Positions 1-52,366 of a stretch of 52,366 nt of DNA are shown here, in pieces. The DNA comes from Synechococcus sp. M44_DOE_062. GTDB taxonomy: Bacteria; Cyanobacteriota; Cyanobacteriia; Thermostichales; Thermostichaceae. Under the pieces are notes generated by a model that saw only the letters and a program-made list of their open reading frames with translations, did no database searches and was not told where the DNA came from. The stretch covers positions 1-52,366 of the forward strand of contig DVDX01000020.1 of NCBI GenBank assembly GCA_015295985.1, given 5' to 3'. The position numbers were made by a program, and so were the translations under genes. Numbering within the stretch: the stretch's first letter is position 1; each line of letters opens with the position of its first letter.

Positions 1-65
1 TTGCTCGGCAACGCTATTGCTATGCCTACGGCACCCTGACGGGAACCGCAACGCTAACGCGAAGA
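1..65 (-). repeat. Array of three overlapping mini-hairpin repeats
   Basis: Read on the minus strand, three 11-mers follow the dispersed-repeat layout (8-mer, 6-nt spacer, 11-nt hairpin). They are TTGCGGTTCCC at 41-51, GTGCCGTAGGC at 24-34 and TTGCCGAGCAA at 1-11. The 8-mer at 58-65 is TCTTCGCG and the spacer at 52-57 is TTAGCG. TTGCCGAGCAA is a perfect TTGC/GCAA stem with a CGA loop. Bases 66-259 show no gene I can support. Confidence 0.5.
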
Positions 66-259
66 CGCGACAACGTTTTGGGTGTGGTGTCCCAGTCTGA
101 GTCAAAGGACTACAAGTTCAACAGATCGAGGGGCAGAGCAGAGCATTCAAGCTCCTGAGGCATGAAAAAACCCCTGGGAGTCTGTCCGTGTTTCGACCCC
201 AGAGGCTTCTTCTCTTCACTCCTCACCACTATTGAGCATAGCCGCCCTTTGAAAGGCTG

Positions 260-1030
260 TCAAGCACTTTCCCATTGGGGTTGGCGTGTGGGAAATTGGG
301 CCAGGGTGGCACTGCCATACAGGATCATCTGCTGGGGCTGTAAGTTCACCCGATCGACCCGCAGCTCAGTGCCTCGCAAGGCCAGCCGATCCAAATCCAG
401 CAGCCCATTCAGGCGGTCTACCAAGGCCCGGCTCAAGGCCAGCTCCTCTTCTGTGCCGCCTGCAAACACCGGATCTGTAAAGCGGATGCGACGCCGCTCC
501 AGCACCTCAACCTGGGCGGAAAAACCGACGCGGAAAGCCCTGGCTTCTCCCTGCCGTACGTTTGCCTGCAATTGTAGTTGCCGCGCCGGGGTGATGCTGA
601 TATGGACGTGATGGAAGGATAGGGGGCTGCCATCCTGTCCCACCAGGGCCAGCCTGTTCAGCACAAAAGGTGTGTTAAACGATTGCACCAGATCGTCTTG
701 GCTCAGCACCACACGCATCGTGGCCTGTACCGGCTGGCGCAGTTTGATCTTCCCCTGCCAAATTTGGCTGAAATCGATGGCCACCGCGTTGCAAAACAGC
801 TCCAAGGCCGAAAGCCTCAGGCCGTTGTACATCTGCAAGTGCTGGCCCAACAACTCAAAGCTATCGATACGACCCTGCAACAGTTTGGCAACAGGCTCCA
901 CCCGTACGCGCGCTTCTAGCCGCTCTGCCTGCTTGAAGAGGGCGCGAATGGCTGCGCTTACCCCCCGACTGACCCAATCGACAGCCATGGGATTCTGGAG
1001 GGAAAGTTGGGGCAGGAGTCCTGTAGCCAT
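260..1030 (-). CDS. DUF2993 domain protein (LmeA-like lipid-binding fold)
   Basis: A 256-residue protein of the cyanobacterial DUF2993 family. The opening MATGLLPQLSLQNPMA is followed by an alternating beta-rich pattern with an FELLGQHLQMYNGLRLSALE stretch and a C-terminal FPTRQPQW, both typical of the family. In actinobacteria, LmeA of this family is a periplasmic phospholipid-binding protein; the cyanobacterial role is unknown. No clear signal peptide is visible. The reading frame stays open to 1072 with an alternative ATG there, but homologues usually begin near the chosen ATG at 1030. It lies downstream of chlD on the same strand with an 83-bp gap, so co-transcription is possible. Family fairly certain, function not. 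Confidence 0.75.
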   Translation of the reverse strand: MATGLLPQLSLQNPMAVDWVSRGVSAAIRALFKQAERLEARVRVEPVAKLLQGRIDSFELLGQHLQMYNGLRLSALELFCNAVAIDFSQIWQGKIKLRQPVQATMRVVLSQDDLVQSFNTPFVLNRLALVGQDGSPLSFHHVHISITPARQLQLQANVRQGEARAFRVGFSAQVEVLERRRIRFTDPVFAGGTEEELALSRALVDRLNGLLDLDRLALRGTELRVDRVNLQPQQMILYGSATLAQFPTRQPQWESA

Positions 1031-1113
1031 GGGACAAGGTGAAGTTCGTCTACAGGGATCATAACCAACCATTAAGAAAAGTTACAACCTCCGCCGACGG
1101 AGAGGCTGTTCTC

Positions 1114-3117
1114 TCAGGAGTAGGTGCGTCCTTCCTGCATGGCCGAGCGGGCCACGGCTGCGATCCCCTGGTCGGTGGCGCGGGGCAGATGAAAGTACCG
1201 TCCGCCCGCCAATTCCGCCAGTTCGGCGCTGAAGCCGGTGGTTACAAAGCGGCTTTGGGAGTCGATCAAGAGCAGCTTCAACCCCAGGGCGCGGATGCGC
1301 AGGGCAATCTCCCGCAGCTCCTGCTTTAGGTCGATGGGATCCGTCCCCAGTTGAGTTTTGCCGTCACTCCGTCCCAGAGAGCGGCTGAGGGGGATGTTGC
1401 CCCGACCATCGGTGAGGGCCACCAGCATCACCTGGCCCACGTCGCCGGCAGCACGGGCATTGACTCCCATCCGCACCGCTTGGGTGAGGGCATGGGCAAG
1501 AGGGGATCCCCCGCCACAGGGCAGAGATTCCAAACGGCGGCGGGCCAGCTCAATGGAGCGGGTGGGGGGCAGCAGCACTTCGGCAGTTTCTCCACGAAAG
1601 GCGATGAGGGCCACCTTATCGCGGTTCTGGTAGGCTTCTGTGAGCAGGCGCAGGGCCGCTCCTTTGGCCGCTTGCATGCGGTTGAGGGCCATGGAGCCGG
1701 AGGCATCCACCACAAAGATCACCAGGGCTCCGGCCTTGCGAACCAGCTTTTTGGCGCGGATATCGCTCGGTTCCACGACGACGGCGCGTCCCGGTTGTCG
1801 CTGGCGGCGGCTCTTCTGGTAGGGAGCAGCGGCTCGCAAGGTGGCATCGACGGCAATGCGGGGGTTGGATCCCTGGGGCAGGATGGGCTTGATGTAACGG
1901 CCCCGGTCGGCGCTGAACACCAGGCTGCGGGATCCCGTTTTTCCCCGTTGGTTGAGGGACTGGGCAAAGGCCAGCAGGCGCGGGTCGAGGGCAATGCGCT
2001 CTGGCTCAAAGAAAAACTCTTCCGGCAGACTCAGGTTTTCTGGTTGGGGATCCGTTTCCTGTTGGTCTTCCCCATCCTTGTTGGAAGGCGGTTGTTGGGG
2101 TGGTGGCGGGGGGGGAGGGGGGGGCTGGTCGGGGTCGTATTGGGCGCGGGGCAGCAGCACCAGTTGCACAGCCTGCTGCAGATCTTCGGCCAACAGGCGA
2201 TCCCGTCCTTCCAGGGCGGCCAGGGCACAGGCGGCTCGCAGGGCAAACTGATCTCCTCGATGGCCTTGGACATTGCCGCGGATGGCCTCTTGCACCAGGT
2301 AGTGGATCTGTTCCTGCCGCGGCTTGACTTGAGGCAGCCACTCTCGCGCAAGCAGGATGCGGGTGCGGATTTCTTCCAATTCTGCCTGGTGTTGTGCCAG
2401 AAAGGGTTCGGGGGCATCGCTGAATTGGTTGACCCGCTGAGTGATCTCCCGCCGCTCCTCCAGGCTCAGATCCCGCTCCACCGGCACCACCATGGCCATG
2501 CGATCCAGCAAGTGGGGGCGCAGGGATCCCTCCTCGGGGTTGTAGGTGGCCACCAGCAGGGGCCGACAGGGGTGTTGCAGGCTGATCCCTTCCCGCTCCA
2601 GGCGATTCACCCCATCGCCCACCACCGTCAACAGCAGGTTGGCAATTGAGTCATCCAGCAGGTTGATGTCGTCCACGTACAGCACACCCCGGTGGGCGGC
2701 AGCCAGCAGCCCCGGCTGAAGGACGGTTTCTCCCAGCTCCACCGAAGCTCCCACATCCACGGATCCCAGCAGCCGATCTTCGGTCACGCCCAGGGGAATC
2801 TGGACAAAGGGGGGCGATATCACTTGGGTGGGCGGCACCTCTCCGGCTGGGTAGCGAGCCTTGGCCCAGTCTGACCAGGTGTCCGGTCGCGCCGGATCGT
2901 CGTTGCAATAGGATCCCGCGATCACCTCGATGGGCGGTAGCAAGGCATGGATCCCTCTGGCCAAAACCGACTTGGCCGTGCCACGCGGCCCCACCAGCAC
3001 TACCCCCCCCAGGCTGGGATCCACCGCTGCCAACAGCAGAGCCAGCTTGGCCGCCTGCTGCCCCACGACAGCGGTGAGGGGAAAGGTACAAGGGGCGGAT
3101 AGAGTTGCGGATCCCAT
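1114..3117 (-). CDS. chlD: Magnesium chelatase subunit D
   Basis: D subunit of the ATP-dependent chelatase that inserts Mg2+ into protoporphyrin IX, the committed step to chlorophyll. It works with ChlI and ChlH. The N-terminal AAA+ domain has a Walker-A-like GPRGTAKS and a [12 protein letters not shown] sensor region. A proline-rich acidic linker (runs of 7-9 Pro) follows. The C-terminal von Willebrand A/integrin-I domain carries the MIDAS motif DASGSM and a later LTDGRGN. About 667 residues, normal for ChlD. I chose the ATG at 3117 (MGSATLSAP); the frame continues upstream to 3144. ChlI and ChlH are not in the window. A dispersed mini-repeat lies about 80 bp upstream. Confidence 0.95.
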
Positions 3118-3423
3118 GGTTGACGGATAAAGCTTGGCGATCAAGGGTTCAATCGGGCCAATTCGCAGCGGATCGGGAGCTCACACCCCAGTCTATCGCT
3201 TGAGTGCTCCGCAGCGCTTTCGCGACCGAGGGTTTTTGGGGGTGTTCCAAACCGGTTTTAGGGAGTTCCCCAAGCGTTCCGCGCTGCTGACGCAACCACC
3301 CCAAGTCGCTTTCCCAAAGGAGTAGTTCGGAATCCAGGCCGCCAACGGCTTCACGCCGACTGGGAATGCTCCGGGTGGGCTACTGCCGTTTGGTGGTCAT
3401 CTCTGTTCAAAATGGGCACCGCT
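3118..3423. other. Intergenic region between chlD and the aldehyde dehydrogenase
   Basis: About 300 bp without a supportable gene. It holds the chlD upstream region and one copy of the dispersed mini-repeat at 3200-3228. I see no convincing intrinsic terminator for the aldehyde dehydrogenase gene that ends here. Confidence 0.4.
3200..3228 (-). repeat. Dispersed mini-hairpin repeat copy
   Basis: On the minus strand the parts are CGGTCGCG, spacer AAAGCG and hairpin CTGCGGAGCAC, in the same register as the best copies. It lies in the chlD upstream region. The outer stem pair is broken (C opposite C), leaving a 3-bp TGC/GCA stem with a GGA loop. Confidence 0.5.
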
Positions 3424-4866
3424 TCAGCGGGTTGCAATCATCACGTGCTTGGTGATTTGGTAGTCGCGCACCGCTTCTGCCGAGAGATCTTTGCCGAATC
3501 CTGATTGCTTAAAGCCACCATGGGGGGCCTCAGAGGCAATGGGAATGTGGTCGTTGATCCAGACGGTGCCAAACTCCAGGTCGGCGGCCAACTTCATCGC
3601 TCGTCCGATGTCTTGAGTCCACACAGAAGCCGCCAGCCCGTATAGGACGTCATTGCCCAGGCGTAGCGCTTCCGCTTCTTCGCGAAACGAGCTGAGCGTG
3701 AGAACCGGCCCAAAAACCTCACTCTGTACGATCTCCGCTTTTTGATCAACATTGACAATCACCGTGGGTTCATAGTAGTAGCCCTGGGCAAACTGGGAAG
3801 GGATCCGCCCGCCGGTCAGTACCTTGGCTCCCTCTGCTTTGGCCCGCTCCACAAACCCCATCACCCGCTCCCGCTGGACTGCTGAGACCAAAGGCCCCAT
3901 CTCCACCCCGGCTTCAAAGGGGGATCCCACTGTTACTTTGCGCATGGCCTCTACAATGGCCTCTTGCACCTGCGCCAGCTTGCTCTCTTGCACATAGACG
4001 CGGGTGGCTGCCGTGCAGTCTTGGCCAGTATTGACGGTGGCAGCAAAGGTGGCCTTGGCAGCAACGGTCTCTACATCCGCATCCTCGAAGACGATAAACG
4101 GCGCTTTGCCCCCCAGTTCCAAATGCACCCGCTTCAGAGTATCTGCCGCTGTCCGCATCACCTGCTTGCCAGTGGCGGTAGAGCCGGTGAGGCTGACCAT
4201 CCGCACCTGCGGGTGCTCCACCAGGGCTTGGCCAGTGGCGTTGCCCCCGGTAACGATGTTGACCACTCCTGGTGGGATCCCGGCCTCAGCAATCAGTTCC
4301 CCCAGCATCAGGGTGGTCAGGGGGGTGGCAGGAGCAGGCTTGAGCACCACCGTACAGCCGGCAGCTAGGGCGGGGCCAATCTTCCAGACGGCCATCATCA
4401 GCGGATAGTTCCAGGGGGTAATTTGAGCGCATACCCCCACCGGCTCTTTGCGAAAGAGGGAGGTGTAGCCCTTGGCGTATTCTCCAGCGCTAAAGCCATG
4501 GATGTCGCGGGCGGCAGCAGCGAAGAAACGCAGATTATCCACTGCAAACGGCAAATCTCCCCCCAAGCTAAGGAACTCGTAGGGCTTGCCGGTGTTTTCC
4601 GATTCCACACGAGCCAATTCTGCGGCGCGAGCTTCGATCAGATCTGCCAATTTCCAGAGGGCCAGGGATCGCTCGCCGGGGGTGAGTTTCGACCAACGGC
4701 CATCGTAGAAGGCTGTTTGGGCAGCCTGCACCGCCCGATCCACATCGGCAGGGCTGGCATCCACCACCTCTGCCAGTTTCTCGCCGGTGGCCGGGTTCTC
4801 GATGGTCATCAATCCCCCCCCTTGGCTATCGACCCATTGACCGTCGATCCAGAGTTTGTAGGCCAT
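3424..4866 (-). CDS. NAD(P)+-dependent aldehyde dehydrogenase, aminobutyraldehyde/betaine-aldehyde type
   Basis: A 480-residue aldehyde dehydrogenase. The oxyanion/cofactor region ITPWNYP, the general-base Glu250 in LELGGKAP and the catalytic Cys284 in NTGQDCTAATR are all present. The GQDCTA signature and length resemble gamma-aminobutyraldehyde dehydrogenases (PatD/YdcW/Prr) and betaine aldehyde dehydrogenases. It would oxidise an amino-aldehyde to the acid in the cytoplasm, for example 4-aminobutanal from putrescine to GABA, but the exact substrate cannot be set from sequence. The ATG at 4866 has a GAGG-like ribosome site about 9 nt upstream. It stands alone, with no amine oxidase or transaminase beside it. 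Confidence 0.88.
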   Translation of the reverse strand: MAYKLWIDGQWVDSQGGGLMTIENPATGEKLAEVVDASPADVDRAVQAAQTAFYDGRWSKLTPGERSLALWKLADLIEARAAELARVESENTGKPYEFLSLGGDLPFAVDNLRFFAAAARDIHGFSAGEYAKGYTSLFRKEPVGVCAQITPWNYPLMMAVWKIGPALAAGCTVVLKPAPATPLTTLMLGELIAEAGIPPGVVNIVTGGNATGQALVEHPQVRMVSLTGSTATGKQVMRTAADTLKRVHLELGGKAPFIVFEDADVETVAAKATFAATVNTGQDCTAATRVYVQESKLAQVQEAIVEAMRKVTVGSPFEAGVEMGPLVSAVQRERVMGFVERAKAEGAKVLTGGRIPSQFAQGYYYEPTVIVNVDQKAEIVQSEVFGPVLTLSSFREEAEALRLGNDVLYGLAASVWTQDIGRAMKLAADLEFGTVWINDHIPIASEAPHGGFKQSGFGKDLSAEAVRDYQITKHVMIATR

Positions 4867-5014
4867 AGCGATGTCCTCAACAGCTTGGTGAAATAGCTCT
4901 CCCCATTGTGCCGAATCTTTTTGGCTCGGCTTGAATCATAAGCTTCATTAACTTTCGAGCGCAGAGATTTCGAGCTGGCGGGGAACCCTTTGGGATTGGA
5001 AGGGTCAAAATGGA

Positions 5015-5038
5015 TGCTCGCGAAGCGGGCCGTAGGTC
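5015..5038 (+). repeat. Dispersed mini-hairpin repeat copy (degenerate)
   Basis: TGCTCGCG, then AAGCG, then GGCCGTAGGTC, a GGCC/GGTC stem with one G-T wobble and a GTA loop. The spacer is one base shorter than in the canonical copies. It lies about 70 bp upstream of the small membrane-protein gene at 5112. Confidence 0.35.
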
Positions 5039-5111
5039 GCTAGGGATCCGGTATCTGTTAAGGTGCAGGAAGGGTGGACTCTTCTGCACAAGCATTCCTG
5101 AGGTTGGGTTC

Positions 5112-5288
5112 ATGTCTCCCGTGCTGTGGCAAGCGATTGGGTATGCCTGTGGGATCTCGCTGGGGATCCTGGGCTTGGTTGCCCTTGTTAACGTTCTCGT
5201 GGAGTGGCTGGAGCGGCGAGAGACCCCGGCGAAGCCAACCGAGCCACCAGAACCCTGCAGCACACCGGAGGGATCCCAGTCGGCATGA
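5112..5288 (+). CDS. Small single-span membrane protein
   Basis: A 58-residue protein with one hydrophobic helix (about residues 5-28: WQAIGYACGISLGILGLVAL...) followed by a short charged and proline-rich tail. I do not recognise a family. I chose the internal ATG at 5112 (MSPVLWQ) because the membrane segment begins there; an upstream in-frame ATG at 5010 would add a non-conserved-looking 34 residues. The stop codon overlaps the acylphosphatase start as ATGA (5285-5288), which suggests translational coupling. Comparable small ORFs precede genes in many cyanobacteria, but a function cannot be assigned. Confidence 0.6.
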   Translation: MSPVLWQAIGYACGISLGILGLVALVNVLVEWLERRETPAKPTEPPEPCSTPEGSQSA

Positions 5289-5569
5289 GTGACAGGGTTC
5301 GCGTTCACGTCTGGGTGCGGGGGCGAGTTCAGGGGGTGGGGTTTCGGGCTCACACCGAAGCGATGGCTCGCAACGCGGGTGTCCAAGGGTGGGTGCGCAA
5401 TTTGCGGGATGGTCGCGTAGAGGCCGTTTTTGAAGGATCCCCTGCCGCAGTAGAGGCGATGCTGCGCTGGTGCCAACAGGGCAGCCCTGGCTCGGTTGTG
5501 GAGGCTATTGAGCAACGTTCCGAGCCACCGGAAGGTCTAGCCACCTTTGAGATTCGCCCTACCGTCTGA
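5285..5569 (+). CDS. acyP: Acylphosphatase
   Basis: A 94-residue cytosolic acylphosphatase, which hydrolyses carboxyl-phosphate bonds in small acyl phosphates such as carbamoyl- or 1,3-bisphosphoglycerate-type compounds. Signature 1 is GRVQGVGFR, with the phosphate-loop Arg. Signature 2 is GWVRNLRDGRVEAVFEG, with the catalytic Asn. The length is standard. The start ATG at 5285 overlaps the upstream small membrane-protein gene by 4 bp. A longer upstream frame exists from 5204, but MSDRVRVHVWVRG is the usual family N-terminus. Confidence 0.93.
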   Translation: MSDRVRVHVWVRGRVQGVGFRAHTEAMARNAGVQGWVRNLRDGRVEAVFEGSPAAVEAMLRWCQQGSPGSVVEAIEQRSEPPEGLATFEIRPTV

Positions 5570-5710
5570 AGGAGTTCCGCTGTTCCGAGGATTCCTTTGA
5601 CCTAAAGAGCTTCGTCCGTCGGTTCTGAGCTGCCATCCCCGGAAACTGCCCATGAGCTGGGATTCCCCAAGGTCACACTACAATGGGTACACCGCAATTT
5701 TTCCCGTCCC

Positions 5711-7183
5711 ATGACTGTTGCTGCCCCTGCCAAAGTGCAATACGAAGCTGTGATCGGGCTGGAAGTTCACTGCCAGCTCAGCACCCGCTCCAAGATCTTC
5801 TCCAGCAGCGCGACGGCATTTGGCGCTCCCCCCAACACGAATATTGACCCGATTTGTATGGGCTTGCCCGGCACCCTGCCGGTATTGAACGAAAAGGTGC
5901 TGGAGTACGCGGTCAAAGCCGGTTTGGCCTTGAATTGCACCATTGCTCCCTACAGCAAGTTCGACCGCAAGCAATACTTTTACCCCGACTTGCCCAAAAA
6001 CTACCAAATCTCCCAATACGACCTGCCGATTGCCACCCACGGCTGGATCGAGATCCAGCTCAGCGACGGTCGCACCAAGCGCATCGGCATCACCCGTCTG
6101 CACATGGAAGAAGACGCGGGCAAACTGGTGCATGCCGGCAGCGATCGCCTGTCGGGATCCAGCTATTCCTTGGTGGATTTCAACCGGGCGGGGGTTCCCC
6201 TCATCGAGATCGTCAGCGAGCCGGACATCCGCAGCGGGGAAGAGGCGGCAGAGTATGTGCAAGAGCTGCGCCGCATCCTGCGCTATGCCGGGCTGTGCGA
6301 TGGCAACCTACAGGAGGGATCCCTGCGCTGTGATGTGAACATCTCGGTGCGTCCGCTGGGGTGCGAGACCTTTGGCACGAAGGTGGAAATTAAAAACATG
6401 AACTCCTTCAACGCCATCCAACGGGCCATAGAGTACGAGTTCAACCGCCAGGTCAAGGTTGTGGAGGCGGGTGAGCGGATCGTACAGGAGACCCGCCTCT
6501 GGGAAGAAAACAGCCAGCGCACCATCAGCATGCGCAAGAAAGAGGGATCCAGCGACTACCGCTATTTCCCCGAGCCGGATCTGCCACCGATTCGTGTTAC
6601 CGAAGAGCAAAAGGCCCGCTGGAGGGCAGAGCTGCCGGAATTGCCCGGTGTGAAGCGGCGACGCTACCAAGAGGTGTACGGCCTCTCGGTGTACGATGCC
6701 CGCTACCTCAGCGACGAACGCAACACCGCCGAGTACTTTGAAGCTGTGATCGCTGCTGGCGCCGACCCGAAAGCAGCCGCCAACTGGATGATGAGCGACA
6801 TCGCCAGCTACCTCAACACCCACAAGCTGGACTACCCTGACATTGCCCTAAAGCCGGAAACCCTGGCTGAGCTGATTGCTCTCATCGAGCAGGGCACCAT
6901 CTCCAGCAAAATTGCCAAGGAGATCCTGCCGGAACTGCTGGAAAAAGGCGGATCGGCCCGCGCCTTGGTGGAAGCCAAAGGCATGACCCAAATCTCGGAC
7001 AGCACTCTTCTGGAGCAGCTCATCGCCGAGGTGCTGGCGGAGAACCCAGAGCAACTGGAGCAGTATCGGGAGGGCAAAACTAAGCTCTTTGGCTACTTTG
7101 TTGGGCAATTGATGAAAAAAACCCAGGGACGAGCGGATCCAAAGTTGGCCAACGACCTGCTTAAGCAACACCTCAACGGCTAG
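5711..7183 (+). CDS. gatB: Aspartyl/glutamyl-tRNA(Asn/Gln) amidotransferase subunit B
   Basis: The tRNA-binding kinase-like subunit of GatCAB, which converts Glu-tRNA(Gln) to Gln-tRNA(Gln) in bacteria without a glutaminyl-tRNA synthetase. The 490-residue length is standard. Hallmarks are the N-terminal [47 protein letters not shown] and [11 protein letters not shown]-terminal YqeY-like helical domain (about residues 330-485) binds the tRNA. No strong Shine-Dalgarno sequence is visible before the ATG at 5711. It is convergent with maf, and the two coding regions overlap by 4 bp in a CTAG palindrome. GatA and GatC are not in the window. Confidence 0.97.
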
Positions 7184-7776
7184 CTCCAAGCATCGGTGAG
7201 GGAATAGCCCAACTCCTGAACCATGCGCCGCAGCAGAGGCAAACTCAGCCCGATGACATTGCCGGGGCACCCCTCAATTCGCTCCACAAACAGGCTGCCA
7301 CGACCATCGATGGCAAAGCAGCCAGCACAGGCCAAAGGCTCGCCGGTGGCCACATAGGCGCGAATTTCCTCGTCGCTGGGCTTAGCAAAAAACACCCGCG
7401 TCACCGCATAGTGGGTAAGGCGGCGGTTCTGCTTCGTGTCAATCAAGGCATGGCCCGTGTAAAGCTCTCCCACTTCGCCCCGCATTTGCCGCAAGCGCCG
7501 TTCCGCCTCTAGAGGATTGGGTGGCTTACCCAGGATCTCACCGTGTAGGTAGAGCACGGAATCGGCTCCCACAACCAAGACAGGCTCCCGTTGCTGGGCT
7601 GCCACCACTTCCGCTTTTGCCGAGGCCAGCTTCTGCACCAGCTCCACCGGATTAGAGCTCTGGATTTGGCTTTCGTCGAAATAACTGGGTTGAACGCGAT
7701 GAGGGATCCCGGCAGCCTTTAACAATTGGCGGCGAGCAGCGGATTGCGAGGCCAGTACGATAGTGGGAGGCAACAT
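7180..7776 (-). CDS. maf: Maf family nucleoside-triphosphate pyrophosphatase
   Basis: A 198-residue Maf/HAM1-fold hydrolase that cleaves non-canonical or selected nucleoside triphosphates (dTTP, UTP, or 7-methyl-GTP in subtypes) to the monophosphate and pyrophosphate. Seen features are the N-terminal [12 protein letters not shown] loop, VVGADSVL with the catalytic Asp, [26 protein letters not shown] and the C-terminal [15 protein letters not shown] prefer the ATG at 7776 ([10 protein letters not shown]); the frame also allows a TTG at 7791. It is convergent with gatB and divergent from the ion-channel gene. Confidence 0.92.
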
Positions 7777-7821
7777 CGATGCAACACTCAAAGCCTGGAC
7801 GTTTGCTGGATTGAAGTTCGT

Positions 7822-7843
7822 TCTATTAATAATCTATTAATAA
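7822..7843. promoter_or_regulatory. AT-rich 11-bp tandem in a divergent intergenic region
   Basis: TCTATTAATAA occurs twice head to tail (7822-7832 and 7833-7843) between maf and the ion-channel gene, in an otherwise GC-rich sequence. It contains several TATTAAT/TAATAAT -10-like hexamers. A promoter role for one or both genes is inferred from position and composition only. Confidence 0.3.
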
Positions 7844-7941
7844 TTGTGGGTTTCCATCCCTTTTGGGATGCGCCTGAGGTGTAGCGACGAGCAGGCGCTG
7901 AAAGGAAACTCTCTCGACATCTTCCCAGCCGGATCCCATTT

Positions 7942-8769
7942 GTGACCACTGTACCCTCACAGGCCCCCACCCAAGCGGATCTCGATCTTGCCCGTTCCGG
8001 GATCCTTCAGCGTTATTGGGGGGATCAAGACACCCCGGAAAGCCGCTGGGTGAACTTGCTGGTGGCGGTGTTGGTTTTCTGTTCATCCACCTTTTTTGTG
8101 GTGGAAACCTATCCCATTCCTCCTGAGGTGCGTCTTTGGCTGGAGCGGGTGGATCGTCTCATTCTCGGCCTGTTTGTGGTGGAATACCTGCTCCGCCTGG
8201 CAGCGGCCCCGCAAAAGTTGCGCTATGTCGTGAGCTTGTATTCGCTGATTGATCTGCTCGCCATTTTGCCTTTTTTTGCCGGGCTAACCGATATTCGCTT
8301 CATACGCATCTTCCGCTGGTTTCGCATTCTGCGGCTGCTGCGCTTGGTAGAGGGTAAAACTCTGTTTGGGCAGTTCATTTCTGCCGATAGCCGCATTTTG
8401 CTGCGCATTTTCTTCACTCTCTTTGCCATTGTTTTCGTCTACTCTGGGCTGATCTATCAGGTAGAACATCCGGTGAATCCTGGTGTTTTTGCCACCTTTT
8501 TGGATGCTTTCTACTTTTCCGTCGTCACCATGACCACGGTGGGGTTTGGGGATCTCACCCCCAGTTCTGAGCTGGGTCGGTTGCTGACGGTGCTGATGAT
8601 CCTGACGGGGATCGCCCTGATCCCCTGGCAAGTGGGGGAGCTGATCAAACAATTGGTGAAAAGCGGCAACTCGGTGCAATGGGCCTGCCCAGGGTGCGGT
8701 TTGTCCCAACACGATGGGGATGCCCAATTCTGCAAACGCTGTGGCACACCGCTCTACCCAGGCAGTTAA
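7942..8769 (+). CDS. Voltage-gated-type K+ channel with C-terminal zinc ribbon
   Basis: A 275-residue, six-helix channel subunit in the inner membrane. S1-S3 lie at about residues 35-115. An Arg-rich S4 voltage-sensor-like helix (RFIRIFRWFRILRLLR, about 119-134) follows. S5 is at about 150-172, the pore signature TTVGFGD at 198-204 and S6 at about 212-240. The filter TVGFGD predicts K+ selectivity. After S6 comes a short CxxC...CxxC zinc ribbon (C249, C252, C264, C267) instead of a regulatory RCK domain. The start is a GTG at 7942. It is divergent from maf. Whether it really gates on voltage is inference from S4. Confidence 0.85.
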   Translation: MTTVPSQAPTQADLDLARSGILQRYWGDQDTPESRWVNLLVAVLVFCSSTFFVVETYPIPPEVRLWLERVDRLILGLFVVEYLLRLAAAPQKLRYVVSLYSLIDLLAILPFFAGLTDIRFIRIFRWFRILRLLRLVEGKTLFGQFISADSRILLRIFFTLFAIVFVYSGLIYQVEHPVNPGVFATFLDAFYFSVVTMTTVGFGDLTPSSELGRLLTVLMILTGIALIPWQVGELIKQLVKSGNSVQWACPGCGLSQHDGDAQFCKRCGTPLYPGS

Positions 8770-8860
8770 GCCTATCGGGGTTGGCCCGACATTTTTGGAA
8801 AATTTCCTGTGCGAAAGCAACAACAGGGTAAGCTAGGACGGGTTGGGCAGAGGATCTGCG

Positions 8861-9338
8861 ATGCTGGCGTACCCCAAGCCGGTCATCCCCGGCCAGTTGA
8901 ACGTGAAGGCAGGGGTGGGGATGCTTTTTGCTGCCATTGCTCTTGGCCTGGTGCTCAGCCAAGTTCAACCGTTGCCACCTGTCGCTCAGGATTTGCAAGG
9001 GATCCCTGCCGAGACTCTCTCTTGGCAGGAGGTGCCCAAACAAAAGTATGCCTGGCACATTTGCTACGCCTTTCTGGGAAATATGGGGCTGATCAACATC
9101 GGCGGCGGACTGGTTGGCGTCCCGCCTGGCAGCTGGTCGGCTGTTTTCGCAGATTCTCCTGTCAGGCGGAATGCTGCAGCTGGCTTCTTGGGCTTTGGTG
9201 GCCCTGACGGGGCTGGGTGGCGTCGGAGCCACGGCGGTTGCGGTGGTGGTGATGGTGTTGTTTGTTCACCTGGTCTTGGCCACCTGCCGTTCCGTGCAAG
9301 CCGTCCGAAGGCTAACCCAATCCCGAACCTGCCGTTGA
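8861..9338 (+). pseudogene. Frameshifted small membrane-protein gene
   Basis: Translation from ATG 8861 gives an N-terminal half with a hydrophobic helix (AGVGMLFAAIALGLVLSQV) and a conserved-looking KYAWHICYAFLGNMGLINIGGGL. It then turns into Gly/Arg-rich nonsense after about 9112. The +1 frame continues at once with a good hydrophobic half (LASRLAAGRLFSQILL..., LASWALVALTGL, AVAVVVMVLFVHLVLA) and stops at 9338. Removing one T in CTGGTTGGCG at 9111-9120 joins the halves as GGGLVASRLAAGR. So an about 158-residue, three- to four-helix membrane protein is broken by a single-base insertion, or the sequence has an error there. The family is not recognised. Confidence 0.6.
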
Positions 9339-9423
9339 CCCCAGTTGGGGAAAGCTGAGAAATCATTTAAGATCACTTAATATCATTAATGGTAACCCTC
9401 TCAACAACTGGGTGGTGCTCGGC

Positions 9424-9837
9424 ATGGCGGTGCAAGAGGAGGTTTTTTTTGAGGGTGGCCCCCACAGCGGCGATTTGGTGTTGAACTCCTTCATTGGGGC
9501 TACGCTGGTCGGCTTGCCTCTGTTTGTGGGGGCCCTGGTGCGCAAGCTGTGGGTACACTATCGGATTACCAATCGTCGCATCACCGTGATCGGGGGGTGG
9601 GGCGGCAAGGAGCGCTCAGATGTGATCTACAGCGAGATCGCCAAGGTGGTCATGGTGCCCCGCGGCCTGGGCGTGTGGGGAGATATGGTGCTTACCCTCA
9701 AGGATGGCAGTCGCCTGGAGATGCGGGCCTTGCCTCGCTTCCGCGAAATCTACAACTACATCAACGAGCGGATCGACGAGAAGGCCAAGCAGGTGAGCGG
9801 CCCAATCGGCAAAAATCGCCGCCCTGCCAAGTCCTGA
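9424..9837 (+). CDS. PH-domain (bPH2/DUF304-like) membrane-associated protein
   Basis: About 137 residues. An N-terminal acidic EEVFFEGGPH is followed by one or two membrane-embedded hydrophobic segments (about residues 17-38). A bacterial PH-like domain then reads YRITNRRITVIGGWGGKERSDVIYSEIAKV, VLTLKDGSRLEMRALP and FREIYNYINERI. This arrangement (TM segment, Y-x-I-T-x-x-R) is typical of bPH2/DUF304 proteins, whose molecular role is mostly unknown. I prefer the ATG at 9424 (MAVQEEV) over a GTG at 9412. It ends 27 bp before the glycosyltransferase and may be co-transcribed with it. Confidence 0.75.
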   Translation: MAVQEEVFFEGGPHSGDLVLNSFIGATLVGLPLFVGALVRKLWVHYRITNRRITVIGGWGGKERSDVIYSEIAKVVMVPRGLGVWGDMVLTLKDGSRLEMRALPRFREIYNYINERIDEKAKQVSGPIGKNRRPAKS

Positions 9838-9864
9838 GCATGCCTGAGTTGGGGATCCCTTCCC

Positions 9865-11073
9865 GTGGCTGTCTCCTCTCTTCCCAGCCGGGATCCCGCT
9901 TGGCCTGAGCGCCTGGCCCTGGTGCATGAGTACCTAATCTGGCCGGGGGGATCGGAAAAGGTTTTGCAGGAGCTGGTGGCTTTTGCCCCGCAGGCTCCCC
10001 TCTACGTCAGTCTCTTCTCGGCTCACACCCTGCCACCAGGTTGGCAAGAGCTGTCGATTCACACCTCTTTTTTGCAAGGCTGGGCCAAGTGGCTGGGGGT
10101 ACTGCGCCCTGATTACCATGCCCGCCTTAAGTATCTGCTGCCCTGGATGCCGTTGGCCTACGAGAGCTTTGACTTTTCGGGGTATGACTGTGTGATTTCC
10201 AGCAGCCACGCCTTTGCCAAAGGGATCCTGACGGGATCTTCTACCCTGCACCTGAGTTACATCCACAGCCCCACCCGCTACCTCTGGGAAAACCGAGAGC
10301 TGTATCTGCAGCGAGAAGGGCTGGGGGGAATCGGGCCTATTCGCGCAATCAGCCAATGGCTGCTGCACCGCTTGCGCCAATGGGATTTTCTGGCGGCTCA
10401 ACGTCCGGATCTGTTGATCGCCAACTCCCAGCACATTCGCCGCCGCATCGCCAAGCTCTATCGCCGCGAGGCTGTGGTCATTTATCCGCCTGTTCCGCTG
10501 CAGGGGTTTGAGCCGGTGGCGGATCCCAGCGCCGATTACGACCTGGTGGCGGGCCGATTGGTGCCCTACAAGCGGGTGGATCTGGCCATTGCCGCCTGTG
10601 AGCGGCTGGGTCGTCGTCTGCTGATTGTGGGAGAAGGGCCGGAGCTCCCTAGGCTCAAGCGACTGGCGGGGCCGCAGGTGGAGTTTTTGCCCCATCAACC
10701 GCAAGCCCGTCTGCAAGAGCTATTGGCCCATTGCCGGGTGCTGTTGTTCCCGTGGGAGGAGGATTTCGGCCTGGTGCCGGTGGAGGTGCAAGCCTGTGGT
10801 CGCCCTGTGGTCGCCCTCAACCGGGGAGGTGCCCGGGAGACGGTTATCCACGGCCAAACCGGCATCCTCATCCCCGAAGCCAGTGTGGAAGCGTTGGTGG
10901 AAGGGCTGCGCCAGGCGGATCGACAGGAGTGGGATCCCCGGCGGATTCGGACCCATGCTCTGCAATTTGCTCCGGAGCGATTTCATGCTCAGTTGGGATC
11001 CCTGCTGCGCTGGGCTTGGCCTCGTTTTCAAGCCGGAGAACGGTTGGATCCCCGGGAATGGAGCCCTCAGTAG
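9865..11073 (+). CDS. GT4-family glycosyltransferase (GT-B fold)
   Basis: A 402-residue soluble or membrane-associated glycosyltransferase with two Rossmann-like halves. The N-terminal half has LALVHEYLIWPGGSEKVLQEL, where a glycine loop follows the first strand, and SYIHSPTRYLW. The C-terminal half has DLVAGRLVPYKRVDLAI, LLIVGEGPEL, and the EX7E nucleotide-sugar motif region in FPWEEDFGLVPVEVQACGRPVVAL followed by GGARETV. This places it in GT4. The donor and acceptor are unknown; lipid- or polysaccharide-linked mannosyl/glucosyl transfer is common in the family. The start is a GTG at 9865. It is convergent with the coiled-coil gene, and the coding ends overlap by about 7 bp. Confidence 0.87.
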   Translation: MAVSSLPSRDPAWPERLALVHEYLIWPGGSEKVLQELVAFAPQAPLYVSLFSAHTLPPGWQELSIHTSFLQGWAKWLGVLRPDYHARLKYLLPWMPLAYESFDFSGYDCVISSSHAFAKGILTGSSTLHLSYIHSPTRYLWENRELYLQREGLGGIGPIRAISQWLLHRLRQWDFLAAQRPDLLIANSQHIRRRIAKLYRREAVVIYPPVPLQGFEPVADPSADYDLVAGRLVPYKRVDLAIAACERLGRRLLIVGEGPELPRLKRLAGPQVEFLPHQPQARLQELLAHCRVLLFPWEEDFGLVPVEVQACGRPVVALNRGGARETVIHGQTGILIPEASVEALVEGLRQADRQEWDPRRIRTHALQFAPERFHAQLGSLLRWAWPRFQAGERLDPREWSPQ

Positions 11074-12716
11074 GGCCGCCGCTGCACAAAAGCCGGCAAC
11101 TCAATCCGGCTGCGACCGCCTGTTTCCACTCCCGCCCGTGAAACAGCCGGAGCGGAGCGTTTGAGGAGCTTTTCTGCCCGTTCGCGCCAGCGGTGCGGAG
11201 CACTTTCTTCCTGCTCTTCCAGGGTGAGGGGCGGGATCCCTGTGGTGGGTGTTCTCCAGGTGGTGGGCTGGCTGGGGGGTGTCGCCGGGGAAGGAGCAGA
11301 CTCGTCAGCCGCTGCAGGAATCCGTTCCTGGTCGTGCCAGCGGTGCGGAGCACTAGCCGGATGCTTCGACCTGAGCTCGACAACCGCTGCTTGAGGGGAA
11401 GCCGAGGCTGACTGGCGCAGTGTGGCCAGTTGCTCTTCCAGCTCTTGATTGCGCTGCTGCAACAGGGCCACTTCCTTTTCTTGGGTTTGGGCGTAGGCGT
11501 GGGCTTGCACACACTCGGTTTTCAAAGCCATCACCTGCTGCTGCAACTTCTCGATCTGCTTTTGGCTGACCAGATGATGGGCCTCGGCCAGTTCTCGCCC
11601 CCGCCGGGCTTCTTCCAGGCTTTCTCGGGTGCTCTGCACCTGCTGCTGAACTTCCTGCCACTGGGCAAGGGTGGGACGCTGAGCCAACTCTTGGATAAGC
11701 TGATCCCGCTCAGCTCGCAAAGCACCAAGCTCGCGGGTCAAAGCCTGAACCTGCTCCTCTAGGGCCAAGATCTGCTGCGCCCGTGAGGACTCTGTTTCCC
11801 TAAGGTGGGCCACCTGGGCTGCTTCCGCTTCCAGCTTAGCGATCTGTTGGGCTTGCTCGGCCTGCTGCCGCTGACTCTGTTGCAGTTCTTCCAGCAAGGT
11901 GGCCCGTTCGGCCTTGGCAAAAGAGGCTTGTTGGCGCAGATGATCCAACTCCGCCTGCAAGCGTGCCCATTGCTCTGGGGTAGGACGCTCTTCCAGTTCG
12001 CGAATACGTTGCCGGGCGGTGTTCAGGTCAGCTTCCATGTGTGCCTTTTCGGTTTCCAGATGGGCCTGCAAACGCTGCCATTCGGCTTCCGCTTGGCGGT
12101 GGGCAGCCTCTAGCTCCGCCCGGAGGGTTTCCAGTTCTTGCGCAGAAGGTCGAGCAGCCAACTCTTGGATCTGCGCTTGCAATTGTGCTTTTTCTTCCTC
12201 TAGCTGCTGTACACGGAGCTGCAGTTGGGCTTGCAAAAGCTGTACCTGCGGCAGCTTGACGGCGTATTCTCCCAACTGGTTGGCCTGCTGTTTCAGTTCC
12301 AGGAGCTCCTGCTGCAGTTGGTAAAATCGGGCCGGATCGACGCGCCGCTGCAATTCCGCCTTGAGGGTTTCAATTTCTGTCTGGCTGGTTTGCAACTGCT
12401 GCTGCAGAATGTGGTAGTGCTCAAGCGTTGGACGGCGCTCCATTTCCCACAGGAGATTTTGCAGTTCTTCGATGTGCTGTTGCTGAAGCTGAAAAGCCTC
12501 TAGGGTAGGGCGCTGGGCTAGCTGCGCTTTCTCTTCTTGACAGGCTTGCAAAGCTTGATCCCGTTCTTGAATTTGGGCCTGCGCTTCCAGCAGTTGATGT
12601 TCCAAGCGGTGGATACACTCAATCTGCTGCAATGACAGCGCCTCCGATTCTGCCAGGGATCGCTCTAGGTTGCGCACACGCGCCCGCAAAGCTTTCAGCT
12701 CCTCTTCCCCTTCCAT
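11067..12716 (-). CDS. Long coiled-coil protein with repeated RPT breaks
   Basis: About 549 residues, very rich in Gln, Glu, Leu and Arg, with continuous heptad-like coiled coil from about residue 1 to 440 and no membrane segment. The coil is punctuated by a recurring short motif of the type RPTxExW: RPTLEAF, RPTLEHY, VDPARFY, RPSAQEL, RPTPEQW and RPTLAQW. The C-terminal 110 residues are low-complexity, Pro/Ser/Thr-rich and basic. They contain SAPHRW twice, each encoded by a copy of the dispersed mini-repeat. I chose the ATG at 12716 (MEGEEELKAL), which starts the coil; the frame runs upstream to 12785. Family not recognised. A scaffold or cytoskeletal role would only be inferred from the coiled coil. 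Confidence 0.7.
   Translation of the reverse strand: MEGEEELKALRARVRNLERSLAESEALSLQQIECIHRLEHQLLEAQAQIQERDQALQACQEEKAQLAQRPTLEAFQLQQQHIEELQNLLWEMERRPTLEHYHILQQQLQTSQTEIETLKAELQRRVDPARFYQLQQELLELKQQANQLGEYAVKLPQVQLLQAQLQLRVQQLEEEKAQLQAQIQELAARPSAQELETLRAELEAAHRQAEAEWQRLQAHLETEKAHMEADLNTARQRIRELEERPTPEQWARLQAELDHLRQQASFAKAERATLLEELQQSQRQQAEQAQQIAKLEAEAAQVAHLRETESSRAQQILALEEQVQALTRELGALRAERDQLIQELAQRPTLAQWQEVQQQVQSTRESLEEARRGRELAEAHHLVSQKQIEKLQQQVMALKTECVQAHAYAQTQEKEVALLQQRNQELEEQLATLRQSASASPQAAVVELRSKHPASAPHRWHDQERIPAAADESAPSPATPPSQPTTWRTPTTGIPPLTLEEQEESAPHRWRERAEKLLKRSAPAVSRAGVETGGRSRIELPAFVQRRPY
11179..11207 (+). repeat. Dispersed mini-hairpin repeat, canonical GTGC/GCAC type
   Basis: CGTTCGCG, spacer CCAGCG, hairpin GTGCGGAGCAC (4-bp stem, GGA loop), then TTTC. 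It lies inside the coiled-coil gene in antisense orientation and encodes the ESAPHRWRER part of its C-terminal tail. Confidence 0.7.
11329..11357 (+). repeat. Dispersed mini-hairpin repeat, GTGC/GCAC type, second copy in the same gene
   Basis: A degenerate 8-mer TGGTCGTG, spacer CCAGCG and an intact hairpin GTGCGGAGCAC at 11343-11353. It encodes a second SAPHRW in the coiled-coil protein tail, about 50 codons from the first. Confidence 0.6.
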
Positions 12717-12872
12717 ATCCAGGCTGCTCGACAGGTTATGAGCCTTACTGTAGCAGATGGTCTGGGCGGGAATCCAGTTTGACACTACATGTGGCGTATT
12801 TTTTTAGCCTTTCCCAGAACTAACACTAAACTTGTTGCCCTCACCCTCTATACTGAGAAGGTGAGTTTTCAG

Positions 12873-13301
12873 ATGAACCCTGTGATGAAGCTGGGATCCA
12901 AATCCTGGGAATGGGCGCTGGGCTTGCTGGGCGTGGCCCTGGTCGGTTGTGGTGCCGATGCGCTGACGGCCAATACTCCGCCGCCGCCTTTGATCACCAG
13001 CAGTGATATTCCTTCTGTGGTGCATCGGAACGGCTTTTTGGAGCTGGGGGTCTCGGTATCGGTGCCGGGACGGATCCCGGCGGAGCTGGCGTTTCAGGTA
13101 TCGTGGTCGGGGATCGAGGTTCAGACACTATCGGCAGCGCAGGTGAACTGTGTGTCTGGAGAGGTGTCTTGTACAACCCGCTTTCGCGTTCGTCCTCCCC
13201 TAAGCTTGGTGCCCGGCTCCTACCTAGTCAGCTTGCGGATCTTCGACCGGTTGGGTCAAAGTGCTGCGGTGAGCGGGACGGTGTTGCTCAGGGATCCCTG
13301 A
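12873..13301 (+). CDS. Small exported lipoprotein
   Basis: A 142-residue protein with a signal peptide (MNPVMKLGSKSWEWALGLLGVALVGC) ending in the lipobox LVGC, so it is probably lipid-modified at Cys26 and anchored in the periplasm or outer membrane. The mature part (about 115 residues) is beta-rich, with FLELGVSVSVPGRIPAELAFQVSW, a CVSGEVSC pair that could form a disulfide, and SYLVSLRIFDRLGQSAAVSGTVLL. This looks like one Ig-like beta-sandwich, which is inference. No family recognised. I prefer the ATG at 12873; a GTG lies at 12861. It is divergent from the coiled-coil gene and convergent with panB. Confidence 0.65.
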   Translation: MNPVMKLGSKSWEWALGLLGVALVGCGADALTANTPPPPLITSSDIPSVVHRNGFLELGVSVSVPGRIPAELAFQVSWSGIEVQTLSAAQVNCVSGEVSCTTRFRVRPPLSLVPGSYLVSLRIFDRLGQSAAVSGTVLLRDP

Positions 13302-13373
13302 GGTTGTCCTATCCTTGCCCAGCCTTGAGAAAGCGGTGCGGTTCCCGCTCCCACAAGCGTTGTGTAGCAGTAT

Positions 13374-13397
13374 AAGTGCTGTAGGCATAGCACTTTT
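13374..13397. terminator. Bidirectional intrinsic terminator between the lipoprotein gene and panB
   Basis: A perfect 7-bp stem AAGTGCT / AGCACTT with loop GTAGGCAT at 13374-13395, followed by TT on the plus side. It lies in the convergent gap between the lipoprotein gene and panB. The T-tract is short on both sides, so strength is uncertain. The loop and stem also resemble a dispersed mini-repeat arm (GTGCTGTAGGCAT). Confidence 0.5.
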
Positions 13398-13416
13398 GCC
13401 CGGATTTTGAAAGGGA

Positions 13417-14202
13417 TCAGCGAGGGGGAAATACTTTTTGGCGAACATCATTGGCGAAAGCTTCCACCGCTTCTCGGATTGCCTGCCTCAAGTTGGTATA
13501 GGGCTTGGCAAAAGGGGGGATCCGCTCGCTCAGCCCCAGCAGGTCGTGGGTGACCAAAATCTGCCCGTCGCAGGCTGGCCCGGCCCCAATGCCCAAGGTT
13601 GGGATCCCCGCCTGGGCCGAGATTTGGGCAGCCAATTCCGCCGGCATGTGCTCCAAAACCAGGGCAAATGCCCCTGCTTGTTCCAGGCTGAGGGCTTCTT
13701 GCCGCAGACGCTCGGCCTCTGGAGGGTTTTTCCCCTGCTGGCGATAGCCTCCCAGTTGATGTTTGGCCTGCGGAGTGAGGCCGATATGACCCAAAACCGG
13801 GATCCCCCGCTGCACCAGAAAGGCCACCGTTTCCACCATGTCGGGGTACCCCCCCTCCAGCTTGACCCCATTGACCCCTGCCTCCTTCATCAACCGCCCT
13901 GCCGAGAGGAGAGCTTGTTCTTTGTGGACTTGATAGGTCAGAAAAGGCAAGTCGGCCACCAAAAAGGCCCGTTCCACCCCGCGGCGCACTGCCTGGGCGT
14001 GATGGAGCATCTGTTCCAGCGTCAGGGGCAGGGTGCTGGTGTACCCCAAGTTGGTCATGGCCAAGCTGTCCCCCACCAGGATCAAGTCGATCCCAGCCTG
14101 ATCCAAAATCTGAGCGGTGGCGTAGTCGGCAGCCGTGAGGGCCACCAAAGGTTGACCGGCCTGTTTGGCCTGGCGAAAGTGGTGAATGGATAGAGCAGCC
14201 AT
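13417..14202 (-). CDS. panB: 3-methyl-2-oxobutanoate hydroxymethyltransferase
   Basis: The first committed enzyme of pantothenate (vitamin B5/CoA) synthesis. It transfers a hydroxymethyl group from 5,10-methylene-THF to alpha-ketoisovalerate to give ketopantoate. The 261-residue length is standard for this TIM-barrel enzyme. Motifs seen are [29 protein letters not shown], with the metal-binding Asp, [31 protein letters not shown] and [19 protein letters not shown]. The start [13 protein letters not shown] at 14202 is clear. It stands alone, convergent with the lipoprotein gene; panC is not in the window. Confidence 0.96.
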
Positions 14203-14223
14203 ATCCCTATGATCTCATCTGGG

Positions 14224-14252
14224 CGTTCCCGCCAGCGGTGCGGGGCACTTTC
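14224..14252 (+). repeat. Dispersed mini-hairpin repeat, GTGC/GCAC type, intergenic
   Basis: CGTTCCCG, spacer CCAGCG, hairpin GTGCGGGGCAC (GTGC/GCAC stem, GGG loop), then TTTC. It lies between panB and tRNA-Ser. Confidence 0.65.
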
Positions 14253-14353
14253 CCCTCAACCGGATCCCGCAGGGGAGACAAGCTTGGCTTTGAGGTCGGG
14301 GCGAAGCAGGATACTCGGTTTGCCGTTAAGATGGTAAAGCCCCATAGCTGACT

Positions 14354-14440
14354 GGAAGGGTGACAGAGTGGTTGATTGTGACGCTCTCGAAAAGCGTTGT
14401 GACTGCAAGGTCACCGTGGGTTCGAATCCCACCCCTTCCG
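14354..14440 (+). tRNA. tRNA-Ser (anticodon CGA)
   Basis: An 87-nt class II tRNA. The acceptor stem is GGAAGGG with CCCTTCC and discriminator G. The anticodon stem GACGCT/AGCGTT has loop CTCGAAA, giving anticodon CGA, which reads UCG serine codons. A long variable arm (GTGAC...GTCAC) is diagnostic of serine, and the T arm is GTGGG-TTCGAAT-CCCAC. The 3' CCA is not encoded. There is no neighbouring tRNA. Confidence 0.95.
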
Positions 14441-14476
14441 TTGCCATCTAGCTCAATAACATCCACCCAAGTCCAG

Positions 14477-14501
14477 AAAGCCTTTACCCAGCAAGGCTTT
14501 T
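14477..14501 (+). terminator. Intrinsic terminator after tRNA-Ser
   Basis: A perfect 8-bp stem AAAGCCTT / AAGGCTTT with loop TACCCAGC, ending in TTTT. It starts 36 nt after the tRNA and is oriented to terminate plus-strand transcription. Confidence 0.55.
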
Positions 14502-14708
14502 GGGTGTCCAAGAAAGACTGGGGAAACCCACTGTAATCCAGGCTAAAGTGGGACATGACGATGGACACAACAGACGGGGTGGAACTTCTGGGATTTTTGC
14601 TCCACCCAAGCCCTTTACGTCAGCAGTGCGGTTCCCCTGCCCATAACACTTTACTTTTGGATTGAGCTCAAGGTTGGATGGGTTTCTTAGCCTTTCTTTT
14701 AGGGTCTT

Positions 14709-15458
14709 ATGCTCTCCGCTCCTGCTCTCTCTGCCCAACTGCATCCGCTTATTCAGAACTTATCTGAGGCAATCCTGAACGTTTGGGGATCCACCCTCAC
14801 CTTGGCCCCCTATCCTCTGCCTGAGGATCTGGGCTATGTGGAAGGCCGCCTAGAGGGCGAGAGATTGCAAATTGAAAACCGCTGCTACCAGGGGGATCCC
14901 TTTCGCAAGCTGCACCTGGAGCTGGCCCAGGCCGGGCAAAGCCTGGATATTCTCCATTGCGTTATGTTTCCGCAGCCGCAGTACCCGCTGCCGCTGTTCG
15001 GTTGCGACATCGTGGCTGGTCGCGGACAGGTGAGCGCCGCCATTGTCGATCTCTCGCCGGTGACCCCCAGCTTGCCCGATCTCTACATCCAGGAGCTGGA
15101 AGCGCTGGGATCCCATTGGGCCCCTTTCCAACATCGGCGCCAGTTGCCGGACTGGGGCACGATTTTTTCTCCCTACTGCCTGTTCATCCGCCCTGCCGAC
15201 GAAGTAGAGGCCGACCGCTTTTTGCACTTTGCCTGCCGTTACCTGGAAATTCACTGTCGGCTGGCCCAACAGATTGCTCCCCAGACGGATCCCAGCCAGA
15301 TTTTGGCCCACTACCAGGGGCAGCAGCGCTATTGCAGCCAGCAACAGCAGAACGACCGCACCCGCCGCGTTTTGGAAAAAGCCTTCGGCCCCGCCTGGGC
15401 AGAGCGCTACATGAACACCGTCCTTTTCGACTTGCCTCCCAGCCCTGTGCAGATCTAG
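14709..15458 (+). CDS. pcyA: Phycocyanobilin:ferredoxin oxidoreductase
   Basis: Ferredoxin-dependent bilin reductase that makes phycocyanobilin from biliverdin IX-alpha, the chromophore of phycobilisomes and cyanobacterial phytochromes. 249 residues, the normal size. Catalytic His83 (DILHCVMFP) and Asp100 (PLFGCDIV) are both present. Other family stretches are [33 protein letters not shown] and the C-terminal [21 protein letters not shown]. An AGGG lies just upstream of the ATG at 14709. It is convergent with the ACT-domain gene, and the two stops overlap in a CTAG palindrome at 15455-15458. The ferredoxin and heme-oxygenase genes are elsewhere. Confidence 0.97.
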
Positions 15459-16381
15459 ACGGGATCCCCTTGCAGCCGCTGCTGGATGCTCAACGCCAAT
15501 TTTTGCCCTAAGAACTCCGGCATGGTTGGAGTTGAGTCCGGCCCTAGCAAGTAAAAAATGAAGCGCGTCTGCTTGCGGCGGAGCATCAAATTGAGGTTAA
15601 CAACAGTCAAGTCCTCCTGCGCCAAGGCTGTCATCACCCGGTAGAACACGCCCGGCTGGTTGTCCACATCCACCAAAAGCGTGGGCAGGTGAAACACCGG
15701 GTCAAAATAAAAAGAAACCTGTGTGTCTTTCAGGCCAGCTTTGAGATCAAACTCCAGTGCTAAGGTTTCGTGAACGCGAAACACACTCGCCAGGCATTCG
15801 TGAATGGCCCGTTCTAGGCTGAGCTTGGTTTGGGAAGAAAGGCTGTGGCCATCGCGGGAGACGATGGTGCGGATAAACACCAGATGCGGCGAGTAGATCT
15901 GCCCATAGAGATGAATGCCATGCACCGAGAGATTAAAAGCGGTGAACACCCCAAACAGATCGCTGAGCAGAGAAGGTCGATTACGGTAGGCCAGACAAAC
16001 CACCGTCTTGCGACATTCGTCCTGCATCTGTACTACCGCCTTGCGGGTTTGGTAGAGGGCATAGGCCAAGCGCAGATTTTGGGCCTGCACCTCGCTGCTG
16101 ACAAACTGGCTGTAAAAGGGCGGAAAGCTCTGGTTAAAACGCCGCATCAGAGCAGATCGCGTCAGCGGGACGGAGTCCTTTCGCGTCAGCGGGACGGAGT
16201 CCTTTCGCGTCAGCGGGACGGGGTCCTTGCGGGTGCTGACTTTGATCGGCTGGGGATCGTCGTCATTGGTAGCCCTTTTCCGCGCTTCCCGATCCCCGGC
16301 AACCTCCAAAGGGGCCACCTTGGGCTGGGGAGTACCCTGCTGCGTTGATTGCTCAATGGACATCGACCTTGCCACCTGCAT
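15455..16381 (-). CDS. ACT-domain regulatory protein with an 8-residue tandem repeat
   Basis: About 308 residues. The C-terminal 210 residues hold two ACT-like regulatory domains. The first is [33 protein letters not shown] and the second [31 protein letters not shown], resembling the C-terminal ACT pair of GlnD-type uridylyltransferases. No nucleotidyltransferase or HD domain is present, so it is probably a ligand-sensing protein, possibly for amino acids (inference). The N-terminal about 100 residues are low complexity and contain an 8-residue unit of the form RKDSVPLT three times, encoded by three 24-bp tandem copies of the dispersed mini-repeat. I chose the ATG at 16381, preceded by GAGGGAG; the frame stays open to 16483 and another ATG lies at 16363. 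Confidence 0.7.
16157..16228 (+). repeat. 24-bp x3 in-frame tandem of the mini-hairpin repeat (GGAC/GTCC type)
   Basis: Three head-to-tail 24-bp units at 16157-16180, 16181-16204 and 16205-16228. Units 1 and 2 are identical and unit 3 has one A-to-G change. Each unit contains TCGCG, TCAGCG, then hairpin GGACGGAGTCC (GGACGGGGTCC in unit 3). They lie in the N-terminal coding part of the ACT-domain gene and give the repeated KDSVPLTR octapeptide. Confidence 0.9.
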
Positions 16382-16794
16382 TGCTCCCTCTTCATCCTTA
16401 CATCGTTGCTCAGTACGCCCCAGCAAACCCCATTTATCCGCAAAATCACTGAGGCTCGAAACGAACGTCAATGCTGTATCCAATTCTTGGCCAATGCTTT
16501 TCAGTTCAATCTATCTCATGGGGCTAAGCTGGGCATCCAAGGAACCGGCAAAAGGCATCCCCCAATTGGGGGGATCCCACCTTCCTCACTGCTGAACCAG
16601 CGGTGTGAGCTTTCAAATCCCAGAATAACTGGGATAGATAGAGTAAGCTCTTAAAGCCTAAACTATAAATTGAGTAGGGCACTGCAATTTTTGATATAAA
16701 GTGCTGCATTGTGCGCTAACCGGCTTGGAGACAGGGAGCGCTATCTTGTTAGCCATTAGTTTAACTTTCCCTCAGGTTTGTTGAAGAGATCCCT
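16382..16794. other. Intergenic region between the ACT-domain gene and prmA
   Basis: About 410 bp of divergent intergenic sequence, more AT-rich after 16610. It holds an inverted repeat ATCCCAG/CTGGGAT (16617-16635, 5-nt loop, no T-tract) and a possible promoter near 16670-16700. The first about 100 bp may still be coding if the ACT protein starts upstream at 16483. I see no gene. Confidence 0.4.
16670..16700 (+). promoter_or_regulatory. Possible sigma70-type promoter upstream of prmA
   Basis: TTGAGT at 16670-16675 and TATAAA at 16695-16700 with a 19-bp spacer, about 95 bp before the prmA start codon. The hexamers are good but the spacer is longer than ideal. Confidence 0.3.
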
Positions 16795-17736
16795 GTGAGC
16801 AGGACTGTTGCCGATCCCACCCCCTTTTCGCCCGCACAAGCGCCGGATCCCGGTGGAGCCTGGTGGGATCTCAGTCTCATCGCTTCTCCTGCCCAAGAAG
16901 ACCTGATCTTTTGGCGGCTGGAGAGTTTTGGCTGTCGGGGCATGACCAGCCAAGCCTATGGCGAAGATCAGATTTGCATTCACGCCTATTTGCCTTGGCC
17001 TCATGTCAGTCTCCTGGATTTGGCAGCCCTCTCCCTGCGCCTGCAGCAGGATGCCCTCATTGCCGGTCAGCGGGTTCCGAAGCTGCGCTGGGAACGCATA
17101 GAGGCGGAAGACTGGAGCAGCAGTTGGAAGCAGCACTGGCAGCCCCAACCCATCGGGGATAAGTTGCTCATTTGTCCGGCCTGGCTGGATCCGCCCCCTC
17201 ACCCCGGTCGTCACCTGTTGCGGCTGGATCCCGGTATGGCCTTCGGCACGGGCACTCACCCCACCACCCAGCTCTGTCTGGAGTCGCTGGAAATGCGTCT
17301 GGAGAGCTGGGGAGGGGATCCCCCGGCGGCGACGCTGGCGGATGTGGGCTGTGGATCCGGGATCCTGTCCTTGGCGGCGGCCCTGTTGGGGGTGAAGCGG
17401 GTGTTTGCTGTGGACGTCGACCCCCTGGCGGTGCAGGCCACGATGCACAACCGCGATCTCAACGGCCTGACGGATCGCATTGTGGTGGCTCAGGGCAGCC
17501 TGGAGCAGATTCCCGAGATGGTGGATGGACTGGTGTGCAACATCCTGACGGATGTGATCTTGGATATGATCCCAGAATTTCGACTGGTGGTGAAAGAGGG
17601 GGGATGGCTGATCCTCAGCGGCATCCTCATCGAGCAAGCCAAGTTGGTGGCAGAGATGCTGGAGGCCAACGAATGGGTGGTGGCAGCCCTCTGGCGACGG
17701 GGGGAATGGTGTTGTCTGAACGCACGCATGACCTGA
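16795..17736 (+). CDS. prmA: Ribosomal protein L11 methyltransferase
   Basis: SAM-dependent enzyme that methylates lysines and the N-terminus of ribosomal protein L11 in the cytoplasm. 313 residues. The N-terminal substrate-binding ferredoxin-like domain is followed by a Rossmann methyltransferase with DPGMAFGTGTHPTTQLCLE, SAM motif I ADVGCGSGILSLAA, VDVDPLAV and the NILTDVILDM active-site segment. The start is a GTG at 16795. The 3' end overlaps rsmE by 31 bp, so the two rRNA/r-protein-modification genes are probably translationally coupled. Confidence 0.94.
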   Translation: MSRTVADPTPFSPAQAPDPGGAWWDLSLIASPAQEDLIFWRLESFGCRGMTSQAYGEDQICIHAYLPWPHVSLLDLAALSLRLQQDALIAGQRVPKLRWERIEAEDWSSSWKQHWQPQPIGDKLLICPAWLDPPPHPGRHLLRLDPGMAFGTGTHPTTQLCLESLEMRLESWGGDPPAATLADVGCGSGILSLAAALLGVKRVFAVDVDPLAVQATMHNRDLNGLTDRIVVAQGSLEQIPEMVDGLVCNILTDVILDMIPEFRLVVKEGGWLILSGILIEQAKLVAEMLEANEWVVAALWRRGEWCCLNARMT

Positions 17737-18554
17737 GCGCTTTGCCCCGATTGGCGATTGACCGGGCGCAGTGGGATCCCAGTGGTGTTCTCCGTTTAAC
17801 CGGCCCGCAACAGCACTACTTGCAGCGGGTGCGCCGCCTCAGGCCGGGGGATCTCTTTTTGGTTTTGGATGGCTCAGGCAAGCTGTGGGCAGCTCATTGG
17901 CAGGCCCAGGGATCCCAAATTGTGGGCGAGGTGGAGACGCTGCCGCGGGAATTGCCCGTTTTTTTGCATCTGGGCTTGGCGGTGGTCAAGGGGCAGGGGT
18001 TTGACGAGGTGCTCCGCCAGGTTACCGAGCTGGGGGTGGCGCGAATTACCCCCCTGCTGACAGAGCGCACCGTGTTGGAACCGGGATCTGGACGGCAGGA
18101 ACGCTGGCAAAAAATTGTGCGGGAGGCCGCAGAACAATGTGAGCGGTTGCGCTGGCCTCAGGTTGATCCCCCTACCCCTTGGACAAGTTGGCTGGCGGAG
18201 CTACAAGCCGTTCGCGCTACTCGGACGGAGTCCTTTTGGTGGGGTATAGCTGTGGCTCGGCACCAAGCGCCCCCGCTGGTGCAAGCCCTGCCAAAGCTGA
18301 AGATCCCGGCTAGGGATCCCCTCTTGGCCATAGCCATCGGCCCAGAAGGAGGCTGGACTGTTGCCGAACGTCAGCAAGCTGAGGAATATGGAGGAGTGTG
18401 CGTCTCCCTTGGCCCTACCATCTTGCGAGCCACCACCGCCGCTGTTGTTGCCACCAGCCAAATTGTTGCCACCTACTCCCGTTTGGACTTGAGCTTGGAT
18501 CAGAGTCATTTGGCTCCGTTAGCGATGGGGAGCGATGTCGCCGATAATCGATAA
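17706..18554 (+). CDS. rsmE: 16S rRNA (uracil1498-N3)-methyltransferase with a repeat-derived insert
   Basis: SPOUT-class methyltransferase for U1498 in the 30S decoding site. About 282 residues. A PUA-like N-terminal domain (RLTGPQQHYLQRVRRLRPGDLFLVLDGSG) precedes the trefoil-knot domain with LAVVKGQGFDEVLRQVTELGV, REAAEQCERLRWP, AIGPEGGWTVAE and SLGPTILRATTAA, the SAM-binding knot. The segment AVRATRTESFWWG at about residues 169-181 is encoded by a dispersed mini-repeat (18209-18236) and falls between catalytic elements. The ATG at 17706 overlaps the prmA end. Family certain, exact start less so. Confidence 0.92.
   Translation: MVLSERTHDLSALPRLAIDRAQWDPSGVLRLTGPQQHYLQRVRRLRPGDLFLVLDGSGKLWAAHWQAQGSQIVGEVETLPRELPVFLHLGLAVVKGQGFDEVLRQVTELGVARITPLLTERTVLEPGSGRQERWQKIVREAAEQCERLRWPQVDPPTPWTSWLAELQAVRATRTESFWWGIAVARHQAPPLVQALPKLKIPARDPLLAIAIGPEGGWTVAERQQAEEYGGVCVSLGPTILRATTAAVVATSQIVATYSRLDLSLDQSHLAPLAMGSDVADNR
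18209..18236 (+). repeat. Dispersed mini-hairpin repeat, GGAC/GTCC type, inside rsmE
   Basis: CGTTCGCG, spacer CTACTC, hairpin GGACGGAGTCC (GGAC/GTCC stem, GGA loop), then TTT. It is in frame in rsmE and encodes VRATRTESF. Confidence 0.7.
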
Positions 18555-18560
18555 TTGAGC

Positions 18561-18589
18561 CATTCACGTGAGCGGGACGAAGTCCTTTG
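18561..18589 (+). repeat. Dispersed mini-hairpin repeat, GGAC/GTCC type, intergenic
   Basis: CATTCACG, spacer TGAGCG, hairpin GGACGAAGTCC (perfect 4-bp stem, GAA loop), then TTTG. It lies between rsmE and hisS. Confidence 0.65.
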
Positions 18590-18663
18590 ACGAGAAGAGC
18601 CATTGGCATAGCAGGCCGTGGTTTGGGGCGCGGCCAAGCCCACCCTAGGGAGGGAGAACGGGA

Positions 18664-19947
18664 ATGGAGATAATCCAGGCGGTGCGGGGCACCCGCGACA
18701 TTCTGCCGCAGGAGGTGCGGCTCTGGCAGCAGGTGGAAGCCAGCGCTCGAGAGATCCTGGGACGGGCCAACTACCAAGAAATTCGCACCCCCATCCTGGA
18801 GTTGACGGAACTCTTTGCCCGCAGCATTGGCAGCGCCACCGATGTGGTGGGCAAGGAGATGTACTCCTTCAGCACCCGTGGCGAGCAAGAGGTGAGCCTG
18901 CGTCCTGAGAACACTGCCGGTGTGGTGCGGGCCTACATCCAGCACGGGCTGCAAATGGCCGGGGATGTGCAACGTCTCTGGTATTGTGGGCCGATGTTCC
19001 GCTATGAGCGTCCCCAAGCGGGGCGGCAACGCCAGTTTCATCAGTTGGGGGTAGAGCTGCTGGGCAGCCGGGATCCCCGCGCCGATGCCGAAGTCATTGC
19101 CTTGGCCTGGGATCTGTTGCAGGCGGTGGGGGCGGAGAACCTGAGCTTGCGGCTCAACTCCCTGGGGGATCCGCAGGATCGGCGGGCCTATCGTCAGGCC
19201 CTGGTGGACTACCTCACCCCCTTGCGGGAAAAGCTGGATCCCGACTCCCAAGAGCGCCTCACCCGCAACCCGCTGCGCATTCTGGATAGCAAGGATCCCC
19301 GCACCCGCGAGATTGCCGAGGGAGCCCCCAAGCTGCCGGATTACCTCAGCCCAGAATCGCGGGCTTTCTTCGAGCAGGTGCAAGATCACCTGCAGAGGTT
19401 GGACATTCCCTACCAGTTGGATCCCTACTTGGTGCGGGGCCTGGACTACTACACCCACACCGCCTTTGAGATCGTCTCGCCTGACTTGGGATCCCAGAGT
19501 ACGGTCTGTGGGGGTGGTCGCTACGATGGCTTAGTGGAGGAGCTGGGCGGGCCTTCAACCCCGGCGGTGGGCTGGGCCATCGGCATGGAGCGGCTGGTGC
19601 TGCTGTTGCAAAAGAAACAGGGCGAGATCCCGCCAGCCCTGGTCGAGGTTTACGTGATCTCCCGTGGAGCGAAGGCTGAGGCTCAATCCCTCCGGATTGC
19701 TCAGGCACTGCGCCAAGCTGGTTTCTGCACCGAGCTGGATCTGAGCGGTAGTGCCTTTGGCAAGCAGTTCAAGCGGGCCAGCCGCAGCGGCGCAACTTGG
19801 GCTGTTACGCTGGGGGATGCAGAAGCTGTGGCCGGAGAGGTGCAGCTTAAGCACCTGCCTACAGGGCAACAGCAGACTCTTTTGCAAGCTGATCTGGTTA
19901 AGTATCTGGCCTCCCATTCCCGTCAGGGGTACGGAGTACCGAGGTGA
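18664..19947 (+). CDS. hisS: Histidyl-tRNA synthetase
   Basis: Class II aminoacyl-tRNA synthetase that charges tRNA-His. 427 residues. Class II motif 2 is MFRYERPQAGRQRQFHQLGVE and motif 3 is GWAIGMERLVLLL. Histidine-specific signatures LVRGLDYYTHTAFE and GGGRYDGLVEELGG are present, and a C-terminal anticodon-binding domain occupies about residues 325-425. The ATG at 18664 follows an AGGGAGGGAGAA purine stretch. Its stop is 7 bp before the next gene, so the two probably form an operon. Confidence 0.97.
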   Translation: MEIIQAVRGTRDILPQEVRLWQQVEASAREILGRANYQEIRTPILELTELFARSIGSATDVVGKEMYSFSTRGEQEVSLRPENTAGVVRAYIQHGLQMAGDVQRLWYCGPMFRYERPQAGRQRQFHQLGVELLGSRDPRADAEVIALAWDLLQAVGAENLSLRLNSLGDPQDRRAYRQALVDYLTPLREKLDPDSQERLTRNPLRILDSKDPRTREIAEGAPKLPDYLSPESRAFFEQVQDHLQRLDIPYQLDPYLVRGLDYYTHTAFEIVSPDLGSQSTVCGGGRYDGLVEELGGPSTPAVGWAIGMERLVLLLQKKQGEIPPALVEVYVISRGAKAEAQSLRIAQALRQAGFCTELDLSGSAFGKQFKRASRSGATWAVTLGDAEAVAGEVQLKHLPTGQQQTLLQADLVKYLASHSRQGYGVPR

Positions 19948-19954
19948 CGGAGCC

Positions 19955-21571
19955 ATGTTGAATTTTTGGGTTCGGCGCGACGGCCAAGAAGACTGGCAGC
20001 CGGTACCAGCCGAGGGAGCCGTTCTGGAAGAAGATACCTACACCATTGTTGCCTGTTCGCCCCAGCCCCACTTCACCATCACGGTGGAGGTTCGGCAGCG
20101 TCCTCTGTCGTCGCAGAATCAGGGCCCCAACACCGACACAACTCCCCCACCCGTCCAAACCCGTTCTGTGCGCACCAACGATGAAGGGATCGGCATTATT
20201 TTGCCTGCCAGCCACCTCACCCCTGGGTTCTGGGAATTGCACTGTCGAGACGCGGACTTGATTGCAGAACTGTTCGGTGAAACCGAGTTAAACAATTGCC
20301 TCCGTTTTCAGGTTGTGCCTGCTGCCGCGCCTCTAGAGCCGGAACAGGGGATCCCTGTGCCCGTAGAGGCCGGGTTTGAGCCCCCCCAGAAAAAAGAGGC
20401 CGCCATCCCGGCAGAGCTGTTTTCCCTGATGCACAGCGAATTGGAGGGATCCCCGGATGAGGTGCTGGTGTTGACGGGGCGGATTGGCTGCAGTGGCGAG
20501 CTGCGGGTACGGGTTTGGCAGGAAGGGGAAGGGGGCACGGTTTTCGAGGGGCAACGGCTAATTCAATTTCCCACTGAAGCCCGAACGGCGGTGTTTAGCA
20601 TTCCCATCACTCTGCCAAGCCGCGTTTGGACCCGTCCTCTGCGGGGGGAACTGGCCCTCACTCCCTCTTCCTGGCAGGATGCAGACCGGCCTTTGCAGCC
20701 CTTGACGATTCTGTTTTCCGTCCGTTGCCGAGATCTTCGCGTCAGCGTCGCGGAGCAACAAGGCGAAGAGCTGCCTCCCTCCTCCCCTCCGCATCAGCAT
20801 TGGGGAGCAACAAAGATCCCACCGGGTCGGTTGCGGGAAGACCCCCCCCTAACCTTGCTGTCTCCCGAACGCACTCTGCAAAAGTTGTTGCGCATCTGGC
20901 AGCACAGCGCCCCCGTTCCCGTCAGCGCCGCGGAGGATCAACGAGAGGAAGACTCGGCTCTGCCCATGCAGCCTGCCGAGACCCAAGCCTTCCGCCCCTC
21001 CCCAGAGGAGAATTCCCCAACATCAGCACCCAACCCTCCTGCGCAGCCCTTGTCCGCAGTGGAGACCGTGGAGTTGCCATCGCCCATCTCCTCGCCTCCC
21101 CCATCACCCCAAGCTGAGGCCATCTTGCCAACGCAAGCGCCAGCCGGGATCCCGGGTAGCCCTGTGGCTCCTTCACCAGTTGTGCCTAACCCTCACTCTG
21201 AAAACTCGCTGCTGCCCCCCGCTCCACCAGGGGTTTGTCCAACCCCTCAACTGGTGGTGCCTGAGCAACTCCGAGCCGGAGACAATTTCGATGTGGTGTT
21301 GCGCTTACCCCCTGTGGCCGATTCTGCAGCAGGCCATCAAGCCCCTTTTTGGATCAAGTTTTGGGTGAAGCACGGGCGCACCCGCTCTTTGGTGGATGGC
21401 CCCCGTTGGTTGCTGGACTTCTCCCGTGACGAGCAGGGGCAGTGGCAGGCCCTCACCCGCATGACCATCCCTCCCGGCGTCCCTGAGCTGATCTTTGAAG
21501 CTTGGGCTGTCAGCCCAGATCGTCAGCAGCAGAGTGACCGAGTTACAGAGCGCCGCTCCATACTGCCTTGA
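19955..21571 (+). CDS. Unknown protein with a long Pro/Ser-rich linker, in operon with hisS
   Basis: About 538 residues, no signal peptide or membrane segment. Three parts can be seen. An N-terminal globular, beta-rich region (about 1-290) starts LNFWVRRDGQEDWQPVP and contains LTPGFWELHCRDADLIAELFGE. A long Pro/Ser/Ala-rich disordered linker (about 290-430) follows. A C-terminal beta-rich domain (about 430-538) has PQLVVPEQLRAGDNFDVVLRLPP, FWIKFWVKHGRTRSLVDGPRWLLDF and LIFEAWAVSPDRQQQSDRV. The linker holds two degenerate copies of the dispersed mini-repeat (20734-20762 and 20914-20942). I do not recognise a family. Position 7 bp after hisS suggests co-transcription. The ATG at 19955 is the natural start. 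Confidence 0.65.
   Translation: MLNFWVRRDGQEDWQPVPAEGAVLEEDTYTIVACSPQPHFTITVEVRQRPLSSQNQGPNTDTTPPPVQTRSVRTNDEGIGIILPASHLTPGFWELHCRDADLIAELFGETELNNCLRFQVVPAAAPLEPEQGIPVPVEAGFEPPQKKEAAIPAELFSLMHSELEGSPDEVLVLTGRIGCSGELRVRVWQEGEGGTVFEGQRLIQFPTEARTAVFSIPITLPSRVWTRPLRGELALTPSSWQDADRPLQPLTILFSVRCRDLRVSVAEQQGEELPPSSPPHQHWGATKIPPGRLREDPPLTLLSPERTLQKLLRIWQHSAPVPVSAAEDQREEDSALPMQPAETQAFRPSPEENSPTSAPNPPAQPLSAVETVELPSPISSPPPSPQAEAILPTQAPAGIPGSPVAPSPVVPNPHSENSLLPPAPPGVCPTPQLVVPEQLRAGDNFDVVLRLPPVADSAAGHQAPFWIKFWVKHGRTRSLVDGPRWLLDFSRDEQGQWQALTRMTIPPGVPELIFEAWAVSPDRQQQSDRVTERRSILP
20734..20762 (+). repeat. Degenerate mini-hairpin repeat copy in the hisS-linked gene
   Basis: TCTTCGCG, spacer TCAGCG, 11-mer TCGCGGAGCAA, in the canonical register. 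The stem is partly broken. A second such copy lies at 20914-20942: CGTTCCCG, TCAGCG, CCGCGGAGGAT. Confidence 0.4.
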
Positions 21572-21579
21572 TGCCTGGC

Positions 21580-22422
21580 TCAGTCGCTGTCTTGGGCAGA
21601 ACGCACCATCAGCACGGGGCAGCCAATGTGAACCCGCACATAGTCCGAGATGGAGCGCCCCAACAGCCGATCCAAATCGGGAATGCTACGAGCAATCGTA
21701 GGTCGGCGGTCAGGGGATCCCATCACCAGCAGATCGGCGTTGCTCTCGGCGGCCAAGCGGACAATCTCAGTACCCGGATCTCCGACGGCAGTTAACACTT
21801 GGTGGCCGATTTGTCGGTTTTTGAGGGTATCGATTGCCCGATCTAGGGCCTCATCTCTGCCTGGGTTGTCGGCATCCAACTGCACAGAGGCCAGGAAGAT
21901 CTGAGCCCCTTGAATGCCGGAGATCAAGTCAAGGGCAGTGGCAAAGGCGGCTTGAGCGGCGGGGGAGCTGTTGAGGGCCACCATGACATGGCTGGGGTAT
22001 TTGATGTAAGCATCGTCTTTCACCAACAGCATGGGGCAGGAGGCGAGCTGAAACACATATTGACTCACCGAGTTCTGCAAAATGGCCATGATGCGGTTGC
22101 GCCCGCGGGATCCCATGACAATTAAGGGATTGGGCATGGACTCAGCCACTTGCAGCACCACCACCTTGGGATCCCCTTCCACCAGTTGGGTGCTGATGGT
22201 TACACCGGGCCGAGCTGGAAAACTTTGCAGGGTTTTGGCCAGCAGCTCCTGCCCCCGTTGCCAGGCAGCCCGCATCTCCTCGGCAGACGTTTGGGAAGGT
22301 ACCGCATGCAGCAACGTAACATTGCACTGGGCAAAAGCCGGCAGAGATAAGAGGGTATGCACCATCTGCTCGGTGGGGCCGCTGCCATCGGTGGCGGCAA
22401 TGAGGTTCTCAAATCGAGGCAT
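21580..22422 (-). CDS. Tandem universal stress protein (two UspA domains)
   Basis: About 280 residues made of two UspA modules. Module 1 (about 1-140) has ENLIAATDGSGPTEQMVHTL, LLHAVPSQ and the ATP-binding loop IVMGSRGRNRIMAILQNSVSQYV. Module 2 (about 145-280) has VMVALNSSPAAQAAFATAL and DLLVMGSPDRRP...LLGRSISDYVRVHIGCPVLMV. Module 1 keeps the GxRGxN/S(9x)GSxS-like nucleotide loop. Module 2 has GSPDRR, a variant that may not bind ATP. I chose the ATG at 22422 because AGGAG lies about 10 nt upstream. It is convergent with the hisS-linked gene. Cytoplasmic stress-survival function by family. Confidence 0.85.
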   Translation of the reverse strand: MPRFENLIAATDGSGPTEQMVHTLLSLPAFAQCNVTLLHAVPSQTSAEEMRAAWQRGQELLAKTLQSFPARPGVTISTQLVEGDPKVVVLQVAESMPNPLIVMGSRGRNRIMAILQNSVSQYVFQLASCPMLLVKDDAYIKYPSHVMVALNSSPAAQAAFATALDLISGIQGAQIFLASVQLDADNPGRDEALDRAIDTLKNRQIGHQVLTAVGDPGTEIVRLAAESNADLLVMGSPDRRPTIARSIPDLDRLLGRSISDYVRVHIGCPVLMVRSAQDSD

Positions 22423-22523
22423 GGGATCCGTTCTCCTGGCCAACAGTTGCCAAGACTCATCCTAGATCTGCCCCTGCGGATCCCTGTTACCGTAGGGGAT
22501 ATCCTGCAACATTTTGTTTGGTT

Positions 22524-23381
22524 TCAGTAACTTAGCCATACATAGCCGGTAAAGCCGCCGCCGGCATTGGTGTTGCGACCGGCCAGGAACTGAAACCCCC
22601 CCAAGCCCAGCGTTAACCCTCCCTCCAGCCGCCAGTTGAGCTGGCCAGAAAGCTTGAGGTTGTCGTAGTCGGGATCCTGAACGGCCAAATCCCCGAACAA
22701 CAGAGGCGCGCCGTTGCCCAACGTAAAATCCCCATCCAGGGCCAGGATAGCCTGCAGCTCAGGGGTCAAGTCTGCCCCAAAGGTCAGGTTGGCCTTGATG
22801 CGATCTCCGGGGTAGCCCAAGTAATCTCGGAACGTGAGGCAGGAATCGAAAAAGGCGGGCAGGGATCCTAACTCGGTATTGGCCGCCGCCCCAATTTTGA
22901 GATCATAGCCGAAAACACCGTACCCCAAGGGCAGGGGGATGTCTTGGGTGGTGTATCCCGGCGGGATCAAGGCCGTCAATTGGGCCGAAAGGAAGGGATC
23001 CCCGTTCCCCCAAGTATGGCGTAGGCCCAGCTCCAGATCCCGCAAGCCCTGGTTGCGCTGGGTGATGGTATCGCCTCCACTGGCAAAGCGATTTTCCAGG
23101 AAAACATAGCTGGTGTTGAGGTTGAGGGTGAGCTGATCGCTGAGACCCGTCTCCGCAAAGAGGTTGAGGCGGGTTTCCCCATACTCGGAGCGAGCAGGCC
23201 CCAGTTGCCCCCCTTGGTCAAAGCGGGTACGAGGCCGATAGACCTCCGGCTGCAGCGAAAAGAAAGTCTTGCCTGCACCGCGGGGAAAACCACAGCCCGC
23301 CCAGGCCGGCTGCTCCGGCGGCATTGTGCTGACCACTAGACTCGCCAGCAGGCTTGCCCATGGAAATCTAGGCTTCTTCAT
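22524..23381 (-). CDS. Predicted outer-membrane beta-barrel protein
   Basis: 285 residues with a Sec signal peptide (MKKPRFPWASLLASLVVSTM...AWA). Alternating amphipathic strands follow throughout (ETRLNLFAETGLSDQLTLNLNTSYVFLE; LELGLRHTWG; ANLTFGADLTPELQAILALDGDF; GLTLGLGGFQFLAG), ending in the aromatic C-terminal strand GYVWLSY expected for BAM-inserted porin-like proteins. An N-terminal CGFPRGAGKTFFSLQPEVYRP precedes the barrel. The specific family is not recognised. It lies downstream of the lipoprotein and polytopic protein on the same strand, at the edge of the candidate polysaccharide region, so an export-barrel role is possible but unproven. Confidence 0.65.
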   Translation of the reverse strand: MKKPRFPWASLLASLVVSTMPPEQPAWAGCGFPRGAGKTFFSLQPEVYRPRTRFDQGGQLGPARSEYGETRLNLFAETGLSDQLTLNLNTSYVFLENRFASGGDTITQRNQGLRDLELGLRHTWGNGDPFLSAQLTALIPPGYTTQDIPLPLGYGVFGYDLKIGAAANTELGSLPAFFDSCLTFRDYLGYPGDRIKANLTFGADLTPELQAILALDGDFTLGNGAPLLFGDLAVQDPDYDNLKLSGQLNWRLEGGLTLGLGGFQFLAGRNTNAGGGFTGYVWLSY

Positions 23382-23475
23382 GGCAGGGATCCCGGCAGCT
23401 TCAGGGGGATTATACCCCCAGGATCAAGCTCTGGGCCAAGATCCGGGACATAACCGGCTTTAGAACGACTGCTAA

Positions 23476-24618
23476 CTATGAGGTGGCAGCCGGTAGGCCC
23501 ACCCGCGCCCGGAATTGGCGAGCGGCGGTCAGCGCCCCAAAGGGATTTCCCTTATACAGGCCATAGTGCATCAGGGAGAGGCGGCGCAGCCCCAGTTGAG
23601 AAACTTCCCGCAGCCACTCCGGCTGGCTCATGAGCTGAAAATCTGCATGGACGGTGTCGGCCCGTCCGCCGCTGGGGTGCATGTCTTTGATGGAGGGCTC
23701 GTAGTGGGCCAGCATTAGGTTGGAGTGGATAGGAGAAAACAGGCGGCAACAGAGCCGGATCTGCTCTGGGTTGCCGGGATCTGAGCCGTTCAGCTCTGGA
23801 TTAAACTCTCCGGGCCGCCGCTGGCGCATGGACTGGAAGGCAATGCCGTCCATCTGGCTCATGGTCTCAGCAAAGGGCTCCACCATGCTGCGGCCTGCCC
23901 CACGGGAAGGATCGTCAAAGGTGGCAATCCAGCCCCCCCAGCACAGGGCCACCTCGGCCTCCGGCAGCCGCTTTTTGATGGCCTGTCGGGCTTTGAGGAC
24001 ATTGCGCATCAGGGCTTGGTAGTAGGGAGCGGTGTCAGCGTTGTAGGAGTCCGCCGGGATCCGCCAGTAGGAAAACTCAGTAGCCAAGCTCCAGTAGGTG
24101 GGGCGGCCCTGAGGATTGGCTTGGGCAATATAGCCCGCCAGCTCCGCCACATCCTCCACAAATTGCGGGGAGATGTGATAGTCGCCGCTGGGACGGGTGG
24201 TGTCGTCTTCCCAGGTGATGACATGGAGGGTGTAGCCCCGCTCAAACCACTGCCGCAGAAGCCCGGCCTGGTGCCAGTTGCGCCAGAAGGAAAGATCCCC
24301 CTGGCGGTGATCAAAGCTGTTGAGCCAACCGCTCAGGAAATGGGGATCCCATCCCTGCGCCACCGCTGCCACCTGCGGATCCGACTCGATCTCCCACAGA
24401 AACCGGCCTGGATCTTCCCCTATGCCCACCTGCCAGCGGGCCAGCAGCTCTCGTAAAGTCATGTTCCCCGCCTCAGGGCTGTGGGAACTCTGCTGCCCTT
24501 GTGGCCAAAACCCCGCCTGACCACAGCCGGCTATTCCCCAGGCAGCCAGGAGGGATCCCCCCATCTGCAGAACCCGCCGCCGGCGCAAGATCCGATGGAA
24601 TTGTTGGCGCATGTTCAT
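23476..24618 (-). CDS. Exported lipoprotein with a glycosidase-like (TIM-barrel) appearance
   Basis: About 380 residues. The N-terminal HRILRRRRVLQMGGSLLAAWGIAGC combines a twin-arginine-like basic stretch, a hydrophobic core and a lipobox (IAGC). The mature domain has features common in TIM-barrel glycosidases: FERGYTLHVITWEDD, AELAGYIAQ, YWSLATEFSYWR, VALCWGGWIATFDDP, MDGIAFQSMR and MLAHYEPSIKD. I cannot assign a GH family, and catalytic acids are not certain. I chose the ATG at 24618 (MNMRQQFHR). It overlaps the upstream polytopic protein gene by about 146 bp in another frame. Possible role in trimming or binding an exopolysaccharide (inference from neighbours). Confidence 0.55.
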   Translation of the reverse strand: MNMRQQFHRILRRRRVLQMGGSLLAAWGIAGCGQAGFWPQGQQSSHSPEAGNMTLRELLARWQVGIGEDPGRFLWEIESDPQVAAVAQGWDPHFLSGWLNSFDHRQGDLSFWRNWHQAGLLRQWFERGYTLHVITWEDDTTRPSGDYHISPQFVEDVAELAGYIAQANPQGRPTYWSLATEFSYWRIPADSYNADTAPYYQALMRNVLKARQAIKKRLPEAEVALCWGGWIATFDDPSRGAGRSMVEPFAETMSQMDGIAFQSMRQRRPGEFNPELNGSDPGNPEQIRLCCRLFSPIHSNLMLAHYEPSIKDMHPSGGRADTVHADFQLMSQPEWLREVSQLGLRRLSLMHYGLYKGNPFGALTAARQFRARVGLPAATS

Positions 24619-26260
24619 AACACAAACTGCTCTCAACGCTTTCGGTTTTTTCTCGGCGTGCCCACAACCGCACCTGCAGGGAGCTGTAAACCTCTACGAA
24701 GTTGGGCAGCCCTTCAAGAGTGAGCTGGGGCCAGAACTGGAGAATGCGATCTGCGCTCCACAACGGATCCACCGGCCCTGCCACCAAGAGATAGTCCACC
24801 CCCTCCTGGGGGATTTGCAGGGCTTTGGAAAACTCGTATTGGTGAGGGGTGAGGAAAGAACGCGGATCCCTTGCCCAAAAGATAGCCTCAAAGTGGATGT
24901 CGTCGTCCACCAGCACTTTTTGTCCGGGCAACAGGTGGCGATAGAGATACTGTCCAACCTGCCGCTTTTCCTGCCGCAGCCTCCGCCAGTCCTCTAGGGC
25001 CTGTCCGGCGGGGGTAACCTCATAGACCGCTTGGGCAGCTTCCAAGTTCCAGCTAACTGGCGACAACTCCCCAACCAGCCACTGCCAGAGATCCCGTTCC
25101 TCGGCTACCAGGGGAGGTAAGAACCCCGGCTCCTGGGTGAGCACATAGCCGCTGGTCAGGCAGTTCAATCCCAGCAGAGCAGTGATGACCAAGCGTTTAG
25201 CCCAACCTGGCCCGAGTCCCTTATGGAGGTAAGCGCCCATCAGCAAAGGCAGCGGCAGCCAGAAGAGGCCAAACTGGCTCAGCTCCGGCAAAAACAGCCC
25301 CTGCCCCAGGGAGGCCAGCAAGATCACCAGGGGTATTCCCCAGATCAAGGCCCAAACCCAGCGGCCAGCCCCAAAGCCCAGGAGGGTTCCAACACCCAGG
25401 ATGAAATAAGCGGACGCCAACATCTCCAACCACTGCAGAGCCTGCACCAGACCTTGCCATCCTCCGGCCTGCTGTAAGGCTTCTCGGAATTGGGGTAACC
25501 GCAAACCGCTGCCTGCCTGGTAGGCGAAAGCCCAGGGATCCCCTGCCGACAGCCAGTTCACGTACAGCCAGCTCAGGATCAAAGCCAGGCTGATGAACCC
25601 CGCCACCAGCAGTGAAGTTAGCCGAAAGCCCCAGGACTGTCTGCGAAAAGCCAACAGCAGCACCCCTGCCACCCAGGGCAGCAGCCACCCACTTTCCCAA
25701 CGCAGCACCATCAGAGGCCCCAGCGCCAGCCCAATGAGCAGCAGCCGTAGCGCAAGGGGCAGCTCGCCAGAATCCGCCCCAGTCTCTGCCCTGGGCTGCT
25801 CCTCTTTGCTCAAGGGAAACAGCAGGGCCATGTTCACCCCCACCAACCCCGCCGTGGCCGTCCAAGCAGGGCTGCGCAGCAGCATCAAGATCAAAGTCGG
25901 CTGCACCGCCATCAACAAGCCCCACAGCCAGCGCCATCCTACTCCGGCGGGCAAACAGCGCAACTGCCGCCACACCCAGCCCAGCACCAGCGAGCCCACG
26001 ATAGCCTGCAACAACAGCGGGGATCGTCCCAGAATGGCCGTGACCATCACCAGCAAGGGAGGAAAGGTGGTGCCCACAACGGGCAGGCGGGGATCCGGCC
26101 CCAAGGCCGCTATGGATCCCTTGTAGCCGAGAAACTGCATCTCCAAGCTCACCCAGCCCCAGCCTTCCTTCAAACCCCAAAGAAGGGCGGCCAGCAGCAA
26201 AAACGGGATCCCGCTAGATGCGAAGAGCGGCAAGAAAGCCTTGAGCCTGGTGAGAAACAT
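24473..26260 (-). CDS. Polytopic membrane protein, GT-C-like glycosyltransferase candidate
   Basis: 595 residues with about 10 membrane helices between residues 5 and 380. A soluble C-terminal part contains KVLVDDDIHFEAIFWARDPRSFLTPHQYEFSKALQ and VDYLLVAGPVDPLWSADRILQFWP. The first periplasmic loop (SLEMQFLGYKGSIAALGPDPRLPVVGTTFPP) recalls ArnT/PMT-type GT-C enzymes, which use polyprenyl-phosphate sugars, but I cannot confirm a DE/DD catalytic motif. The last about 55 residues (from SSLCYEHAPTIP) run through the start of the downstream lipoprotein gene and look non-conserved, so the true end may be upstream. Upstream lies a divergent region with the cupin gene. Confidence 0.6.
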   Translation of the reverse strand: MFLTRLKAFLPLFASSGIPFLLLAALLWGLKEGWGWVSLEMQFLGYKGSIAALGPDPRLPVVGTTFPPLLVMVTAILGRSPLLLQAIVGSLVLGWVWRQLRCLPAGVGWRWLWGLLMAVQPTLILMLLRSPAWTATAGLVGVNMALLFPLSKEEQPRAETGADSGELPLALRLLLIGLALGPLMVLRWESGWLLPWVAGVLLLAFRRQSWGFRLTSLLVAGFISLALILSWLYVNWLSAGDPWAFAYQAGSGLRLPQFREALQQAGGWQGLVQALQWLEMLASAYFILGVGTLLGFGAGRWVWALIWGIPLVILLASLGQGLFLPELSQFGLFWLPLPLLMGAYLHKGLGPGWAKRLVITALLGLNCLTSGYVLTQEPGFLPPLVAEERDLWQWLVGELSPVSWNLEAAQAVYEVTPAGQALEDWRRLRQEKRQVGQYLYRHLLPGQKVLVDDDIHFEAIFWARDPRSFLTPHQYEFSKALQIPQEGVDYLLVAGPVDPLWSADRILQFWPQLTLEGLPNFVEVYSSLQVRLWARREKTESVESSLCYEHAPTIPSDLAPAAGSADGGIPPGCLGNSRLWSGGVLATRAAEFPQP

Positions 26261-26407
26261 GGGTTACTTCAGTAGCTTCAAGAAAGAATTAACTAGAGGG
26301 TAACTGGTTAAATCGCCAATCGAGCCTCAAGAGCTATTTATTAGTGTTAATGAGAACACGTCTCAAGGTAGGGCATAGGGATGGGCTGACGTGTCTAGGC
26401 ACTGAAC

Positions 26408-26432
26408 ACAGGGATAGATTAGCATTCCCTGT
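26408..26432. other. Inverted repeat in a divergent intergenic region
   Basis: ACAGGGA / TCCCTGT, a perfect 7-bp stem with an 11-nt loop, in the 285-bp region between the polytopic membrane protein (minus) and the cupin gene (plus). It could be an operator or a weak RNA hairpin; nothing in the sequence decides. The rest of 26261-26544 is AT-richer and shows no gene. Confidence 0.3.
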
Positions 26433-26544
26433 CTTGAGAGTCTTTTTCTACGAGTTTTGGCGTAGGCTAATTCAGCCAAATTGTCGATGAGGGGTTCTCG
26501 GATTCTGAGAGAGGATGGGGACGACTTTGCAAGGACATGATCTT

Positions 26545-26946
26545 ATGTTGCAGGCCGTGCGGGATGTGAATGATGCAGCAGTTCCAGCGCTTGAGCTGGT
26601 GTCTTCCCAAGCAGAGACCCGTCCCTGGGGATCCTTCTGGGTTTTGGATGAAGGCCCGATGTACAAGATCAAGCGCATCGAGGTGAAGCCCGGCCATCGG
26701 CTCAGCCTGCAGATGCACTACCACCGCAGCGAGCACTGGATCGTGGTCAGGGGCACAGCGAAAGTGACCCGCGGAGAAGAGGTGATGCTGCTGAGCTCCA
26801 ACGAGTCCACCTACATCCCCCCCTGCACCAAGCACCGTCTAGAAAACCCCGGCGCCCTTCCCTTGGTGTTGATCGAGGTGCAAAATGGGGAATATCTCGG
26901 GGAGGACGACATCGTGCGCTTCGAGGATGACTACGCTCGCCAGTAG
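26545..26946 (+). CDS. Cupin, mannose-6-phosphate isomerase type II-like
   Basis: About 133 residues of a single cupin fold, like the C-terminal isomerase part of ManC/AlgA-type enzymes. RPWGSFWVLDEG, the metal-binding HYHRSEHWIVVRGTAKV (HxH...E...), YIPPCTKHRLENPG and IEVQNGEYLGEDDIVRFEDDY are all present, and the last segment is diagnostic of type II phosphomannose isomerases. It would interconvert fructose-6-P and mannose-6-P for GDP-mannose and polysaccharide synthesis. I prefer the ATG at 26545, with AAGGA about 9 nt upstream, over the in-frame ATG at 26515. It is followed after 147 bp by the BcsB-like gene. Confidence 0.85.
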   Translation: MLQAVRDVNDAAVPALELVSSQAETRPWGSFWVLDEGPMYKIKRIEVKPGHRLSLQMHYHRSEHWIVVRGTAKVTRGEEVMLLSSNESTYIPPCTKHRLENPGALPLVLIEVQNGEYLGEDDIVRFEDDYARQ

Positions 26947-27093
26947 AGGGATCCGCTGGGCATCTGAATCCACGATTTGTGCGTATAGACCCCGAAAGCT
27001 TACAGATTTCTGCATGTCGGGCAAACTCGGGTCAGGTAGGCTAAGGAGTTTGTCTGCCCTAGACAAGTGAGGGATAAGCAAGAGGGGGTCAAG

Positions 27094-29037
27094 GTGACGC
27101 AGAAGGCAAGACAGTGGGCTTTGTGGGTTGCCGGTTTGCTTTGGTGTTGTGGGCCGACGGCTGTCCAGGCAGCGGAAACCCTTTCTCTGCAAAGGCTGGG
27201 CTACGACCGCTCGGTACTGCTGCAAGGGGCCAACCCGCGCCTAGATATTGGGATCCCTGCCCCCCTGAACGGCGTTGACCCTGAGGCCAGCTTTGTGCAG
27301 TTGCGCCTGGATCCCTCGCCGGTGCTCAAACCCACCTCCACAGTGCGGGTGCTGATCAACGAGGAGCTGATGGGCCTTTTTCTGGTGCGGGATCTGCGGC
27401 AGGAGCCGGTGGTGCGGGTGCCTATCCCCAGCTTGGCTGCTGGCGAGCGCTTTATTACCTTGTCGGTGCAGCCTTTCCTGAGCATCAGCGACGATATTTG
27501 CGCCGACTTGAATACCGGCAATTTGCTCCTGACGGTGGGGCGGGACAGTTTCTTTGAGCTGGTGCCCCGCGTCCCCGATGCCACGGTGGCCGGTTTTCTG
27601 CGTCGGCTGTACCCTCAGCTTACTCTGGTGGTGCCGACCAACCTCACTCCTGAAGCGGCAGAAGCAGCCCTTTGGCTCTACAGCTTGCTTTCCCACCTCT
27701 TTCCGCAAACGCCTATCCTGTGGAGCAATCGTCCGGCGCAGGGGGCACAGGTGATCCTAGAACCGGCCAACTTCACCCCCCACTTGCAGCACCAAATTAC
27801 CCCAGAGGGATCCCGACTGCGGGTGGCGGCTCGCCCAGAGGCCATTCGAGCTTTGTATGAGGAGTGGAAGCGGGTGGGGCTGGTGAGCCGAGGGATCCAG
27901 GTGGCCGCGGTGCCGGAGCCGGAAACCTCAGCCAGGGCCAACCGCCTTAGCTTGCGGGAGTTGGGTATTGTGGATCCGCTGCTGCGGGGGTTTGGCAGCC
28001 AGTCTTTGGTCTTCAACTTCAGCCTGTCCCAATTGGGGGGACGCCCGCGGGATCTGGCAGCACAACTGGATGTGATCATGAACCCGGTCGATGGCCGGGT
28101 GGGGGATCGCCTCACCGGCTACGTGTTCTTAAATGGGGTGATGCTGCGCACCTACAACCTAACGGGCCGCACCCAGCTCAACGAGACCATCCCCCTTCCC
28201 ACCCACCTGCTGCGCCGCTTTAACCAACTGGAGCTGCGTTTTGATTACGGAGCCAGCCCTGGCAACTGCCAGGGATCCCTGACTCCGCTGACCCTACAAG
28301 TGCGCTCGGATAGCTCTGGCTTTATCTGGAGCGGCTACCAAGCCCCTAGCGGCGAGCTGCAGGAGATCCCGGCGGTGCTCCAGGGATCCGGCCAAGTGTG
28401 GGTGGGGGATTCCCAGTTGTTGCCGGCTGCCGCCCATCTCTTGGGTGCCCTTAGCCGTCTGTCGGCACAGCCCTTGTTGCCCACCCTTCAGTTTTTGCCG
28501 GAGGGGAAATCCGAGCCGCAAGCAGAGAACTTTGCCTGGCAGATGATTGTGGCCGGGCCGGATCAGGTGGAGCTTAGTAGCCCCATCCGGCTGGGATCCG
28601 AGTTTGAAATCATCAATCCCTTAAACCAGCAGGTTGCCCTGGCAGCTCAGCCCCAGGAGAATCTCAGCCTTTTGCAATACTTTCTCCTCCAAGGCAAGCC
28701 CACCCTTTGGCTTTCCTGGTGGGGATCTGACGCGGTTTTGGCGGAGCGCTTGAGCCAATCCCTGGCCGATCCACGCACCCGCCTGGCCAGCCAGTTGCAG
28801 GGGAATGTAGTCACCGCCTATGCCGCTGCCCCCGATCTCACCCAAGTGCAAAGCTGGGATCTCACCCCGTCGGGCTATCGAGTGCGCTACCGCGGTCACC
28901 TCAACTGGCAGCTCCTTTTGTGGCAATACCGCTTTTGGCTGGTGCTTTTGCTGGCCATCCTGCTGGCTGTGGGGGCATGGGACATCTATCGACGTTTGGC
29001 CCGGCGACCTGAGCCGCCAACCCCTTCACCTTCTTAG
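27094..29037 (+). CDS. BcsB-like periplasmic polysaccharide-synthase partner
   Basis: About 647 residues. A signal peptide (QWALWVAGLLWCCGPTAVQA) is followed by a large periplasmic part with alternating carbohydrate-binding-like and flavodoxin-like pieces, and one C-terminal membrane helix (WLVLLLAILLAVGAWDIYRRLARR). BcsB-type elements include LRLDPSPVLKPTSTVRVLINEELMG, VRVPIPSLAAGERFITLSVQPFLSISDDICADL, LRELGI and LRFDYGASPGNCQG. BcsB binds the cellulose synthase BcsA and guides the chain through the periplasm. Start chosen at GTG 27094, with AGAGGGGG upstream; a GTG at 27067 is also possible. It is followed after 48 bp by the GT2 gene, a typical synthase pair in reversed order. Confidence 0.85.
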   Translation: MTQKARQWALWVAGLLWCCGPTAVQAAETLSLQRLGYDRSVLLQGANPRLDIGIPAPLNGVDPEASFVQLRLDPSPVLKPTSTVRVLINEELMGLFLVRDLRQEPVVRVPIPSLAAGERFITLSVQPFLSISDDICADLNTGNLLLTVGRDSFFELVPRVPDATVAGFLRRLYPQLTLVVPTNLTPEAAEAALWLYSLLSHLFPQTPILWSNRPAQGAQVILEPANFTPHLQHQITPEGSRLRVAARPEAIRALYEEWKRVGLVSRGIQVAAVPEPETSARANRLSLRELGIVDPLLRGFGSQSLVFNFSLSQLGGRPRDLAAQLDVIMNPVDGRVGDRLTGYVFLNGVMLRTYNLTGRTQLNETIPLPTHLLRRFNQLELRFDYGASPGNCQGSLTPLTLQVRSDSSGFIWSGYQAPSGELQEIPAVLQGSGQVWVGDSQLLPAAAHLLGALSRLSAQPLLPTLQFLPEGKSEPQAENFAWQMIVAGPDQVELSSPIRLGSEFEIINPLNQQVALAAQPQENLSLLQYFLLQGKPTLWLSWWGSDAVLAERLSQSLADPRTRLASQLQGNVVTAYAAAPDLTQVQSWDLTPSGYRVRYRGHLNWQLLLWQYRFWLVLLLAILLAVGAWDIYRRLARRPEPPTPSPS

Positions 29038-29085
29038 GTTAAGTGAGAACTTGTATTCGCCCAAAATTAACCTGATTTTGAGCTT

Positions 29086-31380
29086 ATGTTGCCGCTTATC
29101 GAATACTGGCTGGTGCATGGGGGTCATCTAACTGGGGAGCAATTGGCCAAGGCTTATCGCTATCAACAACAAGCTGGTTGTTCCCTGCCGCGGGCCCTCT
29201 GGAGCTTGAGGGCAATGCACCCCCGCCAGTTTGCTCGCCTCTGCTGCCAGATCTTGGAGCGGCCCAAGCTGAGGAGCTGGTTGCTCGAACATCCCCTCAA
29301 CCCAGAGCTGCCTTGGCTGATTGAACCTATCGATTTGGTGCCGGTGCGCTTCCTGCCCTGTGGCTGGCTCGACCCGCAAACCGCAGTGGTTGCTACCGAG
29401 GAGCCGGGCCATCCCATCGTCTGGCAAAATGTCAAGCGCCTCTGCCCCGAAGCCGATCGGATTTGGGAGATCCCGGCCACCGAAAAGCAAATTCTGACGG
29501 CACTTATTGAGCGCAAGCTGACGGCAGAGCTGGTGGGCAGCCGGCTTACCTTGGAACAATGGCAGGATCTTCTGGCCATTCGTCGCCGCACCGGATCCAG
29601 CCTAGGCCAGCTTTTAACCCGGCTCAGCTACCTTTCCACGCCGGAGTACTTAAGCATCCTCACCCAGTTGTTGGGGTATCCGACAGTGTCTGAATTGATG
29701 GGGACAGGGCTGCTCCATCGAGATCCAGCCTTGAGCAAACAGTTTGATCCTGAGGTGATGATGCGTCACCTGTTCTATCCCTTGGCCTGGACGGATCAGA
29801 ACACTCTCATGGTGATGGTGAATGACCCCCTGGACTGGGTGGTGGACGAGATCCTCTACGCTTGGCGGCCAGGCTTGCGTATTGAAAAAGTTCTGGGCAC
29901 CGAGCAGGATATCACGCAGCTTCTCAGCCAGGATCAAGGCTCTAAGCTCAGCCAAGAAGCCGTGTACAAGCTCATGGCCCGCCTGCCAGAAGAATCGGCC
30001 TCGCGGGTGTTTACCCCCTCCCAGATTGCGGTGGGCTACGGCCTACTGCTGCTGTTGCTTTGGGGATTGGCCACTGCTCCCTGGACGACCCTGACGATTT
30101 TGGTGTTGCTGATCAACCTCTTCTACGTGGCCTCGATTCTGTTTAAGCTATTGCTCAGTCTGGTGGGATCCGCCGATCGCTTCCACCAGATTACCGATGA
30201 GGAAGTAGCCGCCCTGGATGACCGCGATTTGCCCATCTATACCATCCTGGTGCCGGTCTACAAAGAGCCGGAAGTGATGCCGATTTTGATCAAGTCTCTC
30301 TCCAAGCTGGATTACCCCCACGAGCGGTTGGATGTGCTTGTCCTGCTGGAGGAAAACGACCGAGAGACCATTGAGGCAGCCCGAGCTGCCAAGCCCCCCC
30401 GCTACGTGCGCCTGCTGTTGGTGCCCGACAGCAAGCCCAAGACGAAGCCCAAAGCCTGTAACTATGGACTGGCCTTTGCCCGCGGCCAATACTTGACCAT
30501 CTACGACGCCGAAGATATCCCCGACCCCGATCAACTGAAAAAGGCGGTTGTGGCCTTCCAGAAAGGGGATCCCAGCTTGGTCTGTGTACAGGCTGCCCTT
30601 AACTACTTCAACCGCAACGAGAACTTCCTCACCCGCATGTTTACCCTGGAGTACTCCTATTGGTTTGATTACCTTCTGCCGGGGTTGGAAACTCTCAGGA
30701 TGCCGATCCCCCTGGGAGGCACCAGCAACCACTTTCGCACCGACCGCCTGCGGGAGCTGCAGGGATGGGATCCGTTCAACGTCACCGAGGATGCCGACCT
30801 GGGCATCCGCGCCAGTCAGCACGGCTATACCGTGGGCGTGATCAACTCCACCACCTACGAAGAGGCCAACTGCGCTGTCAAAAACTGGATCCGGCAGCGC
30901 TCCCGCTGGATTAAAGGCTACATGCAAACTTGGCTGGTTCACAACCGCAACCCCCTGCGCTCTTTGCGCAAGCTGGGGCTCAAAAACTGGCTGTCTTACC
31001 AATTTTTTATCGGGGGCAGCTTCTTTACCTTCCTCACCAGCCCCATCATGTGGCTGCTGTTTATTTACTGGCTGCTCACCCGCGCCCATTGGCTGCAAAA
31101 CCTATTTCCCAGTTGGCTGCTTTATCTGGGCTTATTTAACCTCCTGGTGAGCAACGCCATTGGGATTTACCTCAACTTGGTCGCGGTCTTCCGCCGGGGG
31201 TACTACGATCTAGCCTTCTATGCCCTGCTCAACCCCATCTACTGGCAACTGCACTCTATGGCAGCTTACATGGCCCTGTGGCAGCTTTTCACCAAGCCCT
31301 TCTACTGGGAAAAGACCATCCACGGGCTGAGCAAGTTTACCCACGCCAAAGTCCAGGAGGCTGCTCACAAGGCAGCCTAG
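29086..31380 (+). CDS. Processive GT2 glycosyltransferase with N-terminal MshEN-like domains
   Basis: 764-residue inner-membrane synthase. The N-terminal 280 residues resemble MshEN/T2SSE-N repeats: HGGHLTGEQLAKAYRYQQQAG (about 11-31) and SRLTLEQWQDLLAIRRRTG, then SSLGQLLTRLSYLSTPEYLSI (about 152-191). Two membrane helices (about 313-360) come next, then the GT-A domain: YTILVPVYKEPE, the D-x-D motif DAEDIPDPDQ (474-483), TEDADLG (567-573) and QRSRW (604-608), as in cellulose and hyaluronan synthases. Four or so C-terminal helices follow. There is no PilZ domain. MshEN domains bind c-di-GMP in other systems, including on the GT2 NfrB, so control by c-di-GMP is plausible. Product unknown. It pairs with the BcsB-like gene. 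Confidence 0.85.
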   Translation: MLPLIEYWLVHGGHLTGEQLAKAYRYQQQAGCSLPRALWSLRAMHPRQFARLCCQILERPKLRSWLLEHPLNPELPWLIEPIDLVPVRFLPCGWLDPQTAVVATEEPGHPIVWQNVKRLCPEADRIWEIPATEKQILTALIERKLTAELVGSRLTLEQWQDLLAIRRRTGSSLGQLLTRLSYLSTPEYLSILTQLLGYPTVSELMGTGLLHRDPALSKQFDPEVMMRHLFYPLAWTDQNTLMVMVNDPLDWVVDEILYAWRPGLRIEKVLGTEQDITQLLSQDQGSKLSQEAVYKLMARLPEESASRVFTPSQIAVGYGLLLLLLWGLATAPWTTLTILVLLINLFYVASILFKLLLSLVGSADRFHQITDEEVAALDDRDLPIYTILVPVYKEPEVMPILIKSLSKLDYPHERLDVLVLLEENDRETIEAARAAKPPRYVRLLLVPDSKPKTKPKACNYGLAFARGQYLTIYDAEDIPDPDQLKKAVVAFQKGDPSLVCVQAALNYFNRNENFLTRMFTLEYSYWFDYLLPGLETLRMPIPLGGTSNHFRTDRLRELQGWDPFNVTEDADLGIRASQHGYTVGVINSTTYEEANCAVKNWIRQRSRWIKGYMQTWLVHNRNPLRSLRKLGLKNWLSYQFFIGGSFFTFLTSPIMWLLFIYWLLTRAHWLQNLFPSWLLYLGLFNLLVSNAIGIYLNLVAVFRRGYYDLAFYALLNPIYWQLHSMAAYMALWQLFTKPFYWEKTIHGLSKFTHAKVQEAAHKAA

Positions 31381-31435
31381 GCTACTGACTCGGTTTCCCA
31401 AGCAGTGGCGACGAGGTGAAGCCAGCCAGCGCCCC

Positions 31436-31795
31436 TCAGAAGCTGTAGTCCGAATCTACAATCACAGCGCAACCACGGGGGTGGAGACAGCTAGCCATAA
31501 TTACCTTGACGGAAAAGTTGCCCTCGTAGGGTGCCTGCACGATGGGGAAATCGTCCAATAGTTCGTCTGCAGCCACCACCCGACCGCTGGTATCGTAAAG
31601 CACCAGATCCACATCGAAGCAATCCTGATCGCACTGCGCCCAAATGTTTTCACCTCGGTAGAAGTAGCCTGTAACTACGGTCGATTGTTCATTAAAAAGC
31701 CACAAACTACGGCTCTGGGCCCAAGCGGCAGCGACCCCGATAACCGTAGCCGCCCCTATTAAGCTTGCCATCAACCAGCCCCGCACCGAAGCCAT
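31436..31795 (-). CDS. Small secreted protein
   Basis: 119 residues. A Sec signal peptide (MASVRGWLMASLIGAATVIGVAAAWAQ) is followed by an about 92-residue acidic beta-rich domain. This contains VVTGYFYRGENIWAQCDQDCFDVDLVLYDTSGRVVAADE and two further cysteines (SCLHPRGC), four in total, suggesting disulfides. The pattern VDLVLYDTSGRVVAADE...APYEGNFSVKV resembles bacterial pre-peptidase C-terminal (PPC)-type beta-sandwich domains. The start at 31795 has a good GGAGGG 9 nt upstream; the open frame continues to 31864. It is convergent with the GT2 gene, with 55 bp between the ends. Function unknown. Confidence 0.65.
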   Translation of the reverse strand: MASVRGWLMASLIGAATVIGVAAAWAQSRSLWLFNEQSTVVTGYFYRGENIWAQCDQDCFDVDLVLYDTSGRVVAADELLDDFPIVQAPYEGNFSVKVIMASCLHPRGCAVIVDSDYSF

Positions 31796-31945
31796 AAGAC
31801 TGCCCTCCCTACTGAAGAATGGAGAAAGAATGGATTTTCTACAGGGATCCACCTCAACGCCCACACTCTAGCACCCAGATCCGTTTCTCCTGAATGATTC
31901 AGATCACGTTGAGGATTCCATGTTAAAAATCGCGAAAAAGAGTTA

Positions 31946-31980
31946 CAAAAAAAGGGATCCCAGGTAGAGCAGGGATCCCT
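31946..31980 (-). terminator. Intrinsic terminator of the PhoD-like gene, built from two GGGATCCC octamers
   Basis: On the minus strand AGGGATCCC and GGGATCCCT form a perfect 9-bp stem around a 10-nt loop, followed by TTTTTTT (the A-run at 31947-31953). It lies 52 bp after the PhoD-like stop codon. Both arms are copies of the genome-wide palindrome GGGATCCC. Confidence 0.8.
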
Positions 31981-32031
31981 CAATTCTGACCAGAAATCCG
32001 GCGAAGCTCCCGCATCGGTCTGGCCGACTTC

Positions 32032-33759
32032 TCATTGCGGCAAATTCAGTTCCCCTCTTCGCCCTAAGGGATCCGTCAAAACACTGCCGGTAGGGCCTTT
32101 GATTTGAATGGTGCAGCGGCTGCCGGACACTTCAATAACGTTGTAGTTGGGCACCGCCAGCTCCAAAAAGCGCAAGTTGCCCGTCGTTACCCCTGGGATC
32201 CCGCTTACTTGCGGATTGGCCGGGTTCACTGGTGCCAAAAAGCCGTTCACAATCCGGTAATACAGGCGGCTGGCATTGGGGATCCCCAGTTGATTGCCCA
32301 GCTCGTCGATGCTGAGGGCTGTGACGCTCCGCCCGGTGGGGCCAGTCCACACTTCCCAGATGGGGTTGCTGCTGCCGGGGTTGACCTGCCCGATGAAGCC
32401 GGCGTGGTTGTTGCCGGTCAAGAACACCACGTTGCGGATGTTGTTGCTCTCGATAAAGTCAATGACTTCCTGCCGCTCCAGCCAGTAGCCTTCCCAAACA
32501 TCGTTGGAGCGGAAATAGGTCACCGTGATGGGAAACTCGCTGATGATGAACTTGTAGGTGGCAGTGGAGTTGCGCAGGCCGTTGAACAGCCACTGCTTCT
32601 GCGGATTGCCCAAGAGGGTGCGGGGCGTGCGGCGCAGCAGGTTAAACAGGGCTTGCTCGGATCCCGGCGGGCCAAAGAAGAGGGTTTCCTGTTCAGGCGT
32701 GAGGCGAATGCCGGCCAGCTCCAAAAAGCGCTGACGGGTCAAGCCAGGAGGCAAAATGGGCAAAATGGGGGTGACCGCCGCCAAATCCCGGTACTGGCGC
32801 AGATCCAGGATAAAGACTTCGGCATTGGCCCCGTAGCGGAAGCTGCGAAACAGCCGATCCCGGCTATCCACACCCGCCACATCCGTCAGGTTGGGGGTAA
32901 TGGGGTTGTATTCAAAAAAGGCTTGGTAGCCAAGCACCTTAAGATCTTCCACATCGCGGGTTTGCCCGGTGGTGTCGTTGAGCTGGGTGGCCCGGCCACC
33001 GCGCGCCTTCTGGCCGCTGTAGTTGTCAATTACCTCGTGATCGTCCCAGTTGACAACAAAGGAAGTCCGGCCAAACAGTTGCGCGAACTCCTGTCCGGCA
33101 TAGTTGGGATCCCGCTGATCCCGGTAGAGGCTGCGGTAGAACTCCAGATTGCCGATGGGATCCAACCCCAGCCAGAAGCGATCGGCGTAGACGGTATCGC
33201 CGTTAAAGGAGATGAAATCAATGTCGCCGCGGCTAACTTCTGCCAACATGGCTGCCCCAATCGGAAAGGGGGGCTCGTTGGCGCAGCTAATGTGCAGAAA
33301 ACGAACAGGCCGCCCATCTCCAGGAGCCGGCAGGGTGCGGAACTGTCCCACTGGACTGGTGAAGCCTTCGCTGACAAAACGGTAGAAATGGCGTTGCGCT
33401 GGCCTCAAGCCGGTGACGACGGCGCGGGCAATGTAGTCGCCTGGTTCGGTGCGGTAGTCGCGACCCGCCACACGGCGGGCGACGAGAGAAACTTGTTGCA
33501 GGATGGGATTGAACTCAGAATTCTCGGCCACCTGCAACGTCACCGCAACCGTATCTGTCGCCCTGGCCGGGATCACCCGCGTGGAAAGCACTGCCCCTTC
33601 CGAGGTGGGATCCCCGGCAAACACCCCTTGGGGAAATCCGGGCTCTCCCAGGGGGGGAATGGAGGAACTGGAGGTGCCCCCACAGGCAGCCAGGGCGGCT
33701 GCCCCACCCCCAAACAGGAGCAGTTGCAGGAAAAAGCGACGGGAACGCAGGGAACTCAT
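32032..33759 (-). CDS. PhoD-like alkaline phosphatase/phosphodiesterase, Tat-exported
   Basis: 575 residues. The N-terminus has a twin-arginine signal (SRRFFLQ) and a lipobox-like AAC, so it is exported folded by Tat. An N-terminal Fn3-like PhoD domain (about 40-145; FPQGVFAGDPTSEGAVLSTRV) precedes the metallophosphatase core. This has FLHISCANEPP in place of the usual first metal Asp motif, FNGDTVYADRF, VNWDDHEVIDNYSG, and LTGNNHAGF near the C-terminus. The family uses Ca2+/Fe3+ to release phosphate from mono- and diesters, typically under phosphate limitation. Start at ATG 33759, with GAGG upstream. No Pho box could be identified with confidence. Confidence 0.85.
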   Translation of the reverse strand: MSSLRSRRFFLQLLLFGGGAAALAACGGTSSSSIPPLGEPGFPQGVFAGDPTSEGAVLSTRVIPARATDTVAVTLQVAENSEFNPILQQVSLVARRVAGRDYRTEPGDYIARAVVTGLRPAQRHFYRFVSEGFTSPVGQFRTLPAPGDGRPVRFLHISCANEPPFPIGAAMLAEVSRGDIDFISFNGDTVYADRFWLGLDPIGNLEFYRSLYRDQRDPNYAGQEFAQLFGRTSFVVNWDDHEVIDNYSGQKARGGRATQLNDTTGQTRDVEDLKVLGYQAFFEYNPITPNLTDVAGVDSRDRLFRSFRYGANAEVFILDLRQYRDLAAVTPILPILPPGLTRQRFLELAGIRLTPEQETLFFGPPGSEQALFNLLRRTPRTLLGNPQKQWLFNGLRNSTATYKFIISEFPITVTYFRSNDVWEGYWLERQEVIDFIESNNIRNVVFLTGNNHAGFIGQVNPGSSNPIWEVWTGPTGRSVTALSIDELGNQLGIPNASRLYYRIVNGFLAPVNPANPQVSGIPGVTTGNLRFLELAVPNYNVIEVSGSRCTIQIKGPTGSVLTDPLGRRGELNLPQ

Positions 33760-34047
33760 AAGAGCAACCTCAGGGATGCAGGCAAATGAAATGTAAAGAG
33801 ATCCGCAACAAAGGCCAGTTGCCTTTTTAGTCAAGCATTTTTGTCCTCAGGCTGAGGTTGTGGGCAGGTGAAGGCTGGGTTAGGGCCGGTTTAACAGCTC
33901 TGACCCCTGCGCCCAGGTTCCCATGGCCTTTTCACAGAGCTTGCTGAGAAGGCTAAAATTTCATTACAGTTTTTCCTGACTTTGCCCCATTTTTGCGGTT
34001 TTGCGTTCCTTAGACTTCTTGTTGACCCTGCCGAAGGAGGGATCGTC

Positions 34048-34329
34048 GTGGCTACGGAGACTCTGGTCAAGCCTTCTGTAACCCCGAAGCACATGCCCAT
34101 GTACCGGGTGTTGCTGCACAACGACGATGTCAACACCATGGAGTACGTGGTGCAGGTGCTGGTGAAGGTGATCCCGGCGATGATGCCGCCGCAAGCCACC
34201 GAGATCATGTTGGAAGCCCACCACAACGGCGTTGCTGTGGTGATTGTGGTGCCGCGGGAGCACGCGGAGTTTTACTGTGAACAGTTGCGGCAACATGGCC
34301 TCACCAGTTCCATCGAGCCGGAATGCTAG
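34048..34329 (+). CDS. clpS: ATP-dependent Clp protease adaptor ClpS
   Basis: Adaptor that binds N-degron substrates and delivers them to the ClpC/ClpA unfoldase. 93 residues. The core MYRVLLHNDDVNTMEYVVQVL carries the residues that grip N-terminal residues, followed by AHHNGVAVVIVVPREHAEFYCEQLRQHGLTSSIEP. I set the start at GTG 34048, because AAGGAGG lies exactly 7 nt upstream; the open frame begins at 33982. Its stop overlaps the CPBP protease start by 7 bp (34323-34329), suggesting coupling. Confidence 0.95.
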   Translation: MATETLVKPSVTPKHMPMYRVLLHNDDVNTMEYVVQVLVKVIPAMMPPQATEIMLEAHHNGVAVVIVVPREHAEFYCEQLRQHGLTSSIEPEC

Positions 34330-35168
34330 GCGGGGTGGGTTGGATGGCCCTGCCAATCCCTAAGCTGAAGGCTTGTCCATTTCCACTGCGTCTGCTGCTT
34401 TTCTTGGGGATCCCGGTCTTGGCCTGGCTGCCGTTGGTCGGGCTGGGGAGTTGGCTTCTTCCTGAAGGACAAGAGTACCTGTGGCTGCCCCTGTATGCCC
34501 TGCTGCTGGCCTGGCTATGGCTGTGGGGATCCGGCTTTGCTGCCTACGGACTGGATGGCAGTTGGCCTTGCCGAGGCGGGATCTTGTGGGGCCTGGGGAT
34601 CGGGGTTGGGGGGCTTTTCTTGCTTTTGGGCTTAGAGGGATCCCTGGGTTGGCTGAGTTGGAGGGCGGTAGAAGGGGGATCCCTGCTGACCTATGGGTTG
34701 CTGGGCTTGCTTTTGGGCTTGGCGGTGGCGCTGGCGGAGGAGCTGTTTTTTCGCGGCTGGCTGCTGCAGGAGATGCGGCTGGACTACGGTTTGAGAACTG
34801 CAGTGTGGGGATCCAGCTTTCTGTTTGCTTCAGCCCATTTCCTAAAGCCTTTGCCGGAGATTCTCGCCACCTGGCCGCAATTTCCCGGACTGGCGCTGAT
34901 GGGGTTGCTGCTGGTGCAGGCAAGGGTTTGGAACCAGAACAAGCTGGGCCTTAGCCTAGGGCTGCACGCGGGTTGGGTATGGGGCATGGCCTGGGTCAAC
35001 AACTTGGCTTGGATAAACTACACCGGCAAAGTACCAGCGTGGCTAACGGGGATCGGCGGCAACCCCTTGGCGGGCCTGATGGGCTTGCTTTTTCTGGGAG
35101 GGACTTTCGCGTTTCTCAACGGCCTGGCTCAGGTCGGCTGGCTACCGGCAGACCTGGAAAAGCGTTGA
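34323..35168 (+). CDS. CPBP-family intramembrane metalloprotease
   Basis: 281 residues with about eight membrane helices. The three CPBP (CAAX protease and bacteriocin-processing) motifs are present: EELFFRGWLLQEM (EExxxR), FLFASAHF (FxxxxxH) and GLHAGW (HxxxN/W-type). Members cleave or process membrane proteins and prenylated peptides; the substrate here is unknown. The ATG at 34323 overlaps the clpS end; an internal ATG at 34344 is also possible. The link to clpS suggests both belong to a proteolysis transcript. Confidence 0.87.
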   Translation: MLGGVGWMALPIPKLKACPFPLRLLLFLGIPVLAWLPLVGLGSWLLPEGQEYLWLPLYALLLAWLWLWGSGFAAYGLDGSWPCRGGILWGLGIGVGGLFLLLGLEGSLGWLSWRAVEGGSLLTYGLLGLLLGLAVALAEELFFRGWLLQEMRLDYGLRTAVWGSSFLFASAHFLKPLPEILATWPQFPGLALMGLLLVQARVWNQNKLGLSLGLHAGWVWGMAWVNNLAWINYTGKVPAWLTGIGGNPLAGLMGLLFLGGTFAFLNGLAQVGWLPADLEKR

Positions 35169-35197
35169 TTGAGTTGATTGCTGTTGATTGATATAAC

Positions 35198-36652
35198 CTA
35201 CTCTCGCCAAGGGCCTTCCTCATAGTAGGCAGTCACCTGCTCCTTGGGCGGCTGGGTGAGCAAGCTCACGACAATCAACACCCCACTGCCAATCACTACC
35301 GCGGGGATTACGGGTAACCAGCCCCCTGTCCAAGCCCGCGGCAACAGGCCCGACAGCCAGCCCAAAGTCAGGCCACTGGAGACCAAAGCTCCTGCCACAG
35401 CCCCAGCGCGAGTGGCCTGCTTCCAGTACAGACCGGCTATCAAGACAGGGAACAGCATGGCGTTGCCCTGAAAGCTCCAGGTGGCAATTTCCACAATCAG
35501 CCCCGGTGGGTTAAGGGCAATGGCAAAAGAGACCAAGCCAATCCCCAGCACCACCCAGCGTCCCAATTGCTCTTCCTGACGGGGGGAAAGCTGGCGTCTA
35601 AAGAGGTTAACTACCAGATCCCGCGTTACCAACGAGCTGGCCGTGAGGAGCTGTGAGTCTGCCGTGGACATGAGGGCGGCCAGAGCTGCTGTAATCACCA
35701 CTGCTGCCACACCGCCGGGCAGGGTTTGCAACATCAGGGGCATAATCTGATCCGCTTTCTCCAGGCTGGGAAAAGCCAGACGGCCCCAAACCCCAAGAAG
35801 AGCTGCCGGGAAAAAGACCAGCAAAATCAGCAGCGGCCAGACTACCATCAGGGTCTTGAAGGGTTGGGCACTTTTGGCCATGTAGAAGCGCTGGAAGAAT
35901 TGCGGGAAGAGGGGAGTGGCCATGAAAAACAACAACTGGTTGCCAATTAGCCCCTGCCAACTCCAGCGCCCTGTAGGACCGGGCAAGCTCAGCCAGGGAT
36001 CCAGCTCGCTGCCCGCTTCTCTCCCTAGGGAGAAAGCCACCGCAACAAAGGCCACCCCCATCCCCAGAATCAAGATGATCCCCTGCACCACATCTGTCCA
36101 GACCACCGCCTGGGATCCTCCAAAGAGCACATACCCCAGGATCACCAAGGCCACCACCACTGCCAGAGGCCGGTAGGGGATCCCCTCCCCCAAGACAGCC
36201 GCTAGGGTTCGGGCTCCGCCAATGATCTGGATGCTGATGTAGGGGGCTGTAAACACCAAAGCGCTCAGGCAGTACAGCAGTGCCAACAGGGGGCTTTGGA
36301 AGCGGTGGCCAAAGAACTCCGAAGGGGTGATGAAGCCAAAGTGTTGGGCTGCTAGCCATACCCGGTAGCCCACCCACAAAAACAGCCCCGAAATGAAGGC
36401 GGTGGTCACCCCCACCCCTAGGAAGATTCCCAGGCCATGGGTATAGGCATCCGCCGGCACCCCAATGAAGGTAAAGGCGCTCAGCAGTGTAGCCAGCGTT
36501 GTCAGGGTGAGAGCCAGGGATCCCAAACCCCGTCCTGCCAAAAAGTAGCTAACCGGATCCTGACCGCTGTGGCGATAGCTCCAGAAGCCGATGGCCGCCA
36601 GCAGCAGCAAGTACACCCCCACCACACTCAAACTTAAAGTGCTATCAGTCAT
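35198..36652 (-). CDS. Sodium:solute symporter (SSS family)
   Basis: 484 residues with about 13 membrane helices, the LeuT-fold SSS family that uses the Na+ gradient. Typical parts are SYFLAGRGLGSLALTLTTLATLLSAFTFIGVPADAYTHG, GGSQAVVWTDVVQGIILILGM, and AALAALMSTADSQLLTASSLVTRDLV, the last holding the Na2-site Ser/Ser-type stretch. The substrate is unknown (organic acids, proline and pantothenate are all known for the family). The gene starts 8 bp inside the small partner gene upstream, which points to a two-subunit transporter. Confidence 0.88.
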   Translation of the reverse strand: MTDSTLSLSVVGVYLLLLAAIGFWSYRHSGQDPVSYFLAGRGLGSLALTLTTLATLLSAFTFIGVPADAYTHGLGIFLGVGVTTAFISGLFLWVGYRVWLAAQHFGFITPSEFFGHRFQSPLLALLYCLSALVFTAPYISIQIIGGARTLAAVLGEGIPYRPLAVVVALVILGYVLFGGSQAVVWTDVVQGIILILGMGVAFVAVAFSLGREAGSELDPWLSLPGPTGRWSWQGLIGNQLLFFMATPLFPQFFQRFYMAKSAQPFKTLMVVWPLLILLVFFPAALLGVWGRLAFPSLEKADQIMPLMLQTLPGGVAAVVITAALAALMSTADSQLLTASSLVTRDLVVNLFRRQLSPRQEEQLGRWVVLGIGLVSFAIALNPPGLIVEIATWSFQGNAMLFPVLIAGLYWKQATRAGAVAGALVSSGLTLGWLSGLLPRAWTGGWLPVIPAVVIGSGVLIVVSLLTQPPKEQVTAYYEEGPWRE

Positions 36653-36890
36653 CTCCAGGCCAGCAAACGCGCACGATGTAAAGATTCAAGGGCACCAGCA
36701 GCAGCACCGCCAGCCCTGCCCCCCAGTACCATGCCGGGATCCCCAATACCTGCGGCTGGGCAGAGCGGATCCCTGCCCAGGTCAATAGCCACAGCAAGGG
36801 ATAAAACCCCCACACCCAAGCCTGCCGCATTCGTCCAAACCGCAGGGGCTTTGGTTCCTGAAGGTTACCGCCGGGATCCAACCCTGACAT
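36645..36890 (-). CDS. Small membrane protein partner of the SSS symporter (DUF3311/YhdT-like)
   Basis: 81 residues with two hydrophobic helices (VWGFYPLLWLLTWAGI and WYWGAGLAVLLLVPLNLYIVRVC) and a short charged end. Such two-helix proteins (DUF3311, YhdT) are encoded directly upstream of SSS symporters in many bacteria. It overlaps the symporter by 8 bp (36645-36652), which suggests coupled translation and complex formation. Family by size, topology and neighbour, not by a strong motif. Confidence 0.65.
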   Translation of the reverse strand: MSGLDPGGNLQEPKPLRFGRMRQAWVWGFYPLLWLLTWAGIRSAQPQVLGIPAWYWGAGLAVLLLVPLNLYIVRVCWPGDD

Positions 36891-37014
36891 CTGCCCCTCT
36901 CCCGATTGTTTGCCAAGGGTTCTTTTTGCCGATTATCTAGGATACAGCCACTGTTGCGCGGAGCTGAAATTGTCTCTCTCCATTTCCCCTTCAGATTCAG
37001 ATCCCGCCGGCAAG

Positions 37015-38133
37015 ATGGAGCCTTTCCATTGGCCAAAGCGCGGAGAACCAGAGCGGTCCTATTGGCTGGCTTGGGCGCAAATCAAGGGGATCGGTCCCCA
37101 CCGCCTGAAACGGCTGGCGGAGTTTTTCGGATCCCTGGAACAAGCTTGGCAGGCGGATGCCCCGGCCCTACAGCAGGTGGAAGGGATCGGCCCCACCTTA
37201 GCCCAGTCGATTAGCTCAGCCCGTCCGGCTCTCAAGCCCCAGGAGATCTTGGAGCAAACCCTCAAACCTGGGATCCCGTTTATGACGCCTGCGGATCCCG
37301 AATACCCGCCGCTGCTGTGGGAGCTACCCGATCCGCCGCCTGTTCTCTATGTCTTGGGGAAGTGCCCCGACTGGGAGCAGCCGGCCATTGCCATTGTCGG
37401 CACCCGCGCTCCTACAGCTTATGGTCTGCATTGGACAAAACAAATCAGCGCTGCCCTTGTCGAAGCCGGATGTGTGGTGGTGTCGGGGTTGGCGGCTGGG
37501 ATCGATGGTGCTGCCCACCAAGCCTGTCTGGACGCCGGTGGCCAGACGGTGGCCGTGGTGGGAACCGGGGTGGATCAGGTTTACCCCTCTCACCATCGAC
37601 CGCTGTACCGGTGCATTCTGAAGCAAGGGGCCATCCTGAGCGAATATCCCCCCGGCACACCGCCAGCCAAGGAGCATTTTCCCCAGCGCAACCGCATCAT
37701 TGCCGGCCTCTGCCGCGCCACTTTGGTGATGGAAGCCCCTGAAACCTCTGGAGCGCTGATTACTGCTCACTTGGCCAACCACTACGGTCGGGAAGTCTAT
37801 GCGTTGCCGGGGAATATCGACACGGCGGCAGCCCGTGGCTGTCTCCACCTCATCCGCAGTGGCGCGGGCATGATCCTGGGGATCGAGGATCTGTTGAAAG
37901 ACTTGGGCTTAGTTCAGGGATCCCCGCCCAAGACAGAACCCCAACCTGTTGCCCCCACCGATCCCCGGCAGCAAATCCTATGGCAGGCCATTGGAACCGA
38001 GATCCTCAGCATCGATGCCTTGGCCCAGGCCACCCAGATGGACATCACCACCCTCTCCAGCACCTTACTCCTTATGGAATTGGAAGGCTGGCTGGTGCAA
38101 CTGCCGGGGATGCGCTATCGTCGAGCGCGCTGA
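37015..38133 (+). CDS. dprA: DNA processing protein DprA (Smf)
   Basis: Loads RecA on incoming single-stranded DNA during natural transformation. About 372 residues. An N-terminal SAM/HhH-like domain (AWAQIKGIGPHRLKRLAEFFG; VEGIGPTLAQSI) precedes the Rossmann-like DprA core with AIVGTRAPTAYG, VVVSGLAAGIDGAAHQACL, TVAVVGTGVDQVYP, FPQRNRIIAGL and ETSGALITAHLA. A C-terminal winged helix (about 300-372) follows. I use the ATG at 37015 (MEPFHWPK); an in-frame TTG at 36910 would add residues unlike the family. The 3' end overlaps the SRAP gene tail to tail by 62 bp. Confidence 0.93.
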   Translation: MEPFHWPKRGEPERSYWLAWAQIKGIGPHRLKRLAEFFGSLEQAWQADAPALQQVEGIGPTLAQSISSARPALKPQEILEQTLKPGIPFMTPADPEYPPLLWELPDPPPVLYVLGKCPDWEQPAIAIVGTRAPTAYGLHWTKQISAALVEAGCVVVSGLAAGIDGAAHQACLDAGGQTVAVVGTGVDQVYPSHHRPLYRCILKQGAILSEYPPGTPPAKEHFPQRNRIIAGLCRATLVMEAPETSGALITAHLANHYGREVYALPGNIDTAAARGCLHLIRSGAGMILGIEDLLKDLGLVQGSPPKTEPQPVAPTDPRQQILWQAIGTEILSIDALAQATQMDITTLSSTLLLMELEGWLVQLPGMRYRRAR

Positions 38134-38833
38134 AGTCGGCCCCCCGCACTGCCTCTCCTGCGGGAGCGCGGCAAGTGAGATCCTCGTGGCGGGGATTGTT
38201 CACATAGGTGCTGACCGGATAAGCCGCCATGGCCTCTGCCGGGTAGGGGCGGAGCAGGGGCAACAGCAGCTTGGGATCCTGCACCTGGGGATCCAGCCAA
38301 AGGTCGTAGTCGCTTTCCGTCAAAATCGCAGGCATCCGCTCGTGAAAAAGCCGCATCAGGCGGTTGGCAGCGGTGTTGAGGATGGCACAGGTTTCCACCT
38401 CCACCCCCTTTGGGCTGCGCCAGCGTTCCCAAATCCCGGCAAAGGCAAATACCGGTCGATCCACCAGGTGAAACCAGTAGGGCCGTTTGCCCTTCTTGGC
38501 TGTACCCCGTTCGGCCCACTCGTAGAAGCCATCTGCCGGGATCAGGCAGCGACGACGGCGGAAAGCTTCGCGGAAAGAAGGCTTCTCGGCCACCGTTTCA
38601 GAACGAGCATTGATCAACCCGGCCTTGGCAGCTTGGCTCCAAGCAGGGATCAAGCCCCAGCGAAAATGGGTTGCCTTGCGCTGAAGGGATCCCAGCTCAA
38701 TCACCGCCAGCACGGGCTGAGAAGGGGCGATGTTGTAGCGGGGGACAACTGCCGTTTCTTCTGCTGCCACCGACAGGCCGAAATGCTGCATCAGCACTTC
38801 CGGGGCCACTGCCAGGCTAAACCGTCCACACAT
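38072..38833 (-). CDS. SRAP/HMCES-family abasic-site processing protein (YedK-like)
   Basis: 253 residues. The N-terminal MCGRF places the catalytic Cys2, which forms a covalent thiazolidine link with abasic sites in ssDNA. Other active-site parts are RYNIAPSQ, HFRWGLIPAWS, NARSETVAEKPSFREAFRRRRCLIPADGFYEW and FHERMPAIL, with the catalytic His. About 30 extra C-terminal residues (GADFSALDDSASPAVAPASLPIP) run over the dprA end and are probably not structured. Cytoplasmic DNA-damage protection. It lies beside dprA, another ssDNA protein. Confidence 0.93.
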   Translation of the reverse strand: MCGRFSLAVAPEVLMQHFGLSVAAEETAVVPRYNIAPSQPVLAVIELGSLQRKATHFRWGLIPAWSQAAKAGLINARSETVAEKPSFREAFRRRRCLIPADGFYEWAERGTAKKGKRPYWFHLVDRPVFAFAGIWERWRSPKGVEVETCAILNTAANRLMRLFHERMPAILTESDYDLWLDPQVQDPKLLLPLLRPYPAEAMAAYPVSTYVNNPRHEDLTCRAPAGEAVRGADFSALDDSASPAVAPASLPIP

Positions 38834-38867
38834 GTTTGTCCCCCCAATGACCCACCGCCAGGATCCC

Positions 38868-41800
38868 CTAAACCTTGGTGGAAATGCCCAGCAATTGCAG
38901 GATCCCGCGCAGGGGGATCTCCACCCACTCGGGACGGTGGTTCAACTCGTAGCCCAGCTCGTAAATGGCTTTTTCCAGCAGATAGGCGTCCAACAACACC
39001 TCTATCTCTTGCAGGCTGCGGGGCAAAAAAGCTTTTCGCGTGGGCGAGGCAGAATCTTCCTGGGAAGCCGCCCGCAAGTATTCGGCCAAAAAGCCTGCAC
39101 AGACCCAGCGGTGCCAAAACTGAGCCCACCGCATCATGTCGGGGCAGTGGTCGGCGCAGACCAGGCCGCTCTCCAGTTGCTGGCGCAAAGCTGTGTGGAC
39201 GGCGTAGTGGAAGGAGCGCAGCATCCCCGCCACATCCCGTAAGGGGCAACGCTTAAGACGCCGTTCGCCCAAAGAGCGGGCCGGCTCCCCTTCAAAGTCG
39301 ATGATGACAAAGTCTTTGCCGGTAAACAGCACCTGGCCCAGGTGGTAATCCCCGTGGCAGCGGGTGCGCAGGGCGGTGATCTTCCGCTCCAGAATCAGGC
39401 GGAAGCGACTCATGATTTCCCCTTCTTGGTCGCGAACAGCCCGAGCCAAGTTGGCCTCTGCTTCCGGCAGCTTGGGGAGCTGCTTGTTCAGCAGCGGAAA
39501 CACCTGCCCCACCAAGTTGCGCATGGACTGGTAAACGGAGCGCTGGTAAAGGCTGGAGAAAGGCTCTGGGGCAAAGTCTTTGTTCTCGGTAAAGGACTCC
39601 GTCCCACTGCCGCGAACGGCAGCCAAGGCGATGTGCAGCTCAGCAGTGCGCTTGGCCAAGATTCGCACCGATTCCAGGTAGCTGCCAATGGTGGCATAGG
39701 CCAGCTCCGGCAAGGGCTGTTGGGAAAGCTCTAAGAAAGATCCCTGCGGAACGGGCACGGGATCCACCTCTTGATAGTGAACCAGCATCGCCTCAAAAAA
39801 TTGCCCCAGGCTGTCCAGCGTGTAGTGCCAGGCATCCCCCTCGTTGGGGATGTACTCCTGCAAAATGGCCAGGGTGATGGGCTGATCGGCAGGATCAAAC
39901 CCACGGGCCCCGCGACGACGGCGATACTCCAGGGATCCCAGCAGCCGCGGCACCCGCACTTGGGGATGGTGCTCCAGCAGGTAGCGGCCAATCTCCAGCT
40001 CGGGATTCACCCCTTCGGCCACCTTGCGGTAGACCTTGAGGATGTATTGGTTGCCGTAGACCACAGAGGTGTTGCTCTGCTCGGCCTTGAGGATACGGGG
40101 TTCCAGGCTGGGGTCATACTCAAAAGAGCCAAAGGTGGTGGCCCAAAGCTCCCCGGAGCTGTGGCGCAAGCGCCCCTGCTGGGCGATGATCTGCAAGGGT
40201 AGGGACAAAAAGGCTTTATCTGCCAAAGCGTCGAAAAGAACTCCCGGCGGATCCCCGGCCACTTGTACAGGGGCAATGACCGCTTGCGGCATCTCCCTGC
40301 GCAGGTGCAGAGCCATCTCCCGAGTGGCGTAGCCCACCGGAAGGGAGTAGACTTCCGCTTCCCCCTGAGTGAACTCAGTTTGCAGAAGAATGATCTGGCC
40401 CCGAAAGGGGGGATCCGCCTCCCGGTTGCAGGGAATGGCATCCAAGATCTGGGCCGACTGGATCTGGCGGGCTTTGGAGCCAAACCAGCGACAACGGTAG
40501 AGGTAGTCTCCCAAAAGCGCCTCCACCTGCTTTTGGCTTTCCCCTTGAAAGAGGCTTTCCCAATCGCCATTTGGGGGGATCAGGGTGGGCAAGCGATCCA
40601 GCTCTTCCGGCTTGCTGTAGCTGGAGTGAACCCGCTCCGTTTGCGGCTCCAGAGAAAACCAGTAGAAGGAATGGGGGCCTAGGGTCAAGAAATAGGGCAG
40701 TTGTCCGATGGCGGGAAACTCGGTGCGCCCAAAGATCTCCACCGGGACCAGCCCTTCCCACTCCGCCAAGTCCAGCTCCACGCATTGCACATAGCGGGAG
40801 AGGTTGGCCACCACCAAGATGCGCTCATCGCCAAAGGCCCGCATAAAGGCAAGCACCTTGCGATTTTCCGGGTGGAGCAGCTCGAAGGAGCCGCGGCCAA
40901 ACGCTTGGAATCGCTTGCGCACTGCGATGAGCCGCTTCATGGTCCACCACAGGGAATAGGGGTTGTTCCGCTGGGCTTCGACATTGACGGTTTCGTAGTG
41001 GTACTCAGCATCGATAACGATGGGCAGATAAAGCTTTTGCGGGTTGGCCCGGGAAAAGCCAGCGTTGCGGTCGGCGCTCCACTGCATAGGGGTGCGCACG
41101 CTGTTGCGATCCCCCAGGTAGATGTTGTCCCCCATGCCGATCTCGTCCCCGTAGTAAATAACCGGGGTGCCGGGCAGGGAAAACAGCAGGCTGTTCATCA
41201 GCTCGATGCGGCGGCGACTGTTGCCCAGCAGGGGGGCCAAGCGCCGGCGGATGCCCAGGTTCACCCGCGCATTGGGATCCTTGGCGTACACCTGGTACAT
41301 GTAGTCCCGCTCTTCGTCGGTGACCATCTCCAAGGTAAGCTCGTCGTGGTTGCGCAGGAAGATGGCCCACTGGCAGGTTTCAGGAATGGGCGGGGTTTGC
41401 TGCAGGATGTCGATGATGGGAAAGCGATCCTCCATCTGGATGGCCATGAACAGCCGCGGCATGAGGGGGAAGTGAAAGTCCATGTGGCATTCGTCCCCGT
41501 CGCCGAAATAGGCCACAGCATCTTCCGGCCATTGGTTCGCCTCGGCCAGCAACATGCGGTCGGGATAGTTGCGGTCGATGTGTCTGCGTAGGGCTTTGAG
41601 GAAGGCATGGGTTTCCGGTAGGTTCTCGCAGTTGGTGCCTTCCCGCTCGTAGAGATAGGGCACGGCATCCAGCCGCAGGCCATCCACCCCCATGCTCAGC
41701 CAGAAGTCCACCACCTCAAAGATGGCTTTCTGCACGGCGGGGTTGTCGTAGTTGAGATCCGGCTGGTGGGAGTAGAAGCGATGCCAATAGTAGGCTTTGG

Positions 41801-42314
41801 CCACCGGATCCCAGGTCCAGTTGGAAGTTTCAAAGTCTTGAAAGATGATGCGGGCTTCTTTGTACTTTTCGGGCGTATCGCTCCAAACGTAAAAGTCTCG
41901 CTCTGGGGTACCGGGAGCAGCCCGCCGAGCCCGCTGAAACCACGGGTGCTGATCTGAGGTGTGGTTGAGGATCAGCTCGATGATGACGCGGATCCCCCGT
42001 TGATGGGCGGCATCCAGAAAGATTTTGAAGTCTTCTAGGGTGCCCAAGGTGGGGTTAACGTTGGTGAAATCGGAAACATCGTAGCCGTCATCCCGCAGGG
42101 GCGAGGGGAAAAAGGGCAGCAGCCAAATGGCCGTGATGCCCAGATCCTGCAGGTAGTCCAGCTTTTCCGTCAGGCCCTGAAAGTCTCCCACGCCGTCGCC
42201 ATCGCTATCGGCAAAAGCCCGCACCGGTAGCTCGTAGATGATCGCGTCTTTGTACCAGAGGGGGTTGTGGGTGAGGGGGGAGACGATGCTGCGCAGAGGG
42301 GTTCGGATCATCAT
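38868..42314 (-). CDS. treS: Trehalose synthase-maltokinase fusion (TreS-Mak)
   Basis: 1148 residues. The N-terminal about 560 are a GH13 trehalose synthase/maltose glucosyltransferase that interconverts trehalose and maltose. The nucleophile is D216 (DGLRLDAVPYL), the acid/base E258 (MLLAEANQWPED) and the third acid D324 (LRNHDELTLEM). The C-terminal about 500 residues are a maltokinase (CHGDYHLGQVLFTG, FVIIDFEGEP) that makes maltose-1-phosphate, so the fusion feeds the GlgE alpha-glucan route. A stretch AVRGSGTESFTENKD in the kinase part comes from a dispersed mini-repeat. I chose MMIRTPLRS at 42314; the frame opens at 42350. GlgE is not in the window. Confidence 0.93.
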   Translation of the reverse strand: MMIRTPLRSIVSPLTHNPLWYKDAIIYELPVRAFADSDGDGVGDFQGLTEKLDYLQDLGITAIWLLPFFPSPLRDDGYDVSDFTNVNPTLGTLEDFKIFLDAAHQRGIRVIIELILNHTSDQHPWFQRARRAAPGTPERDFYVWSDTPEKYKEARIIFQDFETSNWTWDPVAKAYYWHRFYSHQPDLNYDNPAVQKAIFEVVDFWLSMGVDGLRLDAVPYLYEREGTNCENLPETHAFLKALRRHIDRNYPDRMLLAEANQWPEDAVAYFGDGDECHMDFHFPLMPRLFMAIQMEDRFPIIDILQQTPPIPETCQWAIFLRNHDELTLEMVTDEERDYMYQVYAKDPNARVNLGIRRRLAPLLGNSRRRIELMNSLLFSLPGTPVIYYGDEIGMGDNIYLGDRNSVRTPMQWSADRNAGFSRANPQKLYLPIVIDAEYHYETVNVEAQRNNPYSLWWTMKRLIAVRKRFQAFGRGSFELLHPENRKVLAFMRAFGDERILVVANLSRYVQCVELDLAEWEGLVPVEIFGRTEFPAIGQLPYFLTLGPHSFYWFSLEPQTERVHSSYSKPEELDRLPTLIPPNGDWESLFQGESQKQVEALLGDYLYRCRWFGSKARQIQSAQILDAIPCNREADPPFRGQIILLQTEFTQGEAEVYSLPVGYATREMALHLRREMPQAVIAPVQVAGDPPGVLFDALADKAFLSLPLQIIAQQGRLRHSSGELWATTFGSFEYDPSLEPRILKAEQSNTSVVYGNQYILKVYRKVAEGVNPELEIGRYLLEHHPQVRVPRLLGSLEYRRRRGARGFDPADQPITLAILQEYIPNEGDAWHYTLDSLGQFFEAMLVHYQEVDPVPVPQGSFLELSQQPLPELAYATIGSYLESVRILAKRTAELHIALAAVRGSGTESFTENKDFAPEPFSSLYQRSVYQSMRNLVGQVFPLLNKQLPKLPEAEANLARAVRDQEGEIMSRFRLILERKITALRTRCHGDYHLGQVLFTGKDFVIIDFEGEPARSLGERRLKRCPLRDVAGMLRSFHYAVHTALRQQLESGLVCADHCPDMMRWAQFWHRWVCAGFLAEYLRAASQEDSASPTRKAFLPRSLQEIEVLLDAYLLEKAIYELGYELNHRPEWVEIPLRGILQLLGISTKV
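39591..39618 (-). repeat. Dispersed mini-hairpin repeat, GGAC/GTCC type, inside the TreS-Mak gene
   Basis: On the minus strand CGTTCGCG, spacer GCAGTG, hairpin GGACGGAGTCC, then TTT. It is in frame and encodes VRGSGTESF within the maltokinase domain. Confidence 0.7.
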
Positions 42315-42440
42315 GCTGGCAACAGAGACAGGATGGGGACACCTTGGCAACCCTAACCGTTGAATGGGGATCCCCTCAATAGGCTACAGCCTTTTCTTGG
42401 GTGCCAGGGATCCCCAGGGTCAGTGCGGGCTTTCTCGGGC

Positions 42441-43757
42441 TTAGGCAATGCCACTTCGCTTCTGGGCTTCCTTGCGGGAGACGGTTACATGGCGCAGGCC
42501 GGTGCGGATCAGCTCCTGCTCGATCAGGGCAAAAAACCGCTGCCGATCCCCGCTCCTCACCACTGCCAAATGATGGGCTTCTGCCAAGGCAATGGGGTAG
42601 CCAAAGCCCTTGTGCACCTGGCTCAGTACCCCCGCCAAGGCCCGCTGCAGCAACTCTGCATCCTGGGCCACCCAAGCGGGAAACTCTAGGCGGGCAATCT
42701 CAGGTTCGCCCAGGGATCCCTCGCTGACATTCAGATAACAGCAGTGGATGTGATGTTCCCCGAAGGTGTCCAACACGCTGGCTCCGCAGCGCCAAAGGGG
42801 GCTGCGCTCTCCCGGCTGCAGCAGGGATCCCCAAAAAACGCGATCCGGCAGGGGGGCAAAGGGATGGCAGGGGGGGGTTTTGTCGGCAAGGCAGTAGCGA
42901 TAACATTCACAGCCCAGGTAGGGGCATAGCCCCAGGCGCAGGTAGTTGAGGGTTTCGCTGCTGCGAGAGGCGCTGATGTAGCCCACAAGAGGGATGCGGG
43001 CTGCCTGCAACTGCTCCAAGGTCGCCAGAATGGGATCCAACCAGGGGCGCCGGGCCGGCTGGGACAGAGGTTCCAGTCCCCAGGGGATCAGGGATCCATC
43101 CAGGAGCGCCAGCGTGGTGCGGCGACGGGGCACCGACAGAGCCAACCGAGCCAGCTCCTCCAGTTCCGCCCGGGAGCGTCGTAAGGCCAGCACCTCTTCT
43201 GGCCCCAACGAGGACTCTGTGCCACTGCCGGGGTTGCGTTCACCTGGGGTGCGCCGTGGGCGAGAGTCTCGCCGGTTAAGGGGGGCGCTCGGCAACCCTT
43301 CTGCCCTTCGCTCCGGGGAAGAGGAGTCTGAGCGGTCTTGCCGGGCAAAGGGCCCATCTCCATACAGCAGCAAGGGCTGGCTGTCCAGCAGCGGCCACTC
43401 CTGGGTGCCGTAGTGGAGAACCACGCGCCCAACATTGATCAGCGAGCAGTAGGCAATCTCGTGGTGACTGGGCAAAATCTGGGATCCATCCGTAGCCACC
43501 ACCGTGTGTCGCCCTTGCAGAGGCTCAACCTTGGGCAGGGATCCCCAGGCTTCCGGCGGCTCGGCAGGGCTGGCGCAAACAAACGACAGATGGGATCCCC
43601 ACTCAACCCAGCGGGACTGCCAGACCTGCGGCTCCTGCTGCCAGCGCTTGAAAACTTGCCAGGCCTGGCGCAGGCGTTCTTGGCCGGCTTTCGACTCCTG
43701 TTGCAGGTGCCGGGTGAAGGCAGGAATTTGCCCACTCAGCTTAACCAGATCCAACAT
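42441..43757 (-). CDS. NurA-domain nuclease
   Basis: 438 residues. NurA nuclease domain motifs are TVVATDGSQILP (first metal Asp) and LALLDGSLIPWGLEPL (second), with later YISASRS and HKGFGYPIALAEAHHLAVV. NurA is an Mn2+-dependent 5'-3' exonuclease and ssDNA endonuclease, usually teamed with the HerA helicase in archaeal end resection; the bacterial role is less clear and no herA is in the window. A basic low-complexity insert (about residues 140-190, RRAEGLPSAPLNRRDSRPRR...GSGTESSLG) sits between the two motifs and is partly derived from a degenerate mini-repeat (about 43205-43234). The gene starts 9 bp after the tandem PTPS gene stop; both are on the minus strand. Confidence 0.85.
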   Translation of the reverse strand: MLDLVKLSGQIPAFTRHLQQESKAGQERLRQAWQVFKRWQQEPQVWQSRWVEWGSHLSFVCASPAEPPEAWGSLPKVEPLQGRHTVVATDGSQILPSHHEIAYCSLINVGRVVLHYGTQEWPLLDSQPLLLYGDGPFARQDRSDSSSPERRAEGLPSAPLNRRDSRPRRTPGERNPGSGTESSLGPEEVLALRRSRAELEELARLALSVPRRRTTLALLDGSLIPWGLEPLSQPARRPWLDPILATLEQLQAARIPLVGYISASRSSETLNYLRLGLCPYLGCECYRYCLADKTPPCHPFAPLPDRVFWGSLLQPGERSPLWRCGASVLDTFGEHHIHCCYLNVSEGSLGEPEIARLEFPAWVAQDAELLQRALAGVLSQVHKGFGYPIALAEAHHLAVVRSGDRQRFFALIEQELIRTGLRHVTVSRKEAQKRSGIA

Positions 43758-43766
43758 ATGGCGGCA

Positions 43767-44678
43767 TCAACATTGCGTGGCAATACGGCTGCCAGAAGCG
43801 GGGGGAGCCACACCCTGAGAGATCCCTTCTGGGGGGTTGGGCAGCTCTTCCAGCGGAAACTCCCCGTAGACCTCACTGCTGTTGTTGGGGCTCTCCTGCA
43901 GGCGCACCCGATGCAACTGCACCCCCAGCTCCCGAATGGGCAAGGTCAGCAGCCGCTGGATGTAGAGGGCGATGTTTTCGGCGGTGGGCACCACCTGGGC
44001 AAAGTAGGGAATGTCTTTGTTCAGAAAGGTGTGATCCAGGGGCTTCACTACCTGCTCGTCGATGACCCGCTGTAGAGCCGCTAAGTCCACGATCATCCCC
44101 GTGCGCGGATGGATGGATCCCTTGACAGTAATTTCCAGGCCGTAGTTGTGGCCGTGGCCGTGGGGACGAGCACAGAGGCCGTAAATGGCGCTGTTTTCTT
44201 CAAAGCTCAGGTGATCCAGAGCCAAACGGTGGGCAGCGCTGAAATGGGTGGCAACCGTCAGGTAGGCTTGCATGGCTTCTCCTCGGTAATCGGCCCAAAG
44301 TTCAGGATCTTCGTACAGACGGACGCTGGTCAGGGGCAGAGCCTCGGCCAGGCGTTGCCAAATCGCGTAAGCGATAAACTCGGTAGTGGGCAAGGTTTGG
44401 GCAAATTCCGGCCAAGCTTGATTCAGATAGGTAAAGTTGAGATCTTGAATCACCCGCTGCCGGATCACCTGCTTCACCTCCGAGAGGTTAAGCACCATCC
44501 CGTAGTCATCCACCTCGCCACTCATGCCCACCTCCAGCACGTAGTTGTGGCCGTGGCCGGGAAAACGGGCATTGGGGCCAAAGCGGGCCAAGTTCTCGGC
44601 TTCTGAGAGTTCGGGCAACCAGTACCGATGGCTGGCGGCAAATTGCGCCCGGCGGTAGATTGTGCAGGTTTTGGGCAT
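43767..44678 (-). CDS. Tandem 6-pyruvoyl-tetrahydropterin synthase/QueD-like protein
   Basis: 303 residues containing two PTPS/QueD domains. Domain 1 (about 1-130) has AQFAASHRYWLPEL and FPGHGHNYVLEVGM but lacks the catalytic Cys that usually precedes HGHxY. Domain 2 (about 135-265) has THFSAAHRL, the Cys in GLCARPHGHGHNYGLEI, DHTFLN and PTAENIA. Each domain keeps the zinc His triad. The enzymes turn dihydroneopterin triphosphate into a pterin, or into 6-carboxytetrahydropterin in queuosine synthesis. Here one site may be structural. A low-complexity tail follows. The neighbouring nurA start lies 9 bp downstream. Confidence 0.87.
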   Translation of the reverse strand: MPKTCTIYRRAQFAASHRYWLPELSEAENLARFGPNARFPGHGHNYVLEVGMSGEVDDYGMVLNLSEVKQVIRQRVIQDLNFTYLNQAWPEFAQTLPTTEFIAYAIWQRLAEALPLTSVRLYEDPELWADYRGEAMQAYLTVATHFSAAHRLALDHLSFEENSAIYGLCARPHGHGHNYGLEITVKGSIHPRTGMIVDLAALQRVIDEQVVKPLDHTFLNKDIPYFAQVVPTAENIALYIQRLLTLPIRELGVQLHRVRLQESPNNSSEVYGEFPLEELPNPPEGISQGVAPPASGSRIATQC

Positions 44679-44733
44679 GAATGGAGAGGAGAGTATCTGC
44701 CAGGGGATCTGCTGAACTTTTTTTTAGCGATTC

Positions 44734-44758
44734 AACGCTAACAAAAGCTAGCGTTTTT
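44734..44758 (+). terminator. Plus-oriented hairpin with T-tract in the gap upstream of the PTPS gene
   Basis: AACGCTA / TAGCGTT, a perfect 7-bp stem with loop ACAAAAGC, followed by TTT. By shape it is an intrinsic terminator for plus-strand transcription, but no plus-strand gene precedes it within 2 kb. A second smaller inverted repeat TAGCG/CGCTA overlaps it (44725-44740). The gap 44679-44959 also holds a degenerate mini-repeat at 44807-44834 and no supportable gene. Confidence 0.4.
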
Positions 44759-44806
44759 CACCAATGCAGCTTGCCGGAGCAGCTCACGCAACCAGGGTAG
44801 TTCTAC

Positions 44807-44835
44807 CCCTTGCGTAGGTGGGACGGAGTCGTTGC
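44807..44835 (+). repeat. Degenerate mini-hairpin repeat copy, GGAC type
   Basis: CCCTTGCG, spacer TAGGTG, 11-mer GGACGGAGTCG, then TTGC, in the same register but with one broken stem pair. Confidence 0.4.
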
Positions 44836-44959
44836 CTCTGGTAACTTCACTCGCTCCAACGTTGACCCTCTCTCCACTCCAACCACCGGTCTTGCTGGCG
44901 TAGGCTGCAAAAACCTCGACTACCTGTTTCCCGCACTGCTCCGCCACTGCCCTCGGCCC

Positions 44960-46060
44960 TCATTTTCCAGAAAGCATTTCGAGCAACGTTTTGGCGGCAT
45001 CATGTCCTGAGAGCCAAGCCCCCTCTATGCGTCCCCCGGCACACCAATCACCGGCACAAACCAAAGGCAATCCCTCAGCGGCGGGAATACGGGTGCTTAG
45101 GCTGGCCAATCCCGTGGTTTCCAAAGGCAAAGCGTAGCGCCAACGGTGCACCTGCATCCATTGTGGCGAAGCCAGCCAGGGATCCAGCCGTTGGGCCGCG
45201 TGGGCCAGCAATTCTCGACCGGCCTTTTCCAGCTCAGGTGGGCTGGCCTCCAGGTACAGAGATGACCACTCCGCCCCCCCATGCAAGACCACCACGGGCG
45301 AGAGCGGCTGTAGGCGCTTGCTGCTGTCCAGTCCCAGCCAGGCCAACATTGGATCTTCCAAGCACTTGATCCCCTTCCAGGGCGGTGGCGGTATGTTCTC
45401 GGAGTAGCCCGCCAAAACCGCAAGGCAGGGTTGATACTGGGCGGATCCCAGCAGAGACAACAGGTTGTCAGCCAGGGGGATCCCTTCGCGGAGCAAAGGC
45501 AGCAACTGGGGGGCCGGGATTGTTGCCACCAAGGCAGCAGCCTCGTAGCATTGGCCGTTCTCCGCTTTCAATTGCCAGGCGGTTACCAAAGGTTTGAGGC
45601 TGACCACACGAGCTTGGGTGTGTACCGACAGCGGGGCAGCCAGGTGTTTGGCCAGCGTCGTCATGCCCTGAGGGCAGACATAGCGCGGTTTTTCATCGTT
45701 GGGATCCTCCGGGCGCAGCCCTTCTCGATCCAGCACATACAGCGAGCGTGTCCATTCCGTCAGCAGCCCCAGGCCCAGCAGCTCCTTCACCCAGCGATGA
45801 AAGCCATCCGAGTCGGCGGTCAGGTATTGAGCCCCATGATCCACCGGCACCGTTTGTCCAGCATGTTCAACTCGACGGGTGGCCATGCGCCCGCCCAAGC
45901 CTGCCGATTTTTCCAGCACCAGAACCTGGAGCCCTGCCCGCAGCAGTTGCCTTGCACACACCAAGCCAGCCACCCCGGCCCCGATGACAATCACATCGGC
46001 GCACTTTGGGCTTGTCCCCTCGGAGGGCGTTACCGCTGCCTGGGTCTCCTCGCCTAGCAT
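44960..46060 (-). CDS. FAD-dependent amine-oxidase/renalase-like oxidoreductase
   Basis: About 366 residues. An N-terminal Rossmann FAD-binding motif (VIVIGAGVAGLVCARQLLRAGLQVLVLEK) is followed by GLGGRMATRR (the GGR motif), VDHGAQYLT, and the C-terminal GLPLVCAGDWCAGGRIEGAWLSGHDAAKTLLE that closes over the flavin. This matches the NAD(P)-binding, renalase-like or amine-oxidoreductase group common in cyanobacteria; the substrate is unknown. I chose the ATG at 46060 (MLGEETQ), because upstream residues to 46207 coincide with psbY in another frame. It follows psbY by about 35 bp. Confidence 0.85.
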   Translation of the reverse strand: MLGEETQAAVTPSEGTSPKCADVIVIGAGVAGLVCARQLLRAGLQVLVLEKSAGLGGRMATRRVEHAGQTVPVDHGAQYLTADSDGFHRWVKELLGLGLLTEWTRSLYVLDREGLRPEDPNDEKPRYVCPQGMTTLAKHLAAPLSVHTQARVVSLKPLVTAWQLKAENGQCYEAAALVATIPAPQLLPLLREGIPLADNLLSLLGSAQYQPCLAVLAGYSENIPPPPWKGIKCLEDPMLAWLGLDSSKRLQPLSPVVVLHGGAEWSSLYLEASPPELEKAGRELLAHAAQRLDPWLASPQWMQVHRWRYALPLETTGLASLSTRIPAAEGLPLVCAGDWCAGGRIEGAWLSGHDAAKTLLEMLSGK

Positions 46061-46094
46061 ACTGAGCCTGCTGGCTGTGAGCGAACCTGCACGT

Positions 46095-46247
46095 TCAGCT
46101 CCTCCCTCTGCCGAAGGGGTTGTTGCCTCTTTCGCCGAAGAGCTTGGCCTCCCCCTTGATGGCAGCCTTGATGATGTTGTAAGCAGCCCAGGCAACCACC
46201 AAAACAATGGGCGACAAAACGATCAGCGGACGAAGATCAATGTCCAT
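46095..46247 (-). CDS. psbY: Photosystem II protein PsbY
   Basis: A 50-residue single-span thylakoid protein. The N-terminal MDIDLRPLIVLSPIVLVVAWAAYNIIKAA matches the PsbY pattern (D-x-R-x-x-x-V-L-x-P-x-x-x-A-x-WA-x-x-NI). A longer than usual basic tail (KLFGERGNNPFGRGRS) follows. PsbY is a peripheral subunit of photosystem II near cytochrome b559. The ATG at 46247 is preceded by GGGGGG at suitable distance; a second in-frame ATG at 46256 is too close to the purine run. It was found by reading the minus strand, as it is shorter than a typical gene caller's limit. Confidence 0.85.
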   Translation of the reverse strand: MDIDLRPLIVLSPIVLVVAWAAYNIIKAAIKGEAKLFGERGNNPFGRGRS

Positions 46248-46256
46248 GGTTTTCAT

Positions 46257-46780
46257 CCCCCCCTAACATAGATTTACCGACTGCTGGGAACAAGAGCCTC
46301 CAGGGTTGGCCACCGCCAGAATCCCGATAGGGTGAAACCGTTTTCGACTCTGGATCCCACATACATAAGCTGAGGTGCAACTCTGGAAAGATGCGTGACA
46401 TACTCCCGCACTCATGCTGATGCATAGAGTACAGGCTTCTCAGTGACTCCTGTTAGGGACATTTCCTGAGCTTTAAGAACGGGATGTCCCACCGCTCTGT
46501 GTTTACCATACCGCAAGAACCTCCGCCTCTCATCCTGGCCCTCATGCTGATGCATAGAGGGGGGCTTCCCGGCGGTATAGCTAAGTCCAGAATAAACCCA
46601 AATGGGGATCCCTACCGGACAGACTTTGCCCCATCTGGGCTGCCAAGGCGGGAGCCAACAGGCCCACACCGAGAATCGCGTCCAGAACTAGCGTACCCAG
46701 TAGGGATGTGCAATCGACCCCGCTCACCTGCTAACTGCTGCCCAAGCTCGCAACTCGGATCTTAATCTCTGGGCTCTTTC
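46257..46780. other. Gene-free region with a 19-bp direct repeat
   Basis: 524 bp between psbY and the second ABC permease. CTCATGCTGATGCATAGAG occurs at 46411-46429 and again at 46541-46559, 130 bp apart. A short open frame on the minus strand (46412-46669) has no convincing family. The region may be a relic of an insertion, because the sequence between and beyond the repeats lacks the usual codon pattern, but there is no recognisable transposase. Confidence 0.45.
46411..46559. repeat. 19-bp direct repeat pair
   Basis: Two exact copies of CTCATGCTGATGCATAGAG (46411-46429, 46541-46559). Both contain ATGCTGATGCAT, itself nearly palindromic. They could be a relic target duplication or recombination remnant. 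Confidence 0.6.
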
Positions 46781-47704
46781 TCAGTTGTTGTAGATTTTGC
46801 CCAAGGCAGCCGGCGGGCGAGTTTGGCGGGTGCGGCTCAGCACTCCCGATAGAACCCCCATTGTTAACACGAAGGGCAACGCCTGGATCAACACGGGCGG
46901 CATCACATCTCCCCCCTGCAGTTGGATGGCCAGGGCGTCGGTGGCCCCAAACAACAGCGTCGCGCCCAGGATCCCAAAGGGATGCCACTTGCCGAAGATC
47001 ATCGCTGCCAAGGCGATAAAGCCCTTTCCTGCTGACATGTTGCGGACAAACTGGTTCAAAAAGCCGATGGAAAGATAGGCCCCCGCCAGACCCCCCAACA
47101 GGCCGGAGAGCAGCACCGCCGTGTAGCGCATACCCAGGACATCCACCCCCATGGTGGCAGCAGCCTGAGGATGCTCTCCCACCGCTCGCAGCCGCAAGCC
47201 CCAGGGCGTTTTGAACAGCAACCACCAGGAGATCGGCACCAATAGAAAGGCCAGATACACCAAGGGGCTAAACCCATGCCACAGCGGCAGCCGATTGACA
47301 ATTTCCTGAGAGTTGGTGGTGTTGCCGTAGAAGGATTGCAGCACCAGCGAAGGCACGCTCATGGCCAACAGGTTGATGGCGGTGCCGCTGACAATTTGAT
47401 CGGCTCTGTAGCGGATGCACATCAGCGCATGCACAAAGGCAATGGCCACCCCCCCCAAGGCACCGGCCAACAGACCCACCCAAGGGATCCAACCCACCTG
47501 AGCTGCCGGGGTCTGGGCCAGAAGGGAAGCTTCCAGGCGTTGGGTGGTTACTGCCGCCGCCAGAGCCCCGAATAAGATGATCCCTTCCAGGGCAATATTG
47601 ACCACGCCGCTGCGTTCGGAGTACATGCCCCCCAAGGCCGTGAGCAACAGAGGGGTGGTGGAGCGCAGGGTAGCCGGGATCAAAGCCCAAAACAGAGTTG
47701 CCAT
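46781..47704 (-). CDS. ABC transporter permease, nucleoside/sugar type (NupQ/BmpC-like)
   Basis: 307 residues, about eight to nine membrane helices. The BPD_transp_2 family signature at the start, TALGGMYSERSGVVNIALEGIILFGAL, and the coupling-helix region RNMSAGKGFIALAAMIFGKWHPFGILG are typical of the nucleoside (NupQ/BmpC/YufQ) branch. Cyanobacterial homologues transport nucleosides or related compounds with a BMP-type binding protein and one ATPase, neither of which is here. The ATG at 47704 lies directly at the end of a dispersed mini-repeat (47702-47730) whose CGGAG could act as the ribosome site. It follows the partner permease by 46 bp. Confidence 0.9.
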   Translation of the reverse strand: MATLFWALIPATLRSTTPLLLTALGGMYSERSGVVNIALEGIILFGALAAAVTTQRLEASLLAQTPAAQVGWIPWVGLLAGALGGVAIAFVHALMCIRYRADQIVSGTAINLLAMSVPSLVLQSFYGNTTNSQEIVNRLPLWHGFSPLVYLAFLLVPISWWLLFKTPWGLRLRAVGEHPQAAATMGVDVLGMRYTAVLLSGLLGGLAGAYLSIGFLNQFVRNMSAGKGFIALAAMIFGKWHPFGILGATLLFGATDALAIQLQGGDVMPPVLIQALPFVLTMGVLSGVLSRTRQTRPPAALGKIYNN

Positions 47705-47730
47705 AGTGCTCCGTAGCGCCAGCGCAAACG
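47702..47730 (-). repeat. Mini-hairpin repeat overlapping the start codon of permease 2
   Basis: On the minus strand CGTTTGCG, spacer CTGGCG, 11-mer CTACGGAGCAC, then TATG, whose ATG is the start codon of the permease gene. The register is identical to the canonical copies. The stem is imperfect. Confidence 0.6.
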
Positions 47731-47750
47731 AGCTCTTCGCTCAGGGGTAC

Positions 47751-49601
47751 TCAAGTTGAGCCTTCATCGCAGTCCATTTCCACCTGGGCTGCCTGCAGGG
47801 GATCCGTGAAATAGCCCGGCAACAGGCCGCCTGCTGCGATGAACAAGACAATCAAAGCTTGTAGGGCGGTCACCAATTCTCGGCTGATCCCCAATTCCAG
47901 ATTGAGCCGCAGCCCCCCCGTCAAGAGTACCCCAAACAGCAGCGCTGTGAGGACGATGCCCAGAGGGGAGTTTTGCCCCATCAGGGCCACCGCAATGCCA
48001 TCAAAACCAACTTGGGCAGGCAAGGATTGCTTGAGGCGGTATTCCTCGAGGCCGGCCCCCAAAACATAGTGGGTTGCGGCCAGCCCCGCCAAGGCGCCGG
48101 AGATGGCCATGGCCCAGATTTGCTTTTGGCCCAAGTTCACCCCGGCATATTCTGCCGCTCTGGGAGAAAAGCCCATGGCCCGCAGCTCATAGCCCTCCAA
48201 GGTTCCCCACAGATAGACATTCACCACCGCCACCGCCAGCAGTGCAATCAAAAAGGCCCCATTCAAGCGGATGGCGGCCAACCCTGTGGGCACCTCCACC
48301 GGCCAACCGGGCAAGATACCCCCCAGCAGATATCCCCCCAACCCTGCCGCCAGGGATCCGATACATCGTCTTTGCAGGGGCCAGCCTCTGCAGAACAGGT
48401 AGAACCCCACCCCGGCCAACAGGGCCAAGGGCCAAGCCCAAGACAGCGTTCCGGGGCCGGATCCCTGTAGCCCCAGCAACTCCAGCAGCGAGGGAAGCCG
48501 CGATTCGGGGCGAATTTCGTAGCTACGGGCTTCTGGGCCGGGGGCCTTGAAGGGCAAGGTAACCGGGTAGCCGAAAAAACGGTACTGGTTGGCCGAAATG
48601 AAGAACAAAAAGATTGAGGCGGCAATGTAGTTCATCATGATCGTGTTGATGACCTCGTGGGTGCCGAAGCGGGCCTTGAGCCAACCAGGGATCCCACCCC
48701 AGAGGGCCCCACCGGCAGCCGCTGCCAAAATCGAAAGGGGCAAAGTCAGCCAACCTGGCCCCGGCAGGTATACCCCCACCAGCATGGTGGCAATGGCTCC
48801 CATCGTCAGTTGTCCCGGCGCGCCGATGTTGAACAAACCCGCGTGAAAGCCAAAGGCCACCGCCAACCCCGTAAAAATCAGAGGAGTGGCCAGCAGCAAA
48901 CTCTGGAACAACCCAGGCAGATGGGTGATGGGGCTAAACAGCACCTGAAAGGTGTAGGTGATCAAGTCCAGTTTGGTGCTTAGCTTTACAAAAAAGGGCG
49001 AATCGGGCGAGGAGCCCAGGCCAGGCCGCAGCAACCCCACCACCACCGCCCCCGCTGCCACCGCCGCCCCCAGGGCACTCAGGGGTACGATGATCTGCCT
49101 CCGCCGCACCAAAAAGGCTTTTCCCCCCGGCAACTGCAGCCGCCCCAGCAGCAACAGCAGCAGGGCATAGGCAAAGCTGGCATAGCTGGCCAAAGAAGGG
49201 CTGAACCGCCGCAACGGCAACCGAGTTGGCGGGATCCCTTCCGCCAGGGCCGCCCCATTCACCACCCCCACTGCCCCATAAAACCAGAGCAAGCCCAGCC
49301 CAAACAGAACTAGACCGCCCACCCCCAAGCTGTACAGCCAGCGGGCGCGCACTTGCCGCTCTTTGATCCCCAGGGCCAGACACGACAACAGCGCCAACAG
49401 CACCCAGGCCCAGCTCAACCTTGGGATCCAACCCACCGCCAAAGTATCCGGGATCCCCAACTGCTGCGGGTCGATGAGGCCAAAAGTTCCTGCCAGCACC
49501 CCTGCGCCACCGAACTCCCGCCTCAGCACCCACCAGGGGCAGAGCAAAAACAGCAAAACGGCGCTCAGATTGGTCAGCAACAGCAGCATGGTGCTACGCA
49601 C
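47751..49601 (-). CDS. ABC transporter permease, nucleoside/sugar type (NupP/BmpB-like) with N-terminal membrane extension
   Basis: About 616 residues, much larger than usual (about 350). The C-terminal about 400 residues hold the BPD_transp_2 permease: LIFTGLAVAFGFHAGLFNIGAPGQLTMGA, INTIMMNYIAASIFLFF, RAAEYAGVNLGQKQIWAMAISGALAGLAA and GFDGIAVALMGQNSPLGIVL. The N-terminal about 190 residues are an extra block with about four hydrophobic helices. The start is GTG 49601 or ATG 49589; a mini-repeat (49587-49615) ends on the latter, as in the partner gene, so I favour 49589 as equally likely. It is followed by its partner permease on the same strand. Confidence 0.88.
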   Translation of the reverse strand: MRSTMLLLLTNLSAVLLFLLCPWWVLRREFGGAGVLAGTFGLIDPQQLGIPDTLAVGWIPRLSWAWVLLALLSCLALGIKERQVRARWLYSLGVGGLVLFGLGLLWFYGAVGVVNGAALAEGIPPTRLPLRRFSPSLASYASFAYALLLLLLGRLQLPGGKAFLVRRRQIIVPLSALGAAVAAGAVVVGLLRPGLGSSPDSPFFVKLSTKLDLITYTFQVLFSPITHLPGLFQSLLLATPLIFTGLAVAFGFHAGLFNIGAPGQLTMGAIATMLVGVYLPGPGWLTLPLSILAAAAGGALWGGIPGWLKARFGTHEVINTIMMNYIAASIFLFFISANQYRFFGYPVTLPFKAPGPEARSYEIRPESRLPSLLELLGLQGSGPGTLSWAWPLALLAGVGFYLFCRGWPLQRRCIGSLAAGLGGYLLGGILPGWPVEVPTGLAAIRLNGAFLIALLAVAVVNVYLWGTLEGYELRAMGFSPRAAEYAGVNLGQKQIWAMAISGALAGLAATHYVLGAGLEEYRLKQSLPAQVGFDGIAVALMGQNSPLGIVLTALLFGVLLTGGLRLNLELGISRELVTALQALIVLFIAAGGLLPGYFTDPLQAAQVEMDCDEGST

Positions 49602-49615
49602 CGCTAATGCGATGG
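49587..49615 (-). repeat. Mini-hairpin repeat overlapping the start codon of permease 1
   Basis: On the minus strand CCATCGCA, spacer TTAGCG, hairpin GTGCGTAGCAC (perfect GTGC/GCAC stem, GTA loop), then CATG, whose ATG (49589) is a likely start codon. The register matches the copy at the partner permease. Confidence 0.6.
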
Positions 49616-49701
49616 GCAGAGATTCAACAAGATCTTAGGGAGGACAACCCGACAAAGATAGCAGCCAGCCCTCTTCTCAGCTCCTCAGCTCAAGACACTT
49701 C

Positions 49702-50898
49702 TCACGGGAAAGTGCTCCGCACCGCCGTCGCGAACGAGGCCAGTTGGATCCGTTCTGGCCTCAAGTCTCGAATCAAAGTGGTGCGTAGAGGTGCTGGGGT
49801 CAGGGATTCGGCGTAGGCAGAGTTGAGATAAGTCGAATACTTGGAAAACCCGCCGGAGTCGAATCCCGCCGCCAGGTAGGTTTTGAAAAAAGCAGTGGCC
49901 AAGCCCTTGAGCAAGGGGCGAGCTGACTGGGGATCTGGCCCGATCAACTCCTGCGGCACCGGGAAGGCCCCCTGGCCACCCCCACCCAGGAAGGTGAAAT
50001 GGGTGGATCCCTCCACTATCGCCAAATAACGCTGCTGGGATCCCGGCCAGGTAAAGGGTTCAATCTGCTCTGCTAGGGCGGGGGTAAAGTAATCCTCGCT
50101 GCCCGACATTATCATCACCGGGATCCCCACTTGGCCTAGCCCTTCTGGGCCAAACACCGTGCTGGTGAGGGGGTTGAGGGCAAACACCGCCTGAATGCGC
50201 GCATCTGCCAACTGCCCCGCCTGCGCGGCCAGGTTGGAAGCCTGGAACACCTCTATCGCCCGACATTGCAACAACAGAGAAACATTCAGGATCAGCTCCA
50301 AGGAATGGGATGTCTGGCAGTTCTCTTGCAAGCGGGCTGGATTGAGCGCAGCCCCTGCTGCCGCCAACACCGTGTATCCCCCCAAAGACTGGCCGAGCAG
50401 TCCTGCCGACTTTACATCCAGCCTGCCCCAGCGGCTGGGATCTTGCTGTGCCCTGAGTTCCAGCTCGTCCAACAGCAGAGAAATATCCTGGGGCCGCGCC
50501 ACCCACTCATAGGGCCTTGGCAAAGAGCCAAACCCTGACAAAAAGCTGCGCACCCGCTCCACATCGGTGCCCGGATGCTCCAACACCGCCACCGCAAACC
50601 CCCAAGAAGCCAAATAGTGGGCCAAATAGGCAAAGGTATTGCGGTCAGAGGCAATGCCGTGGGAGATTACCACCAAGGGGATACGCCCCTTCCCCTCCGG
50701 CGGATAGACTTCCACCGACACAGGCGTATCGCGCCAAGGGTTGACCAACTGGAAGCGCTCCACCTGCCACTCCAACTCACCCGGCTGCTCGGGGCTAAGG
50801 TGAGGTTGAGCTGAGTCTTGGGCTGCCATGCTGAGAGAAGCGCTGGAAGATGCCCACTCAGCTTTCCGCCCGGCCTCTTCTCGCAGCCTTGCGATCAA
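49702..50898 (-). CDS. Alpha/beta hydrolase, separated from its DUF1400 N-terminal part
   Basis: 398 residues. An alpha/beta hydrolase core has IPLVVISHGIASDRNTFAYLAHYLASWGFAVAVLEHPGTD, the nucleophile elbow GLLGQSLGGYTVL (G-x-S-x-G with Ser), GIPVMIMSGSEDYFTP and VEGSTHFTF, with the catalytic His. In most cyanobacteria this domain is fused behind DUF1400 in one exported protein of about 550 residues. Here it lies in a different frame, overlapping the DUF1400 ORF by 41 bp, with a non-ATG (TTG) start at 50898. The last residues (ASFATAVRSTFP and the stop) derive from a mini-repeat at 49708-49736. Confidence 0.75.
   Translation of the reverse strand: MIARLREEAGRKAEWASSSASLSMAAQDSAQPHLSPEQPGELEWQVERFQLVNPWRDTPVSVEVYPPEGKGRIPLVVISHGIASDRNTFAYLAHYLASWGFAVAVLEHPGTDVERVRSFLSGFGSLPRPYEWVARPQDISLLLDELELRAQQDPSRWGRLDVKSAGLLGQSLGGYTVLAAAGAALNPARLQENCQTSHSLELILNVSLLLQCRAIEVFQASNLAAQAGQLADARIQAVFALNPLTSTVFGPEGLGQVGIPVMIMSGSEDYFTPALAEQIEPFTWPGSQQRYLAIVEGSTHFTFLGGGGQGAFPVPQELIGPDPQSARPLLKGLATAFFKTYLAAGFDSGGFSKYSTYLNSAYAESLTPAPLRTTLIRDLRPERIQLASFATAVRSTFP
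49708..49736 (-). repeat. Dispersed mini-hairpin repeat, canonical GTGC/GCAC type, at a gene 3' end
   Basis: On the minus strand CGTTCGCG, spacer ACGGCG, hairpin GTGCGGAGCAC, then TTTC. It encodes the last residues of the hydrolase, up to the stop codon. Confidence 0.7.
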
Positions 50899-51412
50899 GA
50901 TCCCGCTGGCGGAAGAGTTGACCGGCCTCTCGCACCAAGCGAATGCTCATATCCAGATCGATCTGCAACCTCTCCAGCGGGTAGCGGCGCAACACATTCA
51001 CCAACGTCAGCCCCTCGGGATCCCCTGCTGCCAGGATCAATGCCGCCCGCAAGGCATAAAACTCTGCTTCTCCATCTCCGTGCCATACTAGGGTCAACCG
51101 CCGCAGCAGATCTTCGCCAATCGCAGAGTAGGTAAACTGGCTGACCGTAACCTGGTCAAGGTCAAAATTACGTGTCAGCAAATCCGCCAAAGCTGCCTGT
51201 TGCTCTGGCGTGAGCCGCCGCAGATAAAAATCCAACTGCCGGCTTACCGCGCCATTGTGAGCAAAACGAGCCAGATCCTCCACGGGCAAAGAGAACTCAA
51301 TCAAAGGCGGCAGAAACACCCCCAAGCGCTCTGTGCTCCACGCCCGGCCCGGCCCAGCCAAAACTGTCGCCAGTCCTAGGCCCAAGGCAAACACCCCCTG
51401 CAGCCACCGCAC
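50858..51412 (-). CDS. DUF1400 protein (N-terminal half of a hydrolase)
   Basis: 184 residues. A signal peptide (MRWLQGVFALGLGLATVLAGPGRAWS) is followed by the DUF1400 domain: ERLGVFLPPLIEFSLPVEDLARFAHNGAVS, LDFYLRRLTPEQQAALADLL, SQFTYSAIGEDLLRRLTLVW and LRAALILAAGDPEGLTLVNVLRRYP. DUF1400 normally precedes an alpha/beta hydrolase in the same cyanobacterial polypeptide. The ORF ends within the start of the hydrolase ORF, in another frame, so a frameshift may separate them, or ribosomal re-initiation may link them. The start is a GTG at 51412, 2 bp after the hisB stop, so it probably shares the hisB transcript. Confidence 0.75.
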   Translation of the reverse strand: MRWLQGVFALGLGLATVLAGPGRAWSTERLGVFLPPLIEFSLPVEDLARFAHNGAVSRQLDFYLRRLTPEQQAALADLLTRNFDLDQVTVSQFTYSAIGEDLLRRLTLVWHGDGEAEFYALRAALILAAGDPEGLTLVNVLRRYPLERLQIDLDMSIRLVREAGQLFRQRDLDRKAARRGRAES

Positions 51413-51414
51413 GG

Positions 51415-52035
51415 CTACAGAACCCCCTTGGAGCTGGGGATCCCTTCTTGTCGGCGGGGATCCCGTTCTACGGCCATGCGCAGGGCACGGGCAAACGCCT
51501 TAAAACTGGCCTCGACAATATGGTGGGCATTGAGGCCAGCGGCTTGGCGAATGTGCAAAGTGAGCTGGGCGTGGTTGACCACCGCCTGATAAAACTCCCG
51601 CACCAACTGGGTTTCGTAGCGGCCAATGCGCTCTGTGGGCAGCTCCAGGCCATAGCTGAGGTGAGGACGCCCGGAGAAATCCAGCACCACCTGCACCAAA
51701 GCTTCATCCAAGGGTGCCCAAAAATGGCCGAAGCGATGAATGCCGCGCCGATCCTGCAGAGCCTGCGCCAGGGCTTGTCCCAGCGTGATGCCCACATCTT
51801 CGTTGGTGTGGTGATCGTCGATGTGCAGATCCCCTATGGCCTTGATCTGCAGGTCGATCAGCCCGTGGGTGCTGAGCTGGGCCAGCATGTGATCCAAGAA
51901 GGGGATCCCGGTATCGATCTCATGTTGTCCACTGCCATCCAGGTTCAGACGAATTTGAACATCCGTTTCCCCGGTGCGACGGTGAACAAGGGCAGTTCTG
52001 GGCTGGAGCAGGCGCGAGGAGTCGACGGCAGTCAT
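51415..52035 (-). CDS. hisB: Imidazoleglycerol-phosphate dehydratase
   Basis: Sixth step of histidine synthesis, converting imidazole glycerol phosphate to imidazole acetol phosphate with Mn2+. 206 residues of the monofunctional type. The two duplicated metal-binding motifs are [11 protein letters not shown] and [17 protein letters not shown], with [20 protein letters not shown] near the N-terminus and the C-terminal [16 protein letters not shown]. The ATG at 52035 ([10 protein letters not shown]) is chosen; the frame opens upstream to 52116. It is the first gene of the minus-strand run that reaches the ABC permeases. Other his genes are not here, though hisS is elsewhere in the window. Confidence 0.96.
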
Positions 52036-52366
52036 GGAAGTGGCCGGGAATGCTACGGAGCAGCAGGTGGGCTCCAGCTCTAGAATTGCACAAGCCTGCG
52101 AGCATCGGCACCTCACGGCCTAAGCAGAGATGACCACTGCCCTGTCGGTGACTCTGAATCTTAACCGTCTAAGCCATCCAGACACAGGGATCCCTGCTGT
52201 CGACAGAACTTCCCCGCAGGTGAAAAAACTACAAGGGCTACCCCAGTTGACTCTGAGACCAGCCCCTCTGTGCCCAAGCACTCCGTGACCTCAAAGGCGA
52301 CCACCCCCAGCCCTGTTCTTAAGGGGAAAGGAGAGCTGGTTCCCCTGAAGCCACTGTAGAGTGATC
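52036..52366. other. Right-end region without a recognised gene
   Basis: 331 bp upstream of hisB up to the window edge. I see no supportable coding region, tRNA or strong terminator. The hisB promoter should lie here, but I cannot pick a convincing one. A gene may begin just beyond the edge. Confidence 0.3.

Follow-up and report, generated by a model that had tools for sequence, protein, structure and literature searches.

The short repeat that stands against the start codons of two neighbouring permease genes in Synechococcus sp. M44_DOE_062, a cyanobacterium of hot-spring type, is probably a mobile element of very small size, namely a 24-nt block that is inserted without target duplication at C-Y-G↓A-like sites (the arrow marks the point of insertion) and lands against ATG, the copies at the permeases being specific to the lineage. 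The observations behind this reading are a repeat family, covariation in its stem, presence or absence of an exact 24-nt block, a preferred insertion site, and the use of the same ATGs by orthologues that carry no repeat. The permease repeats would, on the same probable reading taken as a whole, be tiny jumping DNA of a known kind and not a switch common to both genes. The window is the whole stretch of DNA that was analysed (52,366 nt); its genome is referred to as G000 and the five other genomes of the genus as G001 to G005.

Table. Positions of the permease region and of repeat units in the window
Feature	Position	Strand	Details
Permease 2 (perm2), ABC transporter	46781..47704	-	307 aa, PF02653; caller start 47704
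Permease 1 (perm1), ABC transporter	47751..49589	-	612 aa, PF02653; caller start 49589
Alpha/beta hydrolase-like gene with third repeat copy	49702..50829	-	
Unit TTTGCGCTGGCGCTACGGAGCACT adjoining perm2 ATG	47705..47728	-	24 nt; profile score 23.7; second stem 2/4 pairs
Unit ATCGCATTAGCGGTGCGTAGCACC adjoining perm1 ATG	49590..49613	-	24 nt; score 27.4; second stem 4/4 pairs; loop GTA
Unit TTCGCGACGGCGGTGCGGAGCACT in last codons of alpha/beta hydrolase ORF, read in frame	49711..49734	-	24 nt; score 33.1
Unit with precise 24-nt empty site in G004	11331..11354	+	
Unit with precise 24-nt empty site in G004	39593..39616	-	empty allele CCG↓A
Tandem array of three units (period 24 nt; stem GGAC/GTCC)	16156..16227	+	profile matches 16153, 16177, 16201; G004 holds one unit (48-nt indel)

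It had been noted in the first-pass annotation that each permease gene has a repeat ending on its start codon, in identical register, and both the coordinates and the register were borne out. On the minus strand, the perm2 leader reads ...GGAGCAC-T-ATG (that is, ...CTACGGAGCAC-T-ATG), with the ATG at 47704-47702, and the perm1 leader reads ...GTAGCAC-C-ATG (...GTGCGTAGCAC-C-ATG), with the ATG at 49589-49587. The last base of the 24-nt unit, T or C, respectively, is thus the base just before the ATG. A home-made hexamer gene caller, blind to the repeat, picked exactly the same ATGs, and the orthologue pairs of G003 and G005, in which the repeat is absent, keep them as well. A third copy, absent from that annotation, was found at the C-terminal end of the hydrolase gene upstream of perm1. 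Two other statements about the starts held for one gene each. The CGGAG described as lying at ribosome-site distance is so placed at perm2 (GGAG-CACT-ATG, 4 nt) but is replaced by GTAG at perm1, and the mini-hairpin described at both starts has an intact stem at perm1 but a broken one at perm2. When the two leaders were folded, neither perm1 nor perm2 did better than shuffled sequences (z -0.03 and 0.53). As the perm2 stem is broken and neither leader folds better than its shuffles, a translation-control hairpin shared by the two genes is unsupported.

Close orthologues of both permeases (at least 87% amino-acid identity) were found in G003 and G005 only, among 20 genomes searched. A conserved hairpin was looked for in these homologous pairs and was absent from all the four perm1 and perm2 leaders, where the best profile score within 200 nt was below 0. 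For perm1, the G005 leader has CATCTCCGCCT directly before the ATG (...CCGCCT-ATG) at the place where G000 carries the unit, and the net gain in G000 is a clean 24 bp. When perm1 DNA of G003 was aligned with that of G000, the alignment reached the ATG and stopped exactly there; the G003 leader (TGT-ATG) is outside the preferred insertion site. The perm2 orthologue leaders (CCC-ATG) are compatible with that site, and the insertion boundary is unreadable there because the perm2 leader has changed more widely than by the unit alone. Compared with G003, the hydrolase copy is a net gain of 24 nt in frame (alignment, counted by hand). Within the same overall reading, both permease copies are probably insertions, specific to the lineage, into leaders that already existed; no regulatory role came to light for them, and they may be near-neutral.

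The repeat is a genus-wide family and not a product of chance. Its exact core, GGTGCGGAGCAC, was counted 62 times in the 2.93-Mb G000 genome, against 0 for the reversed pattern. With forward and reverse matches added up, the other five genus members hold 10, 2, 10, 65, and 86 copies of the core, and none of fourteen genomes from outside the genus has more than 4. With a 28-column profile grown from 33 seeds, 330 copies were found in 851,470 bp of G000 and 4 on the reversed sequence; by extrapolation, a genome would hold about 1,100 copies. A covariance model gave at least 86-158 matches in each of the six genus members, counts that are a floor since at most about 150 candidates were scored per genome, along with 5 and 13 matches in two sister genera and 0-4 in twelve more distant genomes. 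An exact 22-nt core, when run against viral_contigs in the search for a viral carrier, had 0 matches. A description of the 24-nt repeat in these strains was not found in the portions of the literature covered by our search.

The unit is 24 nt long, has the pattern K-T-CGC-GNNA-GCG-N4-GGA-N4'-T and comprises two adjacent mini-hairpins. In the second, the loop is GGA or GTA, and the 4-bp stem is variable yet self-complementary. The core noted earlier is one subtype among several stem sequences, which include GGAC/GTCC (59), GTGC/GCAC (34), TTGC/GCAA (18), and also GGCC/GGCC, GCGC/GCGC, TGCC/GGCA, TCGC/GCGA, and others. In 348 isolated copies from two genomes, the stem pairs 15-25, 16-24, and 17-23 were formed in 332, 320, and 327 copies, compared with 258, 163, and 224 expected from base composition. 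When column pairs are ranked by information, these three are in the top five, and the remaining two of the five link the same neighbouring stem columns. In four contigs of G000 (C26, C33, C74, and C81), units lie at the contig ends, mostly in tandem with a 24-nt period; tandem arrays, therefore, probably break the assembly. The sequence GGGATCCC is frequent by eye throughout the window, and some units are fused to it or inserted beside it. PMC4390886 reports the same abundance in Synechococcus OS types A and B.

The repeat is mobile. G004 is about 90-95% identical to G000 and collinear with it across much of the window. In a 332-kb alignment of the two genomes, with counts restricted to events with good flanks, the indel spectrum peaked at exactly 24 nt (16 extra blocks in G000 and 8 in G004), while any other length between 20 and 29 nt was represented by 0-2 indels per genome; among larger indels, there was one of 48 nt and one of 72 nt. 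Twenty-two of the 24 indels of this length were the repeat unit. No target duplication was found in these 22 insertion sites, and the net gain was exactly 24 nt, that is, the length of the unit. In one case (L088 4979), a unit was nested inside the GGA loop of another copy.

The empty alleles were used to read the insertion site. Three of the 22 sites are poorly anchored (L091 14314, L097 11852, and L104 9476), and the site matrix was built from 21 of them, only L104 9476 being left out. In these 21 sites, position -3 was C in 17, position -2 a pyrimidine in 21, and position -1 G in 13; the base 3' of the site (+1) was A in 18 of 22. The 5' flanks of 410 isolated copies (chosen by unit score) were 63% C, 95% Y, and 67% G at the same positions. 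It is clear that the preferred site is C-Y-G↓A. Hence, the last base of the unit comes to stand directly before an A, and the register at the permease ATGs follows from the site. The two permease placements, which had been described as independent and at the same offset, are indeed so, and their register is a genus-wide property of the repeat. After insertion, the A at the 3' junction was found as T in 9 of 18 filled alleles, A in 7, and G in 2. The T in half of these is not accounted for by a plain insertion model and counts against the mobile-element explanation. An origin of the variable stem in target duplication was also considered, but base matches at a distance of 24 were weak and confined to columns -1 and 0 (z 3.1 and 4.8), decayed tandem neighbours may be their source, and the idea plays no part in the explanation given here.

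According to the mechanism that we propose, the unit would fold into its two adjacent mini-hairpins, and an exact 24-nt block would be inserted without target duplication at C-Y-G↓A-like sites, its 3' end being followed at once by an A. A start codon with C-Y-N in front of it would be a natural target, and copies would come to rest exactly against the ATG. The stems vary freely but keep their pairing, so it is probably the folded strand (ssDNA or RNA) and not the sequence that the machinery recognizes. Mobilization would be supplied in trans by an enzyme. No mobilizing enzyme was found in G000, where all the Y1 transposase matches look broken: four PF01797 (Y1) matches lie at three places, with frames broken as assembled. 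The Y1 transposase was considered as the mobilizer and set aside, the matches being broken genes, two of which have a unit near their end. These two are L201 and L202, with a unit roughly at the 3' end; L203 has none there.

About half of the copies are within genes, where a gain in frame amounts to 8 codons; the reading frame is kept because the unit is 24 nt long. The unit insertions lay inside called coding sequence in 12 of 14 cases for G000 and, among 24-nt insertions, in 6 of 8 for G004. Among copies with a profile score of at least 16, G000 has 89 in genes on the same strand, 42 in genes on the opposite strand, and 160 elsewhere (131/291 in called CDS); the respective numbers for G004 are 112, 59, and 164 (171/335). 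In the samples from the two genomes, in-gene copies occupy the sense strand at about 2:1 (201 versus 101), and 135 of the 201 sense copies share one reading phase. The CYG↓A site may be the cause of this bias of strand and phase, or the bias may hint at an RNA step.

Copies were also found against the starts of other genes. For rplR (ribosomal protein L18, PF00861; L238 versus L106), G004 has a unit between ...tagccc and ATG, and G000 is empty (...tagcct-ATG). A 449-aa gene carries a unit before its start in G000, and the allele in G004 is empty (GGATCCC-ATGG). A gene that we take to be antiporter-like has a unit at its start in G003 and none in G004; G004 keeps an AGGAGG near the ATG, and the insertion in G003 displaced this native AGGAGG from the start. 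An HNH gene has a start-abutting unit in all six genus genomes (scores 18.2-26.7; loci L328-L333, 60 nt upstream), and none of 14 genomes outside the genus has it (best score 9.3). In its leader, 17 of 19 unit columns are invariant, compared with 7 of 41 upstream columns (ungapped), and the stem is kept even where the loop has changed in G004.

Exact abutment on called starts was seen for 3 copies in the G000 sample and 3 in the G004 sample (one of the latter being a doubtful TTG within a longer frame), and distances 1-5 were empty. Under uniform placement, 0.29 and 0.34 abutments, respectively, would be expected (P 0.003 and 0.005). Weighting noncoding space by the site motif raised the expected numbers to 1.17 for G000 (P 0.11) and 1.56 for G004 (P 0.21), and hence a good part of the start excess is site preference. 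With the two genomes pooled, the 6 abutments compare with 0.6 expected under uniform placement and 2.7 under site weighting.

A genus search for AGCGNNNCGKAGNNNYATG gave 43 places, and its reversed control gave 1. The places comprise 42 distinct contexts; called starts make up 14 of them, including 5 that belong to the one HNH gene. After the HNH contexts were collapsed, 10 genes among 38 places remained, and 9 of the 23 places outside called CDS are called starts. The background, 9.5-10.6% of noncoding ATGs, was measured in G000 and G004 alone; the places were drawn from six genomes. With site weighting, P for the share of called starts lay between 6e-5 and 1.2e-3; when the gene in the window was left out, it lay between 2.9e-4 and 3.8e-3. 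The gene calls are home-made (hexamer score), and several start calls rest on the caller alone; L212 and L217 went uncounted because the caller puts both starts 27 nt further upstream, ahead of the unit. The two tests are of unequal strength: the abutment count gives 6 versus 2.7, and the test conditional on ATG leaves a residue. There may thus be a real excess at true starts beyond site preference, which either tolerance or co-option could supply. It may be noted that 11 of 330 copies have an ATG at offset 1. Explaining this excess as mere flank composition (8 among 203 isolated copies, against about 7.8 from the marginals, by hand) was too quick, as the share of true starts is still raised. 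A second proposal, that start codons are special targets, was also given up in its simple form, as site weighting lifts the expected numbers to the values given above; the residue conditional on ATG remains.

A more far-reaching version, which we offer tentatively and consider rather doubtful, is that a mobile 24-nt unit recognized by its fold rather than its sequence targets CYG↓A, settles at true starts beyond what site preference gives, and seeds new leaders with its own GGAG at a fixed spacing, even on a gene as basic as rplR, with at least one of them (HNH) fixed genus-wide. The unit would then be a moving 5'-leader module and a donor of in-frame octapeptides.

The first-pass annotation had suggested that the element was co-opted as a translation-control hairpin, the unit being kept at starts because its GGAG loop and hairpin would serve as a ribosome site, or a switch, that can be carried from place to place. 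This is unsupported for the two permeases: there is no conservation, the stem of perm2 is broken, perm1 has lost the GGAG, and the leaders fold no better than shuffles. As a general explanation we consider it unlikely. The exact abutment in two genomes, with distances 1-5 empty, could be read in its favour; however, those empty distances also mean that wider spacings are not used, and the spacing from GGAG to ATG is just 4 nt. The 9 of 23 noncoding places, against about 10% of noncoding ATGs, and the one insertion in G003 that pushed away a native AGGAGG also fit co-option, but most of the testable start-abutting copies are strain-specific. The HNH leader, kept in 6/6 genomes with its invariant unit columns, is the best candidate for real co-option, and a weaker form of the idea would survive there.

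Plain coincidence, in which a dense repeat meets two starts and site preference is not involved, is very unlikely: some of the roughly 1,100 copies extrapolated per genome should abut starts, and the two cases lie in one window and were picked after the fact, but the counts of 3 and 3 exceed the uniform expectation (one G004 case being doubtful), and the insertion-site motif is clear. The proposal of a repeat carried along with the start regions, or brought in with the transporter genes, is hardly tenable, since the same ATGs are used by orthologues in which the repeat is absent from 4/4 leaders, perm1 differs from G005 by a clean 24 bp, its DNA in G003 aligns up to the ATG and breaks there, and the unit is in 0 of 36 Thermaceae-side leaders (19 perm1 and 17 perm2 that could be placed; 20 loci examined), even though the transporter looks horizontally acquired. 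As for the permease pair itself (46781-49589), its closest perm1 relatives outside the genus are in Thermaceae (Meiothermus; 56-59% identity), and G001, G002, and G004 have no close orthologues of it; judged from these comparisons, the pair looks horizontally acquired.

If the repeat is a mobile element of the kind described, one of the smallest mobile DNA units gains a measurable insertion rule, namely exact length, site, and orientation. With such a rule, in a cyanobacterial genus that has close sister genomes, the old question of how elements too small to encode anything move would become directly testable. The element would also provide a route along which essential genes have their leaders, and proteins their sequences, rewritten in steps of 24 nt.

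Several known systems invite comparison. REP/REPIN elements (PMC3733652 and PMC3116915) carry GTAG or CGTC tags. The likeness lies in short palindromic repeats in many copies and in the GGAG/GTAG tetranucleotide present here; in the present family, however, the tetranucleotide is in the loop, and an intact Y1/RAYT gene was not found in G000. The location is not extragenic either, with 131/291 (G000) and 171/335 (G004) copies in called CDS. Rickettsia palindromic elements, which are much longer, are inserted in frame in protein-coding genes; in-frame insertion is shared with the present unit, but here it adds 8 codons. MITEs derived from ISSoc2 were reportedly described in these Synechococcus strains by Nelson et al. 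in 2012. They are likewise non-autonomous mobile DNA of the same organisms, but the terminal inverted repeats and target-site duplication of MITEs were not seen here, and the unit is 24 nt only. The closest description is that of the small dispersed repeats (SDR) of Nostoc punctiforme, said by Elhai et al. (2008) to be 21-27 nt long, dispersed in high copy, and recently mobile, and reportedly also structured, with compensatory changes and nested insertions. They are not known to have a mobilizing enzyme. The present family differs in belonging to another lineage, in its fixed 24-nt unit with one hypervariable self-complementary stem and a CYG↓A site, and in having copies that reside in frame within genes or abut start codons. 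Set beside the SDR features, it has the size and dispersal (a 24-nt unit, 330 copies in 851 kb), the structure with compensatory changes (348 isolated copies), and the recent mobility with nested insertion (L088 4979, in the GGA loop). Judged by these described features, the unit appears to work like the Nostoc SDR and to fit them.
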